From contig NZ_VFQC01000001.1 of NCBI RefSeq assembly GCF_006717075.1, positions 2,527,501 through 2,591,500 on the forward strand: a stretch of DNA of 64,000 nucleotides. Reading direction: 5' to 3'. The position numbers and the translations under genes are program-made. Positions within the stretch are counted from its first letter, which is position 1, and each line of letters begins with the position of its first letter. The notes beneath the pieces were generated by a model that saw only the letters and a list, made by a program, of their open reading frames with translations, made no database searches and had not been told where the DNA came from. This document shows positions 1 through 64,000 of the stretch, in pieces. The DNA is from Haloactinospora alba (GTDB lineage Bacteria; Actinomycetota; Actinomycetes; Streptosporangiales; Streptosporangiaceae).

Positions 1-446
1 GTGAGTGCGGTGGCATCGGCGATGGCGAAGGGAACGTTGAGGATCTTGGCCAGAGTCTGGGCGAGCAACGTCTTTCCCGAGCCGGTCGGCCCGAGCAACA
101 GGATGTTGGACTTGGCGATCTCCACGTTCTCGTCGCGCTGACGCTCCCCCTCGGACTGGACCCTCTTGTAGTGGTTGTAGACCGCTACCGAGAGCGCCTT
201 CTTCGCCTGCTCCTGGCCGATGACGTACGAGTCGAGGAACTCGTAGATCTCCCGCGGCTTGGGAAGACTGTCCCACTTGACCTCGGTGGTCTCCGTGAGT
301 TCCTCTTCGATGATCTCGTTGCACAGGTCGATGCACTCGTCACAGATGTAGACACCGGGGCCGGCAATAAGCTTCTTCACCTGCTTCTGGCTCTTGCCGC
401 AGAACGAGCACTTCAGCAGGTCTCCACCGTCGCCGATGCGTGCCAC
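1..446 (-). CDS. clpX: ATP-dependent Clp protease ATP-binding subunit ClpX, 5' part
   Basis: AAA+ unfoldase that recognises substrates and feeds them into the ClpP chamber in the cytoplasm. Only the first ~148 codons are here; the gene runs off the left edge. The N-terminal zinc-binding domain is complete, with cysteine pairs CSFC (13-16) and CDEC (35-38), followed by the Walker A motif GPTGSGKT (119-126). The start is GTG at 446, preceded by AAGGAG 8 nt upstream, and gives the usual ClpX beginning [16 protein letters not shown]. It lies downstream of clpP1-clpP2 in the same direction, 201 bp from the clpP2 stop. A structured element in that gap suggests clpX may have some transcription of its own. 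The family assignment is secure. Confidence 0.96.
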
Positions 447-560
447 CCAGCTACTCCTTAAAACGTAGGCCACTCCGTTGTCGACCCCCACCGTGGTGGG
501 AACGCTCGCGGCCGCGATGGACGGAGCGATCTGTGCGTCGTTCTTCCGAGCCTAAGCGAC

Positions 561-618
561 GAGGCGGGCCGGCTTCACCACACGGTTGTGAACGGCGTGT
601 GATCCACCAACCCGCCTC
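561..618 (-). terminator. nested stem-loop between clpP2 and clpX
   Basis: An outer 8-bp stem (GAGGCGGG at 561-568 with CCCGCCTC at 611-618) encloses an inner 6-bp stem (CACACG 579-584 with CGTGTG 596-601). It sits 30 nt past the clpP2 stop and 115 nt before the clpX start on the minus strand. There is no U-tract. It could be a partial terminator or a processing site that separates clpP from clpX expression; the role is inference. Confidence 0.45.
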
Positions 619-647
619 AAACCCCGGAATCAGCAGATAAAACTCGC

Positions 648-1307
648 TTACTTCAAGGATTGCTTACGGTACGGAAGCACATAATCAGCGATTCCGTACT
701 CAACGGTTTCCTCCGCGGTGAGGATCTTGTCCCGCTCGATATCCTGCGAGACCTTTTCCTTCGTCTGCCCGGTGTGCTTGGACAGCGTCGACTCGAGCTG
801 CTCACGGATACGCATGATCTCGTTCGCGTGGATCTCGATGTCACTGGCCTGGCCGTACGAGCCCTCCGTGGCGGGCTGGTGGATCATCACCCGCGCGTTG
901 GGCAGGCAGGCCCGCTTGCCCTTGGAGCCGCCCGCCAGCAGCACGGCGGCCGCCGAGGCGGCCTGGCCGACGCAGACCGTCTCGATCTCCGGTCGGATGT
1001 ACTGCATCGTGTCGTAGATCGCCATCAGCGACGTGAACGAACCGCCGGGCGAGTTGATCATCACCTGGATGCTGCGGTCGGCGTCCAGCTGCTCCAGGGT
1101 GAAGAACTGCGAGATCAGGTCGTTGGCGGTGACGTCGTCGATCACCGACCCGACGAAGATGATCCGCTCCTCGAAGAGCTTGTTGTAGGGGTTCATCTCC
1201 TTGACGCCGTAGGAGGTGCGCTCCACGTACGACGGGAGGATGTAACGGCCCTGCGGGCTCATCGGCGCCATACCGCCGCCGTAGGGATTGGGGTTGTACT
1301 CGGTCAT
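648..1307 (-). CDS. clpP2: ATP-dependent Clp protease proteolytic subunit ClpP2
   Basis: Serine peptidase subunit of the ClpP chamber, 219 aa. In actinobacteria two different ClpP rings combine, and this is the copy next to clpX. The nucleophile is Ser118 in GQAASAAAVL, the histidine is His143 in MIHQPA, and the aspartate is in the DIERD segment (~189-193). I chose ATG 1307 because GGAAGG lies 7 nt upstream. An in-frame GTG at 1322 would place that ribosome binding site inside the gene. The gene follows clpP1 by 48 bp and is almost certainly co-transcribed with it. All catalytic residues are present, so both ClpP copies look active. Confidence 0.96.
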   Translation of the reverse strand: MTEYNPNPYGGGMAPMSPQGRYILPSYVERTSYGVKEMNPYNKLFEERIIFVGSVIDDVTANDLISQFFTLEQLDADRSIQVMINSPGGSFTSLMAIYDTMQYIRPEIETVCVGQAASAAAVLLAGGSKGKRACLPNARVMIHQPATEGSYGQASDIEIHANEIMRIREQLESTLSKHTGQTKEKVSQDIERDKILTAEETVEYGIADYVLPYRKQSLK

Positions 1308-1355
1308 GTTCGGGCCTTCCACACTGCGCCTATCCGCACGGACGGGGGTCGTCGA

Positions 1356-1991
1356 TCAGCTCGGTTCACCGGTCACGTCGAGGGTTCCCTCCAGCACCTC
1401 GTCGATGAAGCCGTAGTCCTTGGCTTCCTGCGCCATGAACCACCGGTCCCGGTCGGAGTCCTTCTCGATCTGTTCGACCGTCTGGCCCGTGTGCACCGAG
1501 ATGCGCTCCAGGAACATCTTCTTTACGTAGAGGAGCTGGTCGGCCAGGATCCGGATGTCGGAGGCGGTACCTCCGATGCCACCCGTCGGCTGGTGCATCA
1601 TGACGCGGGCGTTCGGCAGCGCGAAGCGCTTGCCCTGCGTACCCGCGCACAGCAGCATCTGCCCCATGGAGGCGGCGAGCCCCATGCCCACGGTGCGGAT
1701 GTTGTTCGGGATGTACTGCATGACGTCGTAGATCGCCATGCCCGCGGTCACTGACCCGCCCGGCGAGTTGATGTAGAGGGTGATGTCCCGCTGCCGGTCC
1801 TCGGCGGACAGCAGCAGCAGTTCTCCCACGATGCGGTTGGCGATCTCGTCGTCCACCTGCTGGCCGAGGAAGATGATGCGCTGGCGCAGCAGGCGTTGAG
1901 ACGTCTGCTCATACGCCGAGGGCATCGGCGGCTCGGCCGTACGGGCGTCGGTTCCCATGGACTCATTCGTAGTCGGCGGCACTCTCGTCAC
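1356..1991 (-). CDS. clpP1: ATP-dependent Clp protease proteolytic subunit ClpP1
   Basis: First ClpP peptidase of the pair, 211 aa from GTG 1991. The catalytic serine is Ser108 in GLAASMGQ, the histidine is His133 in MMHQPT, and the aspartate lies in the DSDRD segment. The first ~25 residues are a non-conserved, Thr/Pro-rich propeptide, as in many actinobacterial ClpP1 proteins. GTG 1991 has GGAG only 3 nt away. ATG 1958 (MGTDAR) is an alternative with a poorer ribosome binding site, so the start is uncertain by 11 codons. A ClgR-type box lies ~80 nt upstream. The gene is downstream of tig but separated from it by a strong terminator. Confidence 0.95.
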   Translation of the reverse strand: MTRVPPTTNESMGTDARTAEPPMPSAYEQTSQRLLRQRIIFLGQQVDDEIANRIVGELLLLSAEDRQRDITLYINSPGGSVTAGMAIYDVMQYIPNNIRTVGMGLAASMGQMLLCAGTQGKRFALPNARVMMHQPTGGIGGTASDIRILADQLLYVKKMFLERISVHTGQTVEQIEKDSDRDRWFMAQEAKDYGFIDEVLEGTLDVTGEPS

Positions 1992-2069
1992 CTGCTCCGG
2001 GTTCGAAACGGTTGCGATGCTTGCGACACTAACGCCCGCAGCTGGGCCGGGCGCACGCTTCGCAGGGAT

Positions 2070-2084
2070 GTTCGCTTTGAGCGC
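2070..2084. promoter_or_regulatory. ClgR-type operator upstream of clpP1P2
   Basis: The stretch GTTCGCTTTGAGCGC contains CGC-N5-GCG exactly (2073-2083). This is the core of the box bound by the ClgR activator of clp genes in Streptomyces and Corynebacterium. It lies ~80 bp upstream of the clpP1 start, on the promoter side of a -10-like GTTAGTGT on the minus strand. The motif match is seen; ClgR control is inferred, and no clgR gene is in this window. Confidence 0.55.
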
Positions 2085-2120
2085 AGGTCCTGTACCTGCG
2101 GAATAGGCCCCGCAACACGA

Positions 2121-2164
2121 CTACGGGCCCCGAACCGACTCTCCGGCCGGTTCGGGGCCCGTAG
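2121..2164 (-). terminator. intrinsic terminator of tig
   Basis: A perfect 17-bp inverted repeat (2121-2137 with 2148-2164) with a 10-nt loop begins 20 nt past the tig stop. It is very GC-rich and has no U-tract, the usual actinobacterial form. It separates tig transcription from clpP1P2. Confidence 0.8.
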
Positions 2165-2184
2165 CGGCGTGTCCTGCGGGCGAC

Positions 2185-3600
2185 TCAGGAAGCGGGTTCC
2201 TCGTCCTGGTCGCGCTGCTCCGCCGCGGGCTCGCTCGTGCCCTCGGAAGCGTTCTCGGACTCGGCGGCCTCCTCCTGCTCGCCGGTCTCCTCGGCGCTCT
2301 TCTGCTCGACCACGTTGCCCGACTCGTCGGTGATGACGGCCTTCTCCAGCACGAGGTCCATGGCCTTGGAACGCACGACCTCGGTGTAGACGACCTGGAT
2401 CTGCTCGGACTGGACGAGGTGCTGGGCAAGCTGGTCGGGAGAGACGCCCATCCGCTGGGCCTGCTCCACGACGTACTGGCTGAGCTCGTTGTTGTCGGCC
2501 GAGAGCTCTTCCTGCATCGCGAGCTGGTCAAGGATGAAGCCGGCCTTCACCGCGGAGCGCGCACCCTTGGTGAGCTCCTCCTCGAACTCCTCCTCGGTCT
2601 GCTCCTGGGACTCGAGGTAGGCCTCCTTCGTCAGCCCGCTCTGCTCGAGCTGCTGTTCCAGGCTCTGCTGACGACGGCTGATCTCCTCGTCGACCGCCGA
2701 GTCCGGCAGGGACAGCTCGATCGAGTCGACCAGCTTCTCCAGCGCACGGTCCCGGCCCTGCGAAAGCTGCTGGAGACGCCGGGACTCCTCCAACCGGGAC
2801 CGGGTGTCGGCCCGCAGCTCCTCGATCGTGTCGAACTCGCTCGCCATCTGGGCGAACTCGTCGTCCAGCGCGGGAAGCTCCTTGACCTTGACACTGTGCA
2901 CCGTGACGGTGACGTCGGCCTCCTGGCCCTGGTACTCACCGCCGACGAGGGTGGTGGAGAAGGTGGCGCTCTCGCCCTCGGACATGCCCTCCAGCGTCTC
3001 GTCCAGGCCCTCCAGCACCGTGTTGGTGCCGACCTCGTAGGACAGGCCACTGGTCTGCACGTCCTCCAGCGGTTCGCCGTCCACCGCCGCGGACAGGTCG
3101 ATGGAGGTGTGGTCGCCGCTCTGGACGGGCCGGTTCGCCCCCACCAGTGTGGAGAAACGCTCCCGCAGGTTGGCGATCTGGTCCTCGACCTGCTCGTCGG
3201 TGACCTCGGCATCGTCCACTGTGACCTCGAGGCCCTCGTAGCCGGTCACCTCGAACCTGGGACGGATGTCCACCTCGGCGGTGAACGCGAGCTCCTCGTT
3301 GTCCTCGAGCTTGGTGACCTCCACGTCGGGCTGTCCGAGCGTGTAGATCTCCTCTTGCTGCACGGCCTGGTTGTAGAGCTCAGGGACGGCGTGGTTCACC
3401 GCTTCGCTGATCACCGCCCCGCGCCCGACGTAGCGGTCGATCAGCCGAGCCGGCGCCTTACCGGGGCGGAAGCCCTTGATTCGGACCTGCTTGGCGAGCG
3501 ACTTGTATGTCTCGTCGAAGGCGTGCTCGAGTTCCTCGAACGGAACCTCGATGGTCAGCTTGACCCGGGTCGGGCTGAGCTCCTCGACATCGGTCTTCAC
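2185..3600 (-). CDS. tig: trigger factor, ribosome-associated chaperone
   Basis: Ribosome-bound chaperone and peptidyl-prolyl isomerase that receives nascent chains at the exit tunnel, 471 aa. The ribosome-docking signature GFRPGKAP is at residues 43-50. An FKBP-like isomerase domain follows (~150-235), then the long helical substrate-binding domain. The last ~45 residues are an acidic Glu/Ala/Ser-rich tail that looks disordered. The start is GTG 3600 with AGGAG 9 nt upstream. It stands alone between a tRNA gene and clpP1P2, the order common in actinobacteria, and has its own terminator. Identification is secure. Confidence 0.96.
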   Translation of the reverse strand: MKTDVEELSPTRVKLTIEVPFEELEHAFDETYKSLAKQVRIKGFRPGKAPARLIDRYVGRGAVISEAVNHAVPELYNQAVQQEEIYTLGQPDVEVTKLEDNEELAFTAEVDIRPRFEVTGYEGLEVTVDDAEVTDEQVEDQIANLRERFSTLVGANRPVQSGDHTSIDLSAAVDGEPLEDVQTSGLSYEVGTNTVLEGLDETLEGMSEGESATFSTTLVGGEYQGQEADVTVTVHSVKVKELPALDDEFAQMASEFDTIEELRADTRSRLEESRRLQQLSQGRDRALEKLVDSIELSLPDSAVDEEISRRQQSLEQQLEQSGLTKEAYLESQEQTEEEFEEELTKGARSAVKAGFILDQLAMQEELSADNNELSQYVVEQAQRMGVSPDQLAQHLVQSEQIQVVYTEVVRSKAMDLVLEKAVITDESGNVVEQKSAEETGEQEEAAESENASEGTSEPAAEQRDQDEEPAS

Positions 3601-3824
3601 GGGGCGGTACTCCTAGATTTCCGGCTGTTTTCCGGGACGACCCGGTACAGAGGCACATTCACGGTAACGATACTCACAAGCACCGGCCGCAACGGACTGT
3701 GACACCGAGTGCGGAACCTGACGCACGGTGATCGTGGTCTTGTGCTGATCCTGCCAAGTCTAGGGCAGGTGCACCGGGGCTCGTGGCGACCGGGATGCTG
3801 GCCGACCTGCCACAAGCCATTTCG

Positions 3825-3899
3825 TCGGGGAGGCGGGACTCGAACCCGCGGCCTCATGCTCCCAAAGCATGCGCGCTGACCAAGCTGCGCTACTCCCCG
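3825..3899 (-). tRNA. tRNA-Pro (anticodon UGG)
   Basis: Cloverleaf on the minus strand, 75 nt. The acceptor stem pairs CGGGGAG with CTCCCCG, the T-arm contains GGTTCGAGTCC, and the anticodon loop CTTTGGGA gives UGG, which reads CCN proline codons. The 3' CCA is not encoded. A 5' C in the acceptor stem is typical of bacterial tRNA-Pro. Confidence 0.93.
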
Positions 3900-4003
3900 T
3901 GGATTTCGCGAGATGCACCCGGGACGGTGCACAACTCACTCCGTGAAGACTGTAGTGTTGTCCCCGTCGGCACAGACGAGTCTAGAGGAAACTCAGACGG
4001 CTT

Positions 4004-4147
4004 CGTGCCACGCGGGCGTAGTTCAATGGCAGAACTCCAGCCTTCCAAGCTGGCCATGCGGGTTCGATTCCCGTCGCCCGCTCTACGGAGAAAATCCGTT
4101 TCCCCTGGACACACGCCAGGCCCGGCCTCTGCGGGGGAACACACACG
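4004..4147 (+). repeat. tandem duplication carrying tRNA-Gly, copy 1
   Basis: First of two direct repeats of ~144 bp, offset by 165 bp. The copies differ at only two positions (GG versus AT after ACACGCCA). Each holds a whole tRNA-Gly plus ~65 bp of 3' flank with a short hairpin (ACGGA/TCCGT) followed by TTT. Near-identity of the non-coding flank points to a recent duplication. Confidence 0.9.
4012..4082 (+). tRNA. tRNA-Gly (anticodon UCC), copy 1
   Basis: A 71-nt cloverleaf. The acceptor stem pairs GCGGGCG with CGCCCGC, the D-arm is AGTTCAATGGCAGAACT, the anticodon loop CTTCCAA gives UCC (GGA and GGG codons), and the T-arm contains GGTTCGATTCC. CCA is not encoded. It is identical to the second copy. 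Confidence 0.95.
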
Positions 4148-4168
4148 TGGAGGGAGCCCGAAGGGTTC

Positions 4169-4312
4169 CGTGCCACGCGGGCGTAGTTCAATGGCAGAAC
4201 TCCAGCCTTCCAAGCTGGCCATGCGGGTTCGATTCCCGTCGCCCGCTCTACGGAGAAAATCCGTTTCCCCTGGACACACGCCAGATCCGGCCTCTGCGGG
4301 GGAACACACACG
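4169..4312 (+). repeat. tandem duplication carrying tRNA-Gly, copy 2
   Basis: Second copy of the ~144-bp direct repeat at 4004-4147, with two substitutions in the 3' flank. A 21-bp non-repeated spacer separates the two copies. Confidence 0.9.
4177..4247 (+). tRNA. tRNA-Gly (anticodon UCC), copy 2
   Basis: Identical in sequence to the tRNA-Gly at 4012-4082, with the same UCC anticodon and intact stems. Followed by the same short hairpin and T-run. Both copies look functional. Confidence 0.95.
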
Positions 4313-4466
4313 CGCTCACGCGCGCGTGGGCCCGTCCCGGACAGGGGCGGAATCTCCCCTCGGCGAGTGCTGTGGGACCGGTCGGATACTGCCGGATATC
4401 TTGGCAGTGCGGGCCTTCGCCCCGCGGTGGTCCGCGACCCCGCATCCCTGTGTAAGGCTAAGGTCG

Positions 4467-4970
4467 ATGACGAGTCCCGATCCGCTGGACATAACCACTC
4501 CCGCACTGGGTTTCCAGTGGCTTTTCCCACCGGAGTCACACGCGAGTCCGGCTGTCGCCACCGGCGTGTTCGACGTCCTGCACGTGGGCCATGTGCGTTT
4601 TCTCTCCGCCGTCCGCGAGGCTGGCCACCCCCTCGTCGTCGGTGTGGAGGACGACGAGCGTGTGACCGCGTGGAAGGGGGAGGGCCGGCCGGTCAATCCC
4701 GCCGCAGAACGCGCTGAGATGCTCAGTGCGCTTCGCTGCGTCGACGGGGTGTTGTGCATATCCGGCCCCGCTGACGTCGCCGACTGGAAAGCCTACACAG
4801 AGCTGTTGCGCCCACTGGCCCCCGCGGCTCTGGCGTTCACCGAGGGCGACCCGCACGCGGACGCCAAACGGCGCGGTGCCGAGGCGCTGCAGGCCGAGGT
4901 GTGGGAGTTCCCACTCACCCAGGGGCGTTCCACCACCGGGGCCCTGGGCAGGCTCACCCGTTCCTCCTGA
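4467..4970 (+). CDS. cytidylyltransferase-fold nucleotidyltransferase (RfaE C-domain/TagD-like)
   Basis: Protein of 167 aa with the nucleotidyltransferase alpha/beta fold. The N-terminal [10 protein letters not shown] segment carries the HxGH nucleotide-binding motif at residues 39-42, and a C-terminal GRSTTG segment corresponds to the (I/R)SST-type motif of the family. Proteins of this kind transfer CMP or AMP onto phosphorylated alcohols or sugars; the actual substrate cannot be read from the sequence. ATG 4467 was chosen because the HxGH motif then falls at the usual distance from the N terminus. A longer in-frame reading back to 3783 would cross both tRNA genes. It has no partner gene nearby. 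Confidence 0.75.
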
Positions 4971-5114
4971 GTCACGGATCCCGTCCGCCCCCGGCCGTCC
5001 CGGAACTGTCCGATTCGCACTCCGCGTCCGGGAACAACGGGAAGCGCCGGACGGCTGCCACTGTTACCCCTCCGATGCGGCGGTAACAGCCCAAGACGAA
5101 ACGGAGAACGTTCC

Positions 5115-6989
5115 ATGATGACCGGCGGGCCACCCGTGTACCGGGCTCTGGTCAACGACGGCAGCGCCAAGGGGGCGAGCCTCTCCCCCGGCATACTGCG
5201 CCGCATCAGCGGATACGCCCGACCCTACTGGCGGGCGATCGCGCTGTTCCTCCTGGCGACATCCGTCAGTTCCGCGATCGTCGTCGCCAGCCCCCTCCTG
5301 CTGAAGTCCATCATCGACCGCGGTGTCGCCCAGGAGAACACCACGCTGGTGACGTGGTTGGCGCTGGGGGTGGGAGTGCTCGCGCTCCTGGAGGCCGCGC
5401 TGGGCCTGACGAGCCGCTGGCTGTCGGCGCGCATCGGTGAGGGGGTCATCTACCTGCTGCGCACCGAGGTCTTCCGCCACGTGCAACGCATGCCGCTGGC
5501 GTTCTTCACCCGCACCCAGACCGGTTCGCTCACCAGCCGGCTGAACACCGACGTCGTCGGTGCGCAGCGAGCGGTCACCTCGGTACTGCAGTCGGTGGTC
5601 TCCAACGTCATCAGCGCCGTCGCCGTCATCATCACCATGCTGGCGCTGTCCTGGAAGATCACCCTGCTCGCGCTGCTGCTGATCCCGATCTTCATCCTCC
5701 CCGCCAAGCTCATCGGCCGTAAGGTCGCCAGGATCTCGCGTACCGGAATGAACATGGACGCCGAGATGAGCTCGCTCATGACCGAACGGTTCAACGTCGG
5801 CGGCGCGACGCTGGTGAAGCTCTACGGTCGCCCCGAGGAGGAGGCGCAGCGGTTCTCCGAACGCGCGGCCCGGGTGCGGGACATCGGTGTGGCGCAGGCG
5901 GTGTTCGGCGGTCTGCTGTTCACCCTCATCGGGCTCATCACCTCCCTGGCGACGGCCGTGGTCTACGGGGTCGGCGGCCATCTCGTCATCGGCGGGGCGT
6001 TCCAGCTCGGCACCCTGGTGGCGCTGACGACCCTGTTGGCGCGTCTCTACGGCCCGATCACCGCCCTGTCCAACGTGCACGTGGAGATCATGACCGCGCT
6101 GGTCAGCTTCGACCGGGTGTTCGAGGTCCTGGACCTCAAGCCGATGATCGAGGAGCGCCCCGACGCGCGGGACGTCCCCGAGGGGCCGCTGGGTGTGGAG
6201 TTCGACGGCGTCTCGTTCCGTTACCCCACCGCCGGTGAGTCCTCGCTGGCGTCGCTGGAGCTGACCCCGGACGCCGAGGGAACCGCGGACAGCGACGTCC
6301 TCCGCGGGATCTCGCTCACCGCCGCCCCCGGACAGCTCGTGGCGCTGGTGGGACCGTCCGGGGCGGGGAAGACGACCCTGACCCACCTCGTGTCGCGGCT
6401 GTACGACCCGACCGAGGGAACGGTGCGTATCGGCGGGTTGGACCTACGGGAGGCCCGGACGCAGTCGTTGCGCGACACGGTCGGGGTCGTCACCCAGGAC
6501 CCGCACCTGTTCCACGACACCGTGGGCGAGAACCTCCGCTACGCCCGCCCCGAAGCCACGGACGCCGAACTGCTCGAGGCCATGCGGGCCGCCCAGCTCG
6601 AACCGCTCCTGGAAAGCCTGCCGGACGGGTTACAGACGATGGTGGGAGACCGCGGCTACCGGTTGTCCGGCGGGGAAAAGCAACGGCTCGCGATCGCCCG
6701 GCTGCTGCTGAAGTCCCCCTCGGTGGTGGTTCTGGACGAGGCCACCGCGCACCTGGACTCGGAGTCCGAGGCGGCCGTACAGGAGGCGCTGCGCACCGCG
6801 CTCAGCGGACGGACCTCGCTGGTGATCGCCCACCGGTTGGCGACCGTGCGCGAGGCCGACCGGATCCTCGTGCTGGAGGAGGGGCGCATCGTGGAACGCG
6901 GCACCCACGAGGAGCTGTTGGGGCAGGGCGGCCTGTACACGGCCCTGTACCGCACACAGTTCGCCGCCCAGGAGGAGCCCAGCGCCTGA
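5115..6989 (+). CDS. ABC transporter, fused permease and ATP-binding half-exporter
   Basis: Exporter of the MsbA/LmrA type, 624 aa. It has an N-terminal six-helix membrane domain (~35-330) and a C-terminal ATPase with Walker A GPSGAGKTT (~412-420), the signature LSGGEKQR (~516) and Walker B VVVLDEATAHLD (~540). It probably works as a homodimer, since no partner half-transporter is adjacent. The start is ATG 5115 with GGAG 8 nt upstream. The TetR gene 92 bp downstream may control it together with the MFS exporter that follows. The substrate is unknown; drug or lipid export are the usual roles of the family. Confidence 0.88.
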   Translation: MMTGGPPVYRALVNDGSAKGASLSPGILRRISGYARPYWRAIALFLLATSVSSAIVVASPLLLKSIIDRGVAQENTTLVTWLALGVGVLALLEAALGLTSRWLSARIGEGVIYLLRTEVFRHVQRMPLAFFTRTQTGSLTSRLNTDVVGAQRAVTSVLQSVVSNVISAVAVIITMLALSWKITLLALLLIPIFILPAKLIGRKVARISRTGMNMDAEMSSLMTERFNVGGATLVKLYGRPEEEAQRFSERAARVRDIGVAQAVFGGLLFTLIGLITSLATAVVYGVGGHLVIGGAFQLGTLVALTTLLARLYGPITALSNVHVEIMTALVSFDRVFEVLDLKPMIEERPDARDVPEGPLGVEFDGVSFRYPTAGESSLASLELTPDAEGTADSDVLRGISLTAAPGQLVALVGPSGAGKTTLTHLVSRLYDPTEGTVRIGGLDLREARTQSLRDTVGVVTQDPHLFHDTVGENLRYARPEATDAELLEAMRAAQLEPLLESLPDGLQTMVGDRGYRLSGGEKQRLAIARLLLKSPSVVVLDEATAHLDSESEAAVQEALRTALSGRTSLVIAHRLATVREADRILVLEEGRIVERGTHEELLGQGGLYTALYRTQFAAQEEPSA

Positions 6990-7009
6990 GGCTCACGCAG
7001 AACAGAAAC

Positions 7010-7058
7010 TTGCAGTGGACGCAAATATTCTCCTTGCGCATTTTTTCATGAACTGCAA
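7010..7058. promoter_or_regulatory. AT-rich region with TTGCAG/CTGCAA arms upstream of the tetR-like gene
   Basis: TTGCAG (7010-7015) and CTGCAA (7053-7058) form complementary arms across a 37-bp AT-rich stretch that is unusual for this DNA. It lies directly upstream of a TetR-family gene and could hold its promoter and autoregulatory operator. Six-bp arms could arise by chance, so confidence is low. Confidence 0.25.
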
Positions 7059-7081
7059 CAATAATGCGGGAGGTGAGATCG

Positions 7082-7696
7082 TTGGGTCTTCGGGAGCGCA
7101 AGAAGCTCGCCACACGCAAGACGCTGCAGCGCGAGACCGTGCGGCTCGTGGTCGAGCACGGACTCGACCACGTGACGGTCGAGGACGTCGCCGCCGCCGC
7201 CGACGTATCCGAGCGGACCTTCTTCAACTACTTCTCCTCCAAGGAGGAGGCCCTCGTCGGCGACGGACCCCCTCGCCCCCTGGAGGAGGCACGGGAGACC
7301 TTCGTGGGGGGCGGCCCGACCGGTGAACTCACCGAGGACCTCAAACGGCTCCTCATCTCGCCTCTGGAGGACGAGTCCGACATCGGCCCGTTCTTCGAGG
7401 ACCTACGGCTGCGCATGCGGCTCATCGAGTTGGAACCGCAGCTGGTACCGAAGCTCAAGGCCGCCTTCGCCGCGGGAGAGCAGGAAATCTCGGAGACGCT
7501 CGCCGAGCGCCTCGGGGACGACCCGGGTGACATCCGGCCGCAGATCCTGGCGGAAGTGGGGATGACCGCGATGCGCTTCTCCATCCGCCGCTTCGGCGGG
7601 CCAACGCCCGAAACGCCAGTGAGCGTCCAGCAGATCCACGCGACGTTCGACCACGCCTTCGCGGTGCTGCGCTCCGCTTTCGGACCGCAGCACTGA
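7082..7696 (+). CDS. TetR/AcrR-family transcriptional regulator
   Basis: DNA-binding regulator of 204 aa with an N-terminal TetR helix-turn-helix (~8-60). The recognition segment [19 protein letters not shown] and the following SSKEEAL are typical of the family. The C-terminal ligand domain is unconserved. I prefer the TTG start at 7082 because GGGAGGTGA lies 5-13 nt upstream; an ATG at 7064 would put that ribosome binding site inside the gene. Between an ABC exporter and an MFS exporter, it is most likely their local repressor. The ligand is unknown. Confidence 0.85.
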
Positions 7697-7842
7697 CGGG
7701 GCGCCACCCCGCGCCGCGTCGCCCCGCAGAGATGGTGCCGCCATCCCCCGCAACCGTACGGCACCACGCAAGCACGCACCGAACACGCAGCTCCGCGTCC
7801 GCACCGCGCGGAAAGCGGAAAACGGGAAGTGAGCATTCCGCT

Positions 7843-9483
7843 ATGGCATCCACCCACACCGACGCCGAGTTACCCGACCCGCCGCCCGCGCAGGAGCAGC
7901 CGTCCGGTCCGCTGACCCGCAGGCAGGTCAACTGGGTGTTCCTCGGCGTCATGCTGACCATGCTGCTCGGGGCGCTGGACCAGACCATCGTCTCCACCGC
8001 CCTGCCCACGATCGTCGGCGAGCTCAACGGCCTGGAGAACCTCTCCTGGGTCGTCACCGCCTACATACTCGCCGCGACCGTGGGCATGCCGATCTACGGG
8101 AAGGCCGGCGACCTTTTCGGCCGTAAGGTCGTGTTCCAGTTCTCCATCGTCGTTTTCCTGATCGGTTCCATACTGTCCGGAATCGCCCAGGACATGCCCC
8201 AGCTCATCGGTTTCCGGGCCTTGCAGGGCATAGGCGGCGGAGGGCTCATGATCGGGGCCCAGGCGATCATCGGCGAGGTCGTCTCCGCTCGCGAACGCGG
8301 CAAGTACATGGGCTTCATGGGGGCCGTGTTCGGCATCGCCTCCGTGGCCGGCCCTCTCCTCGGCGGCCTGTTCACCGACCACCTGAACTGGCGCTGGATC
8401 TTCTACATCAACCTTCCCCTGGGTGCTCTGGCCCTCACCGTCACGGCGCTCGTCCTCAAACTGCCGAAACCCGCCAACAACAAACCCAAACTGGACTATC
8501 TCGGGACGCTGCTCCTCGCCACCGCCAGCGTCTGCATCGTCCTGTTCACGAGTTGGGGCGGCGGCGAGTACGCCTGGGACAGCCCGGTCATCATCGGGCT
8601 CGGGGCCGGTGTGCTGGTGGCCGGCGCGCTGTTCGTCCTGGCCGAGTCCCGTGCGCAGGACCCCATCATCCCGCTGCGCCTCTTCCGTGACCGCGACTTC
8701 GTGCTGACCTCCCTCATCGGGGTCACCATCGGAATCGCGATGTTCTCCACGGTCGCCTACCTGCCCACGTTCCTGCAGATGGTGAACGGCGTCAGCGCCA
8801 CCGAGTCGGGGCTCAGGATGCTTCCCATGGTCGCCGGCATGCTCACCGCCACCGTCACCACCGGCCGAATCATCGCCGCCACCGGCCGGTACAAGATATG
8901 GCCGATCCTGGGAACCGGCACCGTGATGGTGGGACTGACGCTGCTCTCCCTGATGGACGCCGAGTCCTCCTACGCCTACAACGCCAGCGGGATGCTGGTG
9001 CTCGGCCTGGGGGTCGGCATGGTCATGCAGAACCTGGTGCTGATCGTGCAGAACACGGCACCGTACCGGGACCTGGGCACCGCCACCTCGGCCAACAACT
9101 ACTTCCGGCAGATCGGGGCGTCGTTCGGTATCTCGGTGTTCGGTTCGATATTCGTGTCCCGGTTGAACGACGAGATGTCCCAGCTCCCGCCGGAGATGGC
9201 CGGACGGCTGGACGTCCAGGGGGGCGAGGCCGGCATCAGCTCGATGACGCCGGACATGCTGCGGGCCTTCCCCGAACCGGTGCGCGACTTCATCGTGCAC
9301 GCCTTCGCCGGCGCGCTACCGCCGGTTTTCCGCTACGCGGTGCCGATCGTCCTCGTCGGTTTCGTCCTCTCCTTCTTCCTCCGGGAGAAACCCCTGTCGA
9401 CCAGCGTCGGCGCGACGGAAGGCTCCCGGGACGCGGACGGGGAGACCGCGGAGCACCCGGCCCCCGTCACGGCGAACGACTGA
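7843..9483 (+). CDS. MFS multidrug exporter, DHA2 (EmrB/QacA, 14-helix) family
   Basis: Proton-coupled drug exporter of 546 aa with the 14-helix pattern of the DHA2 subfamily. The helix-1 motif [13 protein letters not shown] is the DHA2 signature, and [10 protein letters not shown] in the loop after helix 2 is MFS motif A. The C terminus is a short polar tail. ATG 7843 has GGGAAGTGAG upstream; the 37 in-frame codons before it read as non-coding sequence. It follows the tetR gene by 146 bp, and export controlled by that repressor is the simplest reading. A strong hairpin follows the stop. Confidence 0.88.
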
Positions 9484-9494
9484 CGCACGCGAGC

Positions 9495-9527
9495 GCTGTG
9501 CGCGGTGGGGCGGCCACCGCACACAGC
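9495..9527 (+). terminator. terminator after the DHA2 exporter
   Basis: A 14-bp inverted repeat with one mismatch (9495-9508 with 9514-9527) and a 5-nt loop starts 12 nt past the stop of the exporter gene. Confidence 0.7.
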
Positions 9528-9599
9528 CGGCACCGACGGACCCGCTCCCGGGATAGGATGCTGTTTCACTCGCCACCCGAGCCGTCCGGGAGGAAGTCC

Positions 9600-10418
9600 T
9601 TGAGCGCACACGGCACCGACCAGGGTTCCCCCGTCATCGAGGCCGCGGACGTGGACCTCGTCCGCTCCGGAAAGCGGATCCTGGACACGGTGAACGTCGC
9701 CGTACGCCCCGGCGAGCACTGGGCACTGCTGGGACCCAACGGAGCGGGGAAGAGCACCCTGCTCGGCCTGCTGGGCGCGCAGCAGCACCCCACCCGGGGT
9801 TCCGTCACCGTGCTGGGCCACCGGTTGGGGCGCGTGGACGTGCGCGAGCTGCGCGGCCACATCGGCCACGTGACACCCCACCACGACCTCCGTTCCCCCC
9901 TGAGCGGGAGGAACGTGGTCCTGACCGGGGCGAGTGGCAGCATCGAGCTTCCGCCGCGCTGGTCCCCGACGCCCGAACAGGAGCGGCGGGCCGACAGCCT
10001 CATGGAGTCGCTCGGGATCGCCTCCCTGCGGGAGGCCCCCTGGACGACGCTCTCGCACGGGGAACGCGGTCGGGTGCTCATCGCGCGGGCGCTCATGCCC
10101 ACTCCCCGGCTACTGCTGTTGGACGAGCCGGCCGCCGGCCTGGACGTCGCCGCCCGGGAGCAACTGCTCTCCAGCCTCGACCGGCTCACCCACGAGCGCC
10201 CCGAGCTGGCGACCGTTCTGGTGACCCACCACCTCGAGGAGCTGCCCGCCAGTACCACCCACGCGGCGCTGCTGCGCGGCGGGCAGGTCGTGGCCGCCGG
10301 GGAGAGCGGTGACGTCCTCACGTCGAAGCTGGTGACGACCTGCTTCGACCATCCGATCGCGATCGAACACCGCGACGGCCGGTGGAACGCCCGCGCCGGC
10401 ACGGCCGGTCCGCGCTAG
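9600..10418 (+). CDS. orphan ABC transporter ATP-binding protein
   Basis: ATPase subunit of 272 aa with Walker A GPNGAGKST, a signature-like LSHGERGRVLIARAL and Walker B LLLLDEPAAGLD. It resembles ModF/YlmA-type ATPases, with SHGE in place of the usual SGGQ. No permease or binding protein is adjacent, so the partner is unknown and it may be a soluble regulatory ATPase. TTG 9600 was chosen for the GGGAGG upstream. An ATG at 9558 overlaps a -10-like TAGGAT and is more likely promoter. The C terminus ends in a short polar extension. Confidence 0.75.
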   Translation: MSAHGTDQGSPVIEAADVDLVRSGKRILDTVNVAVRPGEHWALLGPNGAGKSTLLGLLGAQQHPTRGSVTVLGHRLGRVDVRELRGHIGHVTPHHDLRSPLSGRNVVLTGASGSIELPPRWSPTPEQERRADSLMESLGIASLREAPWTTLSHGERGRVLIARALMPTPRLLLLDEPAAGLDVAAREQLLSSLDRLTHERPELATVLVTHHLEELPASTTHAALLRGGQVVAAGESGDVLTSKLVTTCFDHPIAIEHRDGRWNARAGTAGPR

Positions 10419-10480
10419 GTGCTGTTCTCGAGCGCTGTTCGTCGCGAGCGGCGTCTCCGGTGCCGCCCGGCACGGGCCCG

Positions 10481-10549
10481 AGGCGGGATGCGGAGCGGAG
10501 CCTCTGTCGACCGACGAGAACGCCGCCGGGCGGTGCGCCGGGGCGACGC
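10481..10549 (+). repeat. dispersed repeat, copy A
   Basis: About 69 bp just past the orphan ATPase gene that match, in reverse complement, the sequence at 49013-49080 with roughly 85% identity by eye, including the shared block AACGCCGCCGGGCGGTG. Both copies are intergenic. Reading the same frame in each gives similar peptides (CRPTxTPPGGA), but neither frame is part of a plausible gene. Confidence 0.65.
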
Positions 10550-10579
10550 ACAGCAGGACAAGCGTCCGGGAAACAGGCC

Positions 10580-10792
10580 CTAGGACCGCCCGCCGGACCC
10601 CTGGCTGTCCCCGCCCTCGTCGTCCTGCTTGGGCAGGTAGCCTTCCGCGGTTCTCTTCGCCTTGTCGATCTTGTCGTCGTACTTGCCGCCGGTTTTCTGC
10701 TTGGCGGTCTCCGCGGCCTTGCGCACGCCCTCGGCGATCCTGTTGCTGTTCTCGCTCGCCGCCTGCTTGGCCTTGTCGAACAACCTAGCCAT
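10580..10792 (-). CDS. small MT0933 antitoxin-like protein
   Basis: Small basic/acidic protein of 70 aa beginning MARLFDKAKQAA, rich in Lys, Ala and Asp, predicted to be largely helical with a disordered Gly/Ser tail. The pattern (AEGVRKAAETAKQKTGGKYDDKID) matches the MT0933/Rv0909 family, annotated as antitoxin. No toxin gene is next to it, so a toxin-antitoxin role is not supported here; a stress-related small protein is equally possible. The start ATG 10792 has AAGGAAA upstream. It converges on the orphan ATPase gene and lies 66 bp from the mgtE stop upstream. Confidence 0.6.
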   Translation of the reverse strand: MARLFDKAKQAASENSNRIAEGVRKAAETAKQKTGGKYDDKIDKAKRTAEGYLPKQDDEGGDSQGSGGRS

Positions 10793-10858
10793 GGCCGTTT
10801 CCTTTCGACGCAGCGGTTGTTCAGCTCTCACCCGGGACCGTACCCCGTACTCTCGGCC

Positions 10859-12211
10859 TCAAATACCGAGGATGACCCGGGCGATGGAGAAGTAGATCAG
10901 CAAGCCGGTCGCGTCGACCAGCGTCGACACCAGGGGGGCGGAGACGACAGCCGGGTCCACCCCCACCCTGCGGGCCAGTAGCGGCATGGTGCTGCCGATC
11001 ACGGCCGCCCACGTGCAGATCGCGATCACCGTGACCCCCACGACGACGGCGATGTCGGACCCCACGAGCGCGGTGCCGATGACGAGGGCGATACAGGCGA
11101 GCATGATGCCCAGTACGAAGCCGACCCGGCACTCCTTCCACGCCACACCGGGGAGATCCCGGATACGGACCTCACCGACGGCCAGCGCCCGCACCACGGC
11201 CGTGGCGGACTGCGAGCCCACGTTCCCCCCGGTGCCGGTCAGCATCGGGACGAACATGGCCAGGGCCGTGACCTCCTCCAGCGTCGACTCGAACGCCTGC
11301 ATGACGTTGACCGTGAGGGTGGCTGCCACGATCAGCAGCAGCAGCCACACGGAGCGGGCCCGCGCCAACCGGATGATGCTCGCGGCGACGTAGTTCCCCG
11401 CGACCGGGCTGGCACCGGACTGGCGGGCGATGTCCTCCGAGTCGGCCGCCTCGATCAGTTCCAGGGCGTCGTCGAACGTCAGCATGCCCACGAGCCGCTC
11501 TTCGGAGTCCACGACCGGCAGGGCGATGAGGTTGGCCTGCTGCATCAGGCGGGCGGCGTCCTCCGCGGGATCGGTCGCGCTCACCCGCGGCACCAGGATG
11601 TCCACCAGATCCTTGATCAGGACGCTGTCGTCGCTGACCACGAGCTCACTGAGCTCGACCGTCCCGGCGAGTCGGCGCCCGTCGTCGACGACGGGGAGGA
11701 TGTACACCGTCTCGGTGTCGGCTCCCTTGGCCCGTACGACCTCCAGGGCGCGGCCGACGGTGATGTCGCGGTGCAGGATGACCGTTTCCGGGGTCATGTA
11801 CCGGCCGACCGAGCCCTCGGGGTAACCGAGCAGCGCTGCGGTCATCTTGCGCTGGCTGGGGCTCAGGCCGGCGAGCGCGCGGGTGGCGACCTTGGCCGGG
11901 ACCTCGCCGATGAGGCGGGCGCGGTCGTCCGGGTCCATCTCCTCCAGCAGCTCGTGGAAGGCCGTGTCGCGCAGCCCCAACAGGATCTCCTGCTGGTGGA
12001 CCGGGTCGAGCTCCTCGAAAACCTCCAGCTCGCGGTCCTTGTCCAACAGCCGGAACGGGATGATCGCCAGGTGGCTGTCCATGCGTTCCAGCTCGTCGGC
12101 GATCTCGTAGGGGGGATGTTCGGCGAGCCAAAGCCGGATTCCGGTCAGGTCGTTGGTTTCGACCAGCTCGGTCAGTTCCGCACTGGACCCGTCGTTGGTC
12201 AAGCTGAGCAC
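10859..12211 (-). CDS. mgtE: magnesium transporter MgtE
   Basis: Mg2+ channel of 450 aa. The N-terminal helical MgtE domain (~30-130) senses Mg2+, a tandem CBS pair follows (~135-255), and the C-terminal membrane domain has five helices and the conserved MLTGTGGNVGSQSA segment of the pore. GTG 12211 was chosen because GAGGGG lies directly upstream and the protein then has normal family length; longer readings add ~34 unconserved residues. No M-box leader is evident in the 280 bp upstream. It acts as a homodimer in the cytoplasmic membrane. Confidence 0.92.
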   Translation of the reverse strand: MLSLTNDGSSAELTELVETNDLTGIRLWLAEHPPYEIADELERMDSHLAIIPFRLLDKDRELEVFEELDPVHQQEILLGLRDTAFHELLEEMDPDDRARLIGEVPAKVATRALAGLSPSQRKMTAALLGYPEGSVGRYMTPETVILHRDITVGRALEVVRAKGADTETVYILPVVDDGRRLAGTVELSELVVSDDSVLIKDLVDILVPRVSATDPAEDAARLMQQANLIALPVVDSEERLVGMLTFDDALELIEAADSEDIARQSGASPVAGNYVAASIIRLARARSVWLLLLIVAATLTVNVMQAFESTLEEVTALAMFVPMLTGTGGNVGSQSATAVVRALAVGEVRIRDLPGVAWKECRVGFVLGIMLACIALVIGTALVGSDIAVVVGVTVIAICTWAAVIGSTMPLLARRVGVDPAVVSAPLVSTLVDATGLLIYFSIARVILGI

Positions 12212-12491
12212 CCCCTCGTCATCCCGCGCCCGCGGCTTTCCGCCGGACCGTTCCGTTGGACCGGACCCCCGCGACCCGCAGCGAACCCGTTCGGTGGCCG
12301 GAACGCGACACACGGCGCACGGAAAGCAACCACGTGATCGCGCACACCAGAGGGGGACGGGTACGCCGGCACCACGGCCCCGCCCGGAAGCGTGTCACCA
12401 CGCACAGGGCGACGGCAGGATGCCACTCGGCGGCCCGGGGATCACCCTGACACTACCCGCCATCGCCGCGGATGCCGCCATCCGCCGGGGA

Positions 12492-13595
12492 TCAGGAGCG
12501 CCAGATGACGACGAGAGCGGTGTCGTCATTCTTCCCCCTGCTCAACGTGTCCACCATCTGGGAGGCGCCCTCCGCGAACCCGGCGGCGGGCAACCTCCCG
12601 GCGGTGACGAGGAGCCGTTCCACCCCGGCGTCCATGTCCTCGCCCGGTGTCTCGATGAGCCCGTCGGTGTAGAGCATGATCGCGTCACCGCGACGCAGAC
12701 GCCCGCTGACCGGAGCGTAGGTCATGTCGGGAAGGATGCCCAGCACCACGCCCTTGGCGTCGGCCGTGCTCCAGGTGGCCGTCCGGCTGTCGAACTGTAC
12801 GGCGGGGGGATGGCCGGCCGAGGTCAGCAGGTACTCGCCGGTGTCCAGGTCGATACTGAGGTGCACGGCGGTGACGAACCCCTCCCCGAGGGCGGTACGC
12901 AGCAGGTACTCGTTGCAGTGCGCGAGGAAGTCCCCACTGGGGACCGAACCGATGAGCCCCCCGAAGGCCCCGGACACCAGCAGGGCGCGCGTTCCCGCGT
13001 CCACGCCCTTCCCGGAGACGTCCACCACCGCCAGTTCCAGGCGGTTCCCGCGACGGGTGGAGACGAGGAAGTCCCCGCCGAAGGACGACCCGCCCGCCTG
13101 CCGCAGCACCGTCTGGCTTCCCCACCCCTCGGGGAGCTCGGGAAGCTTCCCCTGGGAAAACAGCCGGTCGCGGAGTTCGAGCAGCATCCGCTCCCCGCTG
13201 AGCCCCTGGACGCCGAGCCGTTCCCGAACGCCGGAAAGCAGGTAGGCCAACACGGCGGTGACACCGATCGTCACCAGCAGGCCGGGGCCGACCCGGCCCA
13301 CGTCCAGGGCGAAGGCGGTGAACAGCAGCACCGCTGCGACGACGGCGAGCAGGAACGCCAGGCTCTTGCGTTTCAGCAGCAGGCCCCCGGCCAGCACGTT
13401 GAGGATGACGGCGCTGGGCGGGAACCATCCGGTGGGCCCCCACACCGCGCCGGCACCGATGGCCACGGCCAACATCACCAGCGTGATGAGTACCAGCCGG
13501 TAGCGGAACAGCACTTTACGCTTCAGCGCCGCGGTGACGCGTTGTCCCAGGGACCGCGTTCGGCGCAGGAGTCTGGCGGCAGGGGAGGCGTTCAT
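12492..13595 (-). CDS. membrane-anchored SpoIIE/RsbU-type PP2C phosphatase
   Basis: Serine phosphatase of 367 aa. The N-terminal third has four to five hydrophobic helices (~30-135), and the C-terminal PP2C/SpoIIE domain (~165-365) carries GGDFLVS, VVDVSGKG, LLTSAGHPPA, MLYTDGLIE and KNDDTALVV, including the metal-binding aspartates. Such enzymes dephosphorylate anti-anti-sigma factors of the STAS type. No kinase or STAS gene is adjacent, so the target is unknown. ATG 13595 has no clear ribosome binding site; a longer reading to 14174 overlaps the divergent acetyltransferase gene and is unlikely. Confidence 0.85.
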   Translation of the reverse strand: MNASPAARLLRRTRSLGQRVTAALKRKVLFRYRLVLITLVMLAVAIGAGAVWGPTGWFPPSAVILNVLAGGLLLKRKSLAFLLAVVAAVLLFTAFALDVGRVGPGLLVTIGVTAVLAYLLSGVRERLGVQGLSGERMLLELRDRLFSQGKLPELPEGWGSQTVLRQAGGSSFGGDFLVSTRRGNRLELAVVDVSGKGVDAGTRALLVSGAFGGLIGSVPSGDFLAHCNEYLLRTALGEGFVTAVHLSIDLDTGEYLLTSAGHPPAVQFDSRTATWSTADAKGVVLGILPDMTYAPVSGRLRRGDAIMLYTDGLIETPGEDMDAGVERLLVTAGRLPAAGFAEGASQMVDTLSRGKNDDTALVVIWRS

Positions 13596-13839
13596 GTTGC
13601 CAGAACTGTAGCGCCCACCCCGGCGGTGGGCACGCGGATGTGCCACAACCAGCGGGTATGCGGCCGACCGATATTCCGGGTCGGCGCCGCCCACGGGGAA
13701 CGCCGCGACACCTCTCCCCCATCGGAACGCGGCTCCCGCTTCCGCCTCCCGGCCGCGCACCCAGCGAACCTGACGCGTCCCCGCGCTGCGGGCGAAAATC
13801 CAGTGGCGCGGCGGAACAGCTGCTGCTAGGTACGCAACC

Positions 13840-15117
13840 ATGACTTTTTCGCACGCTCCACAAGAACCGGTCACCACGACCGCCCCGGATTCGTGGACGG
13901 TCCGGACGATCGACGAGGCGGAGATCCCGGCGTTCCGCCAGGTGGCGAGCGAGGCCCTGAACATCCCGCTCGCCCGCCAGCGGATCCCCCTGAGCCAGGA
14001 ACTGATCGACTCCGGCCGCGCCCTCGCTGCCGACCTCGACGGCCACATCGTCGGCACCACGGTCGCGCACCCGTTCACCATGACACTGCCGGGCGGCCCC
14101 CGGCCGGTGGCGGGCGTCTCCGCCGTGGGCGTCTCCCCCACCCACCGCCGCCGGGGAGCTCTCAGCGCCCTCATGCGCCGCCAGCTCGCCGACCTCCGGT
14201 CGGGGAACGAGGCGGTCGCGGCGCTGTTCGCCAGCGAGGGCGGGATATACCGGAGGTTCGGCTACGGTCCGGCCTCGCGGGCGGGGCGAGTCGTCGTCCG
14301 TGTCCGCGAGGCCGCGTTGCGCCGGGACGTGCCGCGCGACCCCGGTCTGCGGATCCGGCTGTGCGACCCCGAGGACGTCCGCGAGCAACTGGGGAGTGTG
14401 CACCGGGCGGCGGCGCTGGAACGGGTGGGCGAGTTCCAGCGCGACGGTCACTGGTGGGACAAGGTGCTGTCCGACTCCCAGGACCAGCAGGACGGTTGCA
14501 CCGGTCTGAGGTGCGCGCTCGTCGAGGGGGACCAGGGGCCGCAGGGCTACGCGCTGTACCGGGTGAAGCAGCAGTGGGACGAACACTGGGTGGCCGACTC
14601 CCGCCTGTGGCTACGCGAGGTGTACGCCACCACCCCGGCCGCACGGGCCCTCCTGTGGGAGCACGTGCTCACGCGTGACCTGGTCTCCACGGTCACGGCC
14701 GACTCCCTCGCGCGCGACGACGCGCTGTACTGGCTGCTCTCCGACCCGCACCAGGCGCGGACGACGGTCAGCCACGGCCTGTGGGTCCGGTTGGTGGACG
14801 TGCGACGCGCGCTGGAGCAGCGCTCCTACGCCGCGCCGGTCGACATGACCCTGGAGGTCACCGACGCCACCTGTCCGGAGAACGCAGGGCGCTGGCACCT
14901 GTCAGCCGGTCCGGATGGGGCGCACTGCGCCAGCACCGACCGCGGTGCGGACCTGAGCGTGGACGTCGCCGAACTCGGCGCGGCCTACCTGGGCGACGTC
15001 CGGCTGGGTTCCCACCGGGCGGCCGGTCTGCTCACCGAGCACACCGATGGCGCCGTGGAACGGCTGGACACCGCGCTGTCCCGCTCCGCCGACGCGCACT
15101 GCAGGCTGGTCTTCTGA
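13840..15117 (+). CDS. Eis-like GNAT N-acetyltransferase
   Basis: Protein of 425 aa with the layout of the Eis family: an N-terminal GNAT domain with the acetyl-CoA loop VSPTHRRRGALSALM (~95-110), a second degenerate GNAT domain, and a C-terminal SCP2-like domain. In mycobacteria Eis acetylates many amines, including aminoglycosides; the physiological substrate here is not known. The start ATG 13840 follows TAGGTA by 7 nt, a weak -10-like match that would give a leaderless message. It is divergent from the phosphatase gene. Length and order of domains are normal for the family. Confidence 0.82.
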   Translation: MTFSHAPQEPVTTTAPDSWTVRTIDEAEIPAFRQVASEALNIPLARQRIPLSQELIDSGRALAADLDGHIVGTTVAHPFTMTLPGGPRPVAGVSAVGVSPTHRRRGALSALMRRQLADLRSGNEAVAALFASEGGIYRRFGYGPASRAGRVVVRVREAALRRDVPRDPGLRIRLCDPEDVREQLGSVHRAAALERVGEFQRDGHWWDKVLSDSQDQQDGCTGLRCALVEGDQGPQGYALYRVKQQWDEHWVADSRLWLREVYATTPAARALLWEHVLTRDLVSTVTADSLARDDALYWLLSDPHQARTTVSHGLWVRLVDVRRALEQRSYAAPVDMTLEVTDATCPENAGRWHLSAGPDGAHCASTDRGADLSVDVAELGAAYLGDVRLGSHRAAGLLTEHTDGAVERLDTALSRSADAHCRLVF

Positions 15118-15123
15118 CCCCGG

Positions 15124-15138
15124 GCCGGAACAACCGGC
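15124..15138 (+). terminator. short hairpin after the Eis-like gene
   Basis: GCCGG and CCGGC with a 5-nt loop begin 6 nt past the stop; outer pairing CCCG/CGGG with a bulge extends the stem. Weak, but placed as a terminator would be. Confidence 0.35.
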
Positions 15139-15370
15139 ACGGGTTCTCCGGCTGGACACGTCTTTTCACCGGGCGCGCGGCGTATTATCGTCATGCCAGG
15201 CGTGGAAGGTGTGACCGTTGTCACTCGGCGCACCGGACACGCGCGACCCGGCCCGGTCGCGGACAACCGCGAGCGCGGCGGTTCCACGCGTCAGCAGGGC
15301 AGCGTCGCGGATCACCGAGCCAGGTGCGCCCCCGCAGTGCCCGACCGGGCCGGACCTCGCAACACGGGCT

Positions 15371-15838
15371 TCAGGGCAGGGGCGGAAGCTCGCCCGTGCG
15401 CTCGTAGTCGTTGAGCATCTCGATCCGCCGGGTGTGCCGCTTCTCACCGCTGTAGGGAGTGGACAGGAACACCTCGGCGAAACGCAGCGACTCCTCCGTG
15501 CTGTGCATCCGGCCACCGATGCTGAGCACGTTGGCGTCATTGTGCTCACGGGCCAGACGCGCCGTCTCCTCGCTCCACGCCAGAGCGGCACGGACACCCG
15601 CCACTTTGTTCGCCGCCATCTGCTCACCGTTACCGGAGCCGCCGATGACGATCCCCAGGGAACCGGGGTCGGCGACGACGCCCTCCGCGGCGCGCAGGAC
15701 GAACGGCGGGTAGTCGTCCTCCCCGTCGTAAACGGCGGGGCCGATGTCGACGACCTCGTGGTCGGAGTCGGCGAGGTGGGAGGCCAGGCGCTGTTTCAGT
15801 TCGTAACCGGCATGGTCGGATCCAAGGTATACACGCAC
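15371..15838 (-). CDS. rpiB: ribose-5-phosphate isomerase B
   Basis: Converts ribulose 5-phosphate to ribose 5-phosphate in the pentose phosphate pathway, 155 aa. The LacAB/RpiB family shows as YLGSDHAGYELK at the N terminus, GIVIGGSGNGEQMAANKV in the middle and HNDANVLSIGGR toward the C terminus. The glycine-rich GGSGNG carries Ser where other RpiB enzymes have the catalytic Cys (GTGIG); this is the normal actinobacterial form with Glu in the active site. The start is GTG 15838 with no strong ribosome binding site. It is last in a run of minus-strand genes. Confidence 0.93.
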   Translation of the reverse strand: MRVYLGSDHAGYELKQRLASHLADSDHEVVDIGPAVYDGEDDYPPFVLRAAEGVVADPGSLGIVIGGSGNGEQMAANKVAGVRAALAWSEETARLAREHNDANVLSIGGRMHSTEESLRFAEVFLSTPYSGEKRHTRRIEMLNDYERTGELPPLP

Positions 15839-15924
15839 GGGAACAGTGTGGCAGGTCGGCGGGGGTGCCCGCGCACCGCCCGACGCCCGCTCCGGACGCT
15901 ACGGCCCGGAACGAGCGCGACGGT

Positions 15925-16086
15925 TCACACGCTGAGGATCATCGACTCCCCGGTAGCGGCGGAAACGATACTCAGCCCCAGAGCCGCGAAAGCCAGCAGC
16001 GACACCAGCGCGATGACGTTCGTCAGCACGATCGCCTTCACGTCACGACCCAGCGGGCTGGCCTTCGACTCCGTTGCTTTGCTCAT
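15925..16086 (-). CDS. small single-pass membrane protein, unknown function
   Basis: A 53-aa protein starting at ATG 16086 with GAGGTG 5 nt upstream. Residues 1-18 are charged, residues ~19-45 are one strongly hydrophobic helix (IVLTNVIALVSLLAFAALGL), and the tail is short. It lies between rpiB and the aldehyde dehydrogenase gene on the same strand. I do not recognise a family. A good ribosome binding site, correct codon bias and a clean single membrane segment support a real gene. Confidence 0.6.
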   Translation of the reverse strand: MSKATESKASPLGRDVKAIVLTNVIALVSLLAFAALGLSIVSAATGESMILSV

Positions 16087-16217
16087 ACCGCACCTCGAAT
16101 GCTGGTTCTCCGGACATTCCCGACAAGAAATTCTGCCATGGCCACCACGGTGAACCGACCCCGCCCGAGGGTCGCCCCGGTCCGGGATGACCTGGCGGGA
16201 CACGTCCGGAAAAACCG

Positions 16218-17639
16218 CTAGAGCTGGATGCCCTTGAGCTCGCAGAACTCGTCCAGGCCGAAGACACCCCACTCGCGCCCGACCCCGGACTGCTTGTACC
16301 CGCCGAACGGGATGCGCGGGTTGAAGTCGCCCCCGTTCACCTCGACCTGGCCGGCGCGCAGTTTGCGGGCCACCTCCAGCCCGCGCTCCCGGTCCTCGGC
16401 CCACACTGACGCGGCGAGCCCGTAGGCCGTGTCGTTGGCGATCTCGACGGCCTCCTCCTCGGTGTCGTAGGGAATCAGGACCAGGACCGGCCCGAAGATC
16501 TCCTCCCGGGCGATACGCATGTCGTTGCTGACGTCAGCGAAGACCGTCGGCCGGACGTAGTAGCCGCTCTTGCTGCCCTCCGGGGGCTCCGCGCCGCCGG
16601 TGACCAGACGGGCGCCCTCCCCCACGCCGGTGGCGATGTAGTCCCGGACCCGGTCGAGCTGGGGCTGGGAGATCAACGGGCCCATCCGGGTGCCCTCGGC
16701 GAAGGGGTCTCCGGGAGCGTGCTTCTCCGCGGCCGCCACGGCCTTGTCCACCACCTCGTCGTAGCGGGAGCGGGGGACGATCATCCTGGTGAGCGCGTTG
16801 CAACTCTGGCCCGTGTTGTGCATCACGTTGGCTACGCCCCGGGAGACGGCCTGGTCGATGTCGGCCTCCGGGAGGATCACATTGGGGGACTTCCCGCCGA
16901 GTTCCAGCGCGACCTTCTTCACGGTCTCCGACGCGACCTCGCTGACACGTTTCCCGGCCCTGCCGGAACCCGTGAAGGAGACCATGGCGATGTCGGGATG
17001 GGCGGCGATCGCCTCGCCGACCTCCGGACCGGTCCCCGAGACCATGTTGAACACTCCCGCCGGGAGTCCGGCCTCGTGCAGGATCTCCGCCAGCAGGTAG
17101 CCGCCGAACGGTGCGACCTCGGTGGGTTTGAGCACGACCGTGTTCCCGGCCGCCAGCGCGGGGATGACCTTGAGCACGATCTGGTGCAGGGGGTAGTTCC
17201 ACGGCGTGATGGCGCCGACGACACCGAACGGTTCGCGTACCACCAGGGAGCTGCCGACCTGCTCACCCTCGAAGTACCGCTCGCCGACCTCCTCCAGGAC
17301 CTCGAGGAAGGTGCGGAACATGAGCAGCGGCACTCCGGTCTGCACCTGTTTGGCGAACTTCAGCGGGGCGCCCATGTCGGTCGCCAGGGTGGAGGCGACC
17401 TCCTCGGAGCGGTTGTGGAACACCTCCAACGCGCGGGACAGGTAAGCGCCGCGCTGCGCCGCGGTCAGCGCCGACCAGGCGGGGAAGGCGGCCTTGGCGG
17501 CAGCGACGGCCCGGTCGACGTCCTCCCGCCCACCGGCCGGAACGGAGTCGATGGTTTCCTCGGTCGCCGGATTGATGACGTCGATGCTCTCGGCCGCGGT
17601 GGAGTCGGCCCATGTGCCGTTGAGATATAGGGAACGCAT
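16218..17639 (-). CDS. NAD(P)-dependent aldehyde dehydrogenase
   Basis: Oxidises an aldehyde to the acid, 473 aa. The catalytic cysteine is in NTGQSCNALTR, the general-base glutamate in LELGGKSPN, the NAD-binding FTGSGRAGK loop precedes them, and the C-terminal EEIFGPVL and PFGGYKQSGVGRE segments are standard. It belongs to the broad ALDH superfamily near betaine or coniferyl aldehyde dehydrogenases; the substrate cannot be assigned. The start ATG 17639 (MRSLYLNG) fits family length; ATG 17648 is possible. It stands alone between two small genes and is preceded by a hairpin that isolates it from the upstream operon. Confidence 0.88.
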   Translation of the reverse strand: MRSLYLNGTWADSTAAESIDVINPATEETIDSVPAGGREDVDRAVAAAKAAFPAWSALTAAQRGAYLSRALEVFHNRSEEVASTLATDMGAPLKFAKQVQTGVPLLMFRTFLEVLEEVGERYFEGEQVGSSLVVREPFGVVGAITPWNYPLHQIVLKVIPALAAGNTVVLKPTEVAPFGGYLLAEILHEAGLPAGVFNMVSGTGPEVGEAIAAHPDIAMVSFTGSGRAGKRVSEVASETVKKVALELGGKSPNVILPEADIDQAVSRGVANVMHNTGQSCNALTRMIVPRSRYDEVVDKAVAAAEKHAPGDPFAEGTRMGPLISQPQLDRVRDYIATGVGEGARLVTGGAEPPEGSKSGYYVRPTVFADVSNDMRIAREEIFGPVLVLIPYDTEEEAVEIANDTAYGLAASVWAEDRERGLEVARKLRAGQVEVNGGDFNPRIPFGGYKQSGVGREWGVFGLDEFCELKGIQL

Positions 17640-17728
17640 GCGTCCCATTTTCCCAGAACGGTGTTCGGTTACGCGCGTCCGCCGCCCCTCTCCCCTCGCC
17701 GGAGAGCAACCGACCTCGGACACACGAG

Positions 17729-17760
17729 CGGCGGGCCCGGCCAAGGGTCCGGACCCGCCG
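17729..17760 (-). terminator. terminator of the DsbA-like/small acidic protein operon
   Basis: CGGCGGG (17729-17735) pairs with CCCGCCG (17754-17760), and an inner CCGG/CCGG stem extends it across one mismatch. It starts 19 nt past the stop of the small acidic protein gene on the minus strand. Confidence 0.65.
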
Positions 17761-17779
17761 CCACTGCCTCGTCAGGTCC

Positions 17780-17941
17780 TCAGCCCCAGTGCGGCGGACG
17801 GTCCCTGAGAAGACGGTCGATCTCGTTGTCGGCCACGGACTCTCCCCACCCCTCGGCACGCTCGTCCCGGGTGACGTCGGGAAGGATCTCCAGGTCGTCG
17901 TCGGACAGGTCGACTGTCCGCTCACCATCCGGTGCGCTCAT
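17780..17941 (-). CDS. conserved small acidic protein, unknown function
   Basis: A 53-aa protein from ATG 17941 with GGAGGG 8 nt upstream. It is very acidic (DLSDDDLEILPD near residue 11) and ends in RLLRDRPPHWG. Short actinobacterial proteins ending in RPPHW next to oxidoreductase genes are familiar to me, but no function is known. It starts 34 bp after the DsbA-like gene on the same strand and is followed by a terminator, so the two form a bicistronic unit. No cysteine is present, so it is not itself a thiol protein. Confidence 0.7.
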   Translation of the reverse strand: MSAPDGERTVDLSDDDLEILPDVTRDERAEGWGESVADNEIDRLLRDRPPHWG

Positions 17942-17975
17942 GGCAAACCCTCCACGCCGATGTGGTCGGCGACTC

Positions 17976-18587
17976 TCACTCGAAGATGGGATCGCGGTTC
18001 CGGCTGCGCTTGAGTTCGAAGAAACCGTCGGTTCCCGCGACCAGCAAGACGCCGTCCCACAGTTTCCCGGCATCCTCGCCCCGTGGGGTGGGCGAAACGA
18101 CGGGGCCGAAGAAGGACACACCACTGACCGAGATCACCGGAGTGCCCACCTCGTAACCGACCCGGTCCATGCCGTCCTGGTGGGACCCGCGTAGGGCCTC
18201 ATCGTAGTCAGAGGAGGCGGCCGCGTCCGCCAATTCCACCGGAAGGTCCGCCTCGGCCAACGCGTCCTGGACCGTCTGCCGCGCCACCGGCTCCCCCCGA
18301 TTGTGGAACCGGGTTCCCAACGCCGTGTAGAGCGGGCCGAGCGCGTCCCCACCGAAACGCTGTTCCGCGGCGATCGCGACACGCACCGGCCCCCACGCGT
18401 CGTCGAGGAGTTGGCGGTACTCCGCGGAAAGATCCTTGTCCTCGTTGAGCACCGCAAGGCTCATCACGTGCCAGCGCGGCCGGATCGCGCGCACGCCCTG
18501 GGCCTCCAGCAACCACCGGGACGTGAGCCACGCCCACGGGCACAACGGGTCGAACCAGAAATCGACCGGGGTCGGCTCCTCAGCCAC
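17976..18587 (-). CDS. DsbA-family (mycothiol-dependent Rv2466c-like) oxidoreductase
   Basis: Thioredoxin-fold protein of 203 aa with the active-site segment DPLCPWAWLTSRW near the N terminus (a single-Cys or CPW type site) and the DsbA helical insertion. It closely follows the pattern of mycobacterial Rv2466c, a mycothiol-dependent reductase, including TPVDFWFDPLCPWAW and the cis-proline region VGTPVISV. The start GTG 18587 has GGAGAG upstream; a longer reading adds 15 unconserved residues. No signal peptide, so it acts in the cytosol. Co-transcribed with the small acidic protein. Confidence 0.82.
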   Translation of the reverse strand: MAEEPTPVDFWFDPLCPWAWLTSRWLLEAQGVRAIRPRWHVMSLAVLNEDKDLSAEYRQLLDDAWGPVRVAIAAEQRFGGDALGPLYTALGTRFHNRGEPVARQTVQDALAEADLPVELADAAASSDYDEALRGSHQDGMDRVGYEVGTPVISVSGVSFFGPVVSPTPRGEDAGKLWDGVLLVAGTDGFFELKRSRNRDPIFE

Positions 18588-18730
18588 GTTGCTCTCCTCA
18601 CTGTTGTGCGCACGTTCGCCAGCCGGTGTCACCCGGGGCGATTTCTCTCCTTTTCAGCAGAACGAACCATCACGTCTGGTTCCGCATTCCACTGGGAGAC
18701 ATGGCAGTATCGGAAGCGGACGATACCTCC

Positions 18731-18759
18731 GCACGACGCCGCCCGCTGCGGCGTCGTGC
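18731..18759 (+). other. perfect hairpin in the pepN leader
   Basis: A perfect 12-bp stem (18731-18742 with 18748-18759) with a 5-nt loop lies 57 nt upstream of the pepN start. If pepN is transcribed from the -10-like sequences just before it, the hairpin would be in the untranslated leader. It may instead bound the divergent DsbA-like gene. Function is unknown. Confidence 0.5.
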
Positions 18760-18815
18760 CAGGGGGTGAGCAGCCGAACCGGCCGACGATGGCGACGGCC
18801 GTGAAGGGAGTGGAC

Positions 18816-21365
18816 GTGGCGGGCAACCTGACACGCGACGAGGCGCAGGAGCGCGCTCGGATTCTGGACGTCGCGTCCTACAACGTCGAGCTCGACCTCA
18901 CCGACAGCGACCGGACCTTCCGCTCCACGACGGTCGTCAGGTTCGACTGCGCAGAACCCGGCGGTAGTACGTTCATCGACCTCGTCGCTCCCACGGTGCA
19001 CCGGGTCGTGCTCAACGACGAGGAACTGGACACCGCGAAGGTCGTCAGCGAGGGGCGTATCACCCTCCCCGCCCTGCAGGCCACCAACGAGCTGCACGTG
19101 GAGGCGGACGCCGCCTACATGCGCACGGGCGAGGGACTCCACCGCTTCGTCGACCCGGTGGACGGCGGCGTCTACCTCTACACCCAGTTCGAGACCTCCG
19201 ACGCCCACCGGATGTACGCCTGCTTCGACCAGCCCGACCTCAAGGCGACGTTCGAGCTGACGGTGTTCGCTCCCGCGGACTTCACGGTCGTCTCCAACAC
19301 CCAGCCCGACGTCACCGGCGCCCCGGTGGAGGGCGCGGCAGCGCCCGCCGCCCGTTGGCACTTCCCCGCATCCCCGCCGATGTCCACCTACATCACGGCG
19401 CTCATCGCCGGGCCGTACCACGTGGTACGCGACGAGCACGACGGCATTCCGCTGGGAGTGTACTGCCGCGCCTCACTCGCCCCCTACCTGGACGCCGAGG
19501 CGATCCTCGACGTCACCAAGCGGGGCTTCGACTTCTACCACAAGCTGTTCGGGCTGCGTTACCCCTTCGGCAAGTACGACCAGCTGTTCGTCCCGGAGTT
19601 CAACGCCGGCGCCATGGAGAACGCCGGCGCTGTCACCTACCTGGAGGACTACGTCTTCCGCTCCCGCGTCACGGACGCGCGCTACGAGCGCCGGGCGGAG
19701 ACGATCCTGCACGAGATGGCCCACATGTGGTTCGGCGACCTGGTCACCATGCGCTGGTGGGACGACCTGTGGCTGAACGAGTCGTTCGCCACGTTCGCGA
19801 GCGTGTACTGCCAGGCCGAGGCCACCCAGTGGAAGGACGCCTGGACGACGTTCGCCAACGTCGAGAAGGCGTGGGCGCTGCGCCAGGACCAGCTTCCCTC
19901 CACCCACCCGATCGCCGCGGACATCCCGGACATGCAGGCGGTCGAGGTGAACTTCGACGGGATCACCTACGCGAAGGGCGCCTCGGTACTGAAGCAGCTC
20001 GTGGCCTACGTGGGCGTGGACGCGTTCTTCGCCGGGGTCCGCACCTACTTCGCCGAGCACGCCTGGGGCAACACCCGGTTGGCTGACCTGCTGGGCCACC
20101 TGGAGCGCGCCTCCGGCCGGGACCTGGCGTCGTGGTCCCAGGAATGGCTGGAGACCGCGGGCGTCAACACGATGCGCCCGGAGTTCGAGGTGGACGAGGA
20201 AGGACGGTTCACCTCGTTCACCGTGGTTCAGGAGGCCTCCGCGGAACACCCCACGCTGCGTTCGCACCGGCTCGCCGTCGGGCTGTACGACTGGACGGAG
20301 GCGGGGATCCTCCGGCGCGAACGGGTGGAACTGGACGTGACGGGGGAACGCACCCCCGTCGACGAGCTGGTCGGTCTCCTCCAGCCGGACCTGGTCCTGG
20401 TCAACGACGACGACCTCACGTTCACCAAGATCCGGCTGGACGAACGTTCCCTGCGCACCGTCATCGACGGGGTCGGGGAGATCGCCGAGTCGCTCCCCCG
20501 CGCGCTGTGCTTCAGCGCGGCCTGGGACATGACGCGCGACGCGGAGATGGCCGCCCGCGACTACGTCGACCTGGTCATCTCCGGCATCGGCGGGGTCTCG
20601 GACGTCTCCGTGGCCCAGATGCTGCTGCGGCAGGCCACCGCGGCGCTGCACAGCTACGCGGCGCCGGAGTGGCGCGACACCGGCTTCTCCCTGCTCGCCT
20701 CCCGGCTGCGCGACCTGCTGACGGGAGCCGAGCCGGGCAGTGACCTGCAGCTGGCCTACGCGCACGCCTTCGCCGAAGCCGCGGCGGACAACGAGCACCT
20801 GTCCCTGCTCCAGGGGCTGCTCGACGGCGCCATCACGGTCGAGGGGCTGACTGTCGACACCGACGTGCGGTGGGCGCTGCTGCGCCGCCTGGTGGTGCAC
20901 GGCAAGGCCGGGGAGAAGGAGATCGCCGCCGAGCTGGAGGCCGACCCCACCGCCACCGGAGAGCGGCACGCCGCCGGCTGCCGCGCGGCGATCCCCACGG
21001 CCGACGCCAAGGCCCAGGCGTGGGAGCGGATCCGTTCCGCCACGGACATGGCCAACACCGAGTTCCGGGCCACGCTGGTGGGATTCGCCGACCCCGCGCA
21101 CCGGGAACTGTACCGTCCCTACGTCGGGAAGTACTTCGACCTGCTGGACGAGGCCTGGCGGAACTGGACCGGCGAGTTCGCCCAGTCGTTCGTGGAGATC
21201 GCCTACCCGAGCCACATCGTCGAGGAGGACACGGTGCGCCGCACCGACGCCTACATCAGCGAGCAGGACCCGCCGCCCGCGCTGCGCCGCCTGCTGGTCG
21301 AGGGCAAGGCCGGTGTGGAACGCGCCCTGCGCGCCCAGCGCAAGGACGCCCAGAGCGCGGACTGA
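18816..21365 (+). CDS. pepN: aminopeptidase N (M1 family)
   Basis: Zinc metallopeptidase of 849 aa that removes N-terminal residues from peptides in the cytosol. The exopeptidase motif GAMEN and the zinc motif HEMAH with its downstream glutamate (NESFATF) are intact, and the C-terminal ERAP1-like helical domain is complete. GTG 18816 was chosen because AAGGGAG lies 5 nt upstream; ATG 18789 is in frame but would put that site inside the gene. It is monocistronic, ends at a convergent terminator shared with malQ, and has a strong hairpin in its leader. Confidence 0.94.
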   Translation: MAGNLTRDEAQERARILDVASYNVELDLTDSDRTFRSTTVVRFDCAEPGGSTFIDLVAPTVHRVVLNDEELDTAKVVSEGRITLPALQATNELHVEADAAYMRTGEGLHRFVDPVDGGVYLYTQFETSDAHRMYACFDQPDLKATFELTVFAPADFTVVSNTQPDVTGAPVEGAAAPAARWHFPASPPMSTYITALIAGPYHVVRDEHDGIPLGVYCRASLAPYLDAEAILDVTKRGFDFYHKLFGLRYPFGKYDQLFVPEFNAGAMENAGAVTYLEDYVFRSRVTDARYERRAETILHEMAHMWFGDLVTMRWWDDLWLNESFATFASVYCQAEATQWKDAWTTFANVEKAWALRQDQLPSTHPIAADIPDMQAVEVNFDGITYAKGASVLKQLVAYVGVDAFFAGVRTYFAEHAWGNTRLADLLGHLERASGRDLASWSQEWLETAGVNTMRPEFEVDEEGRFTSFTVVQEASAEHPTLRSHRLAVGLYDWTEAGILRRERVELDVTGERTPVDELVGLLQPDLVLVNDDDLTFTKIRLDERSLRTVIDGVGEIAESLPRALCFSAAWDMTRDAEMAARDYVDLVISGIGGVSDVSVAQMLLRQATAALHSYAAPEWRDTGFSLLASRLRDLLTGAEPGSDLQLAYAHAFAEAAADNEHLSLLQGLLDGAITVEGLTVDTDVRWALLRRLVVHGKAGEKEIAAELEADPTATGERHAAGCRAAIPTADAKAQAWERIRSATDMANTEFRATLVGFADPAHRELYRPYVGKYFDLLDEAWRNWTGEFAQSFVEIAYPSHIVEEDTVRRTDAYISEQDPPPALRRLLVEGKAGVERALRAQRKDAQSAD

Positions 21366-21373
21366 CCGCCGTT

Positions 21374-21407
21374 CCCGTGGGGTGCGAGCGCGCCCGCACC
21401 CCACGGG
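21374..21407. terminator. bidirectional terminator between pepN and malQ
   Basis: A perfect 13-bp stem (21374-21386 with 21395-21407) and 8-nt loop fills the 58-bp gap between the two convergent genes. Confidence 0.8.
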
Positions 21408-21423
21408 CCCCACCGGACGGAGC

Positions 21424-23481
21424 CTAGGAGGCGCGGAACCCGTTGAGTGGCCAGAGGGTGTTGCGCGCGGCGGTCGCGAGGTAGGGATCGGCCATGAGTT
21501 CGTCCAGGAGGATGGGTTCCCCCTCGGCGTTGGTCAGCGGGATCCGCCAGTTGGGGTACTCGTCGCTGGTGCCGGGCTGGTTCTGCATCCGCCGGTCCCC
21601 CACCACGTCCGTGAGGGCGATGCCGACCATGCGCGCCGGCGTTCGTACCAGGTAGCTGTGCAGCGCCGCTGTCACACGCGAGGGTTCCGAGACCGGGTCG
21701 GCCTCCGGGTCCAGCAGGCCCAGTTCGACGAGGAGCGCGCGCCAGGCCGCCACTTGCCGTTCCACCTCGGCGCGCTCCTCGGCCGCGGGACGGCTCAGCA
21801 GCCCGAGCCGGTCGCGCAGTTCGACGTGTTCGGCCGAGAGGTAGGAGGCCACCGGCGGCAGGTCGTGGGTGGCGACGGTGGCCAGGCAGTCGCTGCGCCA
21901 CTCCTCCGGACGGCGCGGGGTTCCGTCGGCACCGCGCTCGAACCACAGCACCGAGGTTCCCAGGACGCCCCTCTCCTCCAGGTGGGTGCGCACCCACGGT
22001 TCCACCGTTCCCAGGTCCTCCCCCACCACGGCGGTGTCGGTCTCCCGGGCGGTCAACGCCAGCGCTCCGACCGTCCCCTCGTGGTCGTAGCGGACGTAGG
22101 TGCCCTCCCACGGTTCCGCCCCCTCGGGTATCCACCACAACCGGAACATTCCCATGACGTGGTCCACGCGCAGGCCTCCGGCGTGGCGCATGGTCTGGCG
22201 CAGGATCTGGCGGAGCGGGGCGTAGGCGCGCTCCGCCAGGCGGGTCGGGTGCCACGGGGGTTGTCCCCAGTCCTGCCCGCGCTGGTTGAACTCGTCCGGA
22301 GGCGCTCCCACGCTGACGCCGCCGGCGAGCACGTCACTGTACATCCACGCGTCGGCGCCGCCCGGCTGCGCACCGAGTGCCAGGTCGTGCACGATCCCCA
22401 CCGGCATCCCGGCCAGGCGCGCGCGCTCCTGCACGTCCGCGAGCTGCTCGTCGAGTATCCACTGCATCCAGCGGTGGAACTCGACCTCGGGCCACCGTCG
22501 CAGCGCCTCGGCGGCGACCTGGTTCCCGTGCGCGTCGTGCAGTCCCGCCGGCCAGCGGCGGTAGTCGGATCCGTGGGCTTCCGCGAGTGCGCACCACGTC
22601 GCGTACTCCACGAGCGGGGCGCCCTCGCGCTGGAGGTAGGACTCGAAGGCGGCCTGCCGGGCCGGGGTACGGGGCACGTCGAACAGCACTGCCAGGGCCG
22701 AGCGCTTCGCCTCCCACACGGGGTCACGTTCCAGCAGGTCGGCGGTGCGGCCCTGCTCTCGCAGGGGACGCGCGAGACGCTGGATTCCCTCCCGTTGCAT
22801 CGGTTCCAGGCGGGCGTACTCGGGAACGTCCTCGATCCGGATGTACAGCGGACTGGCGTAGCGCCTGCTCACCGGGAGGTAGGGCGAGGGTTCCAGCGGG
22901 GTGGAGGGTTCGCTCGCGTGCAGGGGGTTGACGAGGGTGAACCCCGACCCGAGGTCCCGTGCGCTCCACGCGGCGAGGTCGGACAGGTCCCGCAGGTCGC
23001 CCACACCCCACGAGGCGCGGGAGCGCAGCGAGTACAGCTGGCACATCAGGCCCCACACCTGCCTCTCCCGCAGCGCCTCGGGGAGGGGCAGCCGGTCGGG
23101 TACCACGAGCAGGGGAGCCTGTTCCCGTTGGTTCCCGTTGCGGGCGTACAGCAGGTGCCCCCCGAGCGGAAGCCTGTCGCCGAGTTCGGAGGTCCCGCCG
23201 TCGTCCCGTTCCACCCACGCCCGGCTTCCGGCCGGCAGCGTCACCGGTGGTACACCGCCGTGGCGCGCGACCACGGCGGGAGGAAGCAGCCGGGAGGCGA
23301 CACGCCGCCGGTGCTCGGCCAGCGCCGCCCCGGGATCATGGGCGTCCACGCCCAGGGAGCTCAGGACGTGCCGGAGCGTATCGGCGGATACCTCGACGCG
23401 CTGTCCCCGCCAGTCGTGGTAGGCCGTCGCGACACCGTTCTCCTCGGCCAGCTGGGCTAGGTCCGCATCGCTCACAGACAC
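21424..23481 (-). CDS. malQ: 4-alpha-glucanotransferase (amylomaltase, GH77)
   Basis: Transfers maltosyl and longer glucan units between oligosaccharides in maltodextrin and glycogen metabolism, 685 aa. The GH77 core shows as ASWGVGDLRDL, SPYLPVSRRYASPLY, the nucleophile region GLRVDHVMGMFRLWW and the acid-base region VVGEDLGTV; a further catalytic Asp is in ATHDLPP. An N-terminal ~120-residue extension before the catalytic barrel is usual in actinobacteria. The start is GTG 23481, with GTG 23475 as an alternative; TAGGG lies ~10 nt upstream. No other maltose genes are adjacent. Confidence 0.93.
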   Translation of the reverse strand: MSVSDADLAQLAEENGVATAYHDWRGQRVEVSADTLRHVLSSLGVDAHDPGAALAEHRRRVASRLLPPAVVARHGGVPPVTLPAGSRAWVERDDGGTSELGDRLPLGGHLLYARNGNQREQAPLLVVPDRLPLPEALRERQVWGLMCQLYSLRSRASWGVGDLRDLSDLAAWSARDLGSGFTLVNPLHASEPSTPLEPSPYLPVSRRYASPLYIRIEDVPEYARLEPMQREGIQRLARPLREQGRTADLLERDPVWEAKRSALAVLFDVPRTPARQAAFESYLQREGAPLVEYATWCALAEAHGSDYRRWPAGLHDAHGNQVAAEALRRWPEVEFHRWMQWILDEQLADVQERARLAGMPVGIVHDLALGAQPGGADAWMYSDVLAGGVSVGAPPDEFNQRGQDWGQPPWHPTRLAERAYAPLRQILRQTMRHAGGLRVDHVMGMFRLWWIPEGAEPWEGTYVRYDHEGTVGALALTARETDTAVVGEDLGTVEPWVRTHLEERGVLGTSVLWFERGADGTPRRPEEWRSDCLATVATHDLPPVASYLSAEHVELRDRLGLLSRPAAEERAEVERQVAAWRALLVELGLLDPEADPVSEPSRVTAALHSYLVRTPARMVGIALTDVVGDRRMQNQPGTSDEYPNWRIPLTNAEGEPILLDELMADPYLATAARNTLWPLNGFRAS

Positions 23482-23855
23482 CGATGATGCCCTACGCGGC
23501 CCCGCTGGGAGGGTACGCCATGCCAGGCGGTTCCCAGAGATCGGGACGGTCCGGCCGCACGCCCCGGTTCTCCGGCGTGTCGGTTCCGCCGGGGGTTTCC
23601 CGGTTCTGGCCCGGTCCGATTTCCTGGTTGCGGAAAACCCGGATCGGAAGAGCCCAGGGGACGGGCTGGGACGCAACGTTGCTCCCGGGACATCCGTGGC
23701 TGCGGTTGTCCCGCATTCCGTTGTTCCAGAGATGAGGAAGAAGTATTTCCACCTCTGCGATAAATGAAACGTAAGATTCCCACACTTCTCGGGGAAGAAA
23801 ACTGTGAGATTGAGCGTACTGGGACACGCCCACCTTCCCCACTAACCTTTCCCTC
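23482..23855. other. 374-bp intergenic region between malQ and the NERD gene
   Basis: A divergent intergenic region. Its right part (about 23730-23850) is much more A/T-rich than the surrounding DNA and holds TAACCT (23843-23848) ending 7 nt before the GTG of the NERD gene, consistent with a leaderless promoter. A short CTTC/GAAG hairpin lies near 23790. I see no gene. Confidence 0.4.
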
Positions 23856-24647
23856 GTGGAATCGACAACCAGTGTCACCGAAGGCAAGAGCCACGAGACC
23901 ACCCGCACCTCCCCGTTCGTGACCCGGCGGGACGACGGCGCACAGCACTCCGACGGCCAGGCCCGTCCCACGTACCGGGCGTTACTCACCTCCGACGGGG
24001 GGCAGTGGGTCCTGCGCTGCTGTGTGGCCGTGCTCGCCGCCGTGGCCGGCGGGGGCCTCACCGGGGACTGGCGTGTCGGCGCCACGTTCGGCGTCGCCGT
24101 GTTCGTCGCCTTCACCGTCTACTCGTCCCGTCGCCAGTCGGAGGTACCGCGGTGGCGCCGCCCCTCCGCCGCCCAACGGCGGACGGAGAACCAGCTCAAG
24201 GTGATGAGGCGGTTGGGCTACCGGGTGCTGCACGCTCGCGCCATCCCCGGAGGAAACGGTCAGATCGACCACTTCATCGTGGGCAGGCGCGGCGCGTTCG
24301 CGATCGACTCGGAGGCCTGGGACCGGCGGCTACCGCTGCGCAACAAACTGGAGAAGCTCTACCACGGCCGGTTCTCCAAGAACGAGCGCATCGACGAGGC
24401 GCTGGAGGAGGCCCGCACCGCGGAGCGGCTCATCAGCGAGGAGCTGGGACAGGAGATCAGCGTGCGTGCTTCCCTGGCCATCTACGGCCCCCGGATGTCG
24501 TGGGACAGCCACAACCTGCGCGGTGTGGACATCATCAGCGGGAACAAGGTCCGGAAATGGCTGCGCACGGGCAAGGACCGGCTCGACGAGCAGCAGATCG
24601 AGGACATCTACCGGGCAGCGCAGCGGGTGCTTCCACCCCGTTACTGA
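23856..24647 (+). CDS. membrane-associated NERD-domain (nuclease-related) protein
   Basis: Protein of 263 aa. A polar N-terminal segment is followed by two close hydrophobic helices (~50-90), then a NERD domain (~105-225) with TENQL, GNGQIDHFIVGRRGAFAIDSEAW and a C-terminal helical part. NERD proteins resemble restriction-type nuclease folds, but the Asp of GQIDHF is present and an (E/Q)xK pair after it is not clear (AIDSEAW), so activity is doubtful. The GTG start lacks a ribosome binding site and follows a TAACCT by 7 nt, suggesting a leaderless message. Role unknown. Confidence 0.75.
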   Translation: MESTTSVTEGKSHETTRTSPFVTRRDDGAQHSDGQARPTYRALLTSDGGQWVLRCCVAVLAAVAGGGLTGDWRVGATFGVAVFVAFTVYSSRRQSEVPRWRRPSAAQRRTENQLKVMRRLGYRVLHARAIPGGNGQIDHFIVGRRGAFAIDSEAWDRRLPLRNKLEKLYHGRFSKNERIDEALEEARTAERLISEELGQEISVRASLAIYGPRMSWDSHNLRGVDIISGNKVRKWLRTGKDRLDEQQIEDIYRAAQRVLPPRY

Positions 24648-24650
24648 ACT

Positions 24651-24690
24651 CGTCTCACAATACGGACAAATAATCTCCGGGTGCGAGACG
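24651..24690. promoter_or_regulatory. inverted repeat upstream of ilvD
   Basis: CGTCTCACA (24651-24659) and TGCGAGACG (24682-24690) are complementary at 8 of 9 positions across an AT-rich 22-bp spacer. It starts 4 nt after the NERD gene stop and ends ~65 bp before ilvD. It may be a weak terminator or an operator. Confidence 0.3.
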
Positions 24691-24754
24691 CGAGCGGTCT
24701 GCGGTCGGCATTACCATCGGGACTAAGCAACGCCGCCTCGACGGGAGCCCGCCA

Positions 24755-26614
24755 ATGCCCGAGCTTCGCTCACGCACGGTCACCCATGGTAGGAACATGG
24801 CCGGCGCGCGCGCTCTCATGCGCGCCTCCGGCGTGCAACGCGACGACTTCGGCAAACCGATCGTCGCGATCGCCAACAGTTTCACCCAGTTCGTCCCGGG
24901 GCATGTCCACCTCCGCGAGGTAGCCGACGTCGTGGCCTCCTCCGTCCGCGAGGCGGGAGGCGTGCCCCGCGAGTTCAACAGCATCGCCGTGGACGACGGC
25001 ATCGCCATGGGGCACGGCGGCATGCTCTACTCGCTGCCCAGCCGGGAGCTCATCGCCGACGCCCTGGAGTACATGGTCAACGCGCACTGCGCCGACGCGT
25101 TGGTGTGCGTGTCCAACTGCGACAAGATCACCCCCGGCATGCTGCTGGGGGCGATGCGGCTCAACGTGCCCACGGTGTTCGTGTCCGGCGGGCCGATGGA
25201 GGCGGGCAAGGTCACCGTGGTCAACGGGACCGCGAGCAAGGTGCGCAAACTCGACCTCATCAACCCGATGGTCGCCGCCGCCGACGAGAGCGTCTCCCAG
25301 GAGGAGCTGGACGAGCTGGAGGAGAACGCCTGCCCCACCTGCGGCTCCTGCTCCGGCATGTTCACCGCCAACTCCATGAACTGCCTCACCGAGGCCATCG
25401 GGCTGGCCCCTCCCGGTAACGGCACCGTCCTCGCCACCCACGAGGCGCGCCGGCAGCTGTTCGAGGACGCCGGGCGTCTGGTGGTCGACGCCGCCACGCG
25501 GTACTACCGCGACGAGGACGACTCGGTGCTTCCGCTGTCGATCGCCACTCCCACCGCGTTCCGGAACGCCATGGCGTTGGACGTCGCCATGGGCGGCTCC
25601 ACCAACACGATCCTGCACCTGCTGGCCACCGCGACCGAGGGAGGGGTCGACTTCGGCCTTCCCGAGATCGACGCCGTCTCCCGGCAGGTGCCCTGCCTGT
25701 GCAAGGTCGCGCCGAACTCCGAGGACTACCACATCGAGGACGTGCACCGCGCCGGCGGCATCCCCGCGATCATGGGCCAACTGGCGCGTGGCGGCCTCAT
25801 CGACACCTCGGTCCCCACCGTGCACGGCTCCACCGTCGGCGACTACATCCAGCAGTGGGACATCTCCTCGCCCGACGTGTCGGCCGAGGCCACCGAGATG
25901 TTCCACGCGGCCCCCGGCGGGAAGCGCACCACCAAGGCCTACTCGCAGAACGTGCGCTGGGACAGCCTCGACACCGACCGCAGCTCGGGGTGTGTCCGCT
26001 CCGTGGAGCACGCCTACACCGCCGACGGCGGTCTGGCGGTGCTGTACGGCAACCTCGCCCCCGAGGGCGCGATCGTCAAGACCGCCGGGGTCGAGGAGGA
26101 GCTGTGGACCTTCACCGGCCCGGCCAGGGTGTTCGAGAGCCAGGAGGAAGCGGTCGACGGCATCCTGAACAAGCGCGTCACCGCGGGAGACGTGGTCATC
26201 ATCCGCTACGAGGGCCCCAAGGGCGGGCCGGGTATGCAGGAGATGCTGTACCCCACCAGCTTCCTCAAGGGACGCGGTCTCGGTAAGGCCTGCGCGCTGG
26301 TCACCGACGGCCGGTTCTCGGGCGGAACGTCCGGACTGTCCATCGGGCACGCCTCCCCCGAGGCCGGCTCGGGAGGCGGGATCGCGCTGGTCGAGGACGG
26401 CGACACGATCAGCATCGACATCCCGGGCCGGGGCCTCACGCTGGAGGTGCCCGAGGACGAGCTCACCGCGCGCCGGGAACGGCTCCTCAAGGAACTGGGC
26501 GGGTTCCGGCCCAGGGACCGACAGCGGCCGGTCACCCAGGCTCTGCGGGCCTACGCGGCCATGGCGACCTCCGCCTCCACCGGCGCCGCCCGCGACGTCA
26601 CCCAGGTGGAGTAG
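24755..26614 (+). CDS. ilvD: dihydroxy-acid dehydratase
   Basis: Iron-sulfur enzyme of branched-chain amino acid synthesis that dehydrates 2,3-dihydroxy acids to 2-keto acids, 619 aa. Cluster cysteines are in [11 protein letters not shown] and [20 protein letters not shown], and the C-terminal [14 protein letters not shown] segment is diagnostic. ATG 24755 has GGGAG 8 nt upstream. The long E. coli-type form (~615 aa) is seen. It is monocistronic with a strong terminator; no ilvB, ilvC or leu genes are adjacent. Confidence 0.96.
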
Positions 26615-26627
26615 GTACCGCCGCTCT

Positions 26628-26662
26628 CCCCGGCCGGTTCCCCGTCCCCGAACCGGCCGGGG
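26628..26662 (+). terminator. terminator of ilvD
   Basis: A perfect 13-bp stem (26628-26640 with 26650-26662) with a 9-nt loop starts 14 nt past the ilvD stop. Confidence 0.78.
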
Positions 26663-26684
26663 GACCGCACCGGGAACGTCCGGC

Positions 26685-26717
26685 TTGACCCTGACACATG
26701 TGTCATCTTCCTAGCGT
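26685..26717 (+). promoter_or_regulatory. MerR-type promoter with palindromic operator
   Basis: A -35 TTGACC (26685-26690) and a -10-like TAGCGT (26712-26717) are 21 bp apart, longer than the 17-bp optimum. The spacer holds the perfect 14-bp palindrome TGACACATGTGTCA (26692-26705). An over-long spacer with a dyad in it is the hallmark of promoters controlled by MerR activators, and a merR-like gene follows the exporter. The -10 ends 7 nt before the ATG, so the message is probably leaderless. Confidence 0.65.
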
Positions 26718-26724
26718 TCCCGGC

Positions 26725-28053
26725 ATGGCAACAACCAACGAAGCACCCCGGAGCACGACCGCCCGGTCGGGGCTCCCCGTACCGCTGTGGGTTCTCGCCC
26801 TCACCCTGGCCACCTTCGCGACCGGCACCGACGACATGATCATCGCCGGGATCCTGCCGACGCTCTCCGAGGACCTGAACGTCAGCGAGGCCACCGCCGG
26901 GCAGCTCGTCACGCTGTACTCGTTCACCTACGGGATCGGCGCGCCCGTGATGGCGGTCCTGGTCTCCCGCCTGTCCGCCCACCGCCTGCTTCCGGCGCTC
27001 ACCGCCCTGTTCGCCCTGTTCAACGTACTGATGGCGCTGGCCCCCACCTACTCCGTGCTGATGGCGCTGCGGTTCGGCACCGCGCTCGCGGCCGCCACGC
27101 TCGTACCGACCGCCGCGGCGACCGTGGCCCGCCACGCTCCCCCGGAGCGTAAGGCGCGCTACCTCAGTCTGATCACGGCCGGGATCACGCTGTCGCTGGT
27201 GGCCGGCGTCCCGGTCGGAACCTGGATCAGCGGGGTGTTCGGCTGGCGCGCCACCATGGTGGCCGTCGCGCTGGCCGGCGCGCTCGCCACCGTGGGTATG
27301 CTGCGGCTCCCCCGCGGCGCGGAGCCGCAGTCGCTGACCCTGCGTCAGCGGCTCGCACCGCTCGGCCAGCCCGCCGTCCTCGGGGCCACCCTCGCCATGC
27401 TGGTCATGGGCTCCGGCGGCATGATGCCCTACGTCTACCTGGCGCCGCTGTACGAGCACCTCACCGGCGGCGGGCCGGAGAGCCTGAGCGTGGTCATCCT
27501 CGTGTTCGGCGTGTCCGGGTTCGCCGGGGTGCTGCTCGGCGGCCGCGTAGCCGACACCTGGGGCGCGGGACGGACCATCGCCACGGGGATCACCGCGGCG
27601 TGCGCCATGGTGGTGGTACTCGCCGTCCTGGGGACCACCCTGCCGAGCGGATCCGTCACGCTGGCCGTACTGGTTCCCGTCGTCGCTGTCTGGGCAGGGG
27701 GAATCTGGGCGTTCAGCCCGCCGCTGCAGAGCTGGCTGCTGAGCCGCGCTCCCGGTTCCGACACCGCCGTCCTGGCGCTGCTCACCAGCGGTATGTACCT
27801 GGGCTTCTCCATCAGCGGCTCGCTGGGAGGCGCGGTGCTGAGCACGTACGGGCCCCAGGCCCTGCCGATCGCCTCGGTCACCCTGCTGGGGGCGGGAGGG
27901 GCGGCGCTCGCCGCCGTCTTCGCACGTACCGCCCGCCGGGAGGGGCACCACGCGCGGGCTGCCGGGAGCCGAACATCCGATGCGGGTGCTCCGGGCAACC
28001 CGCGCGTCGCCGAGGATGGAACAGTGGACACCGCCGACGTTCCGGCACGGTAG
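26725..28053 (+). CDS. MFS transporter, DHA1 drug-efflux family
   Basis: Twelve-helix exporter of 442 aa. The first helix carries TFATGTDDMIIAGILPTL, the DHA1-type motif GTDDFVIAG-like, and the MFS pattern repeats after a central loop (~200-215). The last ~45 residues form a polar cytoplasmic tail. ATG 26725 is used: an in-frame ATG at 26698 lies inside the operator palindrome and upstream of the expected transcript start. No ribosome binding site is present, matching a leaderless message. The adjacent MerR gene, 22 bp downstream, is the likely activator. Substrate unknown; export of a drug or sugar is possible. Confidence 0.85.
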   Translation: MATTNEAPRSTTARSGLPVPLWVLALTLATFATGTDDMIIAGILPTLSEDLNVSEATAGQLVTLYSFTYGIGAPVMAVLVSRLSAHRLLPALTALFALFNVLMALAPTYSVLMALRFGTALAAATLVPTAAATVARHAPPERKARYLSLITAGITLSLVAGVPVGTWISGVFGWRATMVAVALAGALATVGMLRLPRGAEPQSLTLRQRLAPLGQPAVLGATLAMLVMGSGGMMPYVYLAPLYEHLTGGGPESLSVVILVFGVSGFAGVLLGGRVADTWGAGRTIATGITAACAMVVVLAVLGTTLPSGSVTLAVLVPVVAVWAGGIWAFSPPLQSWLLSRAPGSDTAVLALLTSGMYLGFSISGSLGGAVLSTYGPQALPIASVTLLGAGGAALAAVFARTARREGHHARAAGSRTSDAGAPGNPRVAEDGTVDTADVPAR

Positions 28054-28075
28054 AGGGAGCAGTGGGGAAGCTCGC

Positions 28076-28459
28076 ATGCGTATCGGTGAACTGTCCCAGC
28101 GTACGGGGGCCAGCCCTCGTTCGCTGCGGTACTACGAGAGCCTCGGGATCATCAGCTCCGAGCGGCGGGAGAACGGCTATCGGGACTACTCGGCGGACAC
28201 GGTGCGCGTCGTGCACAACGTGCGGTCCCTGCTCGCCGCCGGCCTCGCCATGTCCGAGATCCAGGAGGTCGGCGAGTGCCTGTACACCGAGGACCTGTCC
28301 GAGGCCGACGTGTGCGACCACGTCCTCGAGCTGTACCAGCGGCGGCTCTCCTCCGTGGAGGCCAACATCGCGAGCCTGACCGACACCCGTGAGCGTCTCA
28401 CCGCGGAGCTGGACTCCCTGCGGGAACGCCAGCACGGAGCCGCGGAAGGTGACGGGTGA
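28076..28459 (+). CDS. MerR-family transcriptional regulator
   Basis: DNA-binding regulator of 127 aa. The N-terminal winged helix starts MRIGELSQRTGASPRSLRYYE and continues GIISSERRENGYRDY, then a long dimerisation helix (~75-115) and a short tail without a ligand domain or metal-binding cysteines typical of metal sensors (one Cys, in GECLYTE, and one in ADVCDH). The small size suggests a direct effector-binding or drug-responsive type. ATG 28076 has GGGGAAG upstream. Together with the dyad upstream of the MFS gene it probably activates its own operon. Confidence 0.88.
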   Translation: MRIGELSQRTGASPRSLRYYESLGIISSERRENGYRDYSADTVRVVHNVRSLLAAGLAMSEIQEVGECLYTEDLSEADVCDHVLELYQRRLSSVEANIASLTDTRERLTAELDSLRERQHGAAEGDG

Positions 28460-28481
28460 CAGCCCGGGAACACGGAAGCCG

Positions 28482-28515
28482 CCCGGAGCGGGGAACCGAA
28501 CATCCCCGCTCCGGG
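28482..28515. terminator. bidirectional terminator between merR-like and HNH genes
   Basis: A perfect 13-bp stem (28482-28494 with 28503-28515) with an 8-nt loop lies between two convergent genes. Confidence 0.8.
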
Positions 28516-28537
28516 TCGGGTCCTGTCCGGCGGCCGC

Positions 28538-29083
28538 TCAGAGCACGCTGCGGGACACGTACGGAGCCCACTGGGGGTCACCGTGGTGGTCGCTGTTGAT
28601 CAGCCGCCAGTGCGGCCCGCTGGGGACCGTCGGCGTCACGGTCAGTTCCCAGCCGAGCTCGTCCAACAGGCGATCGGCCTTGCGGTGGTTGCAGGGTTTA
28701 CAGGAGGCGACGACGTTCTCCCACGCGTGGGTTCCGCCCCGGCTGCGGGGGATCACGTGGTCGATGGTCTCCGCGCGTTTCCCGCAGTAGGCGCAGCGCT
28801 GGCTGTCCCGGCGCATGAGCGCCGCGCGGGACAGCGGCACCCGGCGGTGGTACGGGATGCGGACGTAACGCCGCAACCGGATCACGGAGGGAACCGACAG
28901 GGCCGCGCTGGCCGACTTCAACACGGTTCCCGCGCTGTCCCCGTGCACGACGTCGGCCTTCTCCCGCAGCACCAACAGGACGGCCCGGCGCAGCGGAACG
29001 GTCGTCAGCGGTTCGTAACTGGCGTTGAGCAATAACACGTGGCGGCGGGGTGGGCCGCCCTCCCTACTGCGCCCAGTTCTCAT
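28538..29083 (-). CDS. HNH endonuclease-family protein
   Basis: Protein of 181 aa with an HNH nuclease domain (~95-150): CAYCG and CKPCN supply the zinc cysteines and IDHVIPRSRGGTHAWENVV carries the catalytic DH and the N. The N-terminal part (HVLLLNASYEPL) is typical of the stand-alone actinobacterial HNH proteins that are not part of mobile elements. The start ATG 29083 has GGGAGAG 4-5 nt upstream; GTG 29038 is an alternative nearer the conserved part. Substrate and role are unknown; a repair role is often guessed but nothing here supports it. Confidence 0.85.
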   Translation of the reverse strand: MRTGRSREGGPPRRHVLLLNASYEPLTTVPLRRAVLLVLREKADVVHGDSAGTVLKSASAALSVPSVIRLRRYVRIPYHRRVPLSRAALMRRDSQRCAYCGKRAETIDHVIPRSRGGTHAWENVVASCKPCNHRKADRLLDELGWELTVTPTVPSGPHWRLINSDHHGDPQWAPYVSRSVL

Positions 29084-29372
29084 GGCCTCTCCCGGGATGC
29101 GGCCGTCCGTTTTTCCTCCCCGGCAAGCCGGTCGGCCAGCCAGGAAGCCTCCCTGTGTACCGACCGGATGGCCGGTGCCGTTCGCGTTGCCACACGGACC
29201 TCCCGTGGGAATCGTTCCCGCCGCGTTATGTCCGCCTTCAGTGTGCTAGGTAGAAGCGGCTCGCCGCCACCCTTATTTTCGGTACCCGAAGAAAACGGCG
29301 GGAGGAACATCGTCTGACATCGGCCCCTATAACTGCCCGAGCAATGCCGAACCGGACGGATAGAGTTCTGCC

Positions 29373-31496
29373 ATGGCTGAGCACTGCTACCCCGAGGCGG
29401 AACGTTCCACGACCGAAGAATTCCTGCACGGACGACGCATTCCCGACCCGTACCGCTGGCTCGAGGAGCCCGACACGGCGCGGACGAAGGAGTGGTCGGC
29501 GGCCCAGGACGCCCTGTTCGCCGAGACGGCCGACGAGTGGACGGGGCGGGAGTGGTTCCACGACCAGCTCCGGACGTTCATGGACACCGGGTTCGTCAGT
29601 GCTCCCGAATGGCGCGGGCCGCGGTACTTCCTCCTCCGGCGCGCGCCCGGAGAGGAGCACGGCGCGCTCGTCACCTCCGCCCCCGACGAGGGTGACGGCG
29701 ACCGGAACAGCACCGCCGAGCGGGTCCTGGTCGCTCCCGAGCGCCTCGACCCCAGCGGTACGACGACACTGGACTCCTGGCATCCGGACGGCGAGGGACG
29801 GCTCCTGGCCTACACCCTTTCGGAGGGCGGCGACGAGGAGGCTCTGCTCCGGGTCATGGACGTCGCCACCGCCCGGGACGTGGACGGGCCGATCGACCGG
29901 TGCCGTGCCACTCCCGTCGCGTGGTTGCCCGGCGGGGAGGCGTTCTACTACGTGCGCCGCCTCCCTCCGCAGGACGTGCCCGACGGTGAGGAGCAGTACC
30001 ACCGGCGCGTCTACCTGCACCGGGTCGGCACACCCACGTCGGAGGACGTGCTGATCTTCGGCGCCGGCCGGGACAAGACCGAGTTCTACGGCGTGAGCAC
30101 CAGCCACGACGGCAGGTGGCTCGTGCTCACCTGCAGCCGGGGAACGGCGGCGCGTAACGACGCGTGGGTCGCCGACCTGCACGCGAGCTCTCCCCGGAAC
30201 CCCGACTTCGCGACCGTCCAGGAGGGGGTGGACGCGGAGGTCAGGCCGGAGTTCGGGTGCGACGGCCGCCTCTACCTGTTCACCGACCGGGACGCGCCTC
30301 GCGGGCGGGTGTGCGTCACCGACCCGTCGGCCCCCGGCTACGGGAACTGGCGCACCCTCGTCGCCTCCGACCCCGAGGCCGTGCTGACCGACGTGGCTGT
30401 CCTCGTGGAGGGGCCGACCGACACGGCGCAGCTGCTGGCGTCCTGGCGCCGGCACGCCGTCGGTGAGATCACCAGGCACGACCTGGCCACCGGAGAGCGC
30501 GAGGGAAGGGTGGAGCTTCCCGGCCTGGGATCGGTCGGGGCGTTGCAACACCGGCCCGAGGGGGGCTGTGAGGCGTGGTTCGGCTACAGCGACCACACGT
30601 CCCCTCCCTCGGTCTACCGTTACGACGCGCGTACCGGCACCGCCTCACCGTGGGCCAGCGTCCCCACAGCGGCGGACGTTCCCGACATCAGAACCGAGCA
30701 CGTCAGTTACACCTCCCGGGACGGGACACGCGTGCGGATGCTGGTGCTCTCCCCGCCCGACGCCGATGGGCCCCGCCCCGCCATCCTGTACGGCTACGGC
30801 GGTTTCGGGATCTCACTGACTCCCGGATACTCCGCGACCGTCCTGTCCTGGGTGCGCGCGGGCGGTGTCTACGCGGTCGCCAACCTGCGCGGTGGTCTCG
30901 AGGAAGGCGAGGAGTGGCACCGTGCCGGGATGCTGGACCACAAACAGAACGTCTTCGACGACTTCGCCGGCGCGGCCGAGTACCTGATCTCCCACGGGAG
31001 GACCACCGCGGACCGGTTGGCCGCCATGGGCGGGAGCAACGGCGGGCTGCTCGTCGGCGCGTCGATCACCCAGCGTCCCGACCTGTTCGCCGCTGCGGTG
31101 TGCTCCGCCCCGCTGCTGGACATGGTGCGTTACGAGCACTTCGGGCTCGGACAGTTGTGGAACGTCGAGTACGGTAGCGCTGAGGACCCGGAGGAGCTCG
31201 ACTGGCTGCTGCGCTACTCGCCGTACCACAACGTGCGGGCGGGTGTGGCGTACCCGGCGGTCCTGTTCGCCGTCTTCGACAACGACAGCCGGGTGGACCC
31301 GCTGCACGCCCGCAAGATGTGCGCGGCGCTGCAACACGCCACCTCGGCCTCACCGCGGCGGCGGCCGGTACTGCTGCGCCGCGAGTCGGAGGTCGGGCAC
31401 AGTTCCCGCTCCGTCAGCCGCAGCGCCCGGCTCAACGCCGACCAGCTCGCCTTCCTCGCCCGCTACACCGGTCTCGACACGAGCGGCCAGCGGTAA
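29373..31496 (+). CDS. prolyl oligopeptidase-family (S9) serine peptidase
   Basis: Cytosolic peptidase of 707 aa. An N-terminal segment and beta-propeller (~60-400) gate a C-terminal alpha/beta hydrolase with nucleophile Ser in GGSNGGLL, Asp in [10 protein letters not shown] and His in EVGHSSRS. The family cleaves short peptides after proline or basic residues; which subtype cannot be said with certainty. No signal peptide. ATG 29373 has no Shine-Dalgarno but follows TAGAGT (29361-29366) by 6 nt, so the message may be leaderless. Monocistronic. Confidence 0.88.
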
Positions 31497-31583
31497 CGGC
31501 GCGGGGTGTGATCCCGGTCAACGCGGGACGGTTGCCATAATCGGTAGAGATCGCCCAAAAACGACGAAACGGAAGGAACACCC

Positions 31584-32045
31584 GTGCTGGAAACCGAGAC
31601 CGAGACGCCGGACGAAGCGGCTGTGGCCGACAGGTCTGCCCGGCATATCCACTTCCAGCACATCCGCTTCGCGGATCTCGATCCGCTGAACCACGTCAAC
31701 AACGTGCAGATGCTGACGTACCTGGAGGACGCCCGGATCTCGTTCCTCCACTGGAACAGCCAGGTCGACGGGGAGTCCCAACTCGGCCCGCTGGTCGTCG
31801 GCCGGCACGAGGTGGACTACCTGCTGCCCCTCGTGCTGCGGCCGGAACCGGTACGGGTCGAGACGTGGGTGACGGGCATCCGCAACGCGAGCTTCCAGCT
31901 CGCGCACGAGATCCGCGACGAGGAGGCCGTGTACATGCGGGCCGCCTCCACCCTGGTGGGCTTCGACATGGAGGGGCAACGCTCCCGCCGTCTGGGGGCC
32001 GCCGAACGGCGGTACCTGTCGGGCTACCTGGTGGAGCCGTCCTGA
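31584..32045 (+). CDS. acyl-CoA thioesterase (4HBT hotdog fold)
   Basis: Hotdog-fold protein of 153 aa. The segment HIRFADLDPLNHVNNVQMLTYLEDAR carries the catalytic Asp of the 4-hydroxybenzoyl-CoA thioesterase type, and VVGRHEVDYLLP is the typical central strand. It should hydrolyse acyl-CoA esters in the cytosol; the chain specificity cannot be read from sequence. GTG 31584 has GGAAGGA upstream. It follows the peptidase gene by 87 bp and converges on the DUF2752 gene. Confidence 0.83.
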   Translation: MLETETETPDEAAVADRSARHIHFQHIRFADLDPLNHVNNVQMLTYLEDARISFLHWNSQVDGESQLGPLVVGRHEVDYLLPLVLRPEPVRVETWVTGIRNASFQLAHEIRDEEAVYMRAASTLVGFDMEGQRSRRLGAAERRYLSGYLVEPS

Positions 32046-32088
32046 ACAGCGCGGCGGCCGCGCGGCGGAGGCGCCACCACGGTAGGGC

Positions 32089-32670
32089 TCAGGCCGAACC
32101 CGACGGCGCTTCCGCCGGGGCTGTCCTCCGGCTCCAGTACCGCGTGAGACCCCAGATTCCCAGGACGATCCCGGAGACAACGACGTTGAGCAGCGGCCCG
32201 ATAGGACCGTAGGGGCCCGGTTCGGTCTGCAGGAGCTCGGTGTGCAGGTTCTGGTTGATCATGAGCGCCACCAGCAGCGCACCGCCCATGGCGGACAGGC
32301 CGGCCCAGTGGCGGACGGAGACGTTGAGCCAACGGCCGGTGCTCCACCCCACCACGAGGCGCACCAGCACGGCCACCGCTCCCAGGACCAGGAGGACACC
32401 GACCGGGTTGTAGTGCAGCGAGGTGAGGATGTCGCCGCTCATCGCTGACCAGACGGAACGGGTAGCGCCGCAGAACGGCCCCATGATCCCCGCGTAGTGC
32501 AGGAACCCGTGGATATCGACCGGGGGGAGGCCGAAGATCGCCATGGCCGCACCGAGAACCAGCCCGGCCAGTGCGATCCAGGTGAGGGGACGCAGACGGT
32601 TGCGCTCCTGCACACGGAACTCGAGCGGACGCAGCCACACGGGCGTGCGGGGGCCTTCCGGATCAGACAT
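32089..32670 (-). CDS. DUF2752 membrane protein
   Basis: Membrane protein of 193 aa with about four hydrophobic helices. The DUF2752 signature appears as GPFCGATRSVWSAMSGDILTS, close to the family's CPxxGxTR followed by a short amphipathic helix. Function of the family is unknown. ATG 32670 gives a charged N terminus before helix one. It lies at a convergent junction with the thioesterase gene and 84 bp after the SHOCT gene on the same strand. Confidence 0.75.
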   Translation of the reverse strand: MSDPEGPRTPVWLRPLEFRVQERNRLRPLTWIALAGLVLGAAMAIFGLPPVDIHGFLHYAGIMGPFCGATRSVWSAMSGDILTSLHYNPVGVLLVLGAVAVLVRLVVGWSTGRWLNVSVRHWAGLSAMGGALLVALMINQNLHTELLQTEPGPYGPIGPLLNVVVSGIVLGIWGLTRYWSRRTAPAEAPSGSA

Positions 32671-32754
32671 ACGGGAATAATACCCCCGCGCCTGTCAGGC
32701 ACGGGTAATCCGACCGGTACTCCCCGCGGCCGTACGCACCAGCACCCGCCGACC

Positions 32755-32970
32755 TCACTCCTCCAGGTCGATCTTGCGCTGCAGGAACTCCTCCCGGCTG
32801 ATCTCGCCGGCCGCGTACCGCCGCCGCAGCTCGGCGTAGGCCGGGTCGGGCGCTGGCTGCTCCCGAGGCCGGGACGCCTGCCCGGGCCGGTACGCGTATG
32901 ACAACGAGACCACGCAGACCGCCAGGACGACAGCCACGACCACAGCGCTGAACAACAGCGGCAGACCCAT
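32755..32970 (-). CDS. small SHOCT-domain membrane protein
   Basis: Protein of 71 aa: one N-terminal hydrophobic helix (5-26), a polar linker, and a C-terminal SHOCT motif (YAELRRRYAAGEISREEFLQRKIDLEE type, ~45-71). SHOCT segments are thought to help oligomerisation. ATG 32970 has GGAGAG directly upstream, and longer readings lack any conserved sequence. Function unknown. Confidence 0.75.
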   Translation of the reverse strand: MGLPLLFSAVVVAVVLAVCVVSLSYAYRPGQASRPREQPAPDPAYAELRRRYAAGEISREEFLQRKIDLEE

Positions 32971-33107
32971 GCTCTCCGGGCTCCTCTCCGGCACCCACCA
33001 GGTCCCTCGGGACCAGTATCCGCGCGGGCGTCGAGCCGGACAAGACCCCGCGTGTCCGAGCGGCAGGTGCCGCCGCGGCTGGGGCGCCGTGTCCCGGGAG
33101 GCCGGCG

Positions 33108-33584
33108 TCAGGCCAGCGAGATCCGGATCGGTTCGTCTCCGTCGTCGTCGCCACCGTCGGCGGAGGACTCGCGTGTGGTCTCCTCGGCCGTGTTCACCAT
33201 GCTGTGCGCGGCGTAGACCAGGTACTGCCACAGCTGGCGGTCGTACTGCTCGGGCAGTGCCAGCTCGTCCAGCGCCGCCCGCATGTGGGACAACCAGTGG
33301 TCCCGCTCCCGCGTGCCGACCCGGAAGGGCGCGTGCCGCATCCGCAGTCGCGGGTGCCCCCGATGCTCGCTGTAGGTGCGTGGCCCGCCCCAGTACTGCA
33401 TGAGGAAGAGCCGCAGCCGCTCCTCCGCCGGCCCCAGGTCCTCCTCCGGGTAGAGGGGACGCAGCACGGGGTCGTCGGCGACTCCTTCGTAGAACCGACG
33501 GACGAGGCGGGTGAACGTCCGCTCACCGCCGACAGCGTCGTAGAACGTCACCTGGGCCTCGCCGTCTTCGCGCGCAGAACTCAT
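33108..33584 (-). CDS. group II truncated haemoglobin (GlbO-like)
   Basis: Haem protein of 158 aa of the trHb2/GlbO type. The helix-B region ([22 protein letters not shown]), the segment [26 protein letters not shown] with the proximal His, and the TrpG8-containing DHWLSHM are all present. Such proteins bind O2 and react with NO and peroxides in the cytosol. An acidic C-terminal tail of ~25 residues is extra. ATG 33584 has no Shine-Dalgarno; -10-like TAGGCT lies 10 nt before it. Single gene. Confidence 0.88.
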
Positions 33585-33750
33585 AACTGTAGCAAGCCTA
33601 TGCGTCGACGGGCCGCACGGCGACCCCGGTTCGTGCGGCCGTTGGTCCAAACGGGTGCTCTCCGGACGCTGGGGGGTTGGGTCCCGTTCGGTGGACGTGT
33701 GTCCCACGGCGCGTCGCTCGTGCCGGGCGGTGCCACCGGAGAGCACAGAG

Positions 33751-33782
33751 CCGGTCCGGGACGCGGCAGCGCCCCGGACCGG
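33751..33782 (-). terminator. terminator of ettA
   Basis: CCGGTCCGGG (33751-33760) pairs perfectly with CCCGGACCGG (33773-33782) across a 12-nt loop, starting 22 nt past the ettA stop on the minus strand. Confidence 0.7.
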
Positions 33783-33803
33783 GCCGGAGTTCGGCACGGG
33801 GCG

Positions 33804-35468
33804 TCAGTCGCGCGTGAGCTTGCGGCGTGTCACCGCGTGCGGACGGGCCGCGTCCGGGCCGAGCCGTTCGATCTTGTTCTTCTCGTAGGACTCGAAGTTC
33901 CCCTCGAACCAGTACCAGTTCGCGTCGTTCTCCCAGGCCAGGATGTGGGTGGCGACGCGGTCGAGGAACCAGCGGTCGTGGCTGGTGATGACGGCGCAGC
34001 CGGGGAAGTCCAGCAGCGCGTTCTCCAGTGAGCCGAGCGTGTCGACGTCCAGGTCGTTGGTGGGCTCGTCCAGCAGCAGCAGGTTGCCGCCCTGTTTGAG
34101 GGTCAGGGCGAGGTTCACCCGGTTGCGTTCGCCGCCGGAGAGAACGCGGGCCGGCTTCTGCTGGTCCGATCCCTTGAACCCGAACGCCGCGACGTAGGCC
34201 CGGCTGGGGATCTCCACGTTGCCCACCTGGATGTAGGTCTCACCGTCCGAGATTGTCTGCCAGACGTTCTTCTCGTCGTCGATCCCGGCACGGGACTGGT
34301 CCACGTAGGCGACCTGGACCGTGCTGCCGACGTCGATACTGCCCGAGTCGGGTTCCTCCTCGCCGACGAGCATCTTGAACAGTGTGGTCTTCCCGACGCC
34401 GTTGGGGCCGACCACGCCGACGATGCCGTTCGGCGGAAGGGAGAAGTCCAGGTTGTCGATGAGCAGCTGGCCGTCGAAGCCCTTGGTCAGCCCCTGGGCC
34501 TCCACCACGGTGTCGCCCAGCCGCGGGCCCGGCGGGATCTGGATCTCCTCGAAGTCCAGTTTGCGGGTCTTGTCGGCCTCCGCCGCCATCTCCTCGTAGC
34601 GCTGCAGGCGCGCCTTGTTCTTGGTCTGGCGTGCCTTGGCGTTGGAGCGCACCCACTCCAGCTCCTGCTGGATGCGCTTCTGCCGCTTCGCGTCGCGTTG
34701 GCCCTCGACCTTCAGGCGGGTCGCCTTGGTGTCGAGGTAGGTCGTGTAGTTGCCCTCGTAGGGGTAGAGGTTCCCGCGGTCCAGTTCCAGGATCCACGTG
34801 GCGACGTTGTCCAGGAAGTAGCGGTCGTGGGTGATCGCCACGATCGTGCCCGGGTAGTTCTCCAGGTGCTGTTCCAGCCACTGCACGCTCTCGGCGTCGA
34901 GATGGTTGGTGGGCTCGTCCAGCAGCAGCAGGTCAGGCTGTTCCAGCAACAGTCTGCACAGCGCCACACGGCGCTTCTCCCCGCCGGAGAGGGTCGACAC
35001 GAGGGAATCGGGCGGCGGGCAGCGCAACGCGTCCATGGCCTGGTTGAGACGGCTGTCGATGTCCCACGCGCCGCGGTGGTCCAACTGTTCCTGGAGCTTG
35101 CCCATCTCCTCGAGCAGGCTCTCGGAGTAGTCGGTCGCCATCTTCTCCGCGACCTCGTTGAACCGCCGCAGCATCGCCTTGGTCTCGGCGACGCCGTCCT
35201 CGACGTTCTCCTGCACCGTCTTGTCCAGGTCGAGGGACGGTTCCTGGGAGAGCAGCCCGACGGTGTAGCCCGGCATGAGACGGGCCTCGCCGTTGGAGGG
35301 CTGCTCGACCCCGGCCATGATCTTCAGCAGCGAGGACTTCCCCGCTCCGTTGGGGCCTACCACGCCAATCTTCGCCCCGGGGATGAACGACCCCGAGACG
35401 TCGTCCAGGACGACTTTGTCGCCGTGCGCCTTACGCACGTTGCGCAAGCTGTATATGAACTCCGGCAT
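33804..35468 (-). CDS. ettA: energy-dependent translational throttle protein EttA (ABC-F)
   Basis: Soluble ABC-F ATPase of 554 aa that binds the ribosomal E site and gates the first elongation step according to ATP/ADP. The N terminus MPEFIYSLRNVRKAHGDK is nearly the EttA signature. Two ATPase domains each have Walker A (GPNGAGKSS, GPNGVGKTT), signature (LSGGEKRR, LSGGERNR) and Walker B (LLLLDEPTNHLD, LLLLDEPTNDLD), joined by a charged linker near 240-300. ATG 35468 has AAGGTGGG upstream; GTG 35477 is less likely. Monocistronic with its own terminator. Confidence 0.94.
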   Translation of the reverse strand: MPEFIYSLRNVRKAHGDKVVLDDVSGSFIPGAKIGVVGPNGAGKSSLLKIMAGVEQPSNGEARLMPGYTVGLLSQEPSLDLDKTVQENVEDGVAETKAMLRRFNEVAEKMATDYSESLLEEMGKLQEQLDHRGAWDIDSRLNQAMDALRCPPPDSLVSTLSGGEKRRVALCRLLLEQPDLLLLDEPTNHLDAESVQWLEQHLENYPGTIVAITHDRYFLDNVATWILELDRGNLYPYEGNYTTYLDTKATRLKVEGQRDAKRQKRIQQELEWVRSNAKARQTKNKARLQRYEEMAAEADKTRKLDFEEIQIPPGPRLGDTVVEAQGLTKGFDGQLLIDNLDFSLPPNGIVGVVGPNGVGKTTLFKMLVGEEEPDSGSIDVGSTVQVAYVDQSRAGIDDEKNVWQTISDGETYIQVGNVEIPSRAYVAAFGFKGSDQQKPARVLSGGERNRVNLALTLKQGGNLLLLDEPTNDLDVDTLGSLENALLDFPGCAVITSHDRWFLDRVATHILAWENDANWYWFEGNFESYEKNKIERLGPDAARPHAVTRRKLTRD

Positions 35469-35582
35469 GCTTCCCACCTTAGGTTGTCGGCGCAGGTGCC
35501 ACGGCCATCGCGCGTTGCCCGCGTGGGGCGGGCCGTGGGTCGTGGCCGCGCCAGCGCCCTTCCGCCCGGAGGAGGGTGACGG

Positions 35583-36659
35583 CTACCCACCACCGCCCTC
35601 CTCCGGTCCGGCCACCGGCCAGACCTCCTCCAGCCACTGGGGAGTGAATCCCTTCCACGGGACGCCGAGCCGCAGGGCCTCACGGACCAGTCCCGCCATG
35701 GAGTAGTGCGGGTCGGCCTCCTGCACCATGGCCAGTGCGGCCTCGGCGAGCGCGATGTCGCGGCGGTTCCACGCGGCGACTGCGAGCAACGATCCAGGGG
35801 CCGGTACGTATTCCGGCTCCACACGCCGCACGACACACCGCCACAGCTGCAGCTGCGCTGCGACCTCCTCGGCGCTCCCCCCGATGTGGGCCCATGCCTC
35901 GTCGCGCACCCGGATGCACGTGAGTACGAGGCCGAGCCAGGCGACGTCCGCGGCCCGGGTGGGGAACTCGCCGTTGCGGGCTGCGGCGACAGCGGCCCGC
36001 ACGGTTCGCACCCCGCTACGGCGGAGCTCCGTGCCGAACCGCTCCTCCCCCTCGGGAGCGTCCTCGTGGAACAGTCGTCCGCCGCGCCGCTCCGCCTCCC
36101 GTGTGGCGCGGCGGACGCGTTCCCGCTCGGGGCCGCGCACCGGTTCGAGGAAGGCGTTGATCTGGTGGAGGCCCGACCAGGCGGTGAGTCCGCTGGCGAC
36201 GGCGGCCGCCGGTACGTGCGAGGAGTCCGGATCGTAGGCGGTTCCCGCCGGCGGACAGCATTCCGCGGAGTCGCACGTGTAGGACCAGTAGCGCCCCTCG
36301 GTGACCCGCAGCGCCTCCCGCACCGGAACCCCCGCCGAAGCGGCGCTTGCGCGTAGCGCGTCCACGCACGGGGTGACGCGCCGGGCGGTCCCGTATCCCA
36401 CGATCAGCACCGCGTGGCACTGGGCGCGCAGCACCTCGGCGAGGGGATCCGTCTCCCGGTTCCCGGGTTCCGGGAGAGCGTCCTGGAGATCGCAGCGCAA
36501 CGTCACGCGCAGCCTGTCCGAGGGGGCGCCGAGGCCGAGCACGACAGCCGTGTCGGCGGGGTGGTATCCGAGGATGTAGGGGACAGCGGCAATGATGTCG
36601 GTGGGCGTTCCGAGGGTGAGCGGGTGGGGAGCCGGTTCGGAGCTGCCGTTGGTGAGCAT
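35583..36659 (-). CDS. DUF4192 family protein
   Basis: Protein of 358 aa. The N-terminal TLGTPTDIIAAVPYILGYHPADTAVVLGL and the C-terminal repeats around EYVPAPGSLLAVAAWNRRDIALAEAALAM match the actinobacterial DUF4192 family, whose function is unknown. No membrane segment or signal peptide. ATG 36659 has GAGGGT directly upstream. Longer readings to the right run through the GGDEF gene in a non-coding frame. It lies 80 bp after the GGDEF gene on the same strand and may be co-transcribed. Confidence 0.78.
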   Translation of the reverse strand: MLTNGSSEPAPHPLTLGTPTDIIAAVPYILGYHPADTAVVLGLGAPSDRLRVTLRCDLQDALPEPGNRETDPLAEVLRAQCHAVLIVGYGTARRVTPCVDALRASAASAGVPVREALRVTEGRYWSYTCDSAECCPPAGTAYDPDSSHVPAAAVASGLTAWSGLHQINAFLEPVRGPERERVRRATREAERRGGRLFHEDAPEGEERFGTELRRSGVRTVRAAVAAARNGEFPTRAADVAWLGLVLTCIRVRDEAWAHIGGSAEEVAAQLQLWRCVVRRVEPEYVPAPGSLLAVAAWNRRDIALAEAALAMVQEADPHYSMAGLVREALRLGVPWKGFTPQWLEEVWPVAGPEEGGGG

Positions 36660-36739
36660 ACCCTCACTTTCCGCAGTGCTGGCTGCTCCGGCAACGGTCG
36701 CTCGCGGATTGTGGACGGAGGGGACGCGGCGCTGCGTGG

Positions 36740-38110
36740 TCACGGTTCGTACAGTGAGGGCGGATGACCGCTCTTCTGGAGCTCCTCCCCGCCGCCGGAA
36801 CGCTGCCCGGGGATCGTCGAGGGCCCGGTCACCGGCAGGCACACCCGGTTGCGGCCGTTGTCCTTCGCGCGGTACACGGCCAGGTCGGCCGCGGCGAGCA
36901 GACCCACCAGATCCTGGCCGTGCACGCTGAGCAGCGCCACCCCCACCGAGATGGTGACCGACACGCCGCTGTCCCCGGCGCGCATCCCCATCCTCCCCAC
37001 CCGCGAGCGGAGGCGCTCTGCGGCACGGCAGGCCTCGGCCGTGTCGGCTCCGGGGAGCAGGGCCACGAACTCCTCCCCGCCGAACCGGCCGAGCGTGTCG
37101 GAGGAACGCAGCTGGTGGGTGAGCGTACTGGCCACGCTGAGCAGGACATGGTCGCCGAACAGGTGACCGTAGGTGTCGTTCACCCGTTTGAAGTGGTCGA
37201 TGTCGATGATCAGCACGGCGGCCGAGCGCTGGTCCTGCACGGCACGGGACAGTTCCGCCTCGGCCACGTACTCCCATGTCGCGGCGTTGAGCAGTCCCGT
37301 CTTCGGGTCGGTGCGCGCGGCGGTCTGCAGCTGTTGGAACAGCAGGCTGCGCTGCAGCAGCAGGACCGGTGGCAGGGCGATGAGGAGGAACAGCGCCGAC
37401 AGCGCGGACAGGATCGCGACGGTGATGCCGACACACAGTTCCACCCCGTCGATCATCACCGCCTCCCTGTCCCACAACAGCCGGTTCCACGAGGAGTGCA
37501 CGGCGCTCACGTGCACGGCGACCGCCATGATCCCGGTGTTCAGCACGGTGAACACGGCGCAGCACAGCAGCGCCAGGAGCACGCCGGGACCGTCCACGAG
37601 CGACGTCGCCACGCTCTGCTGGGAGAGGACGAGGGCGGGGTACAGACCGTCGGCGAGGACCGCGTGGAACAGGAGCGAGGAGACGAACCCGGAGAGAGCG
37701 ACGGAGGCCGCGTTGAACACCCTGCGGTGCACGACGGTGCGCCGGATACGGAGCTGCAGCAGCACGTACACCGGGATGGGGACCAGCAGCGAGTACATCG
37801 GAGGCAACAGGAGCACCGTGGGGAACCACCAGGCGCCGAGGAGGTCGCGGGTCAGCCCGGACGGGGGTCCCAGCCGGCGCATCGCCTCCACGCACAGTCC
37901 GGCTCCCAGCACCAGCGCGGCGAACGTGGTGATCTCCTCGGTCCGGACCGGGGTGACGGTCGCCGCCGCCGCGAGGAGCAGCACGACACCCCCGATCGCC
38001 GCGCCCACGAAGCAGATCAGCAGGCGCGACTGGTTGAACAGCGGCCAGCGCCGCAGCCAACATATCCATGGACGTTCACGGTCAGTCACGGGACATTGCG
38101 TCACCGCCAC
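36740..38110 (-). CDS. membrane-bound GGDEF diguanylate cyclase
   Basis: Makes cyclic di-GMP from two GTP, 456 aa. The N-terminal ~270 residues hold about eight hydrophobic helices (MASE-like sensor region) and the C-terminal GGDEF domain has the active-site GGEEF. RSSD lies exactly five residues before it, an intact inhibitory I-site (RxxD). No EAL domain. The start is GTG 38110 with a GGGGGC-type site. In actinobacteria c-di-GMP controls development; no other c-di-GMP gene is in the window. Confidence 0.88.
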   Translation of the reverse strand: MAVTQCPVTDRERPWICWLRRWPLFNQSRLLICFVGAAIGGVVLLLAAAATVTPVRTEEITTFAALVLGAGLCVEAMRRLGPPSGLTRDLLGAWWFPTVLLLPPMYSLLVPIPVYVLLQLRIRRTVVHRRVFNAASVALSGFVSSLLFHAVLADGLYPALVLSQQSVATSLVDGPGVLLALLCCAVFTVLNTGIMAVAVHVSAVHSSWNRLLWDREAVMIDGVELCVGITVAILSALSALFLLIALPPVLLLQRSLLFQQLQTAARTDPKTGLLNAATWEYVAEAELSRAVQDQRSAAVLIIDIDHFKRVNDTYGHLFGDHVLLSVASTLTHQLRSSDTLGRFGGEEFVALLPGADTAEACRAAERLRSRVGRMGMRAGDSGVSVTISVGVALLSVHGQDLVGLLAAADLAVYRAKDNGRNRVCLPVTGPSTIPGQRSGGGEELQKSGHPPSLYEP

Positions 38111-38490
38111 GTCGATCGCCCCCGCTCACACCCAGCATCTCGGTTGGATCACATTCAGTAATAGTTTAATCGCTAATTGTGTAGGGGTGGGGGTAAACCG
38201 CTACATTGAGGCTGGGGTCGATCCGTCCGGGACGGCCGAATCCGGCGCGCCGGAGAGACGGTCCGGCAGCGCAGACAGGGGAACAGTGCGGTGGCCGCGA
38301 TCGGGACCGGCGGGGATGTCCTCCCAGACGCAGCCACCACCGTCCGCGATGAGTGGGAGGTTATATGTCCTCTGGTATCCAGTGGGTGTGACGAGCTCGT
38401 GCGCCTCCGGGGAGGGTGCGCCTTCCCGGAGGCCCGGGAACGGCGGGAGGAACGCAGGTCCCGAATCCCCCGCGCAGCGGTTGCCCGCGG
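38111..38490. other. 380-bp intergenic region before the GTPase pair stop
   Basis: Lies between the start of the GGDEF gene and the end of the GTPase operon. Its right half carries a terminator hairpin (38403-38433); its left part (38140-38200) is A/T-rich and likely holds the GGDEF promoter. No credible gene seen on either strand. Confidence 0.4.
38403..38433 (-). terminator. terminator of the cobA-GTPase operon
   Basis: A 13-bp stem with one wobble (38403-38415 with 38421-38433) and a 5-nt loop starts 58 nt past the stop of the second GTPase gene. Confidence 0.65.
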
Positions 38491-40875
38491 CTACGTGCGC
38501 TTCGCCAACGCCGTTTCGAGAGCACTCGTGAATTCCCGGTAGCGCCCCAACTCGGCCTCCACCGGAGCGACGACCCGGTCCTCGGCGAGCGCCCGTACGT
38601 TCTCGGCACTGGTGCGCTCCGTGTACTCACGTTTCTGCGCGGCCGAGACCGAGACGATGTTCTGGCACCCGATGCCGATGAGCCATCCGACCGCCAGCGC
38701 CGCCGCCACGATGGCAACCGCGAAACCCACGAATACTGGATTGTCCAAAAAAGCGACGCCAGTGAAACCGCCGCCGACCCAGCTCGCGACCAGCAACGCG
38801 GACCACGCCAGTGCGCCGCCGCCGCAGACGACCAGCAGCTGCTGGAGTACGCGCACGATCCGCCACCACACCGGCGGTTCCTGCCGCTGTGGCAGCGCCC
38901 GCGCCACCGCGGCCCCCAACTCCGCGGGCAGGTCACCGCTGCTGTCCCGCGCCGCCGCGCGGACGCGCGCCGGCCACGGAGCGGGAAGCTCGGCACAGCT
39001 CTGGTCGGCGAACCCGAGGGTGGCGGACTCCACCTGGGACTCGTTCGCCTCCGCGAAGGAGGTCGGCGTGTCGTCGGGAGCCTCCCGCAGGAACCCCAAC
39101 TGGGCTGACCTCAGCGGGTCGCGACGCAGGTAGCGCAGCCAGCGCGCGACCGGCCACCCCACGTGCCGCCGCCCGTTGCGTTCGTGGACGGTCTCCACCG
39201 ACTCCGCGACAGCGGACGCTCCCGTGGCTTCCAGCAGGGCTGCGGACAACCGTTCCCGGGAACCGGCGGGCACCTCCGCCACGGCCTGCGCGTCACGGTA
39301 CTGGGTGAACTCGGCGGCGACCCGGTCCAGGTCGGCCGCCAACCGGTCGATCAGGGCGCGGCGCTGGATGACCGTGTCCCGCAGCAGTTCCCGCAGCTCC
39401 CCGCCCCCCTGGCCGGTCAGCGTGGACGTGGTGAGCACCCGGGGCTGGGCCCCCGACTCGGTCTCCAGCAGCCGCCGCAGGTCGGTCAGGAGTTCTTCCA
39501 GCTCGTCCGGGTCGACCCGGTCAACCTGGTTCAGCACGGCGACGGTGACCGCGCCGTAGCCGGACATCTCCGCGAGGTAGCGGTGGTGCACCGCGGCGTC
39601 GGCGTACTTCTGCGGGTCGAGGACCCACACCAACAGGTCGACGGAGCCGATCAGCCGGTCGGACTCCGCCACGTGCACCGCCCGGACCGAGTCGTGGTCG
39701 GGCAGGTCCAGCAGGATCAGCCCGGCCAGGTCCGGTTCCGCGTCGTCCAGCTCGCTGGTTCGGGAGCGCCGGTTGCGCTGTGGCACACCGAGCCAGTCGA
39801 GGAGCTCGTGCGCTCCCTCCGTCCCCCAGACGCAGGCGTGGGCGGCCGACGTCGTCGGCCGGGTGATCCCGGTCCGGGAGAACTCGAGCTCGCACAACGC
39901 GTTGAACAGCGAGGACTTTCCGCTTCCGGTACCGCCCGCCAGGGCGACGACCGTGTGTTCCCCGGAGAGGCGCAGGCGGGCGCCGGCGTGGTCCAGAAGG
40001 TGGCGCGCGCTCTCCACCGTCTCGGAGGCGAAATCCTCCCGTCCGAGCTCGACCATGGTGGCCACCGCGTCCAGGCGGGTCATCAGTTCGGCACGCATCG
40101 CGTCCGTCAGGGGGGTCCGGCTCCCGGACTCCTCCCGCGGGTGCTCGTCCGTCTCCGGCTCGGGTGGCACGGCCGCGGATGCGGCGGGCGGGGCCGGTGG
40201 CTCGTCAGGCTCGCGGGCCCGTTCCCCGGATTCCTCAACGGCGGGACTGCCGTCCTCCACGGGGGCGCTGCGTTCCTCCCCGCTCTCTGGCGGCTGGGCG
40301 GCGCCCGCCTCGGGAGCGGGTTCGTACGCCGGCGGTGAGGTGCCCGCGCTGTTCCTGCGCCCGGCGATCACGGCGCTGTCGTCGACCGCGTCGACCAGGC
40401 TGCCCACCCAGCCGGCGAGATCGTCCGGATCGTCGGTGTCGTCCGAGTCCGCGGCCGGAGCGTGCGAGGGCGGCGCCGCGCTGTCGCGCCGGCCGGACTC
40501 GTCGTTGCCCTCCCGGTCCCCGGCGGGCTCGGCTTCCGTGCCGTTCACCTCGTGGTGCGGCGAACCGCTGTCGGGTTCGGCAGTGCCGTCCGACGCGGTG
40601 GCTCCGGGGGCGGGGTCCTCGGCGGTAGGCTCCGCCGGGCTCTCCCCGGTCCGGGGGAGCCAGCCCGCGTCCATCCGAGCGGTCCTGGGCAGGACGTAGC
40701 CGCGCCATCCCGCACCCGTGTTCGCAGTAGCGTCCATGCCGGGGTCGGACGTGGGAGCGCCGTTGGTTTCGGCCTCCGGTGCCGGTTCCGGGGTCCCGTC
40801 GCGCTCCGGCGGCGTAGCCGACGGTGCCCCGTCCGGTTCCTGCTCAGCATGAGCGGGATTCCGCTGAGTTGTCAT
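38491..40875 (-). CDS. dynamin-like (YfjP/DynB-type) membrane GTPase
   Basis: Protein of 794 aa. The first ~255 residues are disordered and Glu/Pro/Ala/Ser-rich. The G domain follows with G1 AGGTGSGKSS (312-321), G2 RPTT, G3 DLPDHDS and G4 NQVD. Two close hydrophobic helices (~690-745) near the C terminus form a membrane hairpin, the layout of bacterial dynamin-like proteins such as Streptomyces DynB. ATG 40875 overlaps the stop of the preceding GTPase (ATGA), so the pair is translationally coupled. Membrane remodelling is inferred from the fold; the exact role is unknown. Confidence 0.78.
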   Translation of the reverse strand: MTTQRNPAHAEQEPDGAPSATPPERDGTPEPAPEAETNGAPTSDPGMDATANTGAGWRGYVLPRTARMDAGWLPRTGESPAEPTAEDPAPGATASDGTAEPDSGSPHHEVNGTEAEPAGDREGNDESGRRDSAAPPSHAPAADSDDTDDPDDLAGWVGSLVDAVDDSAVIAGRRNSAGTSPPAYEPAPEAGAAQPPESGEERSAPVEDGSPAVEESGERAREPDEPPAPPAASAAVPPEPETDEHPREESGSRTPLTDAMRAELMTRLDAVATMVELGREDFASETVESARHLLDHAGARLRLSGEHTVVALAGGTGSGKSSLFNALCELEFSRTGITRPTTSAAHACVWGTEGAHELLDWLGVPQRNRRSRTSELDDAEPDLAGLILLDLPDHDSVRAVHVAESDRLIGSVDLLVWVLDPQKYADAAVHHRYLAEMSGYGAVTVAVLNQVDRVDPDELEELLTDLRRLLETESGAQPRVLTTSTLTGQGGGELRELLRDTVIQRRALIDRLAADLDRVAAEFTQYRDAQAVAEVPAGSRERLSAALLEATGASAVAESVETVHERNGRRHVGWPVARWLRYLRRDPLRSAQLGFLREAPDDTPTSFAEANESQVESATLGFADQSCAELPAPWPARVRAAARDSSGDLPAELGAAVARALPQRQEPPVWWRIVRVLQQLLVVCGGGALAWSALLVASWVGGGFTGVAFLDNPVFVGFAVAIVAAALAVGWLIGIGCQNIVSVSAAQKREYTERTSAENVRALAEDRVVAPVEAELGRYREFTSALETALAKRT

Positions 40876-42716
40876 CGCGCAATCTCAAGGTTGTACGTCG
40901 CTTGGTAGAGCTGGACGGCGTCGTCCTCGCCCGGGATCCTGGCGGCAGCCAGCGCCTCCGTGAAACGGCTCCGCTCCTCGTACAGCAGAGTGCCGATCCG
41001 CCGCAGCAGGTCCTCCCGCGCCATCGCGTCAATGTTACGCAGCGATTCGGCCCCGAACAGTCCGCGCAACAGCCGCTGCGGCGACGGTGTCGTCCGTCCC
41101 AGCGACTCCTGCACCGCCTCGTAGCCCAGCAGCTGGACCATGAGGACCAGAGTGAACGCGTTCTGGTCGAACGACACGAAGCGGGCCACCGAGCGCTTGG
41201 CCGCTCCGTCCGCGGAGACCATCTCCGTGACGCGTTTCTGCCATTCTGCCACTGCCCGGCGCACACGCTCGGAGAAGTCGGCGGCCACCGTGTCGCACGA
41301 GAAGCGTTCCACCAGTTGCCTTCCCCCGGCAACAGTATCCCACTGGCGGATGACTTCCTCCCCCGCGCGTTCGGCCACCGCGACGACCAGCGCCTCGAGG
41401 CTGTCCCGGATCGCCTCCTGCAGCGCGGCCACCCGCGGGTCCTCGGTCTGCTCGTCGGCGCCGGGGGACCTGCGTTTGCCGCGCGTGCGCAGCGTACGGG
41501 CGAGTACACCGCTCGCGGCGATGTCCTGCCAGCGGGCGAGGAGGGTGCCGCGCAGCAACGAACCGTCGTTGACCGCGGCGTCGGCGTTGCTGAGCGCTGT
41601 GGTGAAGGCGTCCTGTGCCGCGGAGTCGAGGGTCTGCCCCGCTTCCACCTGGGTCTCGACCTGTTTGGCCAGTTCCGGTACGCGGCTGCGGAAACTCTCG
41701 ATCACACCGCGGAAGGTCCGCCGCGTCACCCGGTCCCGCTGGGCGAGTTCCCCCGTGACGTCGGCCAGGTAGTCACGGATGGCGTCCGCGGTGTTGGCGG
41801 TGAACCGCTCGCCCCGGATCTGGTCGGTCTCGGGGATGGCGAACCGGGCGGTGTTCCCCAGCCCGTTGGCTTCCAGCATCGCGTTGAAATGCTCGAGTAG
41901 CTGGCCGCGCCCCCGTTCCGGGACCCGGGACAACACCACCCCCAGTGAGGTGTTCCGGTCGCGTGCCACCTGGAGGAACTCCCACACCCGGGCGTCCGCG
42001 TACCTGCGGCTGGTCGTCACGAACAGCCACAGGTCCGCCGTGTCCAGGAACGTGGCGGCGAACTCGTGGTGGGCCGCCACGGCGGAGTCGACGTCCGGGG
42101 TGTCCAGTACGGCGATGCCCTGGGGCATGCACTCGCTGGGGGCCAGCACGAGCATGCCGTCCTTGCCGGGCATCGCCAGTCCCTGCTGACGCACCCGCGG
42201 GAAGGTGGGCAGGAAGAACGTCTCGCTGAACCAGTCCATGTCGGCGGGGTTGCACGCGAGGACGGGGCTGTTCGTCGTCGGCCTGCGCACCCCGGTCGTG
42301 GTGACCTGTTCCCCGACGAGGCTGTTGACGAGAGTGGACTTTCCCGCGCCGGTGGAACCGGCGACGGCGATCAGCAACGGTGTGTCGGGATTGCGGACCC
42401 GGGGCAGCACGTAGTCGTCCAGCTGGTGCAGGATGTCGTTGCGTGCCGTACGCCCCTCCTCCGCACCGGGAAGACCGTCGGCGAACTCGACGCTTCGCAC
42501 CCGTTCCCGCAGGGCGTCCAGGACCTGTTCGAACCGCTGCTCGCCGGAGTCCGCCCGGTAGCGCGCCCCGTCGGAGTCCGCGAACGATCCCGTCGAGGAG
42601 CGGGCACGCTCGTGCCGCCCCGGTCCGGTTCCCGAGGCGGGAAGATCCTCACCCGAGACTCCGTCACCGCCCTCGTGGTTCCCCGTCACTTCCGGCGTGG
42701 CAGGCGGCCGGGACAT
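40872..42716 (-). CDS. dynamin-like GTPase, partner of the membrane GTPase
   Basis: Protein of 614 aa with a G domain: G1 AGSTGAGKST (~119-128), G2 RPTT, G3 DTPDVDS. A normal G4 NKxD is not seen; the expected strand reads VVLSRVPERG. The rest is long helical sequence without a clear membrane segment. ATG 42716 has GGCGGAAG upstream; GTG 42752 overlaps the cobA stop (GTGA) and is a possible earlier start. The gene ends in an ATGA overlap with the next GTPase. Two G domains of this kind, one soluble and one membrane-bound, suggest a heteromeric machine. Function unknown. Confidence 0.75.
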   Translation of the reverse strand: MSRPPATPEVTGNHEGGDGVSGEDLPASGTGPGRHERARSSTGSFADSDGARYRADSGEQRFEQVLDALRERVRSVEFADGLPGAEEGRTARNDILHQLDDYVLPRVRNPDTPLLIAVAGSTGAGKSTLVNSLVGEQVTTTGVRRPTTNSPVLACNPADMDWFSETFFLPTFPRVRQQGLAMPGKDGMLVLAPSECMPQGIAVLDTPDVDSAVAAHHEFAATFLDTADLWLFVTTSRRYADARVWEFLQVARDRNTSLGVVLSRVPERGRGQLLEHFNAMLEANGLGNTARFAIPETDQIRGERFTANTADAIRDYLADVTGELAQRDRVTRRTFRGVIESFRSRVPELAKQVETQVEAGQTLDSAAQDAFTTALSNADAAVNDGSLLRGTLLARWQDIAASGVLARTLRTRGKRRSPGADEQTEDPRVAALQEAIRDSLEALVVAVAERAGEEVIRQWDTVAGGRQLVERFSCDTVAADFSERVRRAVAEWQKRVTEMVSADGAAKRSVARFVSFDQNAFTLVLMVQLLGYEAVQESLGRTTPSPQRLLRGLFGAESLRNIDAMAREDLLRRIGTLLYEERSRFTEALAAARIPGEDDAVQLYQATYNLEIAR

Positions 42717-42748
42717 AGCGCTTCCGCCCTTCCTCTCGGTCGTTCTGA

Positions 42749-44056
42749 TCACAAAACCCGGTTCTCCCCCAGGGCTGTACCGCCGGTGGTCACGTCCCCA
42801 GCCGACGTGTTCGTTCCTCCCCGCCCCTCCTGGAGCATGCCGAGCTCCGTGGCTACGTTTACCACGTCTCCGACGATAACGACGGCCGGCGGCCTGACCT
42901 CAGCCTCGTTCATCACCTGCTGGGCCGTCGCCAGCGTCGCTGTCACCGTACGTTGTGTGGGCAGCGTAGCGTCCTGCACCGCCGCGACGGGTGTCTGCGG
43001 GTCGCGCCCGTGCTCGACCAGGGTCGCGGCGATCGCGCCGACATGGCGCACCCCCATGAGCGCCACGATGGTTCCGGTGGAACGGCCCAACCCTTCCCAG
43101 TCGATGGTGGAACGCTCGTCGTCGGGGGCCACGTGCGCCGAGACGACGTGCACGTCCTGCGTCACACCGCGGTGCGTCGGCGGGATCCCCGCGCTGGCGG
43201 GCGCGGCGAGGGCGCTGGTCACACCGGGGACGACGGTCACCGGGACGCCGGCGGCGGCGCAGGCGGCCGCCTCCTCCCCGCCCCGGCCGAAGACGAAGGA
43301 GTCGCCGCCCTTGAGGCGCACGGCGAACTTACCGGATCGAGCGCGCTCGATCAGTACGCGGTTGATGTCCTCCTGGGTCATCGAACGGCCGTAGGGGATC
43401 TTCGCGGCGTCGATGATCTCCACGTCGGCCGGCAGGTGGTCGAGCAGGGAGGTCGGCGCGAGCCGGTCCACCACCACCACGTCAGCCTGGGAGAGCAGTT
43501 GCCGGCCGCGCACGGTGATGAGGCCGGGGTCCCCGGGACCGCCCCCCACCAGGGCCACGCCCCGCAGCGGTTCGCGGCCGCGCCGTGCGTCCAGGAGGCC
43601 GTCGGCGAGACCGTCGGTGATCGTGTCCCGCAGTCCGGCGGCACGGCGCGGATCCCCGTCGGCGACCACCCCCACGGTGACTCCGGAGGCACTTCCGCTC
43701 GCTGGCGTCCACGCGCTGGAGGCGTGCCGGTCGTCCGCCCGCACGCACCACAGGTGAGCCTCCTCGGCTTCCTGGGCGACGGCGGCGTTGATCTCCGGGT
43801 GGTCGGTCGCCACGTGTACCAGCCAGAAATCGCCGAGCTCGCGTCCGCGGACGTCGCCCTCCGCGAACGCCCGCCGGTGCCAGGTGATGCGCCCGGCGTC
43901 GGCGAGTCCCTCCAGTGTCGCTGTGACCTCGGGAGCGATGAGCGTGACGTGGGCTCCCGACTCCAGCAGCATGGGCACCCGGCGCTGGGCGACCCGCCCA
44001 CCGCCGACGACGAGGACATCCCTCCCCTGTAGGCGCAAACCGAGAAGATACGTCAC
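42749..44056 (-). CDS. cobA: uroporphyrinogen-III C-methyltransferase fused to precorrin-2 dehydrogenase domain
   Basis: Two-domain enzyme of 435 aa that makes precorrin-2, the entry to the corrin ring, and can lead to sirohydrochlorin. The N-terminal Rossmann domain (VLVVGGGRVAQRR, ~15-27) is the CysG/Met8 dehydrogenase type; the C-terminal SAM-dependent methylase carries VALVGGGPGDPGLITVRG, YGRSMTQ, RLKGGDSFVFGRGGEE and VVPGVTSA. GTG 44056 has GGAGG 9 nt upstream. Longer readings add non-conserved residues and cross the hairpin. It begins the downstream unit of operon A and is coupled to the GTPase pair through a GTGA overlap. Confidence 0.9.
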   Translation of the reverse strand: MTYLLGLRLQGRDVLVVGGGRVAQRRVPMLLESGAHVTLIAPEVTATLEGLADAGRITWHRRAFAEGDVRGRELGDFWLVHVATDHPEINAAVAQEAEEAHLWCVRADDRHASSAWTPASGSASGVTVGVVADGDPRRAAGLRDTITDGLADGLLDARRGREPLRGVALVGGGPGDPGLITVRGRQLLSQADVVVVDRLAPTSLLDHLPADVEIIDAAKIPYGRSMTQEDINRVLIERARSGKFAVRLKGGDSFVFGRGGEEAAACAAAGVPVTVVPGVTSALAAPASAGIPPTHRGVTQDVHVVSAHVAPDDERSTIDWEGLGRSTGTIVALMGVRHVGAIAATLVEHGRDPQTPVAAVQDATLPTQRTVTATLATAQQVMNEAEVRPPAVVIVGDVVNVATELGMLQEGRGGTNTSAGDVTTGGTALGENRVL

Positions 44057-44100
44057 CGAGCCTGTCCTCCAGATCCCTGTGAGTGGCCCCGCGCCGGAAT

Positions 44101-44139
44101 CCGCGGCCGCCGGACCGGGAACTCCCGGTGCGGCCGCGG
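44101..44139. other. strong hairpin between bluB/cobT and cobA
   Basis: CCGCGGCCGC (44101-44110) pairs perfectly with GCGGCCGCGG (44130-44139), and an inner CCGGG/CCCGG stem extends it. It lies in the 229-bp gap before cobA, 45 nt upstream of its start. No T-run and no B12 box are seen, so it is not a riboswitch. Partial terminator, attenuator or RNA-processing site are all possible. Confidence 0.6.
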
Positions 44140-44285
44140 CCGGCGACGGCCCACGTTGGTCGTGCGCTCCCGCCCCTCGGTCACGAGGGAAGGGGCACCC
44201 CTGACTGAGAAAATACCGTGTCAAACCGGAACGCGCTCGTGTTATGCCGCATAACCGTACGGTTTCCGGACTTTCGAACCGTGTG

Positions 44286-46325
44286 TCAGCCGGACTCCGG
44301 ACCACTGTCGCGTTCCGCCACCCCGGCGGAGTCGAACGTCGCGACGTCCCGCAGCGCCCGCACCGCGCTCTGCACGAGAGGAAGCGCCAGCAGCGCACCG
44401 GACCCCTCCCCCACGCGCAGGTCGAGGTCGACCATCGGACGCAGCCCGAGGTGGTCCAGGGCCGTGGCGTGTCCGGGCTCGGTCGACCGGTGTCCCGCGA
44501 TACACGCGTGTGTGACCTGCGGCTCCAGTGCCGCGGCCGCCAGCGCCGCCGCTCCCGCGATCACTCCGTCCAGCAGTACCGGAACCCGCAACGCGGCGGC
44601 ACCCACGATGAAGCCGGCGAGGGCGGCGTGTTCCAGACCGCCCACAGCCGCCAGGGTCCCCACCGGATCGGACGGGTCGGTCCTGTTGACTGCCAGCGCC
44701 CTGCGCACGACGCCGGTCTTGTGTTCCTGGACGCTCGGGTCCACACCGGTCCCGCTCCCCGTGATACCGGCCGGGTCCGCCCCGGTGAAGGCGGACACGA
44801 GGGCCGCCGAGGAGGTGGTGTTGGCTATTCCCATGTCCCCGGTGAGCAGGCAGCGGTTCCCCGCGGAGACGAGGTCGCGTGCGACCTCCACCCCGGCCTC
44901 GAGCGCGCTGTTGGCCTGCGACCGGGTCATCGCCGGCCCCTGGGAGATGTCCGCCGTCCCCCGGGCAACCTTGCGTGGCAACAGTCCCGGAACCGAGGGC
45001 AGGTCGCCCGCGACCCCCACGTCCACGACGGTGACCTCGGCACCGGCCTGGGCGGCGAACGCGTTGACCACCGCACCCTCGTCGAGGAAGTTCCGCACCA
45101 TCTGGGCGGTGACGTCCTGGGGCCAGTCGGTAACCCCCTGGGCGTGCACCCCGTGGTCGCCGGCGAACACCGCGACCGCCGCCGGTTCGGGGATCGGCGG
45201 CGGGCACTCGCCCGCGAGCCCGCACAACTGGGTCGCGACGTCCTCCAGCACCCCCAGGGAGCCCGGTGGTTTGGTCATCCGCGACTGCCGCTGCGCGGCC
45301 GCGGCGGCCGCGGCCTGGTCGGGGGGGCCGATGGCGGCGATCGTCTCCTCCAGCAGGCTCGTCGGTTCCTCGCCGGGAAGTCCGCGCTTGCCGTAGCTCT
45401 CCCGGTGCACGGCCCACGACAGCGGCCGTCGTTGCGCCCATCCCCCCATGGCGAGCTCGGGCTCCGGAGCGAACCGTTCGACGTAGCCCACGCACAGGTA
45501 GGCCACGACCTCCAGATGATCCGGGAGGTCAAGGGTGTGGGCGAGGTCGCGCTCCGCGAAGAAGCTCACCCATCCCACACCGAGCCCCTCGGCCCGCGCC
45601 GCCAACCACAGGTTCTGCACGGCCAGCGCCGTGGAGTACACGCCGGTCTGGGGCTGCACGTGCCTGCCGAGAGTGTGCTTGCCGCCCCGGGTCCGGTCGG
45701 CGGTCACCGCTATGTTGAGAGGGGTCTCCAGGATCGCCTCGATCTTGAGGTTGGAGAACGCGCGGGCCCGGGCCCCCGGAAGGTCGCGCGCGTAGGCGTC
45801 GCTCTGCTCCGCGGCGAGTTCCCGCACCCGGGAACGCACCTCCCGGTCCTGGATGAGGACGAAGTCCCACGGTTGGGAGAAACCCACCGACGGCGCACGG
45901 TGGGCCGCGCTGAGCACGCGGGTCAGCACGTCGTCGGGAACCGGGTCGGGACGGAACCCCGAGCGCACGTCACGGCGCTGCCGGATGGCGCGGTAGACCG
46001 CCTCGCGCTCGGCCTCGGTGTAGGCGTTCGGGTCGACCTCCCCCTCAGGGACCGCCTCCGCCGAGGGGCGGGGGGCGGGATCCGGCCGGTGTTCCTCCTC
46101 GGGGGGCCCCTCCGTGTCATGGTCCCCGCCGACCACGGGGGCGGGCTCCGTCGGCTCCGCCGGCGCGGCCGGGGTCTCCTGCGGGGGCGCGGCGCCGCGG
46201 CCGGGCTCGGGCAACCCCTCCAGCAGACCTCCGGCCGGGGACGCGCGGCCGCCGGAACCCGCCGCGGTCCCCTCGGTGTCGGCGGGTGCGCCGCCGCGGT
46301 GCTGTCCGCGTCCGTTGGCGGTCAT
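44286..46325 (-). CDS. cobT: BluB-CobT fusion: DMB synthase and nicotinate-nucleotide DMB phosphoribosyltransferase
   Basis: Protein of 679 aa with three parts. Residues 1-~100 are disordered and Pro/Glu-rich. Residues ~100-320 form a flavin-destructase BluB domain (AYTEAEREAVYRAIRQRRDVR, APSVGFSQPWDF) that makes 5,6-dimethylbenzimidazole. The C-terminal CobT domain attaches it to ribose phosphate; the catalytic Glu is in RVGEGSGA, with GDMGIANTTSSAAL and GSGTGVD loops. The fusion makes and uses the lower ligand in one polypeptide. ATG 46325 overlaps the cobC stop (ATGA) and has GGGGGGTG upstream. Confidence 0.9.
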   Translation of the reverse strand: MTANGRGQHRGGAPADTEGTAAGSGGRASPAGGLLEGLPEPGRGAAPPQETPAAPAEPTEPAPVVGGDHDTEGPPEEEHRPDPAPRPSAEAVPEGEVDPNAYTEAEREAVYRAIRQRRDVRSGFRPDPVPDDVLTRVLSAAHRAPSVGFSQPWDFVLIQDREVRSRVRELAAEQSDAYARDLPGARARAFSNLKIEAILETPLNIAVTADRTRGGKHTLGRHVQPQTGVYSTALAVQNLWLAARAEGLGVGWVSFFAERDLAHTLDLPDHLEVVAYLCVGYVERFAPEPELAMGGWAQRRPLSWAVHRESYGKRGLPGEEPTSLLEETIAAIGPPDQAAAAAAAQRQSRMTKPPGSLGVLEDVATQLCGLAGECPPPIPEPAAVAVFAGDHGVHAQGVTDWPQDVTAQMVRNFLDEGAVVNAFAAQAGAEVTVVDVGVAGDLPSVPGLLPRKVARGTADISQGPAMTRSQANSALEAGVEVARDLVSAGNRCLLTGDMGIANTTSSAALVSAFTGADPAGITGSGTGVDPSVQEHKTGVVRRALAVNRTDPSDPVGTLAAVGGLEHAALAGFIVGAAALRVPVLLDGVIAGAAALAAAALEPQVTHACIAGHRSTEPGHATALDHLGLRPMVDLDLRVGEGSGALLALPLVQSAVRALRDVATFDSAGVAERDSGPESG

Positions 46326-47419
46326 GCGCACCCCCCAAGTTCGCGTGTGGCTGCGTTCAACACGTTGTCTCCCTCATCGTCGTGGAGCAGGTGCGCCAGC
46401 GTCCGCACGAGCCGCCGGGAGCTCTCCTGGTCCCGGACGGCGACACGCGACCACTGCGGCCCCAGGCCGGGGAACGTGTCCCCGCGCCGCACGGCGATCC
46501 CGTTCTCGCGCAGCCGGTGGCGGAGCACCTCCCCTTCCGGGGACCGGACCAGCAGGAACGACGCCGCGGCACGGGGGGTGACCTCCAGACCGAGCTTCGC
46601 CAGTGCCCGGGCGAGAGCCGCGCGTCGCACCGCGAGCTCCCGGGCCCACGCGTCGGCCTCGGCGACGGCCTCCGGGGCGCAGCACGCTTCCGTCGCCACC
46701 AGCGCGGGAGTGGAAACCGACCACAGGGGCTGGAGGTCTGCCATCCGCCGCACCAGTTCCGGAGGGGCCAGTACGTAGCCGGCGCGCAACCCGGCGAGAC
46801 CCCACGTCTTGGTGAGGCTGCGCACCACGACGAGGCCCGGGAGGTCGCCACGACCGGCAAGGGACTCCGGTTCACCTGCCACACAGTCGGCGAAGGCCTC
46901 GTCGACCACCAGCGTCCGTCCCGGACGGGACAGCTCGGCCAGGGTCGCGGCCGGGTGCAGCACCGAGGTGGGGTTGGTGGGGTTTCCCACCATGACCAGA
47001 TCGGCGTCGGCCGGGACGTCCTCCGGGTCCAGCACGAAGTCGGGCGGCAGCACCACCCGCTCCACCTGGTGTCCGGCGGCGGTCAGCGCCGCCTCCGGCT
47101 CGGTGAACTGGGGGTGGACCACGACCGGCCGCCGCGGTCGTGACACGCGCGCCAGCAGCACGAACGCCTCGGCGGCCCCCGCGGTCAGCAGGACCTCCTC
47201 CGGAGGGCGGCGGTGGCGGGACGCGACCGCGGCGCGGGCAGCGGTCGCGTCCGGGTAGGCCGCCAACCCGGCGACGGAGTCGCGGAGCCGCTGGGCCAGC
47301 CACGGGGGCGGGGTACCGCCGCGCACGTTGACGGCGAAGTCCGACAGGCCGGGCCCGGTCTCGGCGTCACCGTGGTGGCGCAGGTCCGGCTCGTGTTGCT
47401 CCGGCACCTCAGTGTCCAT
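46322..47419 (-). CDS. cobC: CobC/CobD-type PLP-dependent aminotransferase (threonine-phosphate decarboxylase-like)
   Basis: Fold-type I PLP enzyme of 365 aa. The Schiff-base lysine is in VVRSLTKTWGLAGLRAGY, with NPTNPTS and VVDEAFADC for phosphate and ring contacts. In cobalamin synthesis this class supplies aminopropanol phosphate for the nucleotide loop; the histidinol-phosphate aminotransferase family is the alternative, but the context favours the former. ATG 47419 lies inside the end of cbiX (11-nt overlap), in the codons for its histidine-rich tail. It ends in an ATGA overlap with bluB/cobT. Confidence 0.85.
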   Translation of the reverse strand: MDTEVPEQHEPDLRHHGDAETGPGLSDFAVNVRGGTPPPWLAQRLRDSVAGLAAYPDATAARAAVASRHRRPPEEVLLTAGAAEAFVLLARVSRPRRPVVVHPQFTEPEAALTAAGHQVERVVLPPDFVLDPEDVPADADLVMVGNPTNPTSVLHPAATLAELSRPGRTLVVDEAFADCVAGEPESLAGRGDLPGLVVVRSLTKTWGLAGLRAGYVLAPPELVRRMADLQPLWSVSTPALVATEACCAPEAVAEADAWARELAVRRAALARALAKLGLEVTPRAAASFLLVRSPEGEVLRHRLRENGIAVRRGDTFPGLGPQWSRVAVRDQESSRRLVRTLAHLLHDDEGDNVLNAATRELGGCA

Positions 47420-48329
47420 GACCGTGCCCGTGACCGTGTCCGTGCCCGTGGGCGGGGTCGTCGGGATGGTGGTGGGGGGTCTGCGGCTCGCCGACCTTGC
47501 TCTCGAACCCGGGGAACGCCGCACGGTACACGCAGGTGTCGCAGTTCATCCGGATGTCTCCGGCGAGAGCCTCGTCGTAGCGTTCCACGATCATGTCGGC
47601 CAGCTCGTCGCAGTCACCGATCACGGGAGCGCACCGGATGTCCATGTCGGTGTGCTGCGTCGCGAACTCCACCGACTGGTCCACCACGCGGTCCGGCAGG
47701 ATCCCGGAGAACAGGAAGTACGGCAGCACTACCACCCGACGCGTCCCGAGCCGGCGCAGCCGCTCCAGCCCCTCGGGCACGCTCGGCCAGGCGAGCGAGA
47801 TGAACGCGGGCTCGACGGAGGCGATCCCGCGCTGTTTGGCGTGGCCCTCCTGGAACAACCGCGCCACCTTGCACACCTCGGCGTTGGCGTCCGGGTCGGT
47901 GGATCCCCGACCGACCAGCAGAACCGCGGTGTCGCCGGACTCGGCGAGGTCGTCGGCAGAGGCGTCCAGCACCTCGTCCAGGCGCTGCGCCAGCAGGCCG
48001 AGCATCGTGCGGTGGGGCCCCAGCGGACGCCCATAGGCGTAGCTGAACCCCTCGTGGCGTTCCTTCTCCCGGGCCAGCGCGCCCGGGATGTCGCCCTTGG
48101 CGTGCCCAGCCGCCACCAGCATCATCGGCACCGCCACCACCCGGCGGTGCCCGTTGCGGTACAACTCCTCGACCGCGTCGGTGAGCGGGGGCGGGGAGAG
48201 CTCGATAAAGCCGCCGGCGACCTCGCGGTCGTCGAGCCGGCGGGACAGCCGGTCGACGAACGCCGTGAAGTCGGACACGCCCTTGTCGTCGCGGGTTCCG
48301 TGTCCGACCAGCAGCAACGGGGGTTTCAT
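47409..48329 (-). CDS. cbiX: sirohydrochlorin cobaltochelatase CbiX with metal-binding tail
   Basis: Inserts Co2+ into sirohydrochlorin, the defining step of the cobalt-early route, 306 aa. It is the long, two-domain CbiX: N-domain GHGTRDDKG and AAGHAKGDIP, C-domain GRGSTDPDAN and SGILPDRV. Near the C terminus MNCDTC is the MxCxxC iron-sulfur motif known from long CbiX, followed by a tail of alternating Gly and His (GHGHGHGHGHGH). ATG 48329 has AAAGGACACC upstream. The histidine tail probably stores or delivers cobalt. The start of cobC is nested in it. Confidence 0.9.
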   Translation of the reverse strand: MKPPLLLVGHGTRDDKGVSDFTAFVDRLSRRLDDREVAGGFIELSPPPLTDAVEELYRNGHRRVVAVPMMLVAAGHAKGDIPGALAREKERHEGFSYAYGRPLGPHRTMLGLLAQRLDEVLDASADDLAESGDTAVLLVGRGSTDPDANAEVCKVARLFQEGHAKQRGIASVEPAFISLAWPSVPEGLERLRRLGTRRVVVLPYFLFSGILPDRVVDQSVEFATQHTDMDIRCAPVIGDCDELADMIVERYDEALAGDIRMNCDTCVYRAAFPGFESKVGEPQTPHHHPDDPAHGHGHGHGHGHGH

Positions 48330-48346
48330 GGTGTCCTTTCTGGGGT

Positions 48347-48934
48347 TCATGGGGTGGGGCCGTACAGCAGGGCGTTCACCGCGGCCGCCGCCACGGCCGA
48401 GCCCCCTTTCTCCGAGGTGTTACTGACCTGCGGAAGGCCACTGTCACGCAGCGCCTGTTTGGACTCGGCCGCACCGACGAAACCGACGGGAAGGCCGATG
48501 ACCAGTGCGGGGTCGACCTGGTGGGCGATGATCTCCTCCAGCGCCGTGGGGGCGCACCCGACCGCCCAGACCGCTCCCGGCCCGACCTCGGCGTGGGCCG
48601 TGCGGACCGCGGCGGCCGAGCGGGTGATCCCGGCGTCCCGGGCCAGCCGGGCCGCCCGCGGGTCGGAGATGTGGCAGACGCAGGAACGCGCCGTGACACC
48701 GGAAGCCACCATCGCGACGTCGGTCACGACCGGGGCCCCGTCCGCCAGCAGCGCACCGGCGCGCTCCACGGCTGTGTCGTCCATCACCAGGTCCCCGGCG
48801 TACTCCAGATCGGCAGTGGCGTGGATCACGCGTTCGGCGACCGCCCGGCTCAGGCGCGGCAGGTGCTCCAGATCGACCCGGGAACGCAGGATGCGGTAGG
48901 ACTCCACCTCGATCGGGTGGATGTTGCGGTTCAT
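48347..48934 (-). CDS. cobH: precorrin-8X methylmutase (CobH/CbiC)
   Basis: Moves a methyl group from C11 to C12 of the corrin ring, giving hydrogenobyrinic or cobyrinic acid, 195 aa. The catalytic His lies in RSCVCHISDPRAARLA and the substrate loop in LPVGFVGAAESKQAL. Normal length. ATG 48934 has GGGG about 12 nt upstream, a slightly long spacing. It leads operon A and lies 17 bp before cbiX. The 209-bp gap upstream, which also holds dispersed repeat copy B, separates it from the ferredoxin gene on the same strand. Confidence 0.92.
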   Translation of the reverse strand: MNRNIHPIEVESYRILRSRVDLEHLPRLSRAVAERVIHATADLEYAGDLVMDDTAVERAGALLADGAPVVTDVAMVASGVTARSCVCHISDPRAARLARDAGITRSAAAVRTAHAEVGPGAVWAVGCAPTALEEIIAHQVDPALVIGLPVGFVGAAESKQALRDSGLPQVSNTSEKGGSAVAAAAVNALLYGPTP

Positions 48935-49012
48935 GTCGCGTGTGTCCCCTTCGGTTCCGGTGTTGTGCGCGCCGCGCCTCCCAGGTCCTGTCCGGTGGGC
49001 GCCCGCCGCGCC

Positions 49013-49080
49013 GCACGACGCCCCGGCACCGCCCGGCGGCGTTCCCGTCGGTCGGCAGAGAGCCCGCTCCGCCTCCCTTC
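49013..49080 (-). repeat. dispersed repeat, copy B
   Basis: Matches the sequence at 10481-10549 in reverse orientation (about 85% by eye). It lies between the ferredoxin gene and cobH. The shared block AACGCCGCCGGGCGGTG is identical. Confidence 0.65.
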
Positions 49081-49143
49081 TCGGCCTTGCCAGCGCGGCG
49101 CTGGACACGTCGCTCGTCACGGATGGCGTCCACCGAACAGGGC

Positions 49144-49338
49144 CTAGCCGACCTCGATGATCGCGTCGGCTGGGCAGATCTCGACGCACTCCATGCAGCC
49201 GGTGCACAACTCGGCGAGGATGTCCAACGGCTGGCCGTGCGGGCGGATGGCGTGCTCCGGGCAGGTCAGCAGGCACGCCCCGCATCCGGTGCACGCCGAT
49301 GTTACGGCGACCGGCGCCCTCTCCGCCCGGTCGGACAC
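49144..49338 (-). CDS. 2[4Fe-4S] ferredoxin
   Basis: Small electron carrier of 64 aa with two CxxCxxCxxxCP clusters (CTGCGACLLTCP and CTGCMECVEICP). GTG 49338 has GAGGG just upstream. It stands upstream of cobH and divergent from the riboswitch-cbiMNQO unit. Electrons for a reductase or for CbiX/CobG-type steps in the cobalamin pathway are plausible. The partner is unknown. Confidence 0.88.
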   Translation of the reverse strand: MSDRAERAPVAVTSACTGCGACLLTCPEHAIRPHGQPLDILAELCTGCMECVEICPADAIIEVG

Positions 49339-49527
49339 ATCACCCTCCCCTACGGCAGTACCGACGTCTCGGATCTGTGGCTGCGCCCGGATAGCGTACA
49401 CGCCCTTCCGAGCCCCGCCGCGGGGGTGGGTCCGTGTTCTGCGGTTTCGCGCCGCTGTGGCAGCTGTTGCGCTCCGAGTCCGGACCCCGTTTCCGGGGCG
49501 CGGGACATGGTTGGCTACTGTGGGCCG

Positions 49528-49556
49528 TTGCGAAGTGCACGTATCGCACGTACCTT
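49528..49556 (+). promoter_or_regulatory. promoter of the cbiMNQO operon
   Basis: TTGCGA (49528-49533) and TACCTT (49551-49556) are separated by exactly 17 bp. Transcription would start near 49563, at the first base of the riboswitch P1 stem. The fit with the riboswitch start makes this convincing. Confidence 0.6.
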
Positions 49557-49561
49557 CGACA

Positions 49562-49754
49562 GGTCGTGGTGTTCGGGAAGTCCGGTGCGAAACCGGCGCG
49601 GCCCTCGCCACTGTGAACGGGAAGCTCGGCGCCCCGCTCCGCCGCTGCCAGCGGACGGAACGGAGAGGAGCCACTGGGGACGTCCCGCGGGACACGCCCT
49701 GGGAAGGCCGGCGGCGGGCGGTGTGACCCGCAAGCCAGGAGACCGGCCACGACC
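49562..49754 (+). ncRNA. cobalamin riboswitch
   Basis: The complete aptamer is visible. GGTCGTGG (49562-49569) and CCACGACC (49747-49754) form a perfect P1 stem. The core reads GGGAAGTCCGGTGCGAA at 49575-49591 and continues to GCCACTGTGA at 49607-49616. The B12 box CAAGCCAGGAGACCGGCC is at 49731-49748. The start codon of cbiM is 42 nt downstream, after GGAGAGGG, and GGCCGG at 49790-49795 could pair with the B12 box CCGGCC to close or open the ribosome binding site. Expected outcome: high B12 turns off cobalt import. Confidence 0.92.
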
Positions 49755-49796
49755 GCGCGATGACCGTCCACGAGGTGTTGGAGAGGGTCGGCCGGC

Positions 49797-50534
49797 ATGC
49801 ATATCGCCGAAGGCTTTCTGCCCTGGCAGCACGCGGCGGCGTGGACCGCCGCCTCTGCCCCGTTCGTCATTCACGGAGTTCGTTCGCTCACCCGGACCGT
49901 GCGCGCTGATCCGGACGCGAAACTCCTCCTCGGCGCCTCCGGCGCGTTCTGCTTCGTCCTGTCCGCGCTGAAGATCCCGTCCGTGACCGGGAGCTGCTCG
50001 CATCCCACGGGCACCGGGTTGGGAGCGATGCTCTTCCGTCCCCCCGTCATGGCGGCCCTGGGCACCGTCACCCTGCTGTTCCAGGCCCTGCTGCTGGCGC
50101 ACGGCGGGCTCACCACGCTCGGCGCCAACGTGTTCTCCATGGCCGTGGTGGGGCCGTGGGTCGGCTACGGCGCCTACCGGCTGGTCCGCGCCGTGAGCTC
50201 GGCCCTCCCCGAGATGACCTCACTGGGGTTGGCCGTGTTCTCCGGTGCCTTCCTGGCGAGCCTGAGCACGTACTCGGTGACCAGCCTGCAACTCGCCCTG
50301 GCGTTCCCGGACCCCAGCAGCGGCGTCCTGGGAGCGTTCGTCAAGTTCGGGTCCATCTTCTCGGTCACCCAGCTCCCGCTGGCGGCCATCGAGGGACTGG
50401 TGACCGTGATCATCGTCCGGCTGCTGACCACGGCGAGCCGCAGCGAACTGCTCAACCTCGGCGTACTGCGGCGGGGCGGCACCAGCGCCGCCGGTCAGCC
50501 GACCGAGGACTCCCGCAGCGGAAAGGCGGTGTGA
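49797..50534 (+). CDS. cbiM: cobalt ECF transporter S component CbiM
   Basis: Substrate-specific membrane protein for Co2+ uptake, 245 aa. It begins MHIAEGFLP, the N-terminal metal-binding His segment of the family, and has about seven hydrophobic helices with [15 protein letters not shown] as the conserved loop. ATG 49797 has GGAGAGGG upstream and lies 42 nt past the riboswitch. First gene of the operon cbiM-cbiN-cbiQ-cbiO. Confidence 0.94.
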
Positions 50535-50537
50535 AGG

Positions 50538-50948
50538 ATGTCGCAGGAACGGACCACCGGCCGACCGACCCCCGTCCCCCGGACCTGGACCACCTGGCTG
50601 ATGGTGTTCGGCGTGGCGGCACTGGTCGTGCTGCCCCTGGTGATCGGCGCCGGGGACCATCTCGCGGAGCCGTTCGGTGGCGCGGACGGCCAGGCGGAGG
50701 AGACGGCCACCGAGATCAACCCGGACTACGAGCCGTGGTTCACGCCGCTGTACGAGGCCCCGTCGGGGGAGATCGAGTCGGGGCTGTTCGCGCTGCAGGC
50801 CGCTGTCGGTGCCGGCGTCATCGGGTACTACTTCGGCGTGGCGCGCACCCGCTCCCGGATGCGCCGCGCTTCCGCCACGGACACGACCGACGGGGCCTCC
50901 CGCGAACGGGCCGCACCCGCCGACGACACCCCCGACACACACCACTGA
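50538..50948 (+). CDS. cbiN: cobalt transport accessory protein CbiN
   Basis: Protein of 136 aa that helps CbiM load cobalt. One hydrophobic helix at the N terminus (~20-40) and one near 90-107 flank an exported acidic loop ending in NPDYEPWFTPLYEAPSGEIES, the family signature. The polar tail is extra. It starts 3 nt after the cbiM stop. Confidence 0.9.
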   Translation: MSQERTTGRPTPVPRTWTTWLMVFGVAALVVLPLVIGAGDHLAEPFGGADGQAEETATEINPDYEPWFTPLYEAPSGEIESGLFALQAAVGAGVIGYYFGVARTRSRMRRASATDTTDGASRERAAPADDTPDTHH

Positions 50949-50960
50949 CCCGGGGCCGGG

Positions 50961-51707
50961 ATGCTCGCGATCGACGCGGCCGCCTACCGCAGCCCGTGGC
51001 GCCGTACGCATCCCGCGGTGAAGGGTGCCCTGTGCGGCGGCCTGCTGGTCTGCGCGCTCTCCCTGCCGGTGTGGCCGGGAGCGGCCCTCACCACGGTCGC
51101 CGCGCTGGGATTGGCGTTCGGCCCCGCCCGGGTGAACCCGAGGACGTTCGCGCGGGTGGCGGCCCCCGCGCTCGTGTTCATCCTCACGGGTGCGGCGACG
51201 CTGCTGGTCAGCGTCGGCGGAGAGAGTGCCCCGGTGGCGTGGGACCCGCACGGCTGGCACCGGGCGCTGGAGATCAGCGGCCGCGCCTCGGCCGCACTGT
51301 GGTGCCAGCTGCTGTTCGCGTTCACCACGCCGTTGGCGGAACTGTTACCGCGGCTGAGCCGGATCGGGGTACCCAGCGCCCTGGTCGAGGTCGTGGCGCT
51401 GATCTACCGCATGGTGTTCGTCACGCTCGACACGGCGCACCGCATCGGGACGGGTCAGGCCGGACGGTTGGGCTACGCGAGCCGGCGCGCGTGGATACGG
51501 TCCGTGGGCAGCCTCGGCGGTACCCTGTTCCTGCGCTCCTACGACCGGGCGCAGCGGATGCAGCGCGGGTTGGAGTGCCGTGGTTACACCGGCGAGCTCA
51601 CCGTCCTGCTCGAGGAGATCCCGTTGCGTTGGAGGGCGCTGTCCGCCGCCGCGGCGGTCCCGCTCACCGTTGCCGCCGCAACCCTTTGCTACGGAGTACT
51701 CCTTTGA
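50961..51707 (+). CDS. cbiQ: cobalt ECF transporter T component CbiQ
   Basis: Membrane coupling subunit of 248 aa with several hydrophobic helices. The coupling helix reads SYDRAQRMQRGLECRGYTG, matching the conserved (E/D)RAxRxxxAMxxRG motif that contacts the ATPase. It starts 12 bp after cbiN and overlaps the TTG start of cbiO. Confidence 0.9.
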   Translation: MLAIDAAAYRSPWRRTHPAVKGALCGGLLVCALSLPVWPGAALTTVAALGLAFGPARVNPRTFARVAAPALVFILTGAATLLVSVGGESAPVAWDPHGWHRALEISGRASAALWCQLLFAFTTPLAELLPRLSRIGVPSALVEVVALIYRMVFVTLDTAHRIGTGQAGRLGYASRRAWIRSVGSLGGTLFLRSYDRAQRMQRGLECRGYTGELTVLLEEIPLRWRALSAAAAVPLTVAAATLCYGVLL

Positions 51708-52576
51708 CCGCCGCCGAACACCGCCCCACCACCGGGGCGGCCACCCCCGACCCCGTCCTCGCCGGTCACGACCTGGCGTTCGGCTACGACCCGGACGAAG
51801 CCCCCGTGTTCTCCCGGCTCAGCGTGGAGGTCCATCCCGGTGAGGTTCTCGCGGTGCTGGGCCCCAACGGCGGCGGGAAGACCACACTGCTGCGGCTGCT
51901 GGCCGGCAGCCTGACCCCGCGTTCCGGCACGGTCAGTGTCGAGGGGAGCGCGGTGCGGTGGAACAGGCGCGGTGTCAACGAGCTGCGGCGCCGGGTCCAA
52001 CTCGTGTTCCAGGACCCCGACGACCAGCTGTTCTCCGCCAGCGTCACCCAGGATGTCTCGTTCGGGCCGCTGAACCAGGGGTTGGACCGGGAGACGGTGC
52101 GCTCCCGGGTCGCCTGGGCCCTGGAGGAGCTCGGTATCACGGAACTGGCGGAGCACCCCACCCACCTGCTCTCCTACGGTCAGCGCAAACGGGTCGTGCT
52201 GGCGGGCGCCGTGGCGATGCTCCCGTCGGTCCTGATCCTGGACGAGCCCACAGCGGGCCTCGACCCCGCAGGGGTGGAGTCACTGCTGGAAACCCTGGAG
52301 GGGCTGCGCCGGTCGGGAACCACGTTGGTGGTCTCCACCCACGACGTCGACCTCGCCTACCGGTGGGCGGAACGGGCGCTGCTCCTCAACGGGGGGACGC
52401 TGGGGTGCGGCCCGGTAGCCGACGTCCTCGGCGACCCGGAGCTCGTCGCCGCCGCCCGGCTGCGACCCGCCTGGGGGCCGGCTGCCGGGAAGGCGCTGCG
52501 GTCGGTCGGGCTCCTCGCCCCCGACGCGCCCGACCCCGCCACCGCCGACGAGGTGGCGGCGCTGCTCCGGCACTGA
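51704..52576 (+). CDS. cbiO: cobalt ECF transporter ATPase CbiO
   Basis: ATP-binding subunit of 290 aa that powers cobalt uptake. Walker A GPNGGGKTT, signature LSYGQRKRVVLAG, Walker B VLILDEPTAGLD and switch His in STHDVDL are all present. TTG 51704 overlaps the cbiQ stop (TTGA) and has CGGAG upstream. Being single, it probably forms a homodimer. The operon ends at a shared terminator. Confidence 0.92.
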   Translation: MTAAEHRPTTGAATPDPVLAGHDLAFGYDPDEAPVFSRLSVEVHPGEVLAVLGPNGGGKTTLLRLLAGSLTPRSGTVSVEGSAVRWNRRGVNELRRRVQLVFQDPDDQLFSASVTQDVSFGPLNQGLDRETVRSRVAWALEELGITELAEHPTHLLSYGQRKRVVLAGAVAMLPSVLILDEPTAGLDPAGVESLLETLEGLRRSGTTLVVSTHDVDLAYRWAERALLLNGGTLGCGPVADVLGDPELVAAARLRPAWGPAAGKALRSVGLLAPDAPDPATADEVAALLRH

Positions 52577-52594
52577 CCCGGCCCTCCGGTACCG

Positions 52595-52627
52595 GGCCCG
52601 GCGCGCCGCTCGTGCGACGGCCGGGCC
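52595..52627. terminator. bidirectional terminator between cbiO and cbiG/cobJ
   Basis: GGCCCGGC (52595-52602) pairs with GCCGGGCC (52620-52627) between convergent operons. Confidence 0.6.
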
Positions 52628-52641
52628 ACCGGGAGCGCGCC

Positions 52642-54417
52642 CTACCTCCAGGTGTAGCCGCGCGGCGTGACGATCCGGCCGGCCACGTTGCGGCTGGCCG
52701 AACTGCCCACGACCACGACGGTGAGCATGTCCACGGCGTCGGCGCCGCCGTCGAGCATCCGCGCCAGCGTCGTGACCGTGGCGCGTTCGTCACTGCGGGA
52801 GACCTCGCGCACATGGCCGACGGGCGTGTCCGCGGGCCGGTGCTCGGCGAGGATCTCCAGCGCCCGCGGTAGCTGCCAGTCGCGTTTGGCGCTGCGGGGG
52901 TTGTAGAAGCACACGGTGAAGTCCCCGTCGGCGGCGGCGCGCACCCGACGTTCGATCGCTTCCCACGGTGTGTGCAGGTCGGACAGGGAAATGTAGACGT
53001 GGTCGTGCCCCAGTGGGGCACCGAGCAGGTTGGAGGCCGCCGCCGCCGCGGTGACCCCCGGAACCCCCACCACGTCGATGTCGGGGCCGGCGAAGTCCAG
53101 TGCTGGGCTGGCCATGGCGTACACTCCCGCGTCGCCCGAACCGATCAGGGCAACGGCGGCTCCGGAGCGCGCCTCCGCCACAGCGCTGCGGGCGCGTTCC
53201 TCCTCCTGCCCGAGGCCGCTGGAACACACGCGCGTACCCGGCCGCAGAAGGTCGCCCACCTGCTCCAGGTACTGGTCCAGCCCCACGACGACCGACGCCC
53301 GCTGGAGTTCGGCGACGGCGCGGGGGGTGGTGAGGTCGCGCGCACCGGGGCCCAGGCCGATGACGGCCAGCCGGCCGCGCGGCTGCAGCCGCGCGACGGC
53401 CGCGGTGGCGTTGTCGGACTTGCGTTTGGCGGCCACGAGTTCGGCGCCGCTTCCGGCTTCCGCCGCCGCCCGCAACGCGGCCGCCTCGGCGACACTGGGC
53501 GTTCCGACCTCCTCGCGCACCGTCTCGCTGGGCGTGGGGACCTCGACACTGTCGAGCTGGTGGGCCGGGTAGGTGAGCACCTCCCAGCCGCGCTCGCGGG
53601 CAGCGCTCAGGATGCCTTCCTCGTCCGCCTTGAGGTCGAGCGTCGCCACCGCACGTACCGCCTCGGGTGCGAGCCCGCTGTCCGCCAGGGCACTGTCGAG
53701 GAGGGCTCCCACCTCCTCCGCGGCGACGCCCCGGGCGGCTCCCACACCGACCACCAGCGAGGGCGGGTGGTAGGTCACCGTCGGCGGGGTGTCGGGGACG
53801 GTGCCGGCCCGGTCGGTGACCCGGATGACCGCGGCGCAGTCGTTGGCCGCCACGTCGGCCGCGGCGTTGTCGGGGAGCGGAGGCAGCGGCCAGTCGCCGG
53901 TTCCCTCCAATCGGACCGGCTCCCCGGACAGGAGCGCGGCTCCGGCCCTGGCCAGCGGCGCGTCCGCCGCGACGCGGAACCCGAGGTCGGCACCGTAGGA
54001 GTCGAGCGGTGTAGCCGCGACCGTGTCACTGGCCGTGGTGACCACCGGCCGGGAGCCCAGCACCTCGGAGACCCGGCGAGCCAGGTCGTTGGCGCCGTGG
54101 TGTCCGCCGAGGACGGCGACGGCGTGCTCCAGGGACTCGTCGACGCACACCACCGGCGGGTCGGTGTGCTTGTCGCCCAGCAGCGGGGCGAGAAGGCGCA
54201 CGGTGGCGCCCACCGCGAGGAAGCTCACCACCGCCGTGTTCCCGGAGAAGGCGCTGCGCAGGGCCTCGGCCGGGCTGTCTGCGGCGACGACGCGCACCTC
54301 CCGGGGCCAGGCCGCTGCCAGCCGGTCCGCGGCCCTGCGGCCGCGCGCGGTCGCGGCGATCACGCCGATGTCACTCATCGCGTTGCTGGCGTGTTCCGTG
54401 TCGTGACGGAGGGGCAC
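52642..54417 (-). CDS. cobJ: CbiG-CobJ fusion: cobalt-precorrin-5A hydrolase and C17-methyltransferase
   Basis: Protein of 591 aa. The N-terminal CbiG part (~15-340) opens the lactone ring; the C-terminal SAM methylase part (~345-590) carries LAVIGLGPGARDLTTPRA, VCSSGLGQEEERARSA, GVPGVTAAAAASNLLG and FTVCFYNPRSAKR, the CobJ/CbiH signature. Presence of CbiG favours the cobalt-early route. GTG 54417 has AAAGGAGGAC upstream, one of the clearest ribosome binding sites here; ATG 54378 is weaker. Last gene of operon B. Confidence 0.9.
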   Translation of the reverse strand: MPLRHDTEHASNAMSDIGVIAATARGRRAADRLAAAWPREVRVVAADSPAEALRSAFSGNTAVVSFLAVGATVRLLAPLLGDKHTDPPVVCVDESLEHAVAVLGGHHGANDLARRVSEVLGSRPVVTTASDTVAATPLDSYGADLGFRVAADAPLARAGAALLSGEPVRLEGTGDWPLPPLPDNAAADVAANDCAAVIRVTDRAGTVPDTPPTVTYHPPSLVVGVGAARGVAAEEVGALLDSALADSGLAPEAVRAVATLDLKADEEGILSAARERGWEVLTYPAHQLDSVEVPTPSETVREEVGTPSVAEAAALRAAAEAGSGAELVAAKRKSDNATAAVARLQPRGRLAVIGLGPGARDLTTPRAVAELQRASVVVGLDQYLEQVGDLLRPGTRVCSSGLGQEEERARSAVAEARSGAAVALIGSGDAGVYAMASPALDFAGPDIDVVGVPGVTAAAAASNLLGAPLGHDHVYISLSDLHTPWEAIERRVRAAADGDFTVCFYNPRSAKRDWQLPRALEILAEHRPADTPVGHVREVSRSDERATVTTLARMLDGGADAVDMLTVVVVGSSASRNVAGRIVTPRGYTWR

Positions 54418-54481
54418 GCCGTCCTCCTTTCGGTTGTGGCCGGTGCCGGCGGGGGTGGGAGGGGTCCCGGGGTCGGGCCCG

Positions 54482-55714
54482 CTACTGTGTACCGCCGGCC
54501 TCAGGTAGCACTCCCCACAGCAGCGTCACCGGGTTGGCCGCGTCGAACCGCAGGGAACCGTTCGGCAGCGGGGACAGGCGGGACGCCTGGAGCTGGGTCC
54601 CCGACGTCTCGTAGCCGGTTTCCGTCAGCAGGTGGTACATCGTCCCCACCCGGTCGACGGAGGCCAGGGCCGCCACCACCCGGTGCGGCCGCCAGCGCCG
54701 CACGGTGGCCGCGGCGGCGGCGTCGTCACCGCCGCCGAGGAAGAGGGCGTCGGGTGGGGGGTGGCCGCGCTGCGCGTCGGCGGTCCCGGGAACCGCGCCC
54801 TCACGCACCGTCACGTACACGTCGAACGCCGCCGCGTTGCGGCGGATGCGCTCGCAGTCCTGCGGGTTCCTCTCGAAGGCCACGGCGTGCGCGCCGAACC
54901 GGGCGCACTCCACGGCGACCGACCCGCTTCCCGCTCCCACGTCCCAGACGGTGGTTCCGGGGCGCGGCGCGAGGTGGGCGAGGGCGCACGCGCGCACCTC
55001 GGGTTTGGTGATCATCGAGTCGCGGTGCTCGAACTCCGCGTCCTCCAGGGCCCACCCGTCGGGAGCCAGCCGGTGGCCGGGGGTCCAGGGCGGCGCGGAA
55101 GCCACGGCGTGCCGCGGGTCCACGGCCAGCACCACGTTGGGGTGGGGCCAGTCCCGTTCGGCGCTCTCCGGGGTGACGCGGGTCACCTCCTCGTCGGCGC
55201 TGCCGAGGCGCTGGGCCACATACACGTCGCGTCCGGCGTCCAGCAGGGCCGGGAGGAACTCGGCGGGTTCCGCCGTTCCGGGTGCGGTGAGGACGGCGGC
55301 CTTCGGGTGGGCGAGGGCCGCCGCCAGGGCGCGGCCGGCCGAACGGTCTCCCCCGCCGCGGCCGTGCGCGGAGGCGACCACGGCGTCGTCCCAGGCGAGC
55401 CCGATGCGCGCGAAGGCGGTGGCGACCGAGGACACCGCCGGGACGACGCGCGGTTGGTCCCCCTGTTCGCGCAGCGCACGCACGATCCCGAAGAACCCCG
55501 GGTCCCCGGACGCCAGGATGACGGCGGAGCCGACCGCGGCACGCGCCTCCTCCAGCGCGGGAACCAGCGAGGTGAGCGGGACCGGGCGCGCACGGTCCGG
55601 GACGGGTACCGCGTCGAGGTGGCGCCGCGCTCCCACGACGCACGACGCCTCCGCCAGTGCCGCGGCCGCCTCCTCCGGGAGCGGTCCGCCGTCGATTCCG
55701 ATGACGGTGATCAC
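54482..55714 (-). CDS. cobL: precorrin-6Y C5,15-methyltransferase (CbiE-CbiT fusion)
   Basis: Bifunctional enzyme of 410 aa. The N-terminal CbiE domain (VITVIGIDGG, SGDPGFFGI) methylates C5 and the C-terminal CbiT domain (TKPEVRACALAHLAPRPGTTVWDVGAGSGSVAVECAR) methylates C15 and decarboxylates. GTG 55714 overlaps the stop of the upstream GNAT gene (GTGA), so the two are translationally coupled. Confidence 0.92.
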   Translation of the reverse strand: MITVIGIDGGPLPEEAAAALAEASCVVGARRHLDAVPVPDRARPVPLTSLVPALEEARAAVGSAVILASGDPGFFGIVRALREQGDQPRVVPAVSSVATAFARIGLAWDDAVVASAHGRGGGDRSAGRALAAALAHPKAAVLTAPGTAEPAEFLPALLDAGRDVYVAQRLGSADEEVTRVTPESAERDWPHPNVVLAVDPRHAVASAPPWTPGHRLAPDGWALEDAEFEHRDSMITKPEVRACALAHLAPRPGTTVWDVGAGSGSVAVECARFGAHAVAFERNPQDCERIRRNAAAFDVYVTVREGAVPGTADAQRGHPPPDALFLGGGDDAAAAATVRRWRPHRVVAALASVDRVGTMYHLLTETGYETSGTQLQASRLSPLPNGSLRFDAANPVTLLWGVLPEAGGTQ

Positions 55715-56178
55715 GGGCCGCCCCCGTCCAGCGCCAGCGTGTAGCCGGTGTGTGAGGCCCCGAAGCCGAGCCGTTCGTAGAAACGGTGCGCGCGCTGGCG
55801 TGTGGCGCTGGAGGTGAGTTTCACCATCCGGCAGCCGTGCTGCCGCGCCCGGGCGACGGCCCACGACACGAGTCGGCCGCCCAGGCCGAGCCCGCGGGCG
55901 TGCGCGGCCACCCGGACGTTCTCCAGCTGCGCCCGGGTGCCGCCGCGGTGGGACAGGCCGGGGAGGAGGGTCAGCTGCAGCGTTCCCAGGATCTCGGCGC
56001 CGCGTTCGGCGACGGCGAGGAACTGTTTCGGGTCGGAGTCGACCTCGTGGAACGCCGCGAGGTAGGGCGCCAGCTCGTCGGGGGTCTCGCGCGCCGCTCC
56101 GAGGTCGTCGTCGGCCAAGAGCGCGACGATGGCGGGGACGTCGTCGCTGGTGGCCCGGCGGATCTCGATGTCGGTCAT
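55711..56178 (-). CDS. GNAT-family N-acetyltransferase inside the corrin operon
   Basis: GNAT protein of 155 aa with the acetyl-CoA loop VAAHARGLGLGGRLVSWAV and the C-terminal RAHRFYERLGF. It lies between cbiD (52 bp away) and cobL, and its stop overlaps the cobL start (GTGA), so it belongs to the operon. No GNAT step is known in corrin ring synthesis. It may acetylate a pathway intermediate, a protein, or something unrelated; no role can be assigned. Confidence 0.82.
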   Translation of the reverse strand: MTDIEIRRATSDDVPAIVALLADDDLGAARETPDELAPYLAAFHEVDSDPKQFLAVAERGAEILGTLQLTLLPGLSHRGGTRAQLENVRVAAHARGLGLGGRLVSWAVARARQHGCRMVKLTSSATRQRAHRFYERLGFGASHTGYTLALDGGGP

Positions 56179-56230
56179 GGGCGGGTAACGCTCCAGGGGT
56201 GTCGTGGAGGCAACGCGCCGGAAGGGGGTG

Positions 56231-57418
56231 TCACGTGCTGCACTGGTCCCGCTCCTCCGTGGGGGAGGCCGGGGAGGAGTGCGAGGCCGCGACCACGTTC
56301 CTACCGGAGAAGTCCACCATGGCGACCTCGGCCGCCATGGCTCCCTCGGTGAAACGCGTCAGGGTGTCGGCCACGCGGCGGCACAGTTCGTTACCGGCCG
56401 GTTCCAGCAGTCCGGCGCCCTCCCACAGTTCGTAGGCGTGCCTGCCGGTGTTGGCGGCGTCGACCCGATCGGCGAGGTCGTCGCTTCCGCCCTGCTGGCG
56501 GGTGATCTCGCCGAGCAGGGAGGTGGAGACCTTGGAGCGGGTGTAGTGCGTCATCAGCACACCGGCGGCGAGTTTGGTGAGCTTGCCCGCCATGCCGACG
56601 AAGGCGACCCGGGTGAGGCCGTGGTCGAGCGCGCGCCGCAGTGCCGCGCCGGTGAAGTCGCCCACCTCGACGAAGCACGTTTCCGGGAGCTCGGGGTAGC
56701 GGTCCATCGCTCCCCGCTCGGTGCGGCCGCCGGTGCACAGGACCAGGGTGGTCTCCCCCTGCGCCGCCATCACCGACACGGCCTGTTCGACGCTGGCCCG
56801 CCAGGACGCCGTGGAGAAGGGGCGCACCACCCCGGTCGTGCCCAGGATGGAGATCCCGCCGAGGATGCCGAGCTTGCCGTTGGTGGTCTTGCGCGCCATC
56901 CGCTCCCCGTCGGGGACGCTGATGACCACGCGCAGTCCCTGCCTGTCGGTGTCGGTCACCTCCCGGACCGCCTGAGTGATCATCGCCCGGGGTACCTCGT
57001 TGATCGCCGGACCGCCGGGTTCCAGGCCCAGACCGGGTTTGGTCACCACACCGACGCCGATCCCGCCGTCGAGTTCCAGGCCGGGCGTGGGCACGCGGGT
57101 GACGGTGGCCGTGATGTGCGCGCCGTGCGTCACGTCCGGGTCGTCGCCACCGTCCTTGACCACGACCGCCTCCGCCCGGTCGGCTGACAGCACCTCGCAG
57201 CGCTCCGGTTCGAAGGCGACACGCTGCTCCGAGGGCAGCGCCACCTCCGCCGACGCGACCGGCTGTCCGGTGGCGAGGGCGGAGGCGGCCGCCTTCGCGG
57301 CGGCGGAGGCGCACGTTCCCGTGGTCCACCCGGTGCGCAGTGCCTTCTGCCGCACTTTCGCCGTGCGCGGCAGGTCGGGTTCGCGCAGTTCGGGTTCCGG
57401 GTCAGCGCTGTCGGTCAT
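56231..57418 (-). CDS. cbiD: cobalt-precorrin-5B C1-methyltransferase CbiD
   Basis: Methylates C1 of the ring in the anaerobic, cobalt-early route, 395 aa. The N-terminal LRTGWTTGTCASAAAKAAA is diagnostic, with GGIGVGVVTKPGL, VVISVPDGERMARKTTNGKLGILGGISILGTTG-type segments and AFVGMAGKLTKLA further on. ATG 57418 overlaps the cobM stop (ATGA). Confidence 0.93.
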   Translation of the reverse strand: MTDSADPEPELREPDLPRTAKVRQKALRTGWTTGTCASAAAKAAASALATGQPVASAEVALPSEQRVAFEPERCEVLSADRAEAVVVKDGGDDPDVTHGAHITATVTRVPTPGLELDGGIGVGVVTKPGLGLEPGGPAINEVPRAMITQAVREVTDTDRQGLRVVISVPDGERMARKTTNGKLGILGGISILGTTGVVRPFSTASWRASVEQAVSVMAAQGETTLVLCTGGRTERGAMDRYPELPETCFVEVGDFTGAALRRALDHGLTRVAFVGMAGKLTKLAAGVLMTHYTRSKVSTSLLGEITRQQGGSDDLADRVDAANTGRHAYELWEGAGLLEPAGNELCRRVADTLTRFTEGAMAAEVAMVDFSGRNVVAASHSSPASPTEERDQCST

Positions 57419-58248
57419 GAAGCGGTGTTCCCCTGTTTCGCGGCGCGTAGGGCCCGGCGCGCTTCCCGGTCGGCCCGGCGGTGACCGTGGAAGTGTCCCG
57501 GGTGGTACAGGTGCGAGCGGGTGCCGCCGGCAGCCAGGGCGGGGCCGACCAGCACGAGGGTGTGCTTCCAGAGCTTGTGCTCCTTGAGGGTGGCCTCCAG
57601 TTCTCCCAGGGAGCAGTGCAGCACCAGCTCCTCGGGCCACGTGGCCTGGTAGGCCACCACGCACGGGGTATCGGGAGTGTATCCCCCGTCCAGCAGCTCC
57701 TGCTGCAGCTGGCCGGACCGCGCCGCGGACAGGAAGAGCGCCATGGTGGTGCCGTGCCGGGCGAACTCCTGGACCTCCTCCCCCTCGGGCATCGGCGTCT
57801 TGCCGCCGCCGAGGCGGGTCTGGATCACCGACTGGGCCACCTCGGGGATGGTGAGTTCCCGCTGGACGATGGCCGACACCGCCGCGGCGCTGGAGACCCC
57901 GGGGATCACCTCGACCTCCAGACCGAGGCCGGTGCACTGGTCCAGCTGCTCCTGCATGGCTCCCCACAGTGCCGGGTCGCCGGAGTGGATGCGCGCCACG
58001 TGGATACCCTCCCGGGCGGCGCGCTCGTAGTAGGGCAGCACTCCCTCCATCGGGAGCTGGGCCGAGTCGACGACCTCGGTGTTCGCGCCGGCGTGCTCCA
58101 ACACGTCGGCGTGTACCAGGCTCGCCGCCCAGATGACCACGTCCGCGGACTCGATGGCGCGCGCCGCGCGGATCGTCAACAGGTCGGCCGCTCCCGGGCC
58201 GGCTCCGACGAAGGTGACCTTCCCGGCCGAGCTGGGTTGTTCGCTCAC
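57415..58248 (-). CDS. cobM: precorrin-4 C11-methyltransferase (CobM/CbiF)
   Basis: SAM-dependent methylase of 277 aa with VTFVGAGPGAADLLTIRAARAI, IWAASLVHADVL, RIHSGDPALWGA and VIPGVSSAAAVSA. The C-terminal ~25 residues are His/Arg-rich. GTG 58248 has GGGAGGG upstream and overlaps the cobI stop (GTGA). Confidence 0.93.
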   Translation of the reverse strand: MSEQPSSAGKVTFVGAGPGAADLLTIRAARAIESADVVIWAASLVHADVLEHAGANTEVVDSAQLPMEGVLPYYERAAREGIHVARIHSGDPALWGAMQEQLDQCTGLGLEVEVIPGVSSAAAVSAIVQRELTIPEVAQSVIQTRLGGGKTPMPEGEEVQEFARHGTTMALFLSAARSGQLQQELLDGGYTPDTPCVVAYQATWPEELVLHCSLGELEATLKEHKLWKHTLVLVGPALAAGGTRSHLYHPGHFHGHRRADREARRALRAAKQGNTAS

Positions 58249-58985
58249 AGTTTCCCTCCCCGTTCACTCCGGTGCGCCGGAGCGATCAGTGTCGACAAGT
58301 ACGGGAGCGCGTCGCCGTCCAACGTGCTGACCGGGGCGAACTCCTCGTCGCCCAGCCCCAGGCGGGAGCCGTACACGGCGTTGTCCAGCCGGCCCGAGTC
58401 ACGCAGCGCCGCCACGACCTGGGGGGTGAACCTACCGAACTTGTAGGCGACCACCGTGGCGTCGGTGTCGAGCGCCGTGCGCAGCCGGTCCATGCCGTTG
58501 GTGGCCGGCAGCAGGGTCAGCGGCTCGGACCCTTCCACGAGCACACTGCCCGAGCGGGAGGCGAGGTCCTGCATGGCGGTGATGCCGGCGATCGTCTCGA
58601 CCTCCGTCCCGGGCGCCGATTCCTGGACCGTCTGGGCAAGGTAGCTGAAGGTGGAGTACACGTTCGGGTCGCCGATGGTCGCGAACGCCACGGTCCGCGC
58701 TCCCTGTTCGAAGTGGCGCACGACCGCCCGGGCGGCCTCGTCCCAGGCGCGGACGCGCCGCTCGCTGCGGCCCTCGCGGTCGTTCAGCGCGAACACGACC
58801 CGTTCGATCGTGTGCTCCTCGACGTGCTCCCGCACGGTGGCTTCCGCGCGGCCGGGCTCGTCGAGGGCCATCACCGGGACCAGCACCACGTCAGCGGCGC
58901 GCATCCGGCGCACCGCCTTCACCGTGACCAGTTCCGGATCGCCCGGTCCGACTCCGACTCCGAGGAGCCGCCTGCTCGCGTCCAT
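58245..58985 (-). CDS. cobI: precorrin-2 C20-methyltransferase (CobI/CbiL)
   Basis: SAM-dependent methylase of 246 aa: LLGVGVGPGDPELVTVKAVRRM at the N terminus, FATIGDPNVYSTFSYL and TIAGITAMQDLASRSG further on. With CbiX and CbiD present it probably takes the cobalt form of the substrate (CbiL). ATG 58985 follows GAAAGCGG. First gene of operon B, divergent from cobB. Confidence 0.92.
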   Translation of the reverse strand: MDASRRLLGVGVGPGDPELVTVKAVRRMRAADVVLVPVMALDEPGRAEATVREHVEEHTIERVVFALNDREGRSERRVRAWDEAARAVVRHFEQGARTVAFATIGDPNVYSTFSYLAQTVQESAPGTEVETIAGITAMQDLASRSGSVLVEGSEPLTLLPATNGMDRLRTALDTDATVVAYKFGRFTPQVVAALRDSGRLDNAVYGSRLGLGDEEFAPVSTLDGDALPYLSTLIAPAHRSERGGKL

Positions 58986-59339
58986 GCCACCGCTTTCCGT
59001 CGTCGCGCTTCGCTGCCGAGGGCAGATACCGCGGATCAGCGTATCGGTACCCGATCCGCGCGCACGGCACCGGGCCGCCTACTGTGGACCGAAGCGCGCC
59101 GTGCCACGGTGAGTGGGGGCACCGGGGCCCCGTCGTTCGCGGACCTGCCGCCGTGGCGCTCCGGGGGGACGCGTTTCGGCCCGGGCCGGGACCCACCGGC
59201 CGTTTCTCCGCCGGCGTGGCGGGACAGCCCGCCGCGCACCGGGACTGGGCATCCCCGCAACCGCTCGGGGCACGGCGGTGATTTTCGCGATGGTGAGGTG
59301 TGGGCGGTTCCGCCCGACGATGTGGTGAGGAGAACAGCG
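58986..59339. other. 354-bp divergent intergenic region between cobI and cobB
   Basis: Holds the near-palindrome ATCGGTACCCGAT at 59043-59055, a -10-like TACTGT at 59080-59085 on the plus strand and TACGCT on the minus strand. A stretch at 59137-59150 resembles the end of a B12 box (GGACCTGCCG), but the rest of a cobalamin aptamer is not convincing. No gene seen. Confidence 0.4.
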
Positions 59340-60734
59340 GTGTCCCACGTTCCACGAGTGGTGGTCGCGGCCCCGGCCTCCGGCAGCGGGAAGACGACCG
59401 TGGCCACCGGCCTGATGGCGGCGTTCGCGTCCCGCGGTACCCGTGTCTCCGGTCACAAGGTCGGCCCGGACTACATCGACCCCGGGTACCACGCGCTGGC
59501 CACCACACGGCCGCCCCGCAACCTGGACCCGGCCCTGTGCGGTGAGGAACGGGTCGCGCCGCTGTTCCGGAACGGCGCGGCCGGTGCGGACCTCGCCGTG
59601 ATCGAGGGGGTCATGGGGACGTTCGACGGCGCGGCCGAACCACGGCAGTTCCACGGTCCCGGCGACTTCGCCTCGACCGCCCACGTCGCCGCGCTGCTGT
59701 CCGCCCCCCTGATCCTGGTGGTGGACGCCGCCAGCACCAGCAGGTCCGTCGCCGCCCTGGTGCACGGTTTCGCGTCCTACGACCCGCGGGTACGGGTGAG
59801 CGGAGTCATCCTCAACCGGGTGGGCAGCGACCGGCACGAGGCGCTGCTGCGCGAGGCCCTGCAGGACACCGGCGTCGAGGTCGTGGGGGTGATCCGGCGC
59901 GACTCCGCCGTGGAGACACCGTCCCGCCACCTGGGGCTGATCCCCGCCGCCGAACGCGCCTCGGACGCCCGGGACGCGGTCGCGGAGCTCGGCGCGCTGG
60001 TACGCGACTCCTGCGACCTGGACGCGATAGCCGCCCTGGCCTCGGACGCACCGCCGATGGCGGAGCGACCGTGGGACCCCGCCGAGGCGCTCGCCGCCTC
60101 GGACGCCGGTCCGGACACCGGCGGCCCGGCCGGGAGGGTCGCCGTCGCCGGCGGGGCGGCGTTCACCTTCGGCTACACCGAGAACACCGAACTGCTGCGG
60201 GCGGGCGGCGCCGAAGTGGTGACCGTGGACCCGCTGCGTGACGAGGAGCTTCCCGAGGGGACCGCAGGACTCGTCGTCGGCGGCGGTTTCCCCGAGGTGC
60301 ACGCGCGCGAGCTGTCCGACAACGTGCCGCTGCGCCGCGCCGTCGCCGGCCTGGCCGAACGCGGCGCACCGGTCGCCGCCGAGTGCGCGGGACTGCTGTA
60401 CCTCGCACGCAGCCTCGACGGGGCACCCATGTGCGGTGTCCTCCCCGCCGACGCACACATGACGGGGCGGCTCACGCTGGGGTACCGCTCGGCGGTGGCG
60501 GTGCGGGACTCCGTACTGGCCCCGCGCGGCGCCCGGGTCCGGGGCCACGAGTTCCACCGCACCGCGCTCTCCCCCGCCCACGGGGCCGACCCCGCCTGGC
60601 AGTGGAAAACGGATAGCCCGGAGGGGTTCTCCGGTGCGACACTGCACGCCTCCTACCTGCACGTGCACTGGGCGGGGGAGCCGCTGCTGGCGGCGCGTCT
60701 CCTCGCCGCGGTGCGGAACTTCACGAGGACGTAG
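59340..60734 (+). CDS. cobB: cobyrinic acid a,c-diamide synthase (CobB/CbiA)
   Basis: ATP- and glutamine-dependent amidase of 464 aa. The N-terminal dethiobiotin-synthetase-like domain starts VVVAAPASGSGKTTVATGLM and continues KVGPDYIDPGYH; the C-terminal triad-type glutaminase domain has its Cys in AAECAGLLYLARS. GTG 59340 has GAGGAGA upstream; in-frame upstream codons are non-conserved. Followed 13 bp later by a GNAT gene. Confidence 0.93.
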   Translation: MSHVPRVVVAAPASGSGKTTVATGLMAAFASRGTRVSGHKVGPDYIDPGYHALATTRPPRNLDPALCGEERVAPLFRNGAAGADLAVIEGVMGTFDGAAEPRQFHGPGDFASTAHVAALLSAPLILVVDAASTSRSVAALVHGFASYDPRVRVSGVILNRVGSDRHEALLREALQDTGVEVVGVIRRDSAVETPSRHLGLIPAAERASDARDAVAELGALVRDSCDLDAIAALASDAPPMAERPWDPAEALAASDAGPDTGGPAGRVAVAGGAAFTFGYTENTELLRAGGAEVVTVDPLRDEELPEGTAGLVVGGGFPEVHARELSDNVPLRRAVAGLAERGAPVAAECAGLLYLARSLDGAPMCGVLPADAHMTGRLTLGYRSAVAVRDSVLAPRGARVRGHEFHRTALSPAHGADPAWQWKTDSPEGFSGATLHASYLHVHWAGEPLLAARLLAAVRNFTRT

Positions 60735-60747
60735 GCGGCAGTCCGAC

Positions 60748-61317
60748 ATGAACACCCCCACGGAAACCATGCCCAATGTCGTACTGGAAACCCGGCGTCT
60801 GGTACTGCGCGCGTTCACCAGCGCCGACGCCGACGATGTCCACCGGGCCGCGTCCGACCCCGTGGTCCAGCGCTGGCTCCCCCTCCCGGCCCCGGGAGAG
60901 CCCTACACCCGCGCCGAGGCTCAGCGGTGGTGCACGGAGGGGGCGGCCCACGCGCGGGCGTCCGGCGACGGCCAGGTGTGGGCGGCCGTGCGGCGCGACA
61001 GCGGACGGTTCGTCGGGTCGTTCGCGTTGACCCGCACCATGTGGCGGGCGCGCACCACCGAGCTCGGCTACTGGGTCGCGCCGTGGGCCCAGGGTGACGG
61101 TCTGGCCTCCGAGAGCACCGTGGCCGTCTCCCGGTGGGCGCTGGACCAGGGGTTCCAGCGGGTGGAGCTGAAGGCCGCCACCGGCAACACGGCCTCGCGC
61201 CGCGTCGCCGAGAAGGCGGGCTTCACCCACGAGGGCACGGAACGCAACGCGATGCCGCTGCACCAGGGACGCACCGACCTCGCGGTCTACGGGCTCATCC
61301 CCGCCGACCTGGAGTGA
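60748..61317 (+). CDS. GNAT-family (RimJ/RimL-type) N-acetyltransferase
   Basis: Protein of 189 aa with the RimJ/RimL pattern: LETRRLVLRAFTSADADDV, ELGYWVAPWAQGDGLASE and ATGNTASRRVAEKAGFTHEG. ATG 60748 starts 13 bp after cobB, suggesting co-transcription. Possible target: N termini of ribosomal proteins or small amines; cannot be assigned. Confidence 0.8.
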   Translation: MNTPTETMPNVVLETRRLVLRAFTSADADDVHRAASDPVVQRWLPLPAPGEPYTRAEAQRWCTEGAAHARASGDGQVWAAVRRDSGRFVGSFALTRTMWRARTTELGYWVAPWAQGDGLASESTVAVSRWALDQGFQRVELKAATGNTASRRVAEKAGFTHEGTERNAMPLHQGRTDLAVYGLIPADLE

Positions 61318-61324
61318 CAACCGC

Positions 61325-61357
61325 CCGTGGCCCGCGGCCCGGGGCCGCGGGCCACGG
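61325..61357. terminator. bidirectional terminator between GNAT and cobO
   Basis: A nearly uninterrupted 16-bp palindrome (61325-61340 with 61342-61357) fills the 43-bp gap of convergent genes. Confidence 0.75.
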
Positions 61358-61360
61358 CAG

Positions 61361-61963
61361 TCACCACTCGATACCGCGCTGACCCTTCTGGCCGGCGTCC
61401 ATGGGATGTTTCTCCTTGCCCATCTCGGTGACCAGGTCGGCGGCCTCACGCAGCCGCTCGTCGGCGTCCCGGCCGGTGATGACGACGTGCTGCGTCCCGG
61501 GGCGCTCCCGCAGAGTGCGCACCACGTCGTCCACGTCCACCCACCCCCACTTCATGGGGTAGGTGAACTCGTCCAGGACGTACAGCCGGTAGGTCTCCGC
61601 CGCAAGGTCGCGTTTGATCTGCGCCCACCCCTCGGCGGCGTCGGCGGCGTGGTCCTGCTCGGTACCGGAACGCTGGATCCAGGACCAGCCCTCGCCCATC
61701 TTGTTCCAGCTCACCGTTCCGCCCTCGTCGGACTCCCCCAGGGTCCGCAGGGCTTTCTCCTCGCCGATGCGCCACTTGGCGGACTTCACGAACTGGAACA
61801 CCCCGATGTCCCAGCCCTGCGACCACCCGCGTGTGGCCAGGCCGAACGCCGCGGTGGACTTCCCCTTGCCCGGCCCGGTGTGCACCATCACCAACGGCCG
61901 GTGGCGGCGTTGGCGGGTCGTCAGACCGTCCTCGGGAACGTGCTCGGGTTGCCCTTTCGGCAT
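61361..61963 (-). CDS. cobO: cob(I)yrinic acid a,c-diamide adenosyltransferase (CobO)
   Basis: Attaches the 5'-deoxyadenosyl ligand to cobalt, 200 aa. P-loop HTGPGKGKSTAAFGLATR, then VLDEFTYP and VVITGRDADERLREAADLVTEM, the CobA/CobO/BtuR signature. ATG 61963 has AAGGAG about 12 nt upstream. It starts 54 bp after the chelatase gene on the same strand. Confidence 0.93.
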   Translation of the reverse strand: MPKGQPEHVPEDGLTTRQRRHRPLVMVHTGPGKGKSTAAFGLATRGWSQGWDIGVFQFVKSAKWRIGEEKALRTLGESDEGGTVSWNKMGEGWSWIQRSGTEQDHAADAAEGWAQIKRDLAAETYRLYVLDEFTYPMKWGWVDVDDVVRTLRERPGTQHVVITGRDADERLREAADLVTEMGKEKHPMDAGQKGQRGIEW

Positions 61964-62017
61964 GGTGGTTCGGTTCTCCTTACTGTGCGGTGCGGGATGT
62001 GGTGTTGTCCGCGGGCC

Positions 62018-64000
62018 TCAGGCCGCCTGGCGGGTGTGCTGCACCAGGCCGCTGAGCGCTTCCGCTCCGAGTTCCTCCAGTCGCACGGCGGTCCCGCCCA
62101 TCTCGGACGCCAGCCGCTGTGCGAGTCCCAGCCGGACCGCGCCCGACTCGCAGTCCACGACCACGCTCTGCGCCCCCTGGGTGCCGATCCACGCTCCGGC
62201 GCGCAGCGCGTCGTCGAGACTGCCGTGGGTGGCGCGGCCGTCGGTGACCGTGATCAGCAGCGGGCGTCGGCGCGGGTCGCGTAGCTGTTCCACCCGCAGC
62301 ACGTCGCTCGCCCGCAGCAGTCCGGCCGCCAGTGGCGTGCGCCCGCCGGTGCGCAGTTCGCGCAGCCGACGCGCGCCGGCCTCCACCGACGAGGTGGGGG
62401 GAAGCGCGACCTCGGCCTCCCGCCCCCGGAACGTGACCAGCCCCACTTTGTCCCGCCGCTGGTAGGCGTCGAGCAGCAGGCTGAGCACCGCCCCCTTGAC
62501 CGCGCGCATACGCTGCCGCGCCCCCATGGAGCCGCTCGCGTCCACACAGAACAGCACGAGGTTTCCCTCGCGCCCCTCGCGGACGGACTCGCGGAGGTCG
62601 CGGCGCCGCAGCAGCAGTCCGTTGCCGCTGCGGCCGCGCGTGTGCTGGTGCGGCGCGGCGGCCCGCAGGGTCGCCGTCAGGTGCAGGGAACCCACCCTGC
62701 GCGAGGGGGCGCGCGATCCGGAGGTGCGGCCGTAGGGCGTTTCGGCGCGGGAGCGACGGCCGGGGGTTCCGGACCCCACCCCGGAGACGCTGAACAGGCG
62801 CGGCCGGTAGGTCTCCCCCGCCTCCGAGGAGGCGTCCGTGGGGGCGTTTCCCTGGCCCTGCTCCGGGTTGTCGTCCGACTGTCCCGCCTCGTTCTCCTGC
62901 TGCTGGGCGCCGCCGCTTCCGGCCTGCGGGCCGGAGGGCGGCTGTGTGTCGTCCTGACCGCCGGAACCGTCGGCGGCGGGCTCGGACGGCCCGGAACCGC
63001 CGTCGGGTTCGGGTTCGGCGTCCTGCGGTTGCGCCTCACCGGAACCGGTGCTCTGTGACTCCTCGTCGGTGGGACCCCCCGAGTCGCCCGGGGTGTCCTC
63101 ACTGCCTTTTGGGTCCGCATCACCCGCCTGGTCGAGCGCCTCCTGCAGCCGGTCCTCGTCGAGGTCGGGAGCGTCGAACGGGTCCCGTCTGCGCCGGTGC
63201 GGCAGCGCCAACCGGGCCGCGTCGCGCACGTCGTCCGAGGTGACCTCGGCGTGGTCCCGCCAGGCCGCCAGTGCCATGGCGGCACGGGAGGTGACGATGT
63301 CCGCGCGCAGCCCGTCCACCTCGAAGGCCGCGCACACCGCGGTCACCTGGCGCAGGGCGGAGTCGGTGAACACCACGTCCGGCAGCCGCTTGCGCGCCGC
63401 CGTGATGCGCTGGGCCAGCTCCGCCTCCTGGGCGGCGTAACCGGCGGCGAACCCCTCGGGGTCGGCCTCGAACGCGAGCCGGCGGCGCACCACCTCGGCC
63501 CGCTGTTCCGGTTCGTGGGTGGCCGCCGCCTCGACCGTCAGCCCGAAGCGGTCGAGGAGCTGGGGGCGGAGTTCCCCCTCCTCCGGGTTCATGGTGCCCA
63601 CCAGCAGGAACCGGGCGGCGTGCCGAACGGAGACGCCCTCCCGCTCCACGTGCGAGGTTCCCATGGCGGCGGCGTCCAGCAGCAGGTCGACGAGGTGGTC
63701 GTGCAGCAGGTTGACCTCGTCCACGTACAGCAGACCGCGGTGGGCGGCGGCCAGCAGGCCGGGTTCGAACGCCGTGACGCCCTCGGTGAGGGCCCGTTCG
63801 ATGTCCAACGACCCGACGAGGCGGTCCTCACTGGCGCCGACGGGCAGTTCCACGAGCTCGGCGGCGCGTTCCTCCGGGACAGCGTCCGCACCGTGCGGAC
63901 CGTCGGGGCACTCGGGGTCGGGTTCGGTCGGGTCACAGCTGAAACGGCATCCGGAGACGACGTTCAGGTCGGGCAGCAGCGCCGCGAGGGCGCGCACCAC
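62018..64000 (-). CDS. ChlI/ChlD-type metal chelatase subunit, 3' part
   Basis: 660 codons at the 3' end; the start and the Walker A motif lie beyond the right edge. The N-terminal AAA+ part carries LLYVDEVNLL (Walker B) and LLVGTMNPEEGELRPQLLDRFGL. An acidic, Pro/Gln-rich linker (~290-400) follows, then a VWA domain with the MIDAS motif CVDASGSMG and TDGRATHG. Fused I/D subunits of this type are found beside actinobacterial cobN and are thought to power cobalt insertion or a related step. CobN is not in the window. Confidence 0.88.
   Translation of the reverse strand: MVRALAALLPDLNVVSGCRFSCDPTEPDPECPDGPHGADAVPEERAAELVELPVGASEDRLVGSLDIERALTEGVTAFEPGLLAAAHRGLLYVDEVNLLHDHLVDLLLDAAAMGTSHVEREGVSVRHAARFLLVGTMNPEEGELRPQLLDRFGLTVEAAATHEPEQRAEVVRRRLAFEADPEGFAAGYAAQEAELAQRITAARKRLPDVVFTDSALRQVTAVCAAFEVDGLRADIVTSRAAMALAAWRDHAEVTSDDVRDAARLALPHRRRRDPFDAPDLDEDRLQEALDQAGDADPKGSEDTPGDSGGPTDEESQSTGSGEAQPQDAEPEPDGGSGPSEPAADGSGGQDDTQPPSGPQAGSGGAQQQENEAGQSDDNPEQGQGNAPTDASSEAGETYRPRLFSVSGVGSGTPGRRSRAETPYGRTSGSRAPSRRVGSLHLTATLRAAAPHQHTRGRSGNGLLLRRRDLRESVREGREGNLVLFCVDASGSMGARQRMRAVKGAVLSLLLDAYQRRDKVGLVTFRGREAEVALPPTSSVEAGARRLRELRTGGRTPLAAGLLRASDVLRVEQLRDPRRRPLLITVTDGRATHGSLDDALRAGAWIGTQGAQSVVVDCESGAVRLGLAQRLASEMGGTAVRLEELGAEALSGLVQHTRQAA

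Follow-up and report, generated by a model that had tools for sequence, protein, structure and literature searches.

The dynamin-like GTPase genes dynA and dynB lie directly downstream of cobA in the window (the whole stretch of 64,000 nucleotides analysed here, from Haloactinospora alba), and this adjacency is conserved across the family. We consider it likely that they encode a DynA/DynB septation pair at an old locus which became joined to cobA, giving co-expression without a biochemical link. The arrangement gives the impression of two older gene blocks having been joined in one lineage, and not of a part played by these proteins in B12 chemistry.

Gene anatomy of the locus

Direct reading of the sequence showed cobA (CysG-like), dynA and dynB following one another in the same orientation on the minus strand, and placed these features at and around them:

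44286..46331, minus strand: fused bluB-cobT, the end of the upstream cobalamin genes (TIGR02476 and TIGR03160 above cut-offs)
44086..44155, minus strand: strong hairpin between cobT and cobA, candidate terminator (folding energy against shuffles)
42749..44056, minus strand: cobA/cysG-type gene, precorrin-2 dehydrogenase-like N domain plus uroporphyrinogen-III C-methyltransferase
42749..42752, minus strand: GTGA overlap of the cobA stop with the dynA GTG (sequence)
42724..42733, minus strand: Shine-Dalgarno-like GGAAGGGCGG, 5' of ATG 42716 (sequence)
40872..42752, minus strand: dynA, first dynamin-like GTPase (PF00350 above cut-off), GTG start, alternative ATG 42716
40872..40875, minus strand: ATGA overlap of the dynA TGA with the dynB ATG (sequence)
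38491..40875, minus strand: dynB, second GTPase, with a long low-confidence N-terminus and a two-segment membrane hairpin near the C-terminus
38677..38838, minus strand: DynB membrane hairpin, residues 680-733 (Kyte-Doolittle scan)
38401..38470, minus strand: GC hairpin after dynB without a U run, candidate terminator (folding energy)
36740..38089, minus strand: GGDEF protein gene between dynB and ettA (PF00990)
33804..35468, minus strand: ettA (NF008775, 906.7 bits against a cut-off of 599)

The cobA frame ends in TGA, and profile searches matched its protein to PF13241, PF00590 and TIGR01469 (275.8 bits against a cut-off of 185). Counted from GTG 42752-42750 to 40872, dynA is 626 codons long. 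Both junctions described in the initial annotation, a cobA stop overlapping an in-frame GTG of the first GTPase gene and an ATGA joining that gene to the second, were read directly at the positions above. Its description of a paired bacterial dynamin-like system was also borne out, the two adjacent GTPase genes being homologous with dynA before dynB.

A second in-frame start in dynA, ATG 42716, is preceded by GGAAGGGCGG, which we take to resemble the Shine-Dalgarno consensus. An in-frame ATG at this place was kept in all 13 loci of the window's clade and the GTGA overlap in 8 of them; in L071 a stop codon rules out the overlapping start, leaving the ATG alone. Of the proposal that dynA begins at GTG 42752, the overlap itself stood, but the ATG is the better kept start. 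We think that dynA is probably translated behind cobA, and the junction suggests translational coupling.

Gene boundaries for the locus counts came from our own gene caller, which is mechanical and rough. With it, cobA and dynA overlapped by 4 bases in 22 of the 40 loci where they are adjacent. Other co-directional neighbours in those loci did so in 53 of 348 cases, so that the overlap is more frequent than chance in a comparison of related genomes whose counts are not independent. An open overlapping dynA start was present in 31 of the 40, the window included, and absent from the other 9, where adjacency was kept regardless.

Conservation of the cobA-dynA adjacency

Match positions put cobA immediately before dynA in 56 of the 61 distinct genomes from the window's family (f1), at match distances of up to 2.1 kb, the variable N-terminus of DynA giving no match. 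In the remaining five the genes were not adjacent (two), were cut by contig ends (two) or lacked a dynA match (one). The single genome of the sister family (f2) had the adjacency (1/1), and in a third family of the order (f3) there was none, cobA and dynA being on different contigs in 3/3 genomes. This family-wide conservation rules out a peculiarity of a single genome. Outside the family, both genes shared a contig in 22 genomes among the matches listed, and even the closest two were some 150 kb apart as judged by eye.

Gene-by-gene reading covered 40 stretches from f1 or f2, loci L004 and L005, and the window. Short search loci (L001, L002 and L006-L036) were excluded, and L003, which has the same gene order as L041 (G007), was omitted from the locus counts, tree and motif counts and retained among the 64 proteins of the DynB membrane scan. 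In this reading, 40 of 43 type A loci had cobA as the gene immediately before dynA. The expected conservation of cobA-GTPase adjacency in close relatives was thereby confirmed, but cobA was beside dynA in none of the 12 loci outside f1 and f2 with upstream DNA (a thirteenth, L085, begins at dynA and hence gave no upstream reading). Three type A loci of the clade (L004, L066 and L068) kept the pair without cobA alongside; for two of the three cobA-less type A loci, in genomes G023 and G028, a cobA match was found on another contig.

The gene next upstream of cobA was cobT in 29 of the 38 cobA-adjacent loci whose contig continues past cobA. Conservation of the cobA-dynA junction thus at least equals that of the pathway link cobT-cobA, a better record than one would expect from a loose accident. 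In L053 a reversed gene stood upstream of cobA, and cobA was still next to dynA. Across 296 genomes of the class, dynA was matched in 142 (at 1e-30) and cobA in 232 (at 1e-60); at least four genomes (G047, G240, G310 and G318) had dynA without a cobA match at 1e-60, and the presence of the two genes showed no mutual tracking at the cut-offs used.

Extent of the transcription unit

The initial annotation had placed all these genes in one operon followed by a terminator. A strong hairpin, however, parts cobT from cobA (z -3.15 over 44057-44190; -52.3 kcal/mol for its best 70 bases), and the unit may therefore consist of cobA-dynA-dynB alone, with these three predicted to be co-transcribed. Of 13 clade members, only 6 had this hairpin at a strong z (-3.5 or lower). 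Downstream of dynB a consensus scan for terminators found no match, leaving the proposed terminator as a GC hairpin that lacks a U run; its z was -3.6 for the best 70 bases but only -1.26 over the full 102. The scan behind the clade count and the values for the best 70 bases stepped shuffles more coarsely than the real sequence and somewhat favoured the latter. A terminator separating cobA from dynA was also considered and rejected: the one consensus match there, at 42757-42773, was below the shuffle mean (1 vs 1.8). A promoter consensus scan of 37500-46500, covering one promoter type, found none. Control of cobA-dynA-dynB by a B12 riboswitch was discounted, as the sole cobalamin riboswitch of the window at the gathering threshold lies on the plus strand at 49550-49765, just before cbiM.

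DynA and DynB are dynamin-like

The AlphaFold model of DynA (pLDDT 71.9) matched BDLP, IniA, Fzo1 and mitofusin. Its first Foldseek rows were dynamin-like proteins, with E values of 2.0e-9 for BDLP (2j69) and 3.0e-9 for IniA (6j72), and it aligned to Fzo1 with Z 20.9 over 323 residues (rmsd 5.0). The model places DynA in the dynamin superfamily, with a predicted G domain and helical bundle as in BDLP, IniA and mitofusin. DynB gave a weak model (pLDDT 52.7, the N-terminus mostly under 50) and is placed among the dynamins because it is homologous to DynA (hhalign 99.7%). Single-sequence searches returned IniA for DynA at E 0.051 and no dynamin match for DynB. Profile searches of solved structures returned short stretches from other GTPases, immunity-related GTPases and a septin among them, and no dynamin-named chain.

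As had been predicted for one of the GTPases, a C-terminal membrane hairpin was found in DynB, with Kyte-Doolittle hydrophobic segments at residues 680-698 and 715-733, and none in DynA. Exactly two such segments were present in 53 of the 64 DynB proteins, and 11 had another number.

The canonical dynamin G4 motif is (N/T)KxD. The window pair departs from it, a deviation common to outside pairs: among the six commonest strings per group, DynA has SRVP here with DRVP and QRVP commonest in other groups (S vs D or Q), and DynB has NQVD here with mostly NQxD elsewhere. DynB further carries GGTGSGKS as G1 and DLPDHDS as G3. G3 reads DxPDxDS in both cobA-linked and unlinked pairs, with T or S in the G3 of DynA in 43/43 type A rows vs A in 20/20 others. 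A search for motifs peculiar to the cobA-linked pair thus yielded only small group differences.

Comparison with known dynamin systems

BDLP of Nostoc and IniA of Mycobacterium share their fold class with the DynA model, but at 12-15% identity and whole-chain TM-scores of only 0.22-0.28 (Foldseek), and their operons are different from cobA-dynA-dynB. The closer likeness is to Streptomyces DynA/DynB, also two adjacent dynamin-like genes (in S. venezuelae vnz_12110/vnz_12105; PMC6428758). Two membrane segments, as in the window's DynB, are described for Streptomyces DynB (PMC8748795). S. venezuelae dynAB differs from the window pair in that it is a BldC target and repressed by BldC (PMC6428758). 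We infer that loci L087 and L088 are Streptomyces and their pair DynAB. Both have ssb after the pair, as in most type A loci, but unlike the window they have no cobA upstream of dynA; DynA of L087 is 33% identical to that of the window. In Campylobacter jejuni, Cj-DLP1 and Cj-DLP2 resemble the window pair in being encoded side by side and form a heterotypic complex; the operon described for them is without cobA and the knock-out without an obvious division defect (PMC6104087). A literature search found no publication linking dynamins and cobA and, judged by that search alone, such a link is unreported.

DynA and DynB would probably associate in a heterotypic complex, driven by GTP and anchored to the membrane through the DynB hairpin. 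This complex would stabilise the membrane and the divisome in septation, which is the role reported for Streptomyces, and GTP-driven stabilisation of this kind is the most likely function of the pair. An SsgA-family protein in the window's genome was counted in favour of septation. cobA would supply co-expression only.

Origin of the arrangement

Outside the window's clade, ssb lay directly after dynB in 23 of 30 type A loci (one reversed), compared with 0 of 13 within it. The window has ettA two genes beyond dynB, presumably a remnant of an older dynA-dynB-ssb-ettA block that has lost its ssb here. Directly after dynB a GGDEF gene stood in 12 of the 13 clade loci, the thirteenth stopping at a contig edge. 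Outside f1 and f2, ssb and/or ettA (identified on examples) fell within four genes after dynB in 8 of 13 loci, and neither was nearby in 5.

In the tree all 43 type A rows formed one group (100/99), and the Streptomyces-like L087 and L088 had long branches. Type B, a second pair in seven larger genomes of the family, nested among outside pairs; the cobA-linked type A did not, so that its status as the vertical counterpart rests on synteny and an assumed root. Judged by tree position, the pair in Streptomyces may have its true counterpart in type B.

In this lineage a cobalamin-cluster tail was probably joined to the older dynamin block. In the ancestor of f1 and its sister family the tail, ending in cobT-cobA, would have been placed directly upstream of dynA-dynB-ssb-ettA, and the junction would later have tightened to overlapping or near-overlapping start codons.

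Alternative explanations

The initial annotation offered two readings of the junction, a membrane step connected with the use of cobalamin or siroheme, or simply shared regulation. A selected module, in which the dynamins serve a membrane step required by some B12-dependent process or to supply corrin or siroheme, would account for cobA next to dynA in 40/43 type A loci, for the open overlapping start in 31/40 and for cobA staying by dynA where parted from cobT, as in L053. We regard it as very unlikely: 12/12 readable outside pairs are away from cobA, the pair persists without it in L004, L066 and L068 whilst G023 and G028 carry cobA elsewhere, the presence of dynA and cobA does not match, GTPase motifs are nearly alike in linked and other pairs, and the window's only cobalamin riboswitch is on the other strand. 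Shared regulation is the better reading. Also improbable is a unit selected in one lineage, in which coupled translation and a common transcript bind the septation dynamins to the first committed siroheme/corrin enzyme; if this is true, tetrapyrrole or B12 status would be linked to division or sporulation.

Two explanations need no B12 step, and we hold each tentatively, at somewhat below even chances. In one, a refinement compatible with the septation reading, dynAB lost its own promoter and depends on one upstream of or inside cobA, so that septation proteins are made whenever cobA is. It fits this that cobA and dynA are separated by few bases or none, by contrast with 649 and 815 bases upstream of dynA in L087 and L088, and the BldC repression described in S. 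venezuelae and the hairpin between cobT and cobA fit it too; but a promoter may lie within cobA, the single-type scan found none, and the hairpin is inconsistently strong in the clade. In the other, overlapping stop and start codons are costly to part, and a chance neighbourhood was retained without function. Overlap is indeed frequent at the cobA-dynA junction, and overlaps also occur at dynA-dynB (4 bases in 45 of 63 pairs) and cobH-cbiX (7 of 14), but the 9 loci adjacent without an open overlapping start tell against such a lock.

Implications

On our preferred reading, of a septation pair with cobA as its neighbour, the junction with cobA would be expected to change how septation proteins are controlled in development. 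The dynA-dynB-ssb-ettA neighbourhood is apparently old, and its family-wide joining to cobA is a testable rearrangement. The linkage of DynAB to ssb and ettA is wider than that to cobA, and is the better clue to the role of DynAB.

Gene Organization and Protein Features of the cobA-dynA-dynB Cluster

Sequence reading placed a dynamin-like GTPase gene pair directly behind cobA in the window.

Features of the cluster, from sequence reading (window coordinates)
42749-44056, minus strand, cobA
40872-42752, minus strand, dynA, dynamin-like GTPase
38491-40875, minus strand, dynB, dynamin-like GTPase

The two overlaps described in the initial annotation, GTGA between the cobA stop and the dynA GTG and ATGA between dynA and dynB, are both present. 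Domain and profile matches showed that the cobA product is CysG-like, joining a precorrin-2 dehydrogenase-type domain that binds NAD to a uroporphyrinogen-III methyltransferase domain. In Pfam searches DynA had a Dynamin_N match over the cut-off, while DynB matched general GTPase models and Dynamin_N below cut-off only; the two proteins are mutually homologous (hhalign 99.7%). The membrane hairpin claimed for one GTPase was found in the window's DynB, which carries two hydrophobic segments near its C-terminus, as precisely two were seen in 53/64 DynB proteins read. The same simple scan gave zero segments for the window's DynA and one or two in 42/64 DynA proteins, so DynA may not be soluble across the whole set.

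Both proteins retain the P-loop, and G3 reads DxPDxDS in every row, one DynB row excepted. DynA has a degenerate G4 motif in the window's pair and other actinobacterial pairs alike. Across 63 loci, most listed DynA strings were SRVP, DRVP or QRVP, with DynB mostly NQxD; the degenerate motif in DynA against the NQxD mostly kept in DynB suggests unequal nucleotide use within the pair. A structure model of DynA (4 sequences, pLDDT 71.9) matched BDLP, IniA, a bacterial dynamin pair (5owv), Drp1, Fzo1 and mitofusins. Whole-chain TM-scores were low (0.20–0.53 among the matches listed, by either normalization, with a few lower), making the modeled domain arrangement tentative. DynA and DynB would form a heterotypic membrane-bound pair, with DynB supplying the hairpin.

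Probable Translational Coupling of dynA to cobA

GTG 42752 was confirmed to lie in frame with dynA. In the window an in-frame ATG lies 36 bases downstream, with an equivalent in 13/13 loci of the window's clade, where it is preceded by purine-rich GGAAGGGCGG or a variant; in locus L071 it is the sole possible start. By eye, codon differences between GTG and ATG in these loci are partly synonymous, so a longer DynA form may also be made from the GTG. Among type A loci (the 43-row group of pairs that includes the window's) with adjacent cobA, an open overlapping dynA start occurs in 31/40. Within the clade the GTGA overlap is available in 8/13 loci, against 13/13 for the ATG. Judged from sequence, coupling by overlap is therefore well supported across the family but less certain in the clade, the alternative being a 32-base gap.

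Conservation of the cobA-dynA Adjacency

Adjacency was scored from match positions (cobA upstream of dynA, same strand, ≤2.2 kb). It was seen in 31/31 genomes of the window's family among the matches listed in a class sample, own genome counted, and in 31/36 in a sample of family relatives, own genome excluded. Seven genomes are common to both samples; without double counting the adjacency is kept in 56/61, window included. In the five relatives without scored adjacency, the genes were not adjacent (G023, G028), were cut by contig ends (G014, G018) or gave no dynA match (G034). Murinocardiopsis flavida belongs to this family.

The single sister-family genome also has the adjacency. In a third family of the order, cobA and dynA lie on separate contigs in 3/3 genomes, and the one neighborhood read there (L084) is without cobA. 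The next gene upstream of dynA was cobA in 40/43 fetched type A neighborhoods, a different gene standing there in L004, L066 and L068. Outside the two families, cobA was beside dynA in 0/12 neighborhoods with readable upstream DNA; the thirteenth locus, L085, starts at dynA and was left out of this count. The gene order is real and conserved, yet lineage-specific, and the proteins belong to an already known kind.

A Presumed Older dynA-dynB-ssb-ettA Block

Outside the two families, ssb and/or ettA (identities established on examples) occur ≤4 genes after dynB in 8/13 loci, and neither does in 5/13. Among type A loci outside the window's clade, ssb adjoins dynB in 23/30 (one reversed), the rest being four contig ends and three loci with other genes. 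Within the clade ssb is next to dynB in 0/13 loci, and dynB is followed by a GGDEF gene in 12/13 and a contig end in 1/13; in the window ettA lies two genes further on from dynB. Two SSB-family genes are found elsewhere in the H. alba genome. The simplest history would be an ancestral dynA-dynB-ssb-ettA block, joined once by the cobalamin-cluster tail in the ancestor of the two families, with ssb later lost from the block in the window's clade.

The weakest point of this reading is the vertical descent of type A. The 63-row DynA tree is unrooted. All 43/43 type A rows form one group (support 100/99). The type B rows, from a second pair in seven larger genomes of the family, fall as a group of their own (100/100) within the outside rows; vertical descent of type A would make type B an acquisition or an old paralog. 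The reverse history, with type B vertical instead, could also apply. Type B pairs adjoin SPFH (band 7) and NfeD-like genes in 5/7 loci (L078–L081, L083), and ssb or ettA is nearby in 0/7. By eye, some stand behind genes resembling a two-component system (c16/c17).

Cobalamin Function or Shared Expression

The initial annotation had also offered a membrane step linked to cobalamin or siroheme use. This idea is disfavored: pairs lacking cobA occur outside the family, the junction is missing cobA in three type A loci, and co-occurrence of dynA with cobA across genomes is not strict. The cobalamin riboswitch (RF00174, 63.6 bits, window 49550-49765, plus strand) lies directly 5' of cbiM, pointing away from the minus-strand genes cobH-cbiX-cobC-cobT and so on the strand opposite to cobA-dynA-dynB. 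A strong hairpin in the window's cobT-cobA gap may separate cobA from the upstream cobalamin genes; such a hairpin reaches z ≤ −3.5 in 6/13 loci of the clade, including the window, and by this measure the other 7/13 lack it. Against this stands the persistence of the cobA-dynA junction in 40/43 type A loci, compared with cobT adjoining cobA in 29 of the 38 cobA loci that no contig end interrupts, so the junction likely brings some benefit, most simply shared expression.

Among the neighboring genes, a BluB (DMB synthase)-CobT fusion occupies one 681-residue frame (44286-46331, minus strand). In relatives the cobT frame is between about 340 and 890 residues long, and the fusion may therefore be confined to some clades. 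A CbiX-type chelatase (47409-48350, minus strand) ends in a histidine-rich, possibly metal-binding tail. In L048, L049, L050, L053, L059 and L061 an arginase/agmatinase-like gene, recognized by inspection of the first residues of its product, lies between cobT and cobA.

In sporulating Streptomyces venezuelae, DynA and DynB are reported to stabilize FtsZ rings, with DynB binding SepX (PMC8748795), and BldC is reported to repress dynAB (PMC6428758). An SsgA-family protein in the H. alba genome fits a Streptomyces-like sporulating life cycle. No cobA-dynamin linkage was found in the literature searched. The arrangement yields a testable prediction: in this lineage, septation dynamins would be expressed from the cobA transcript.
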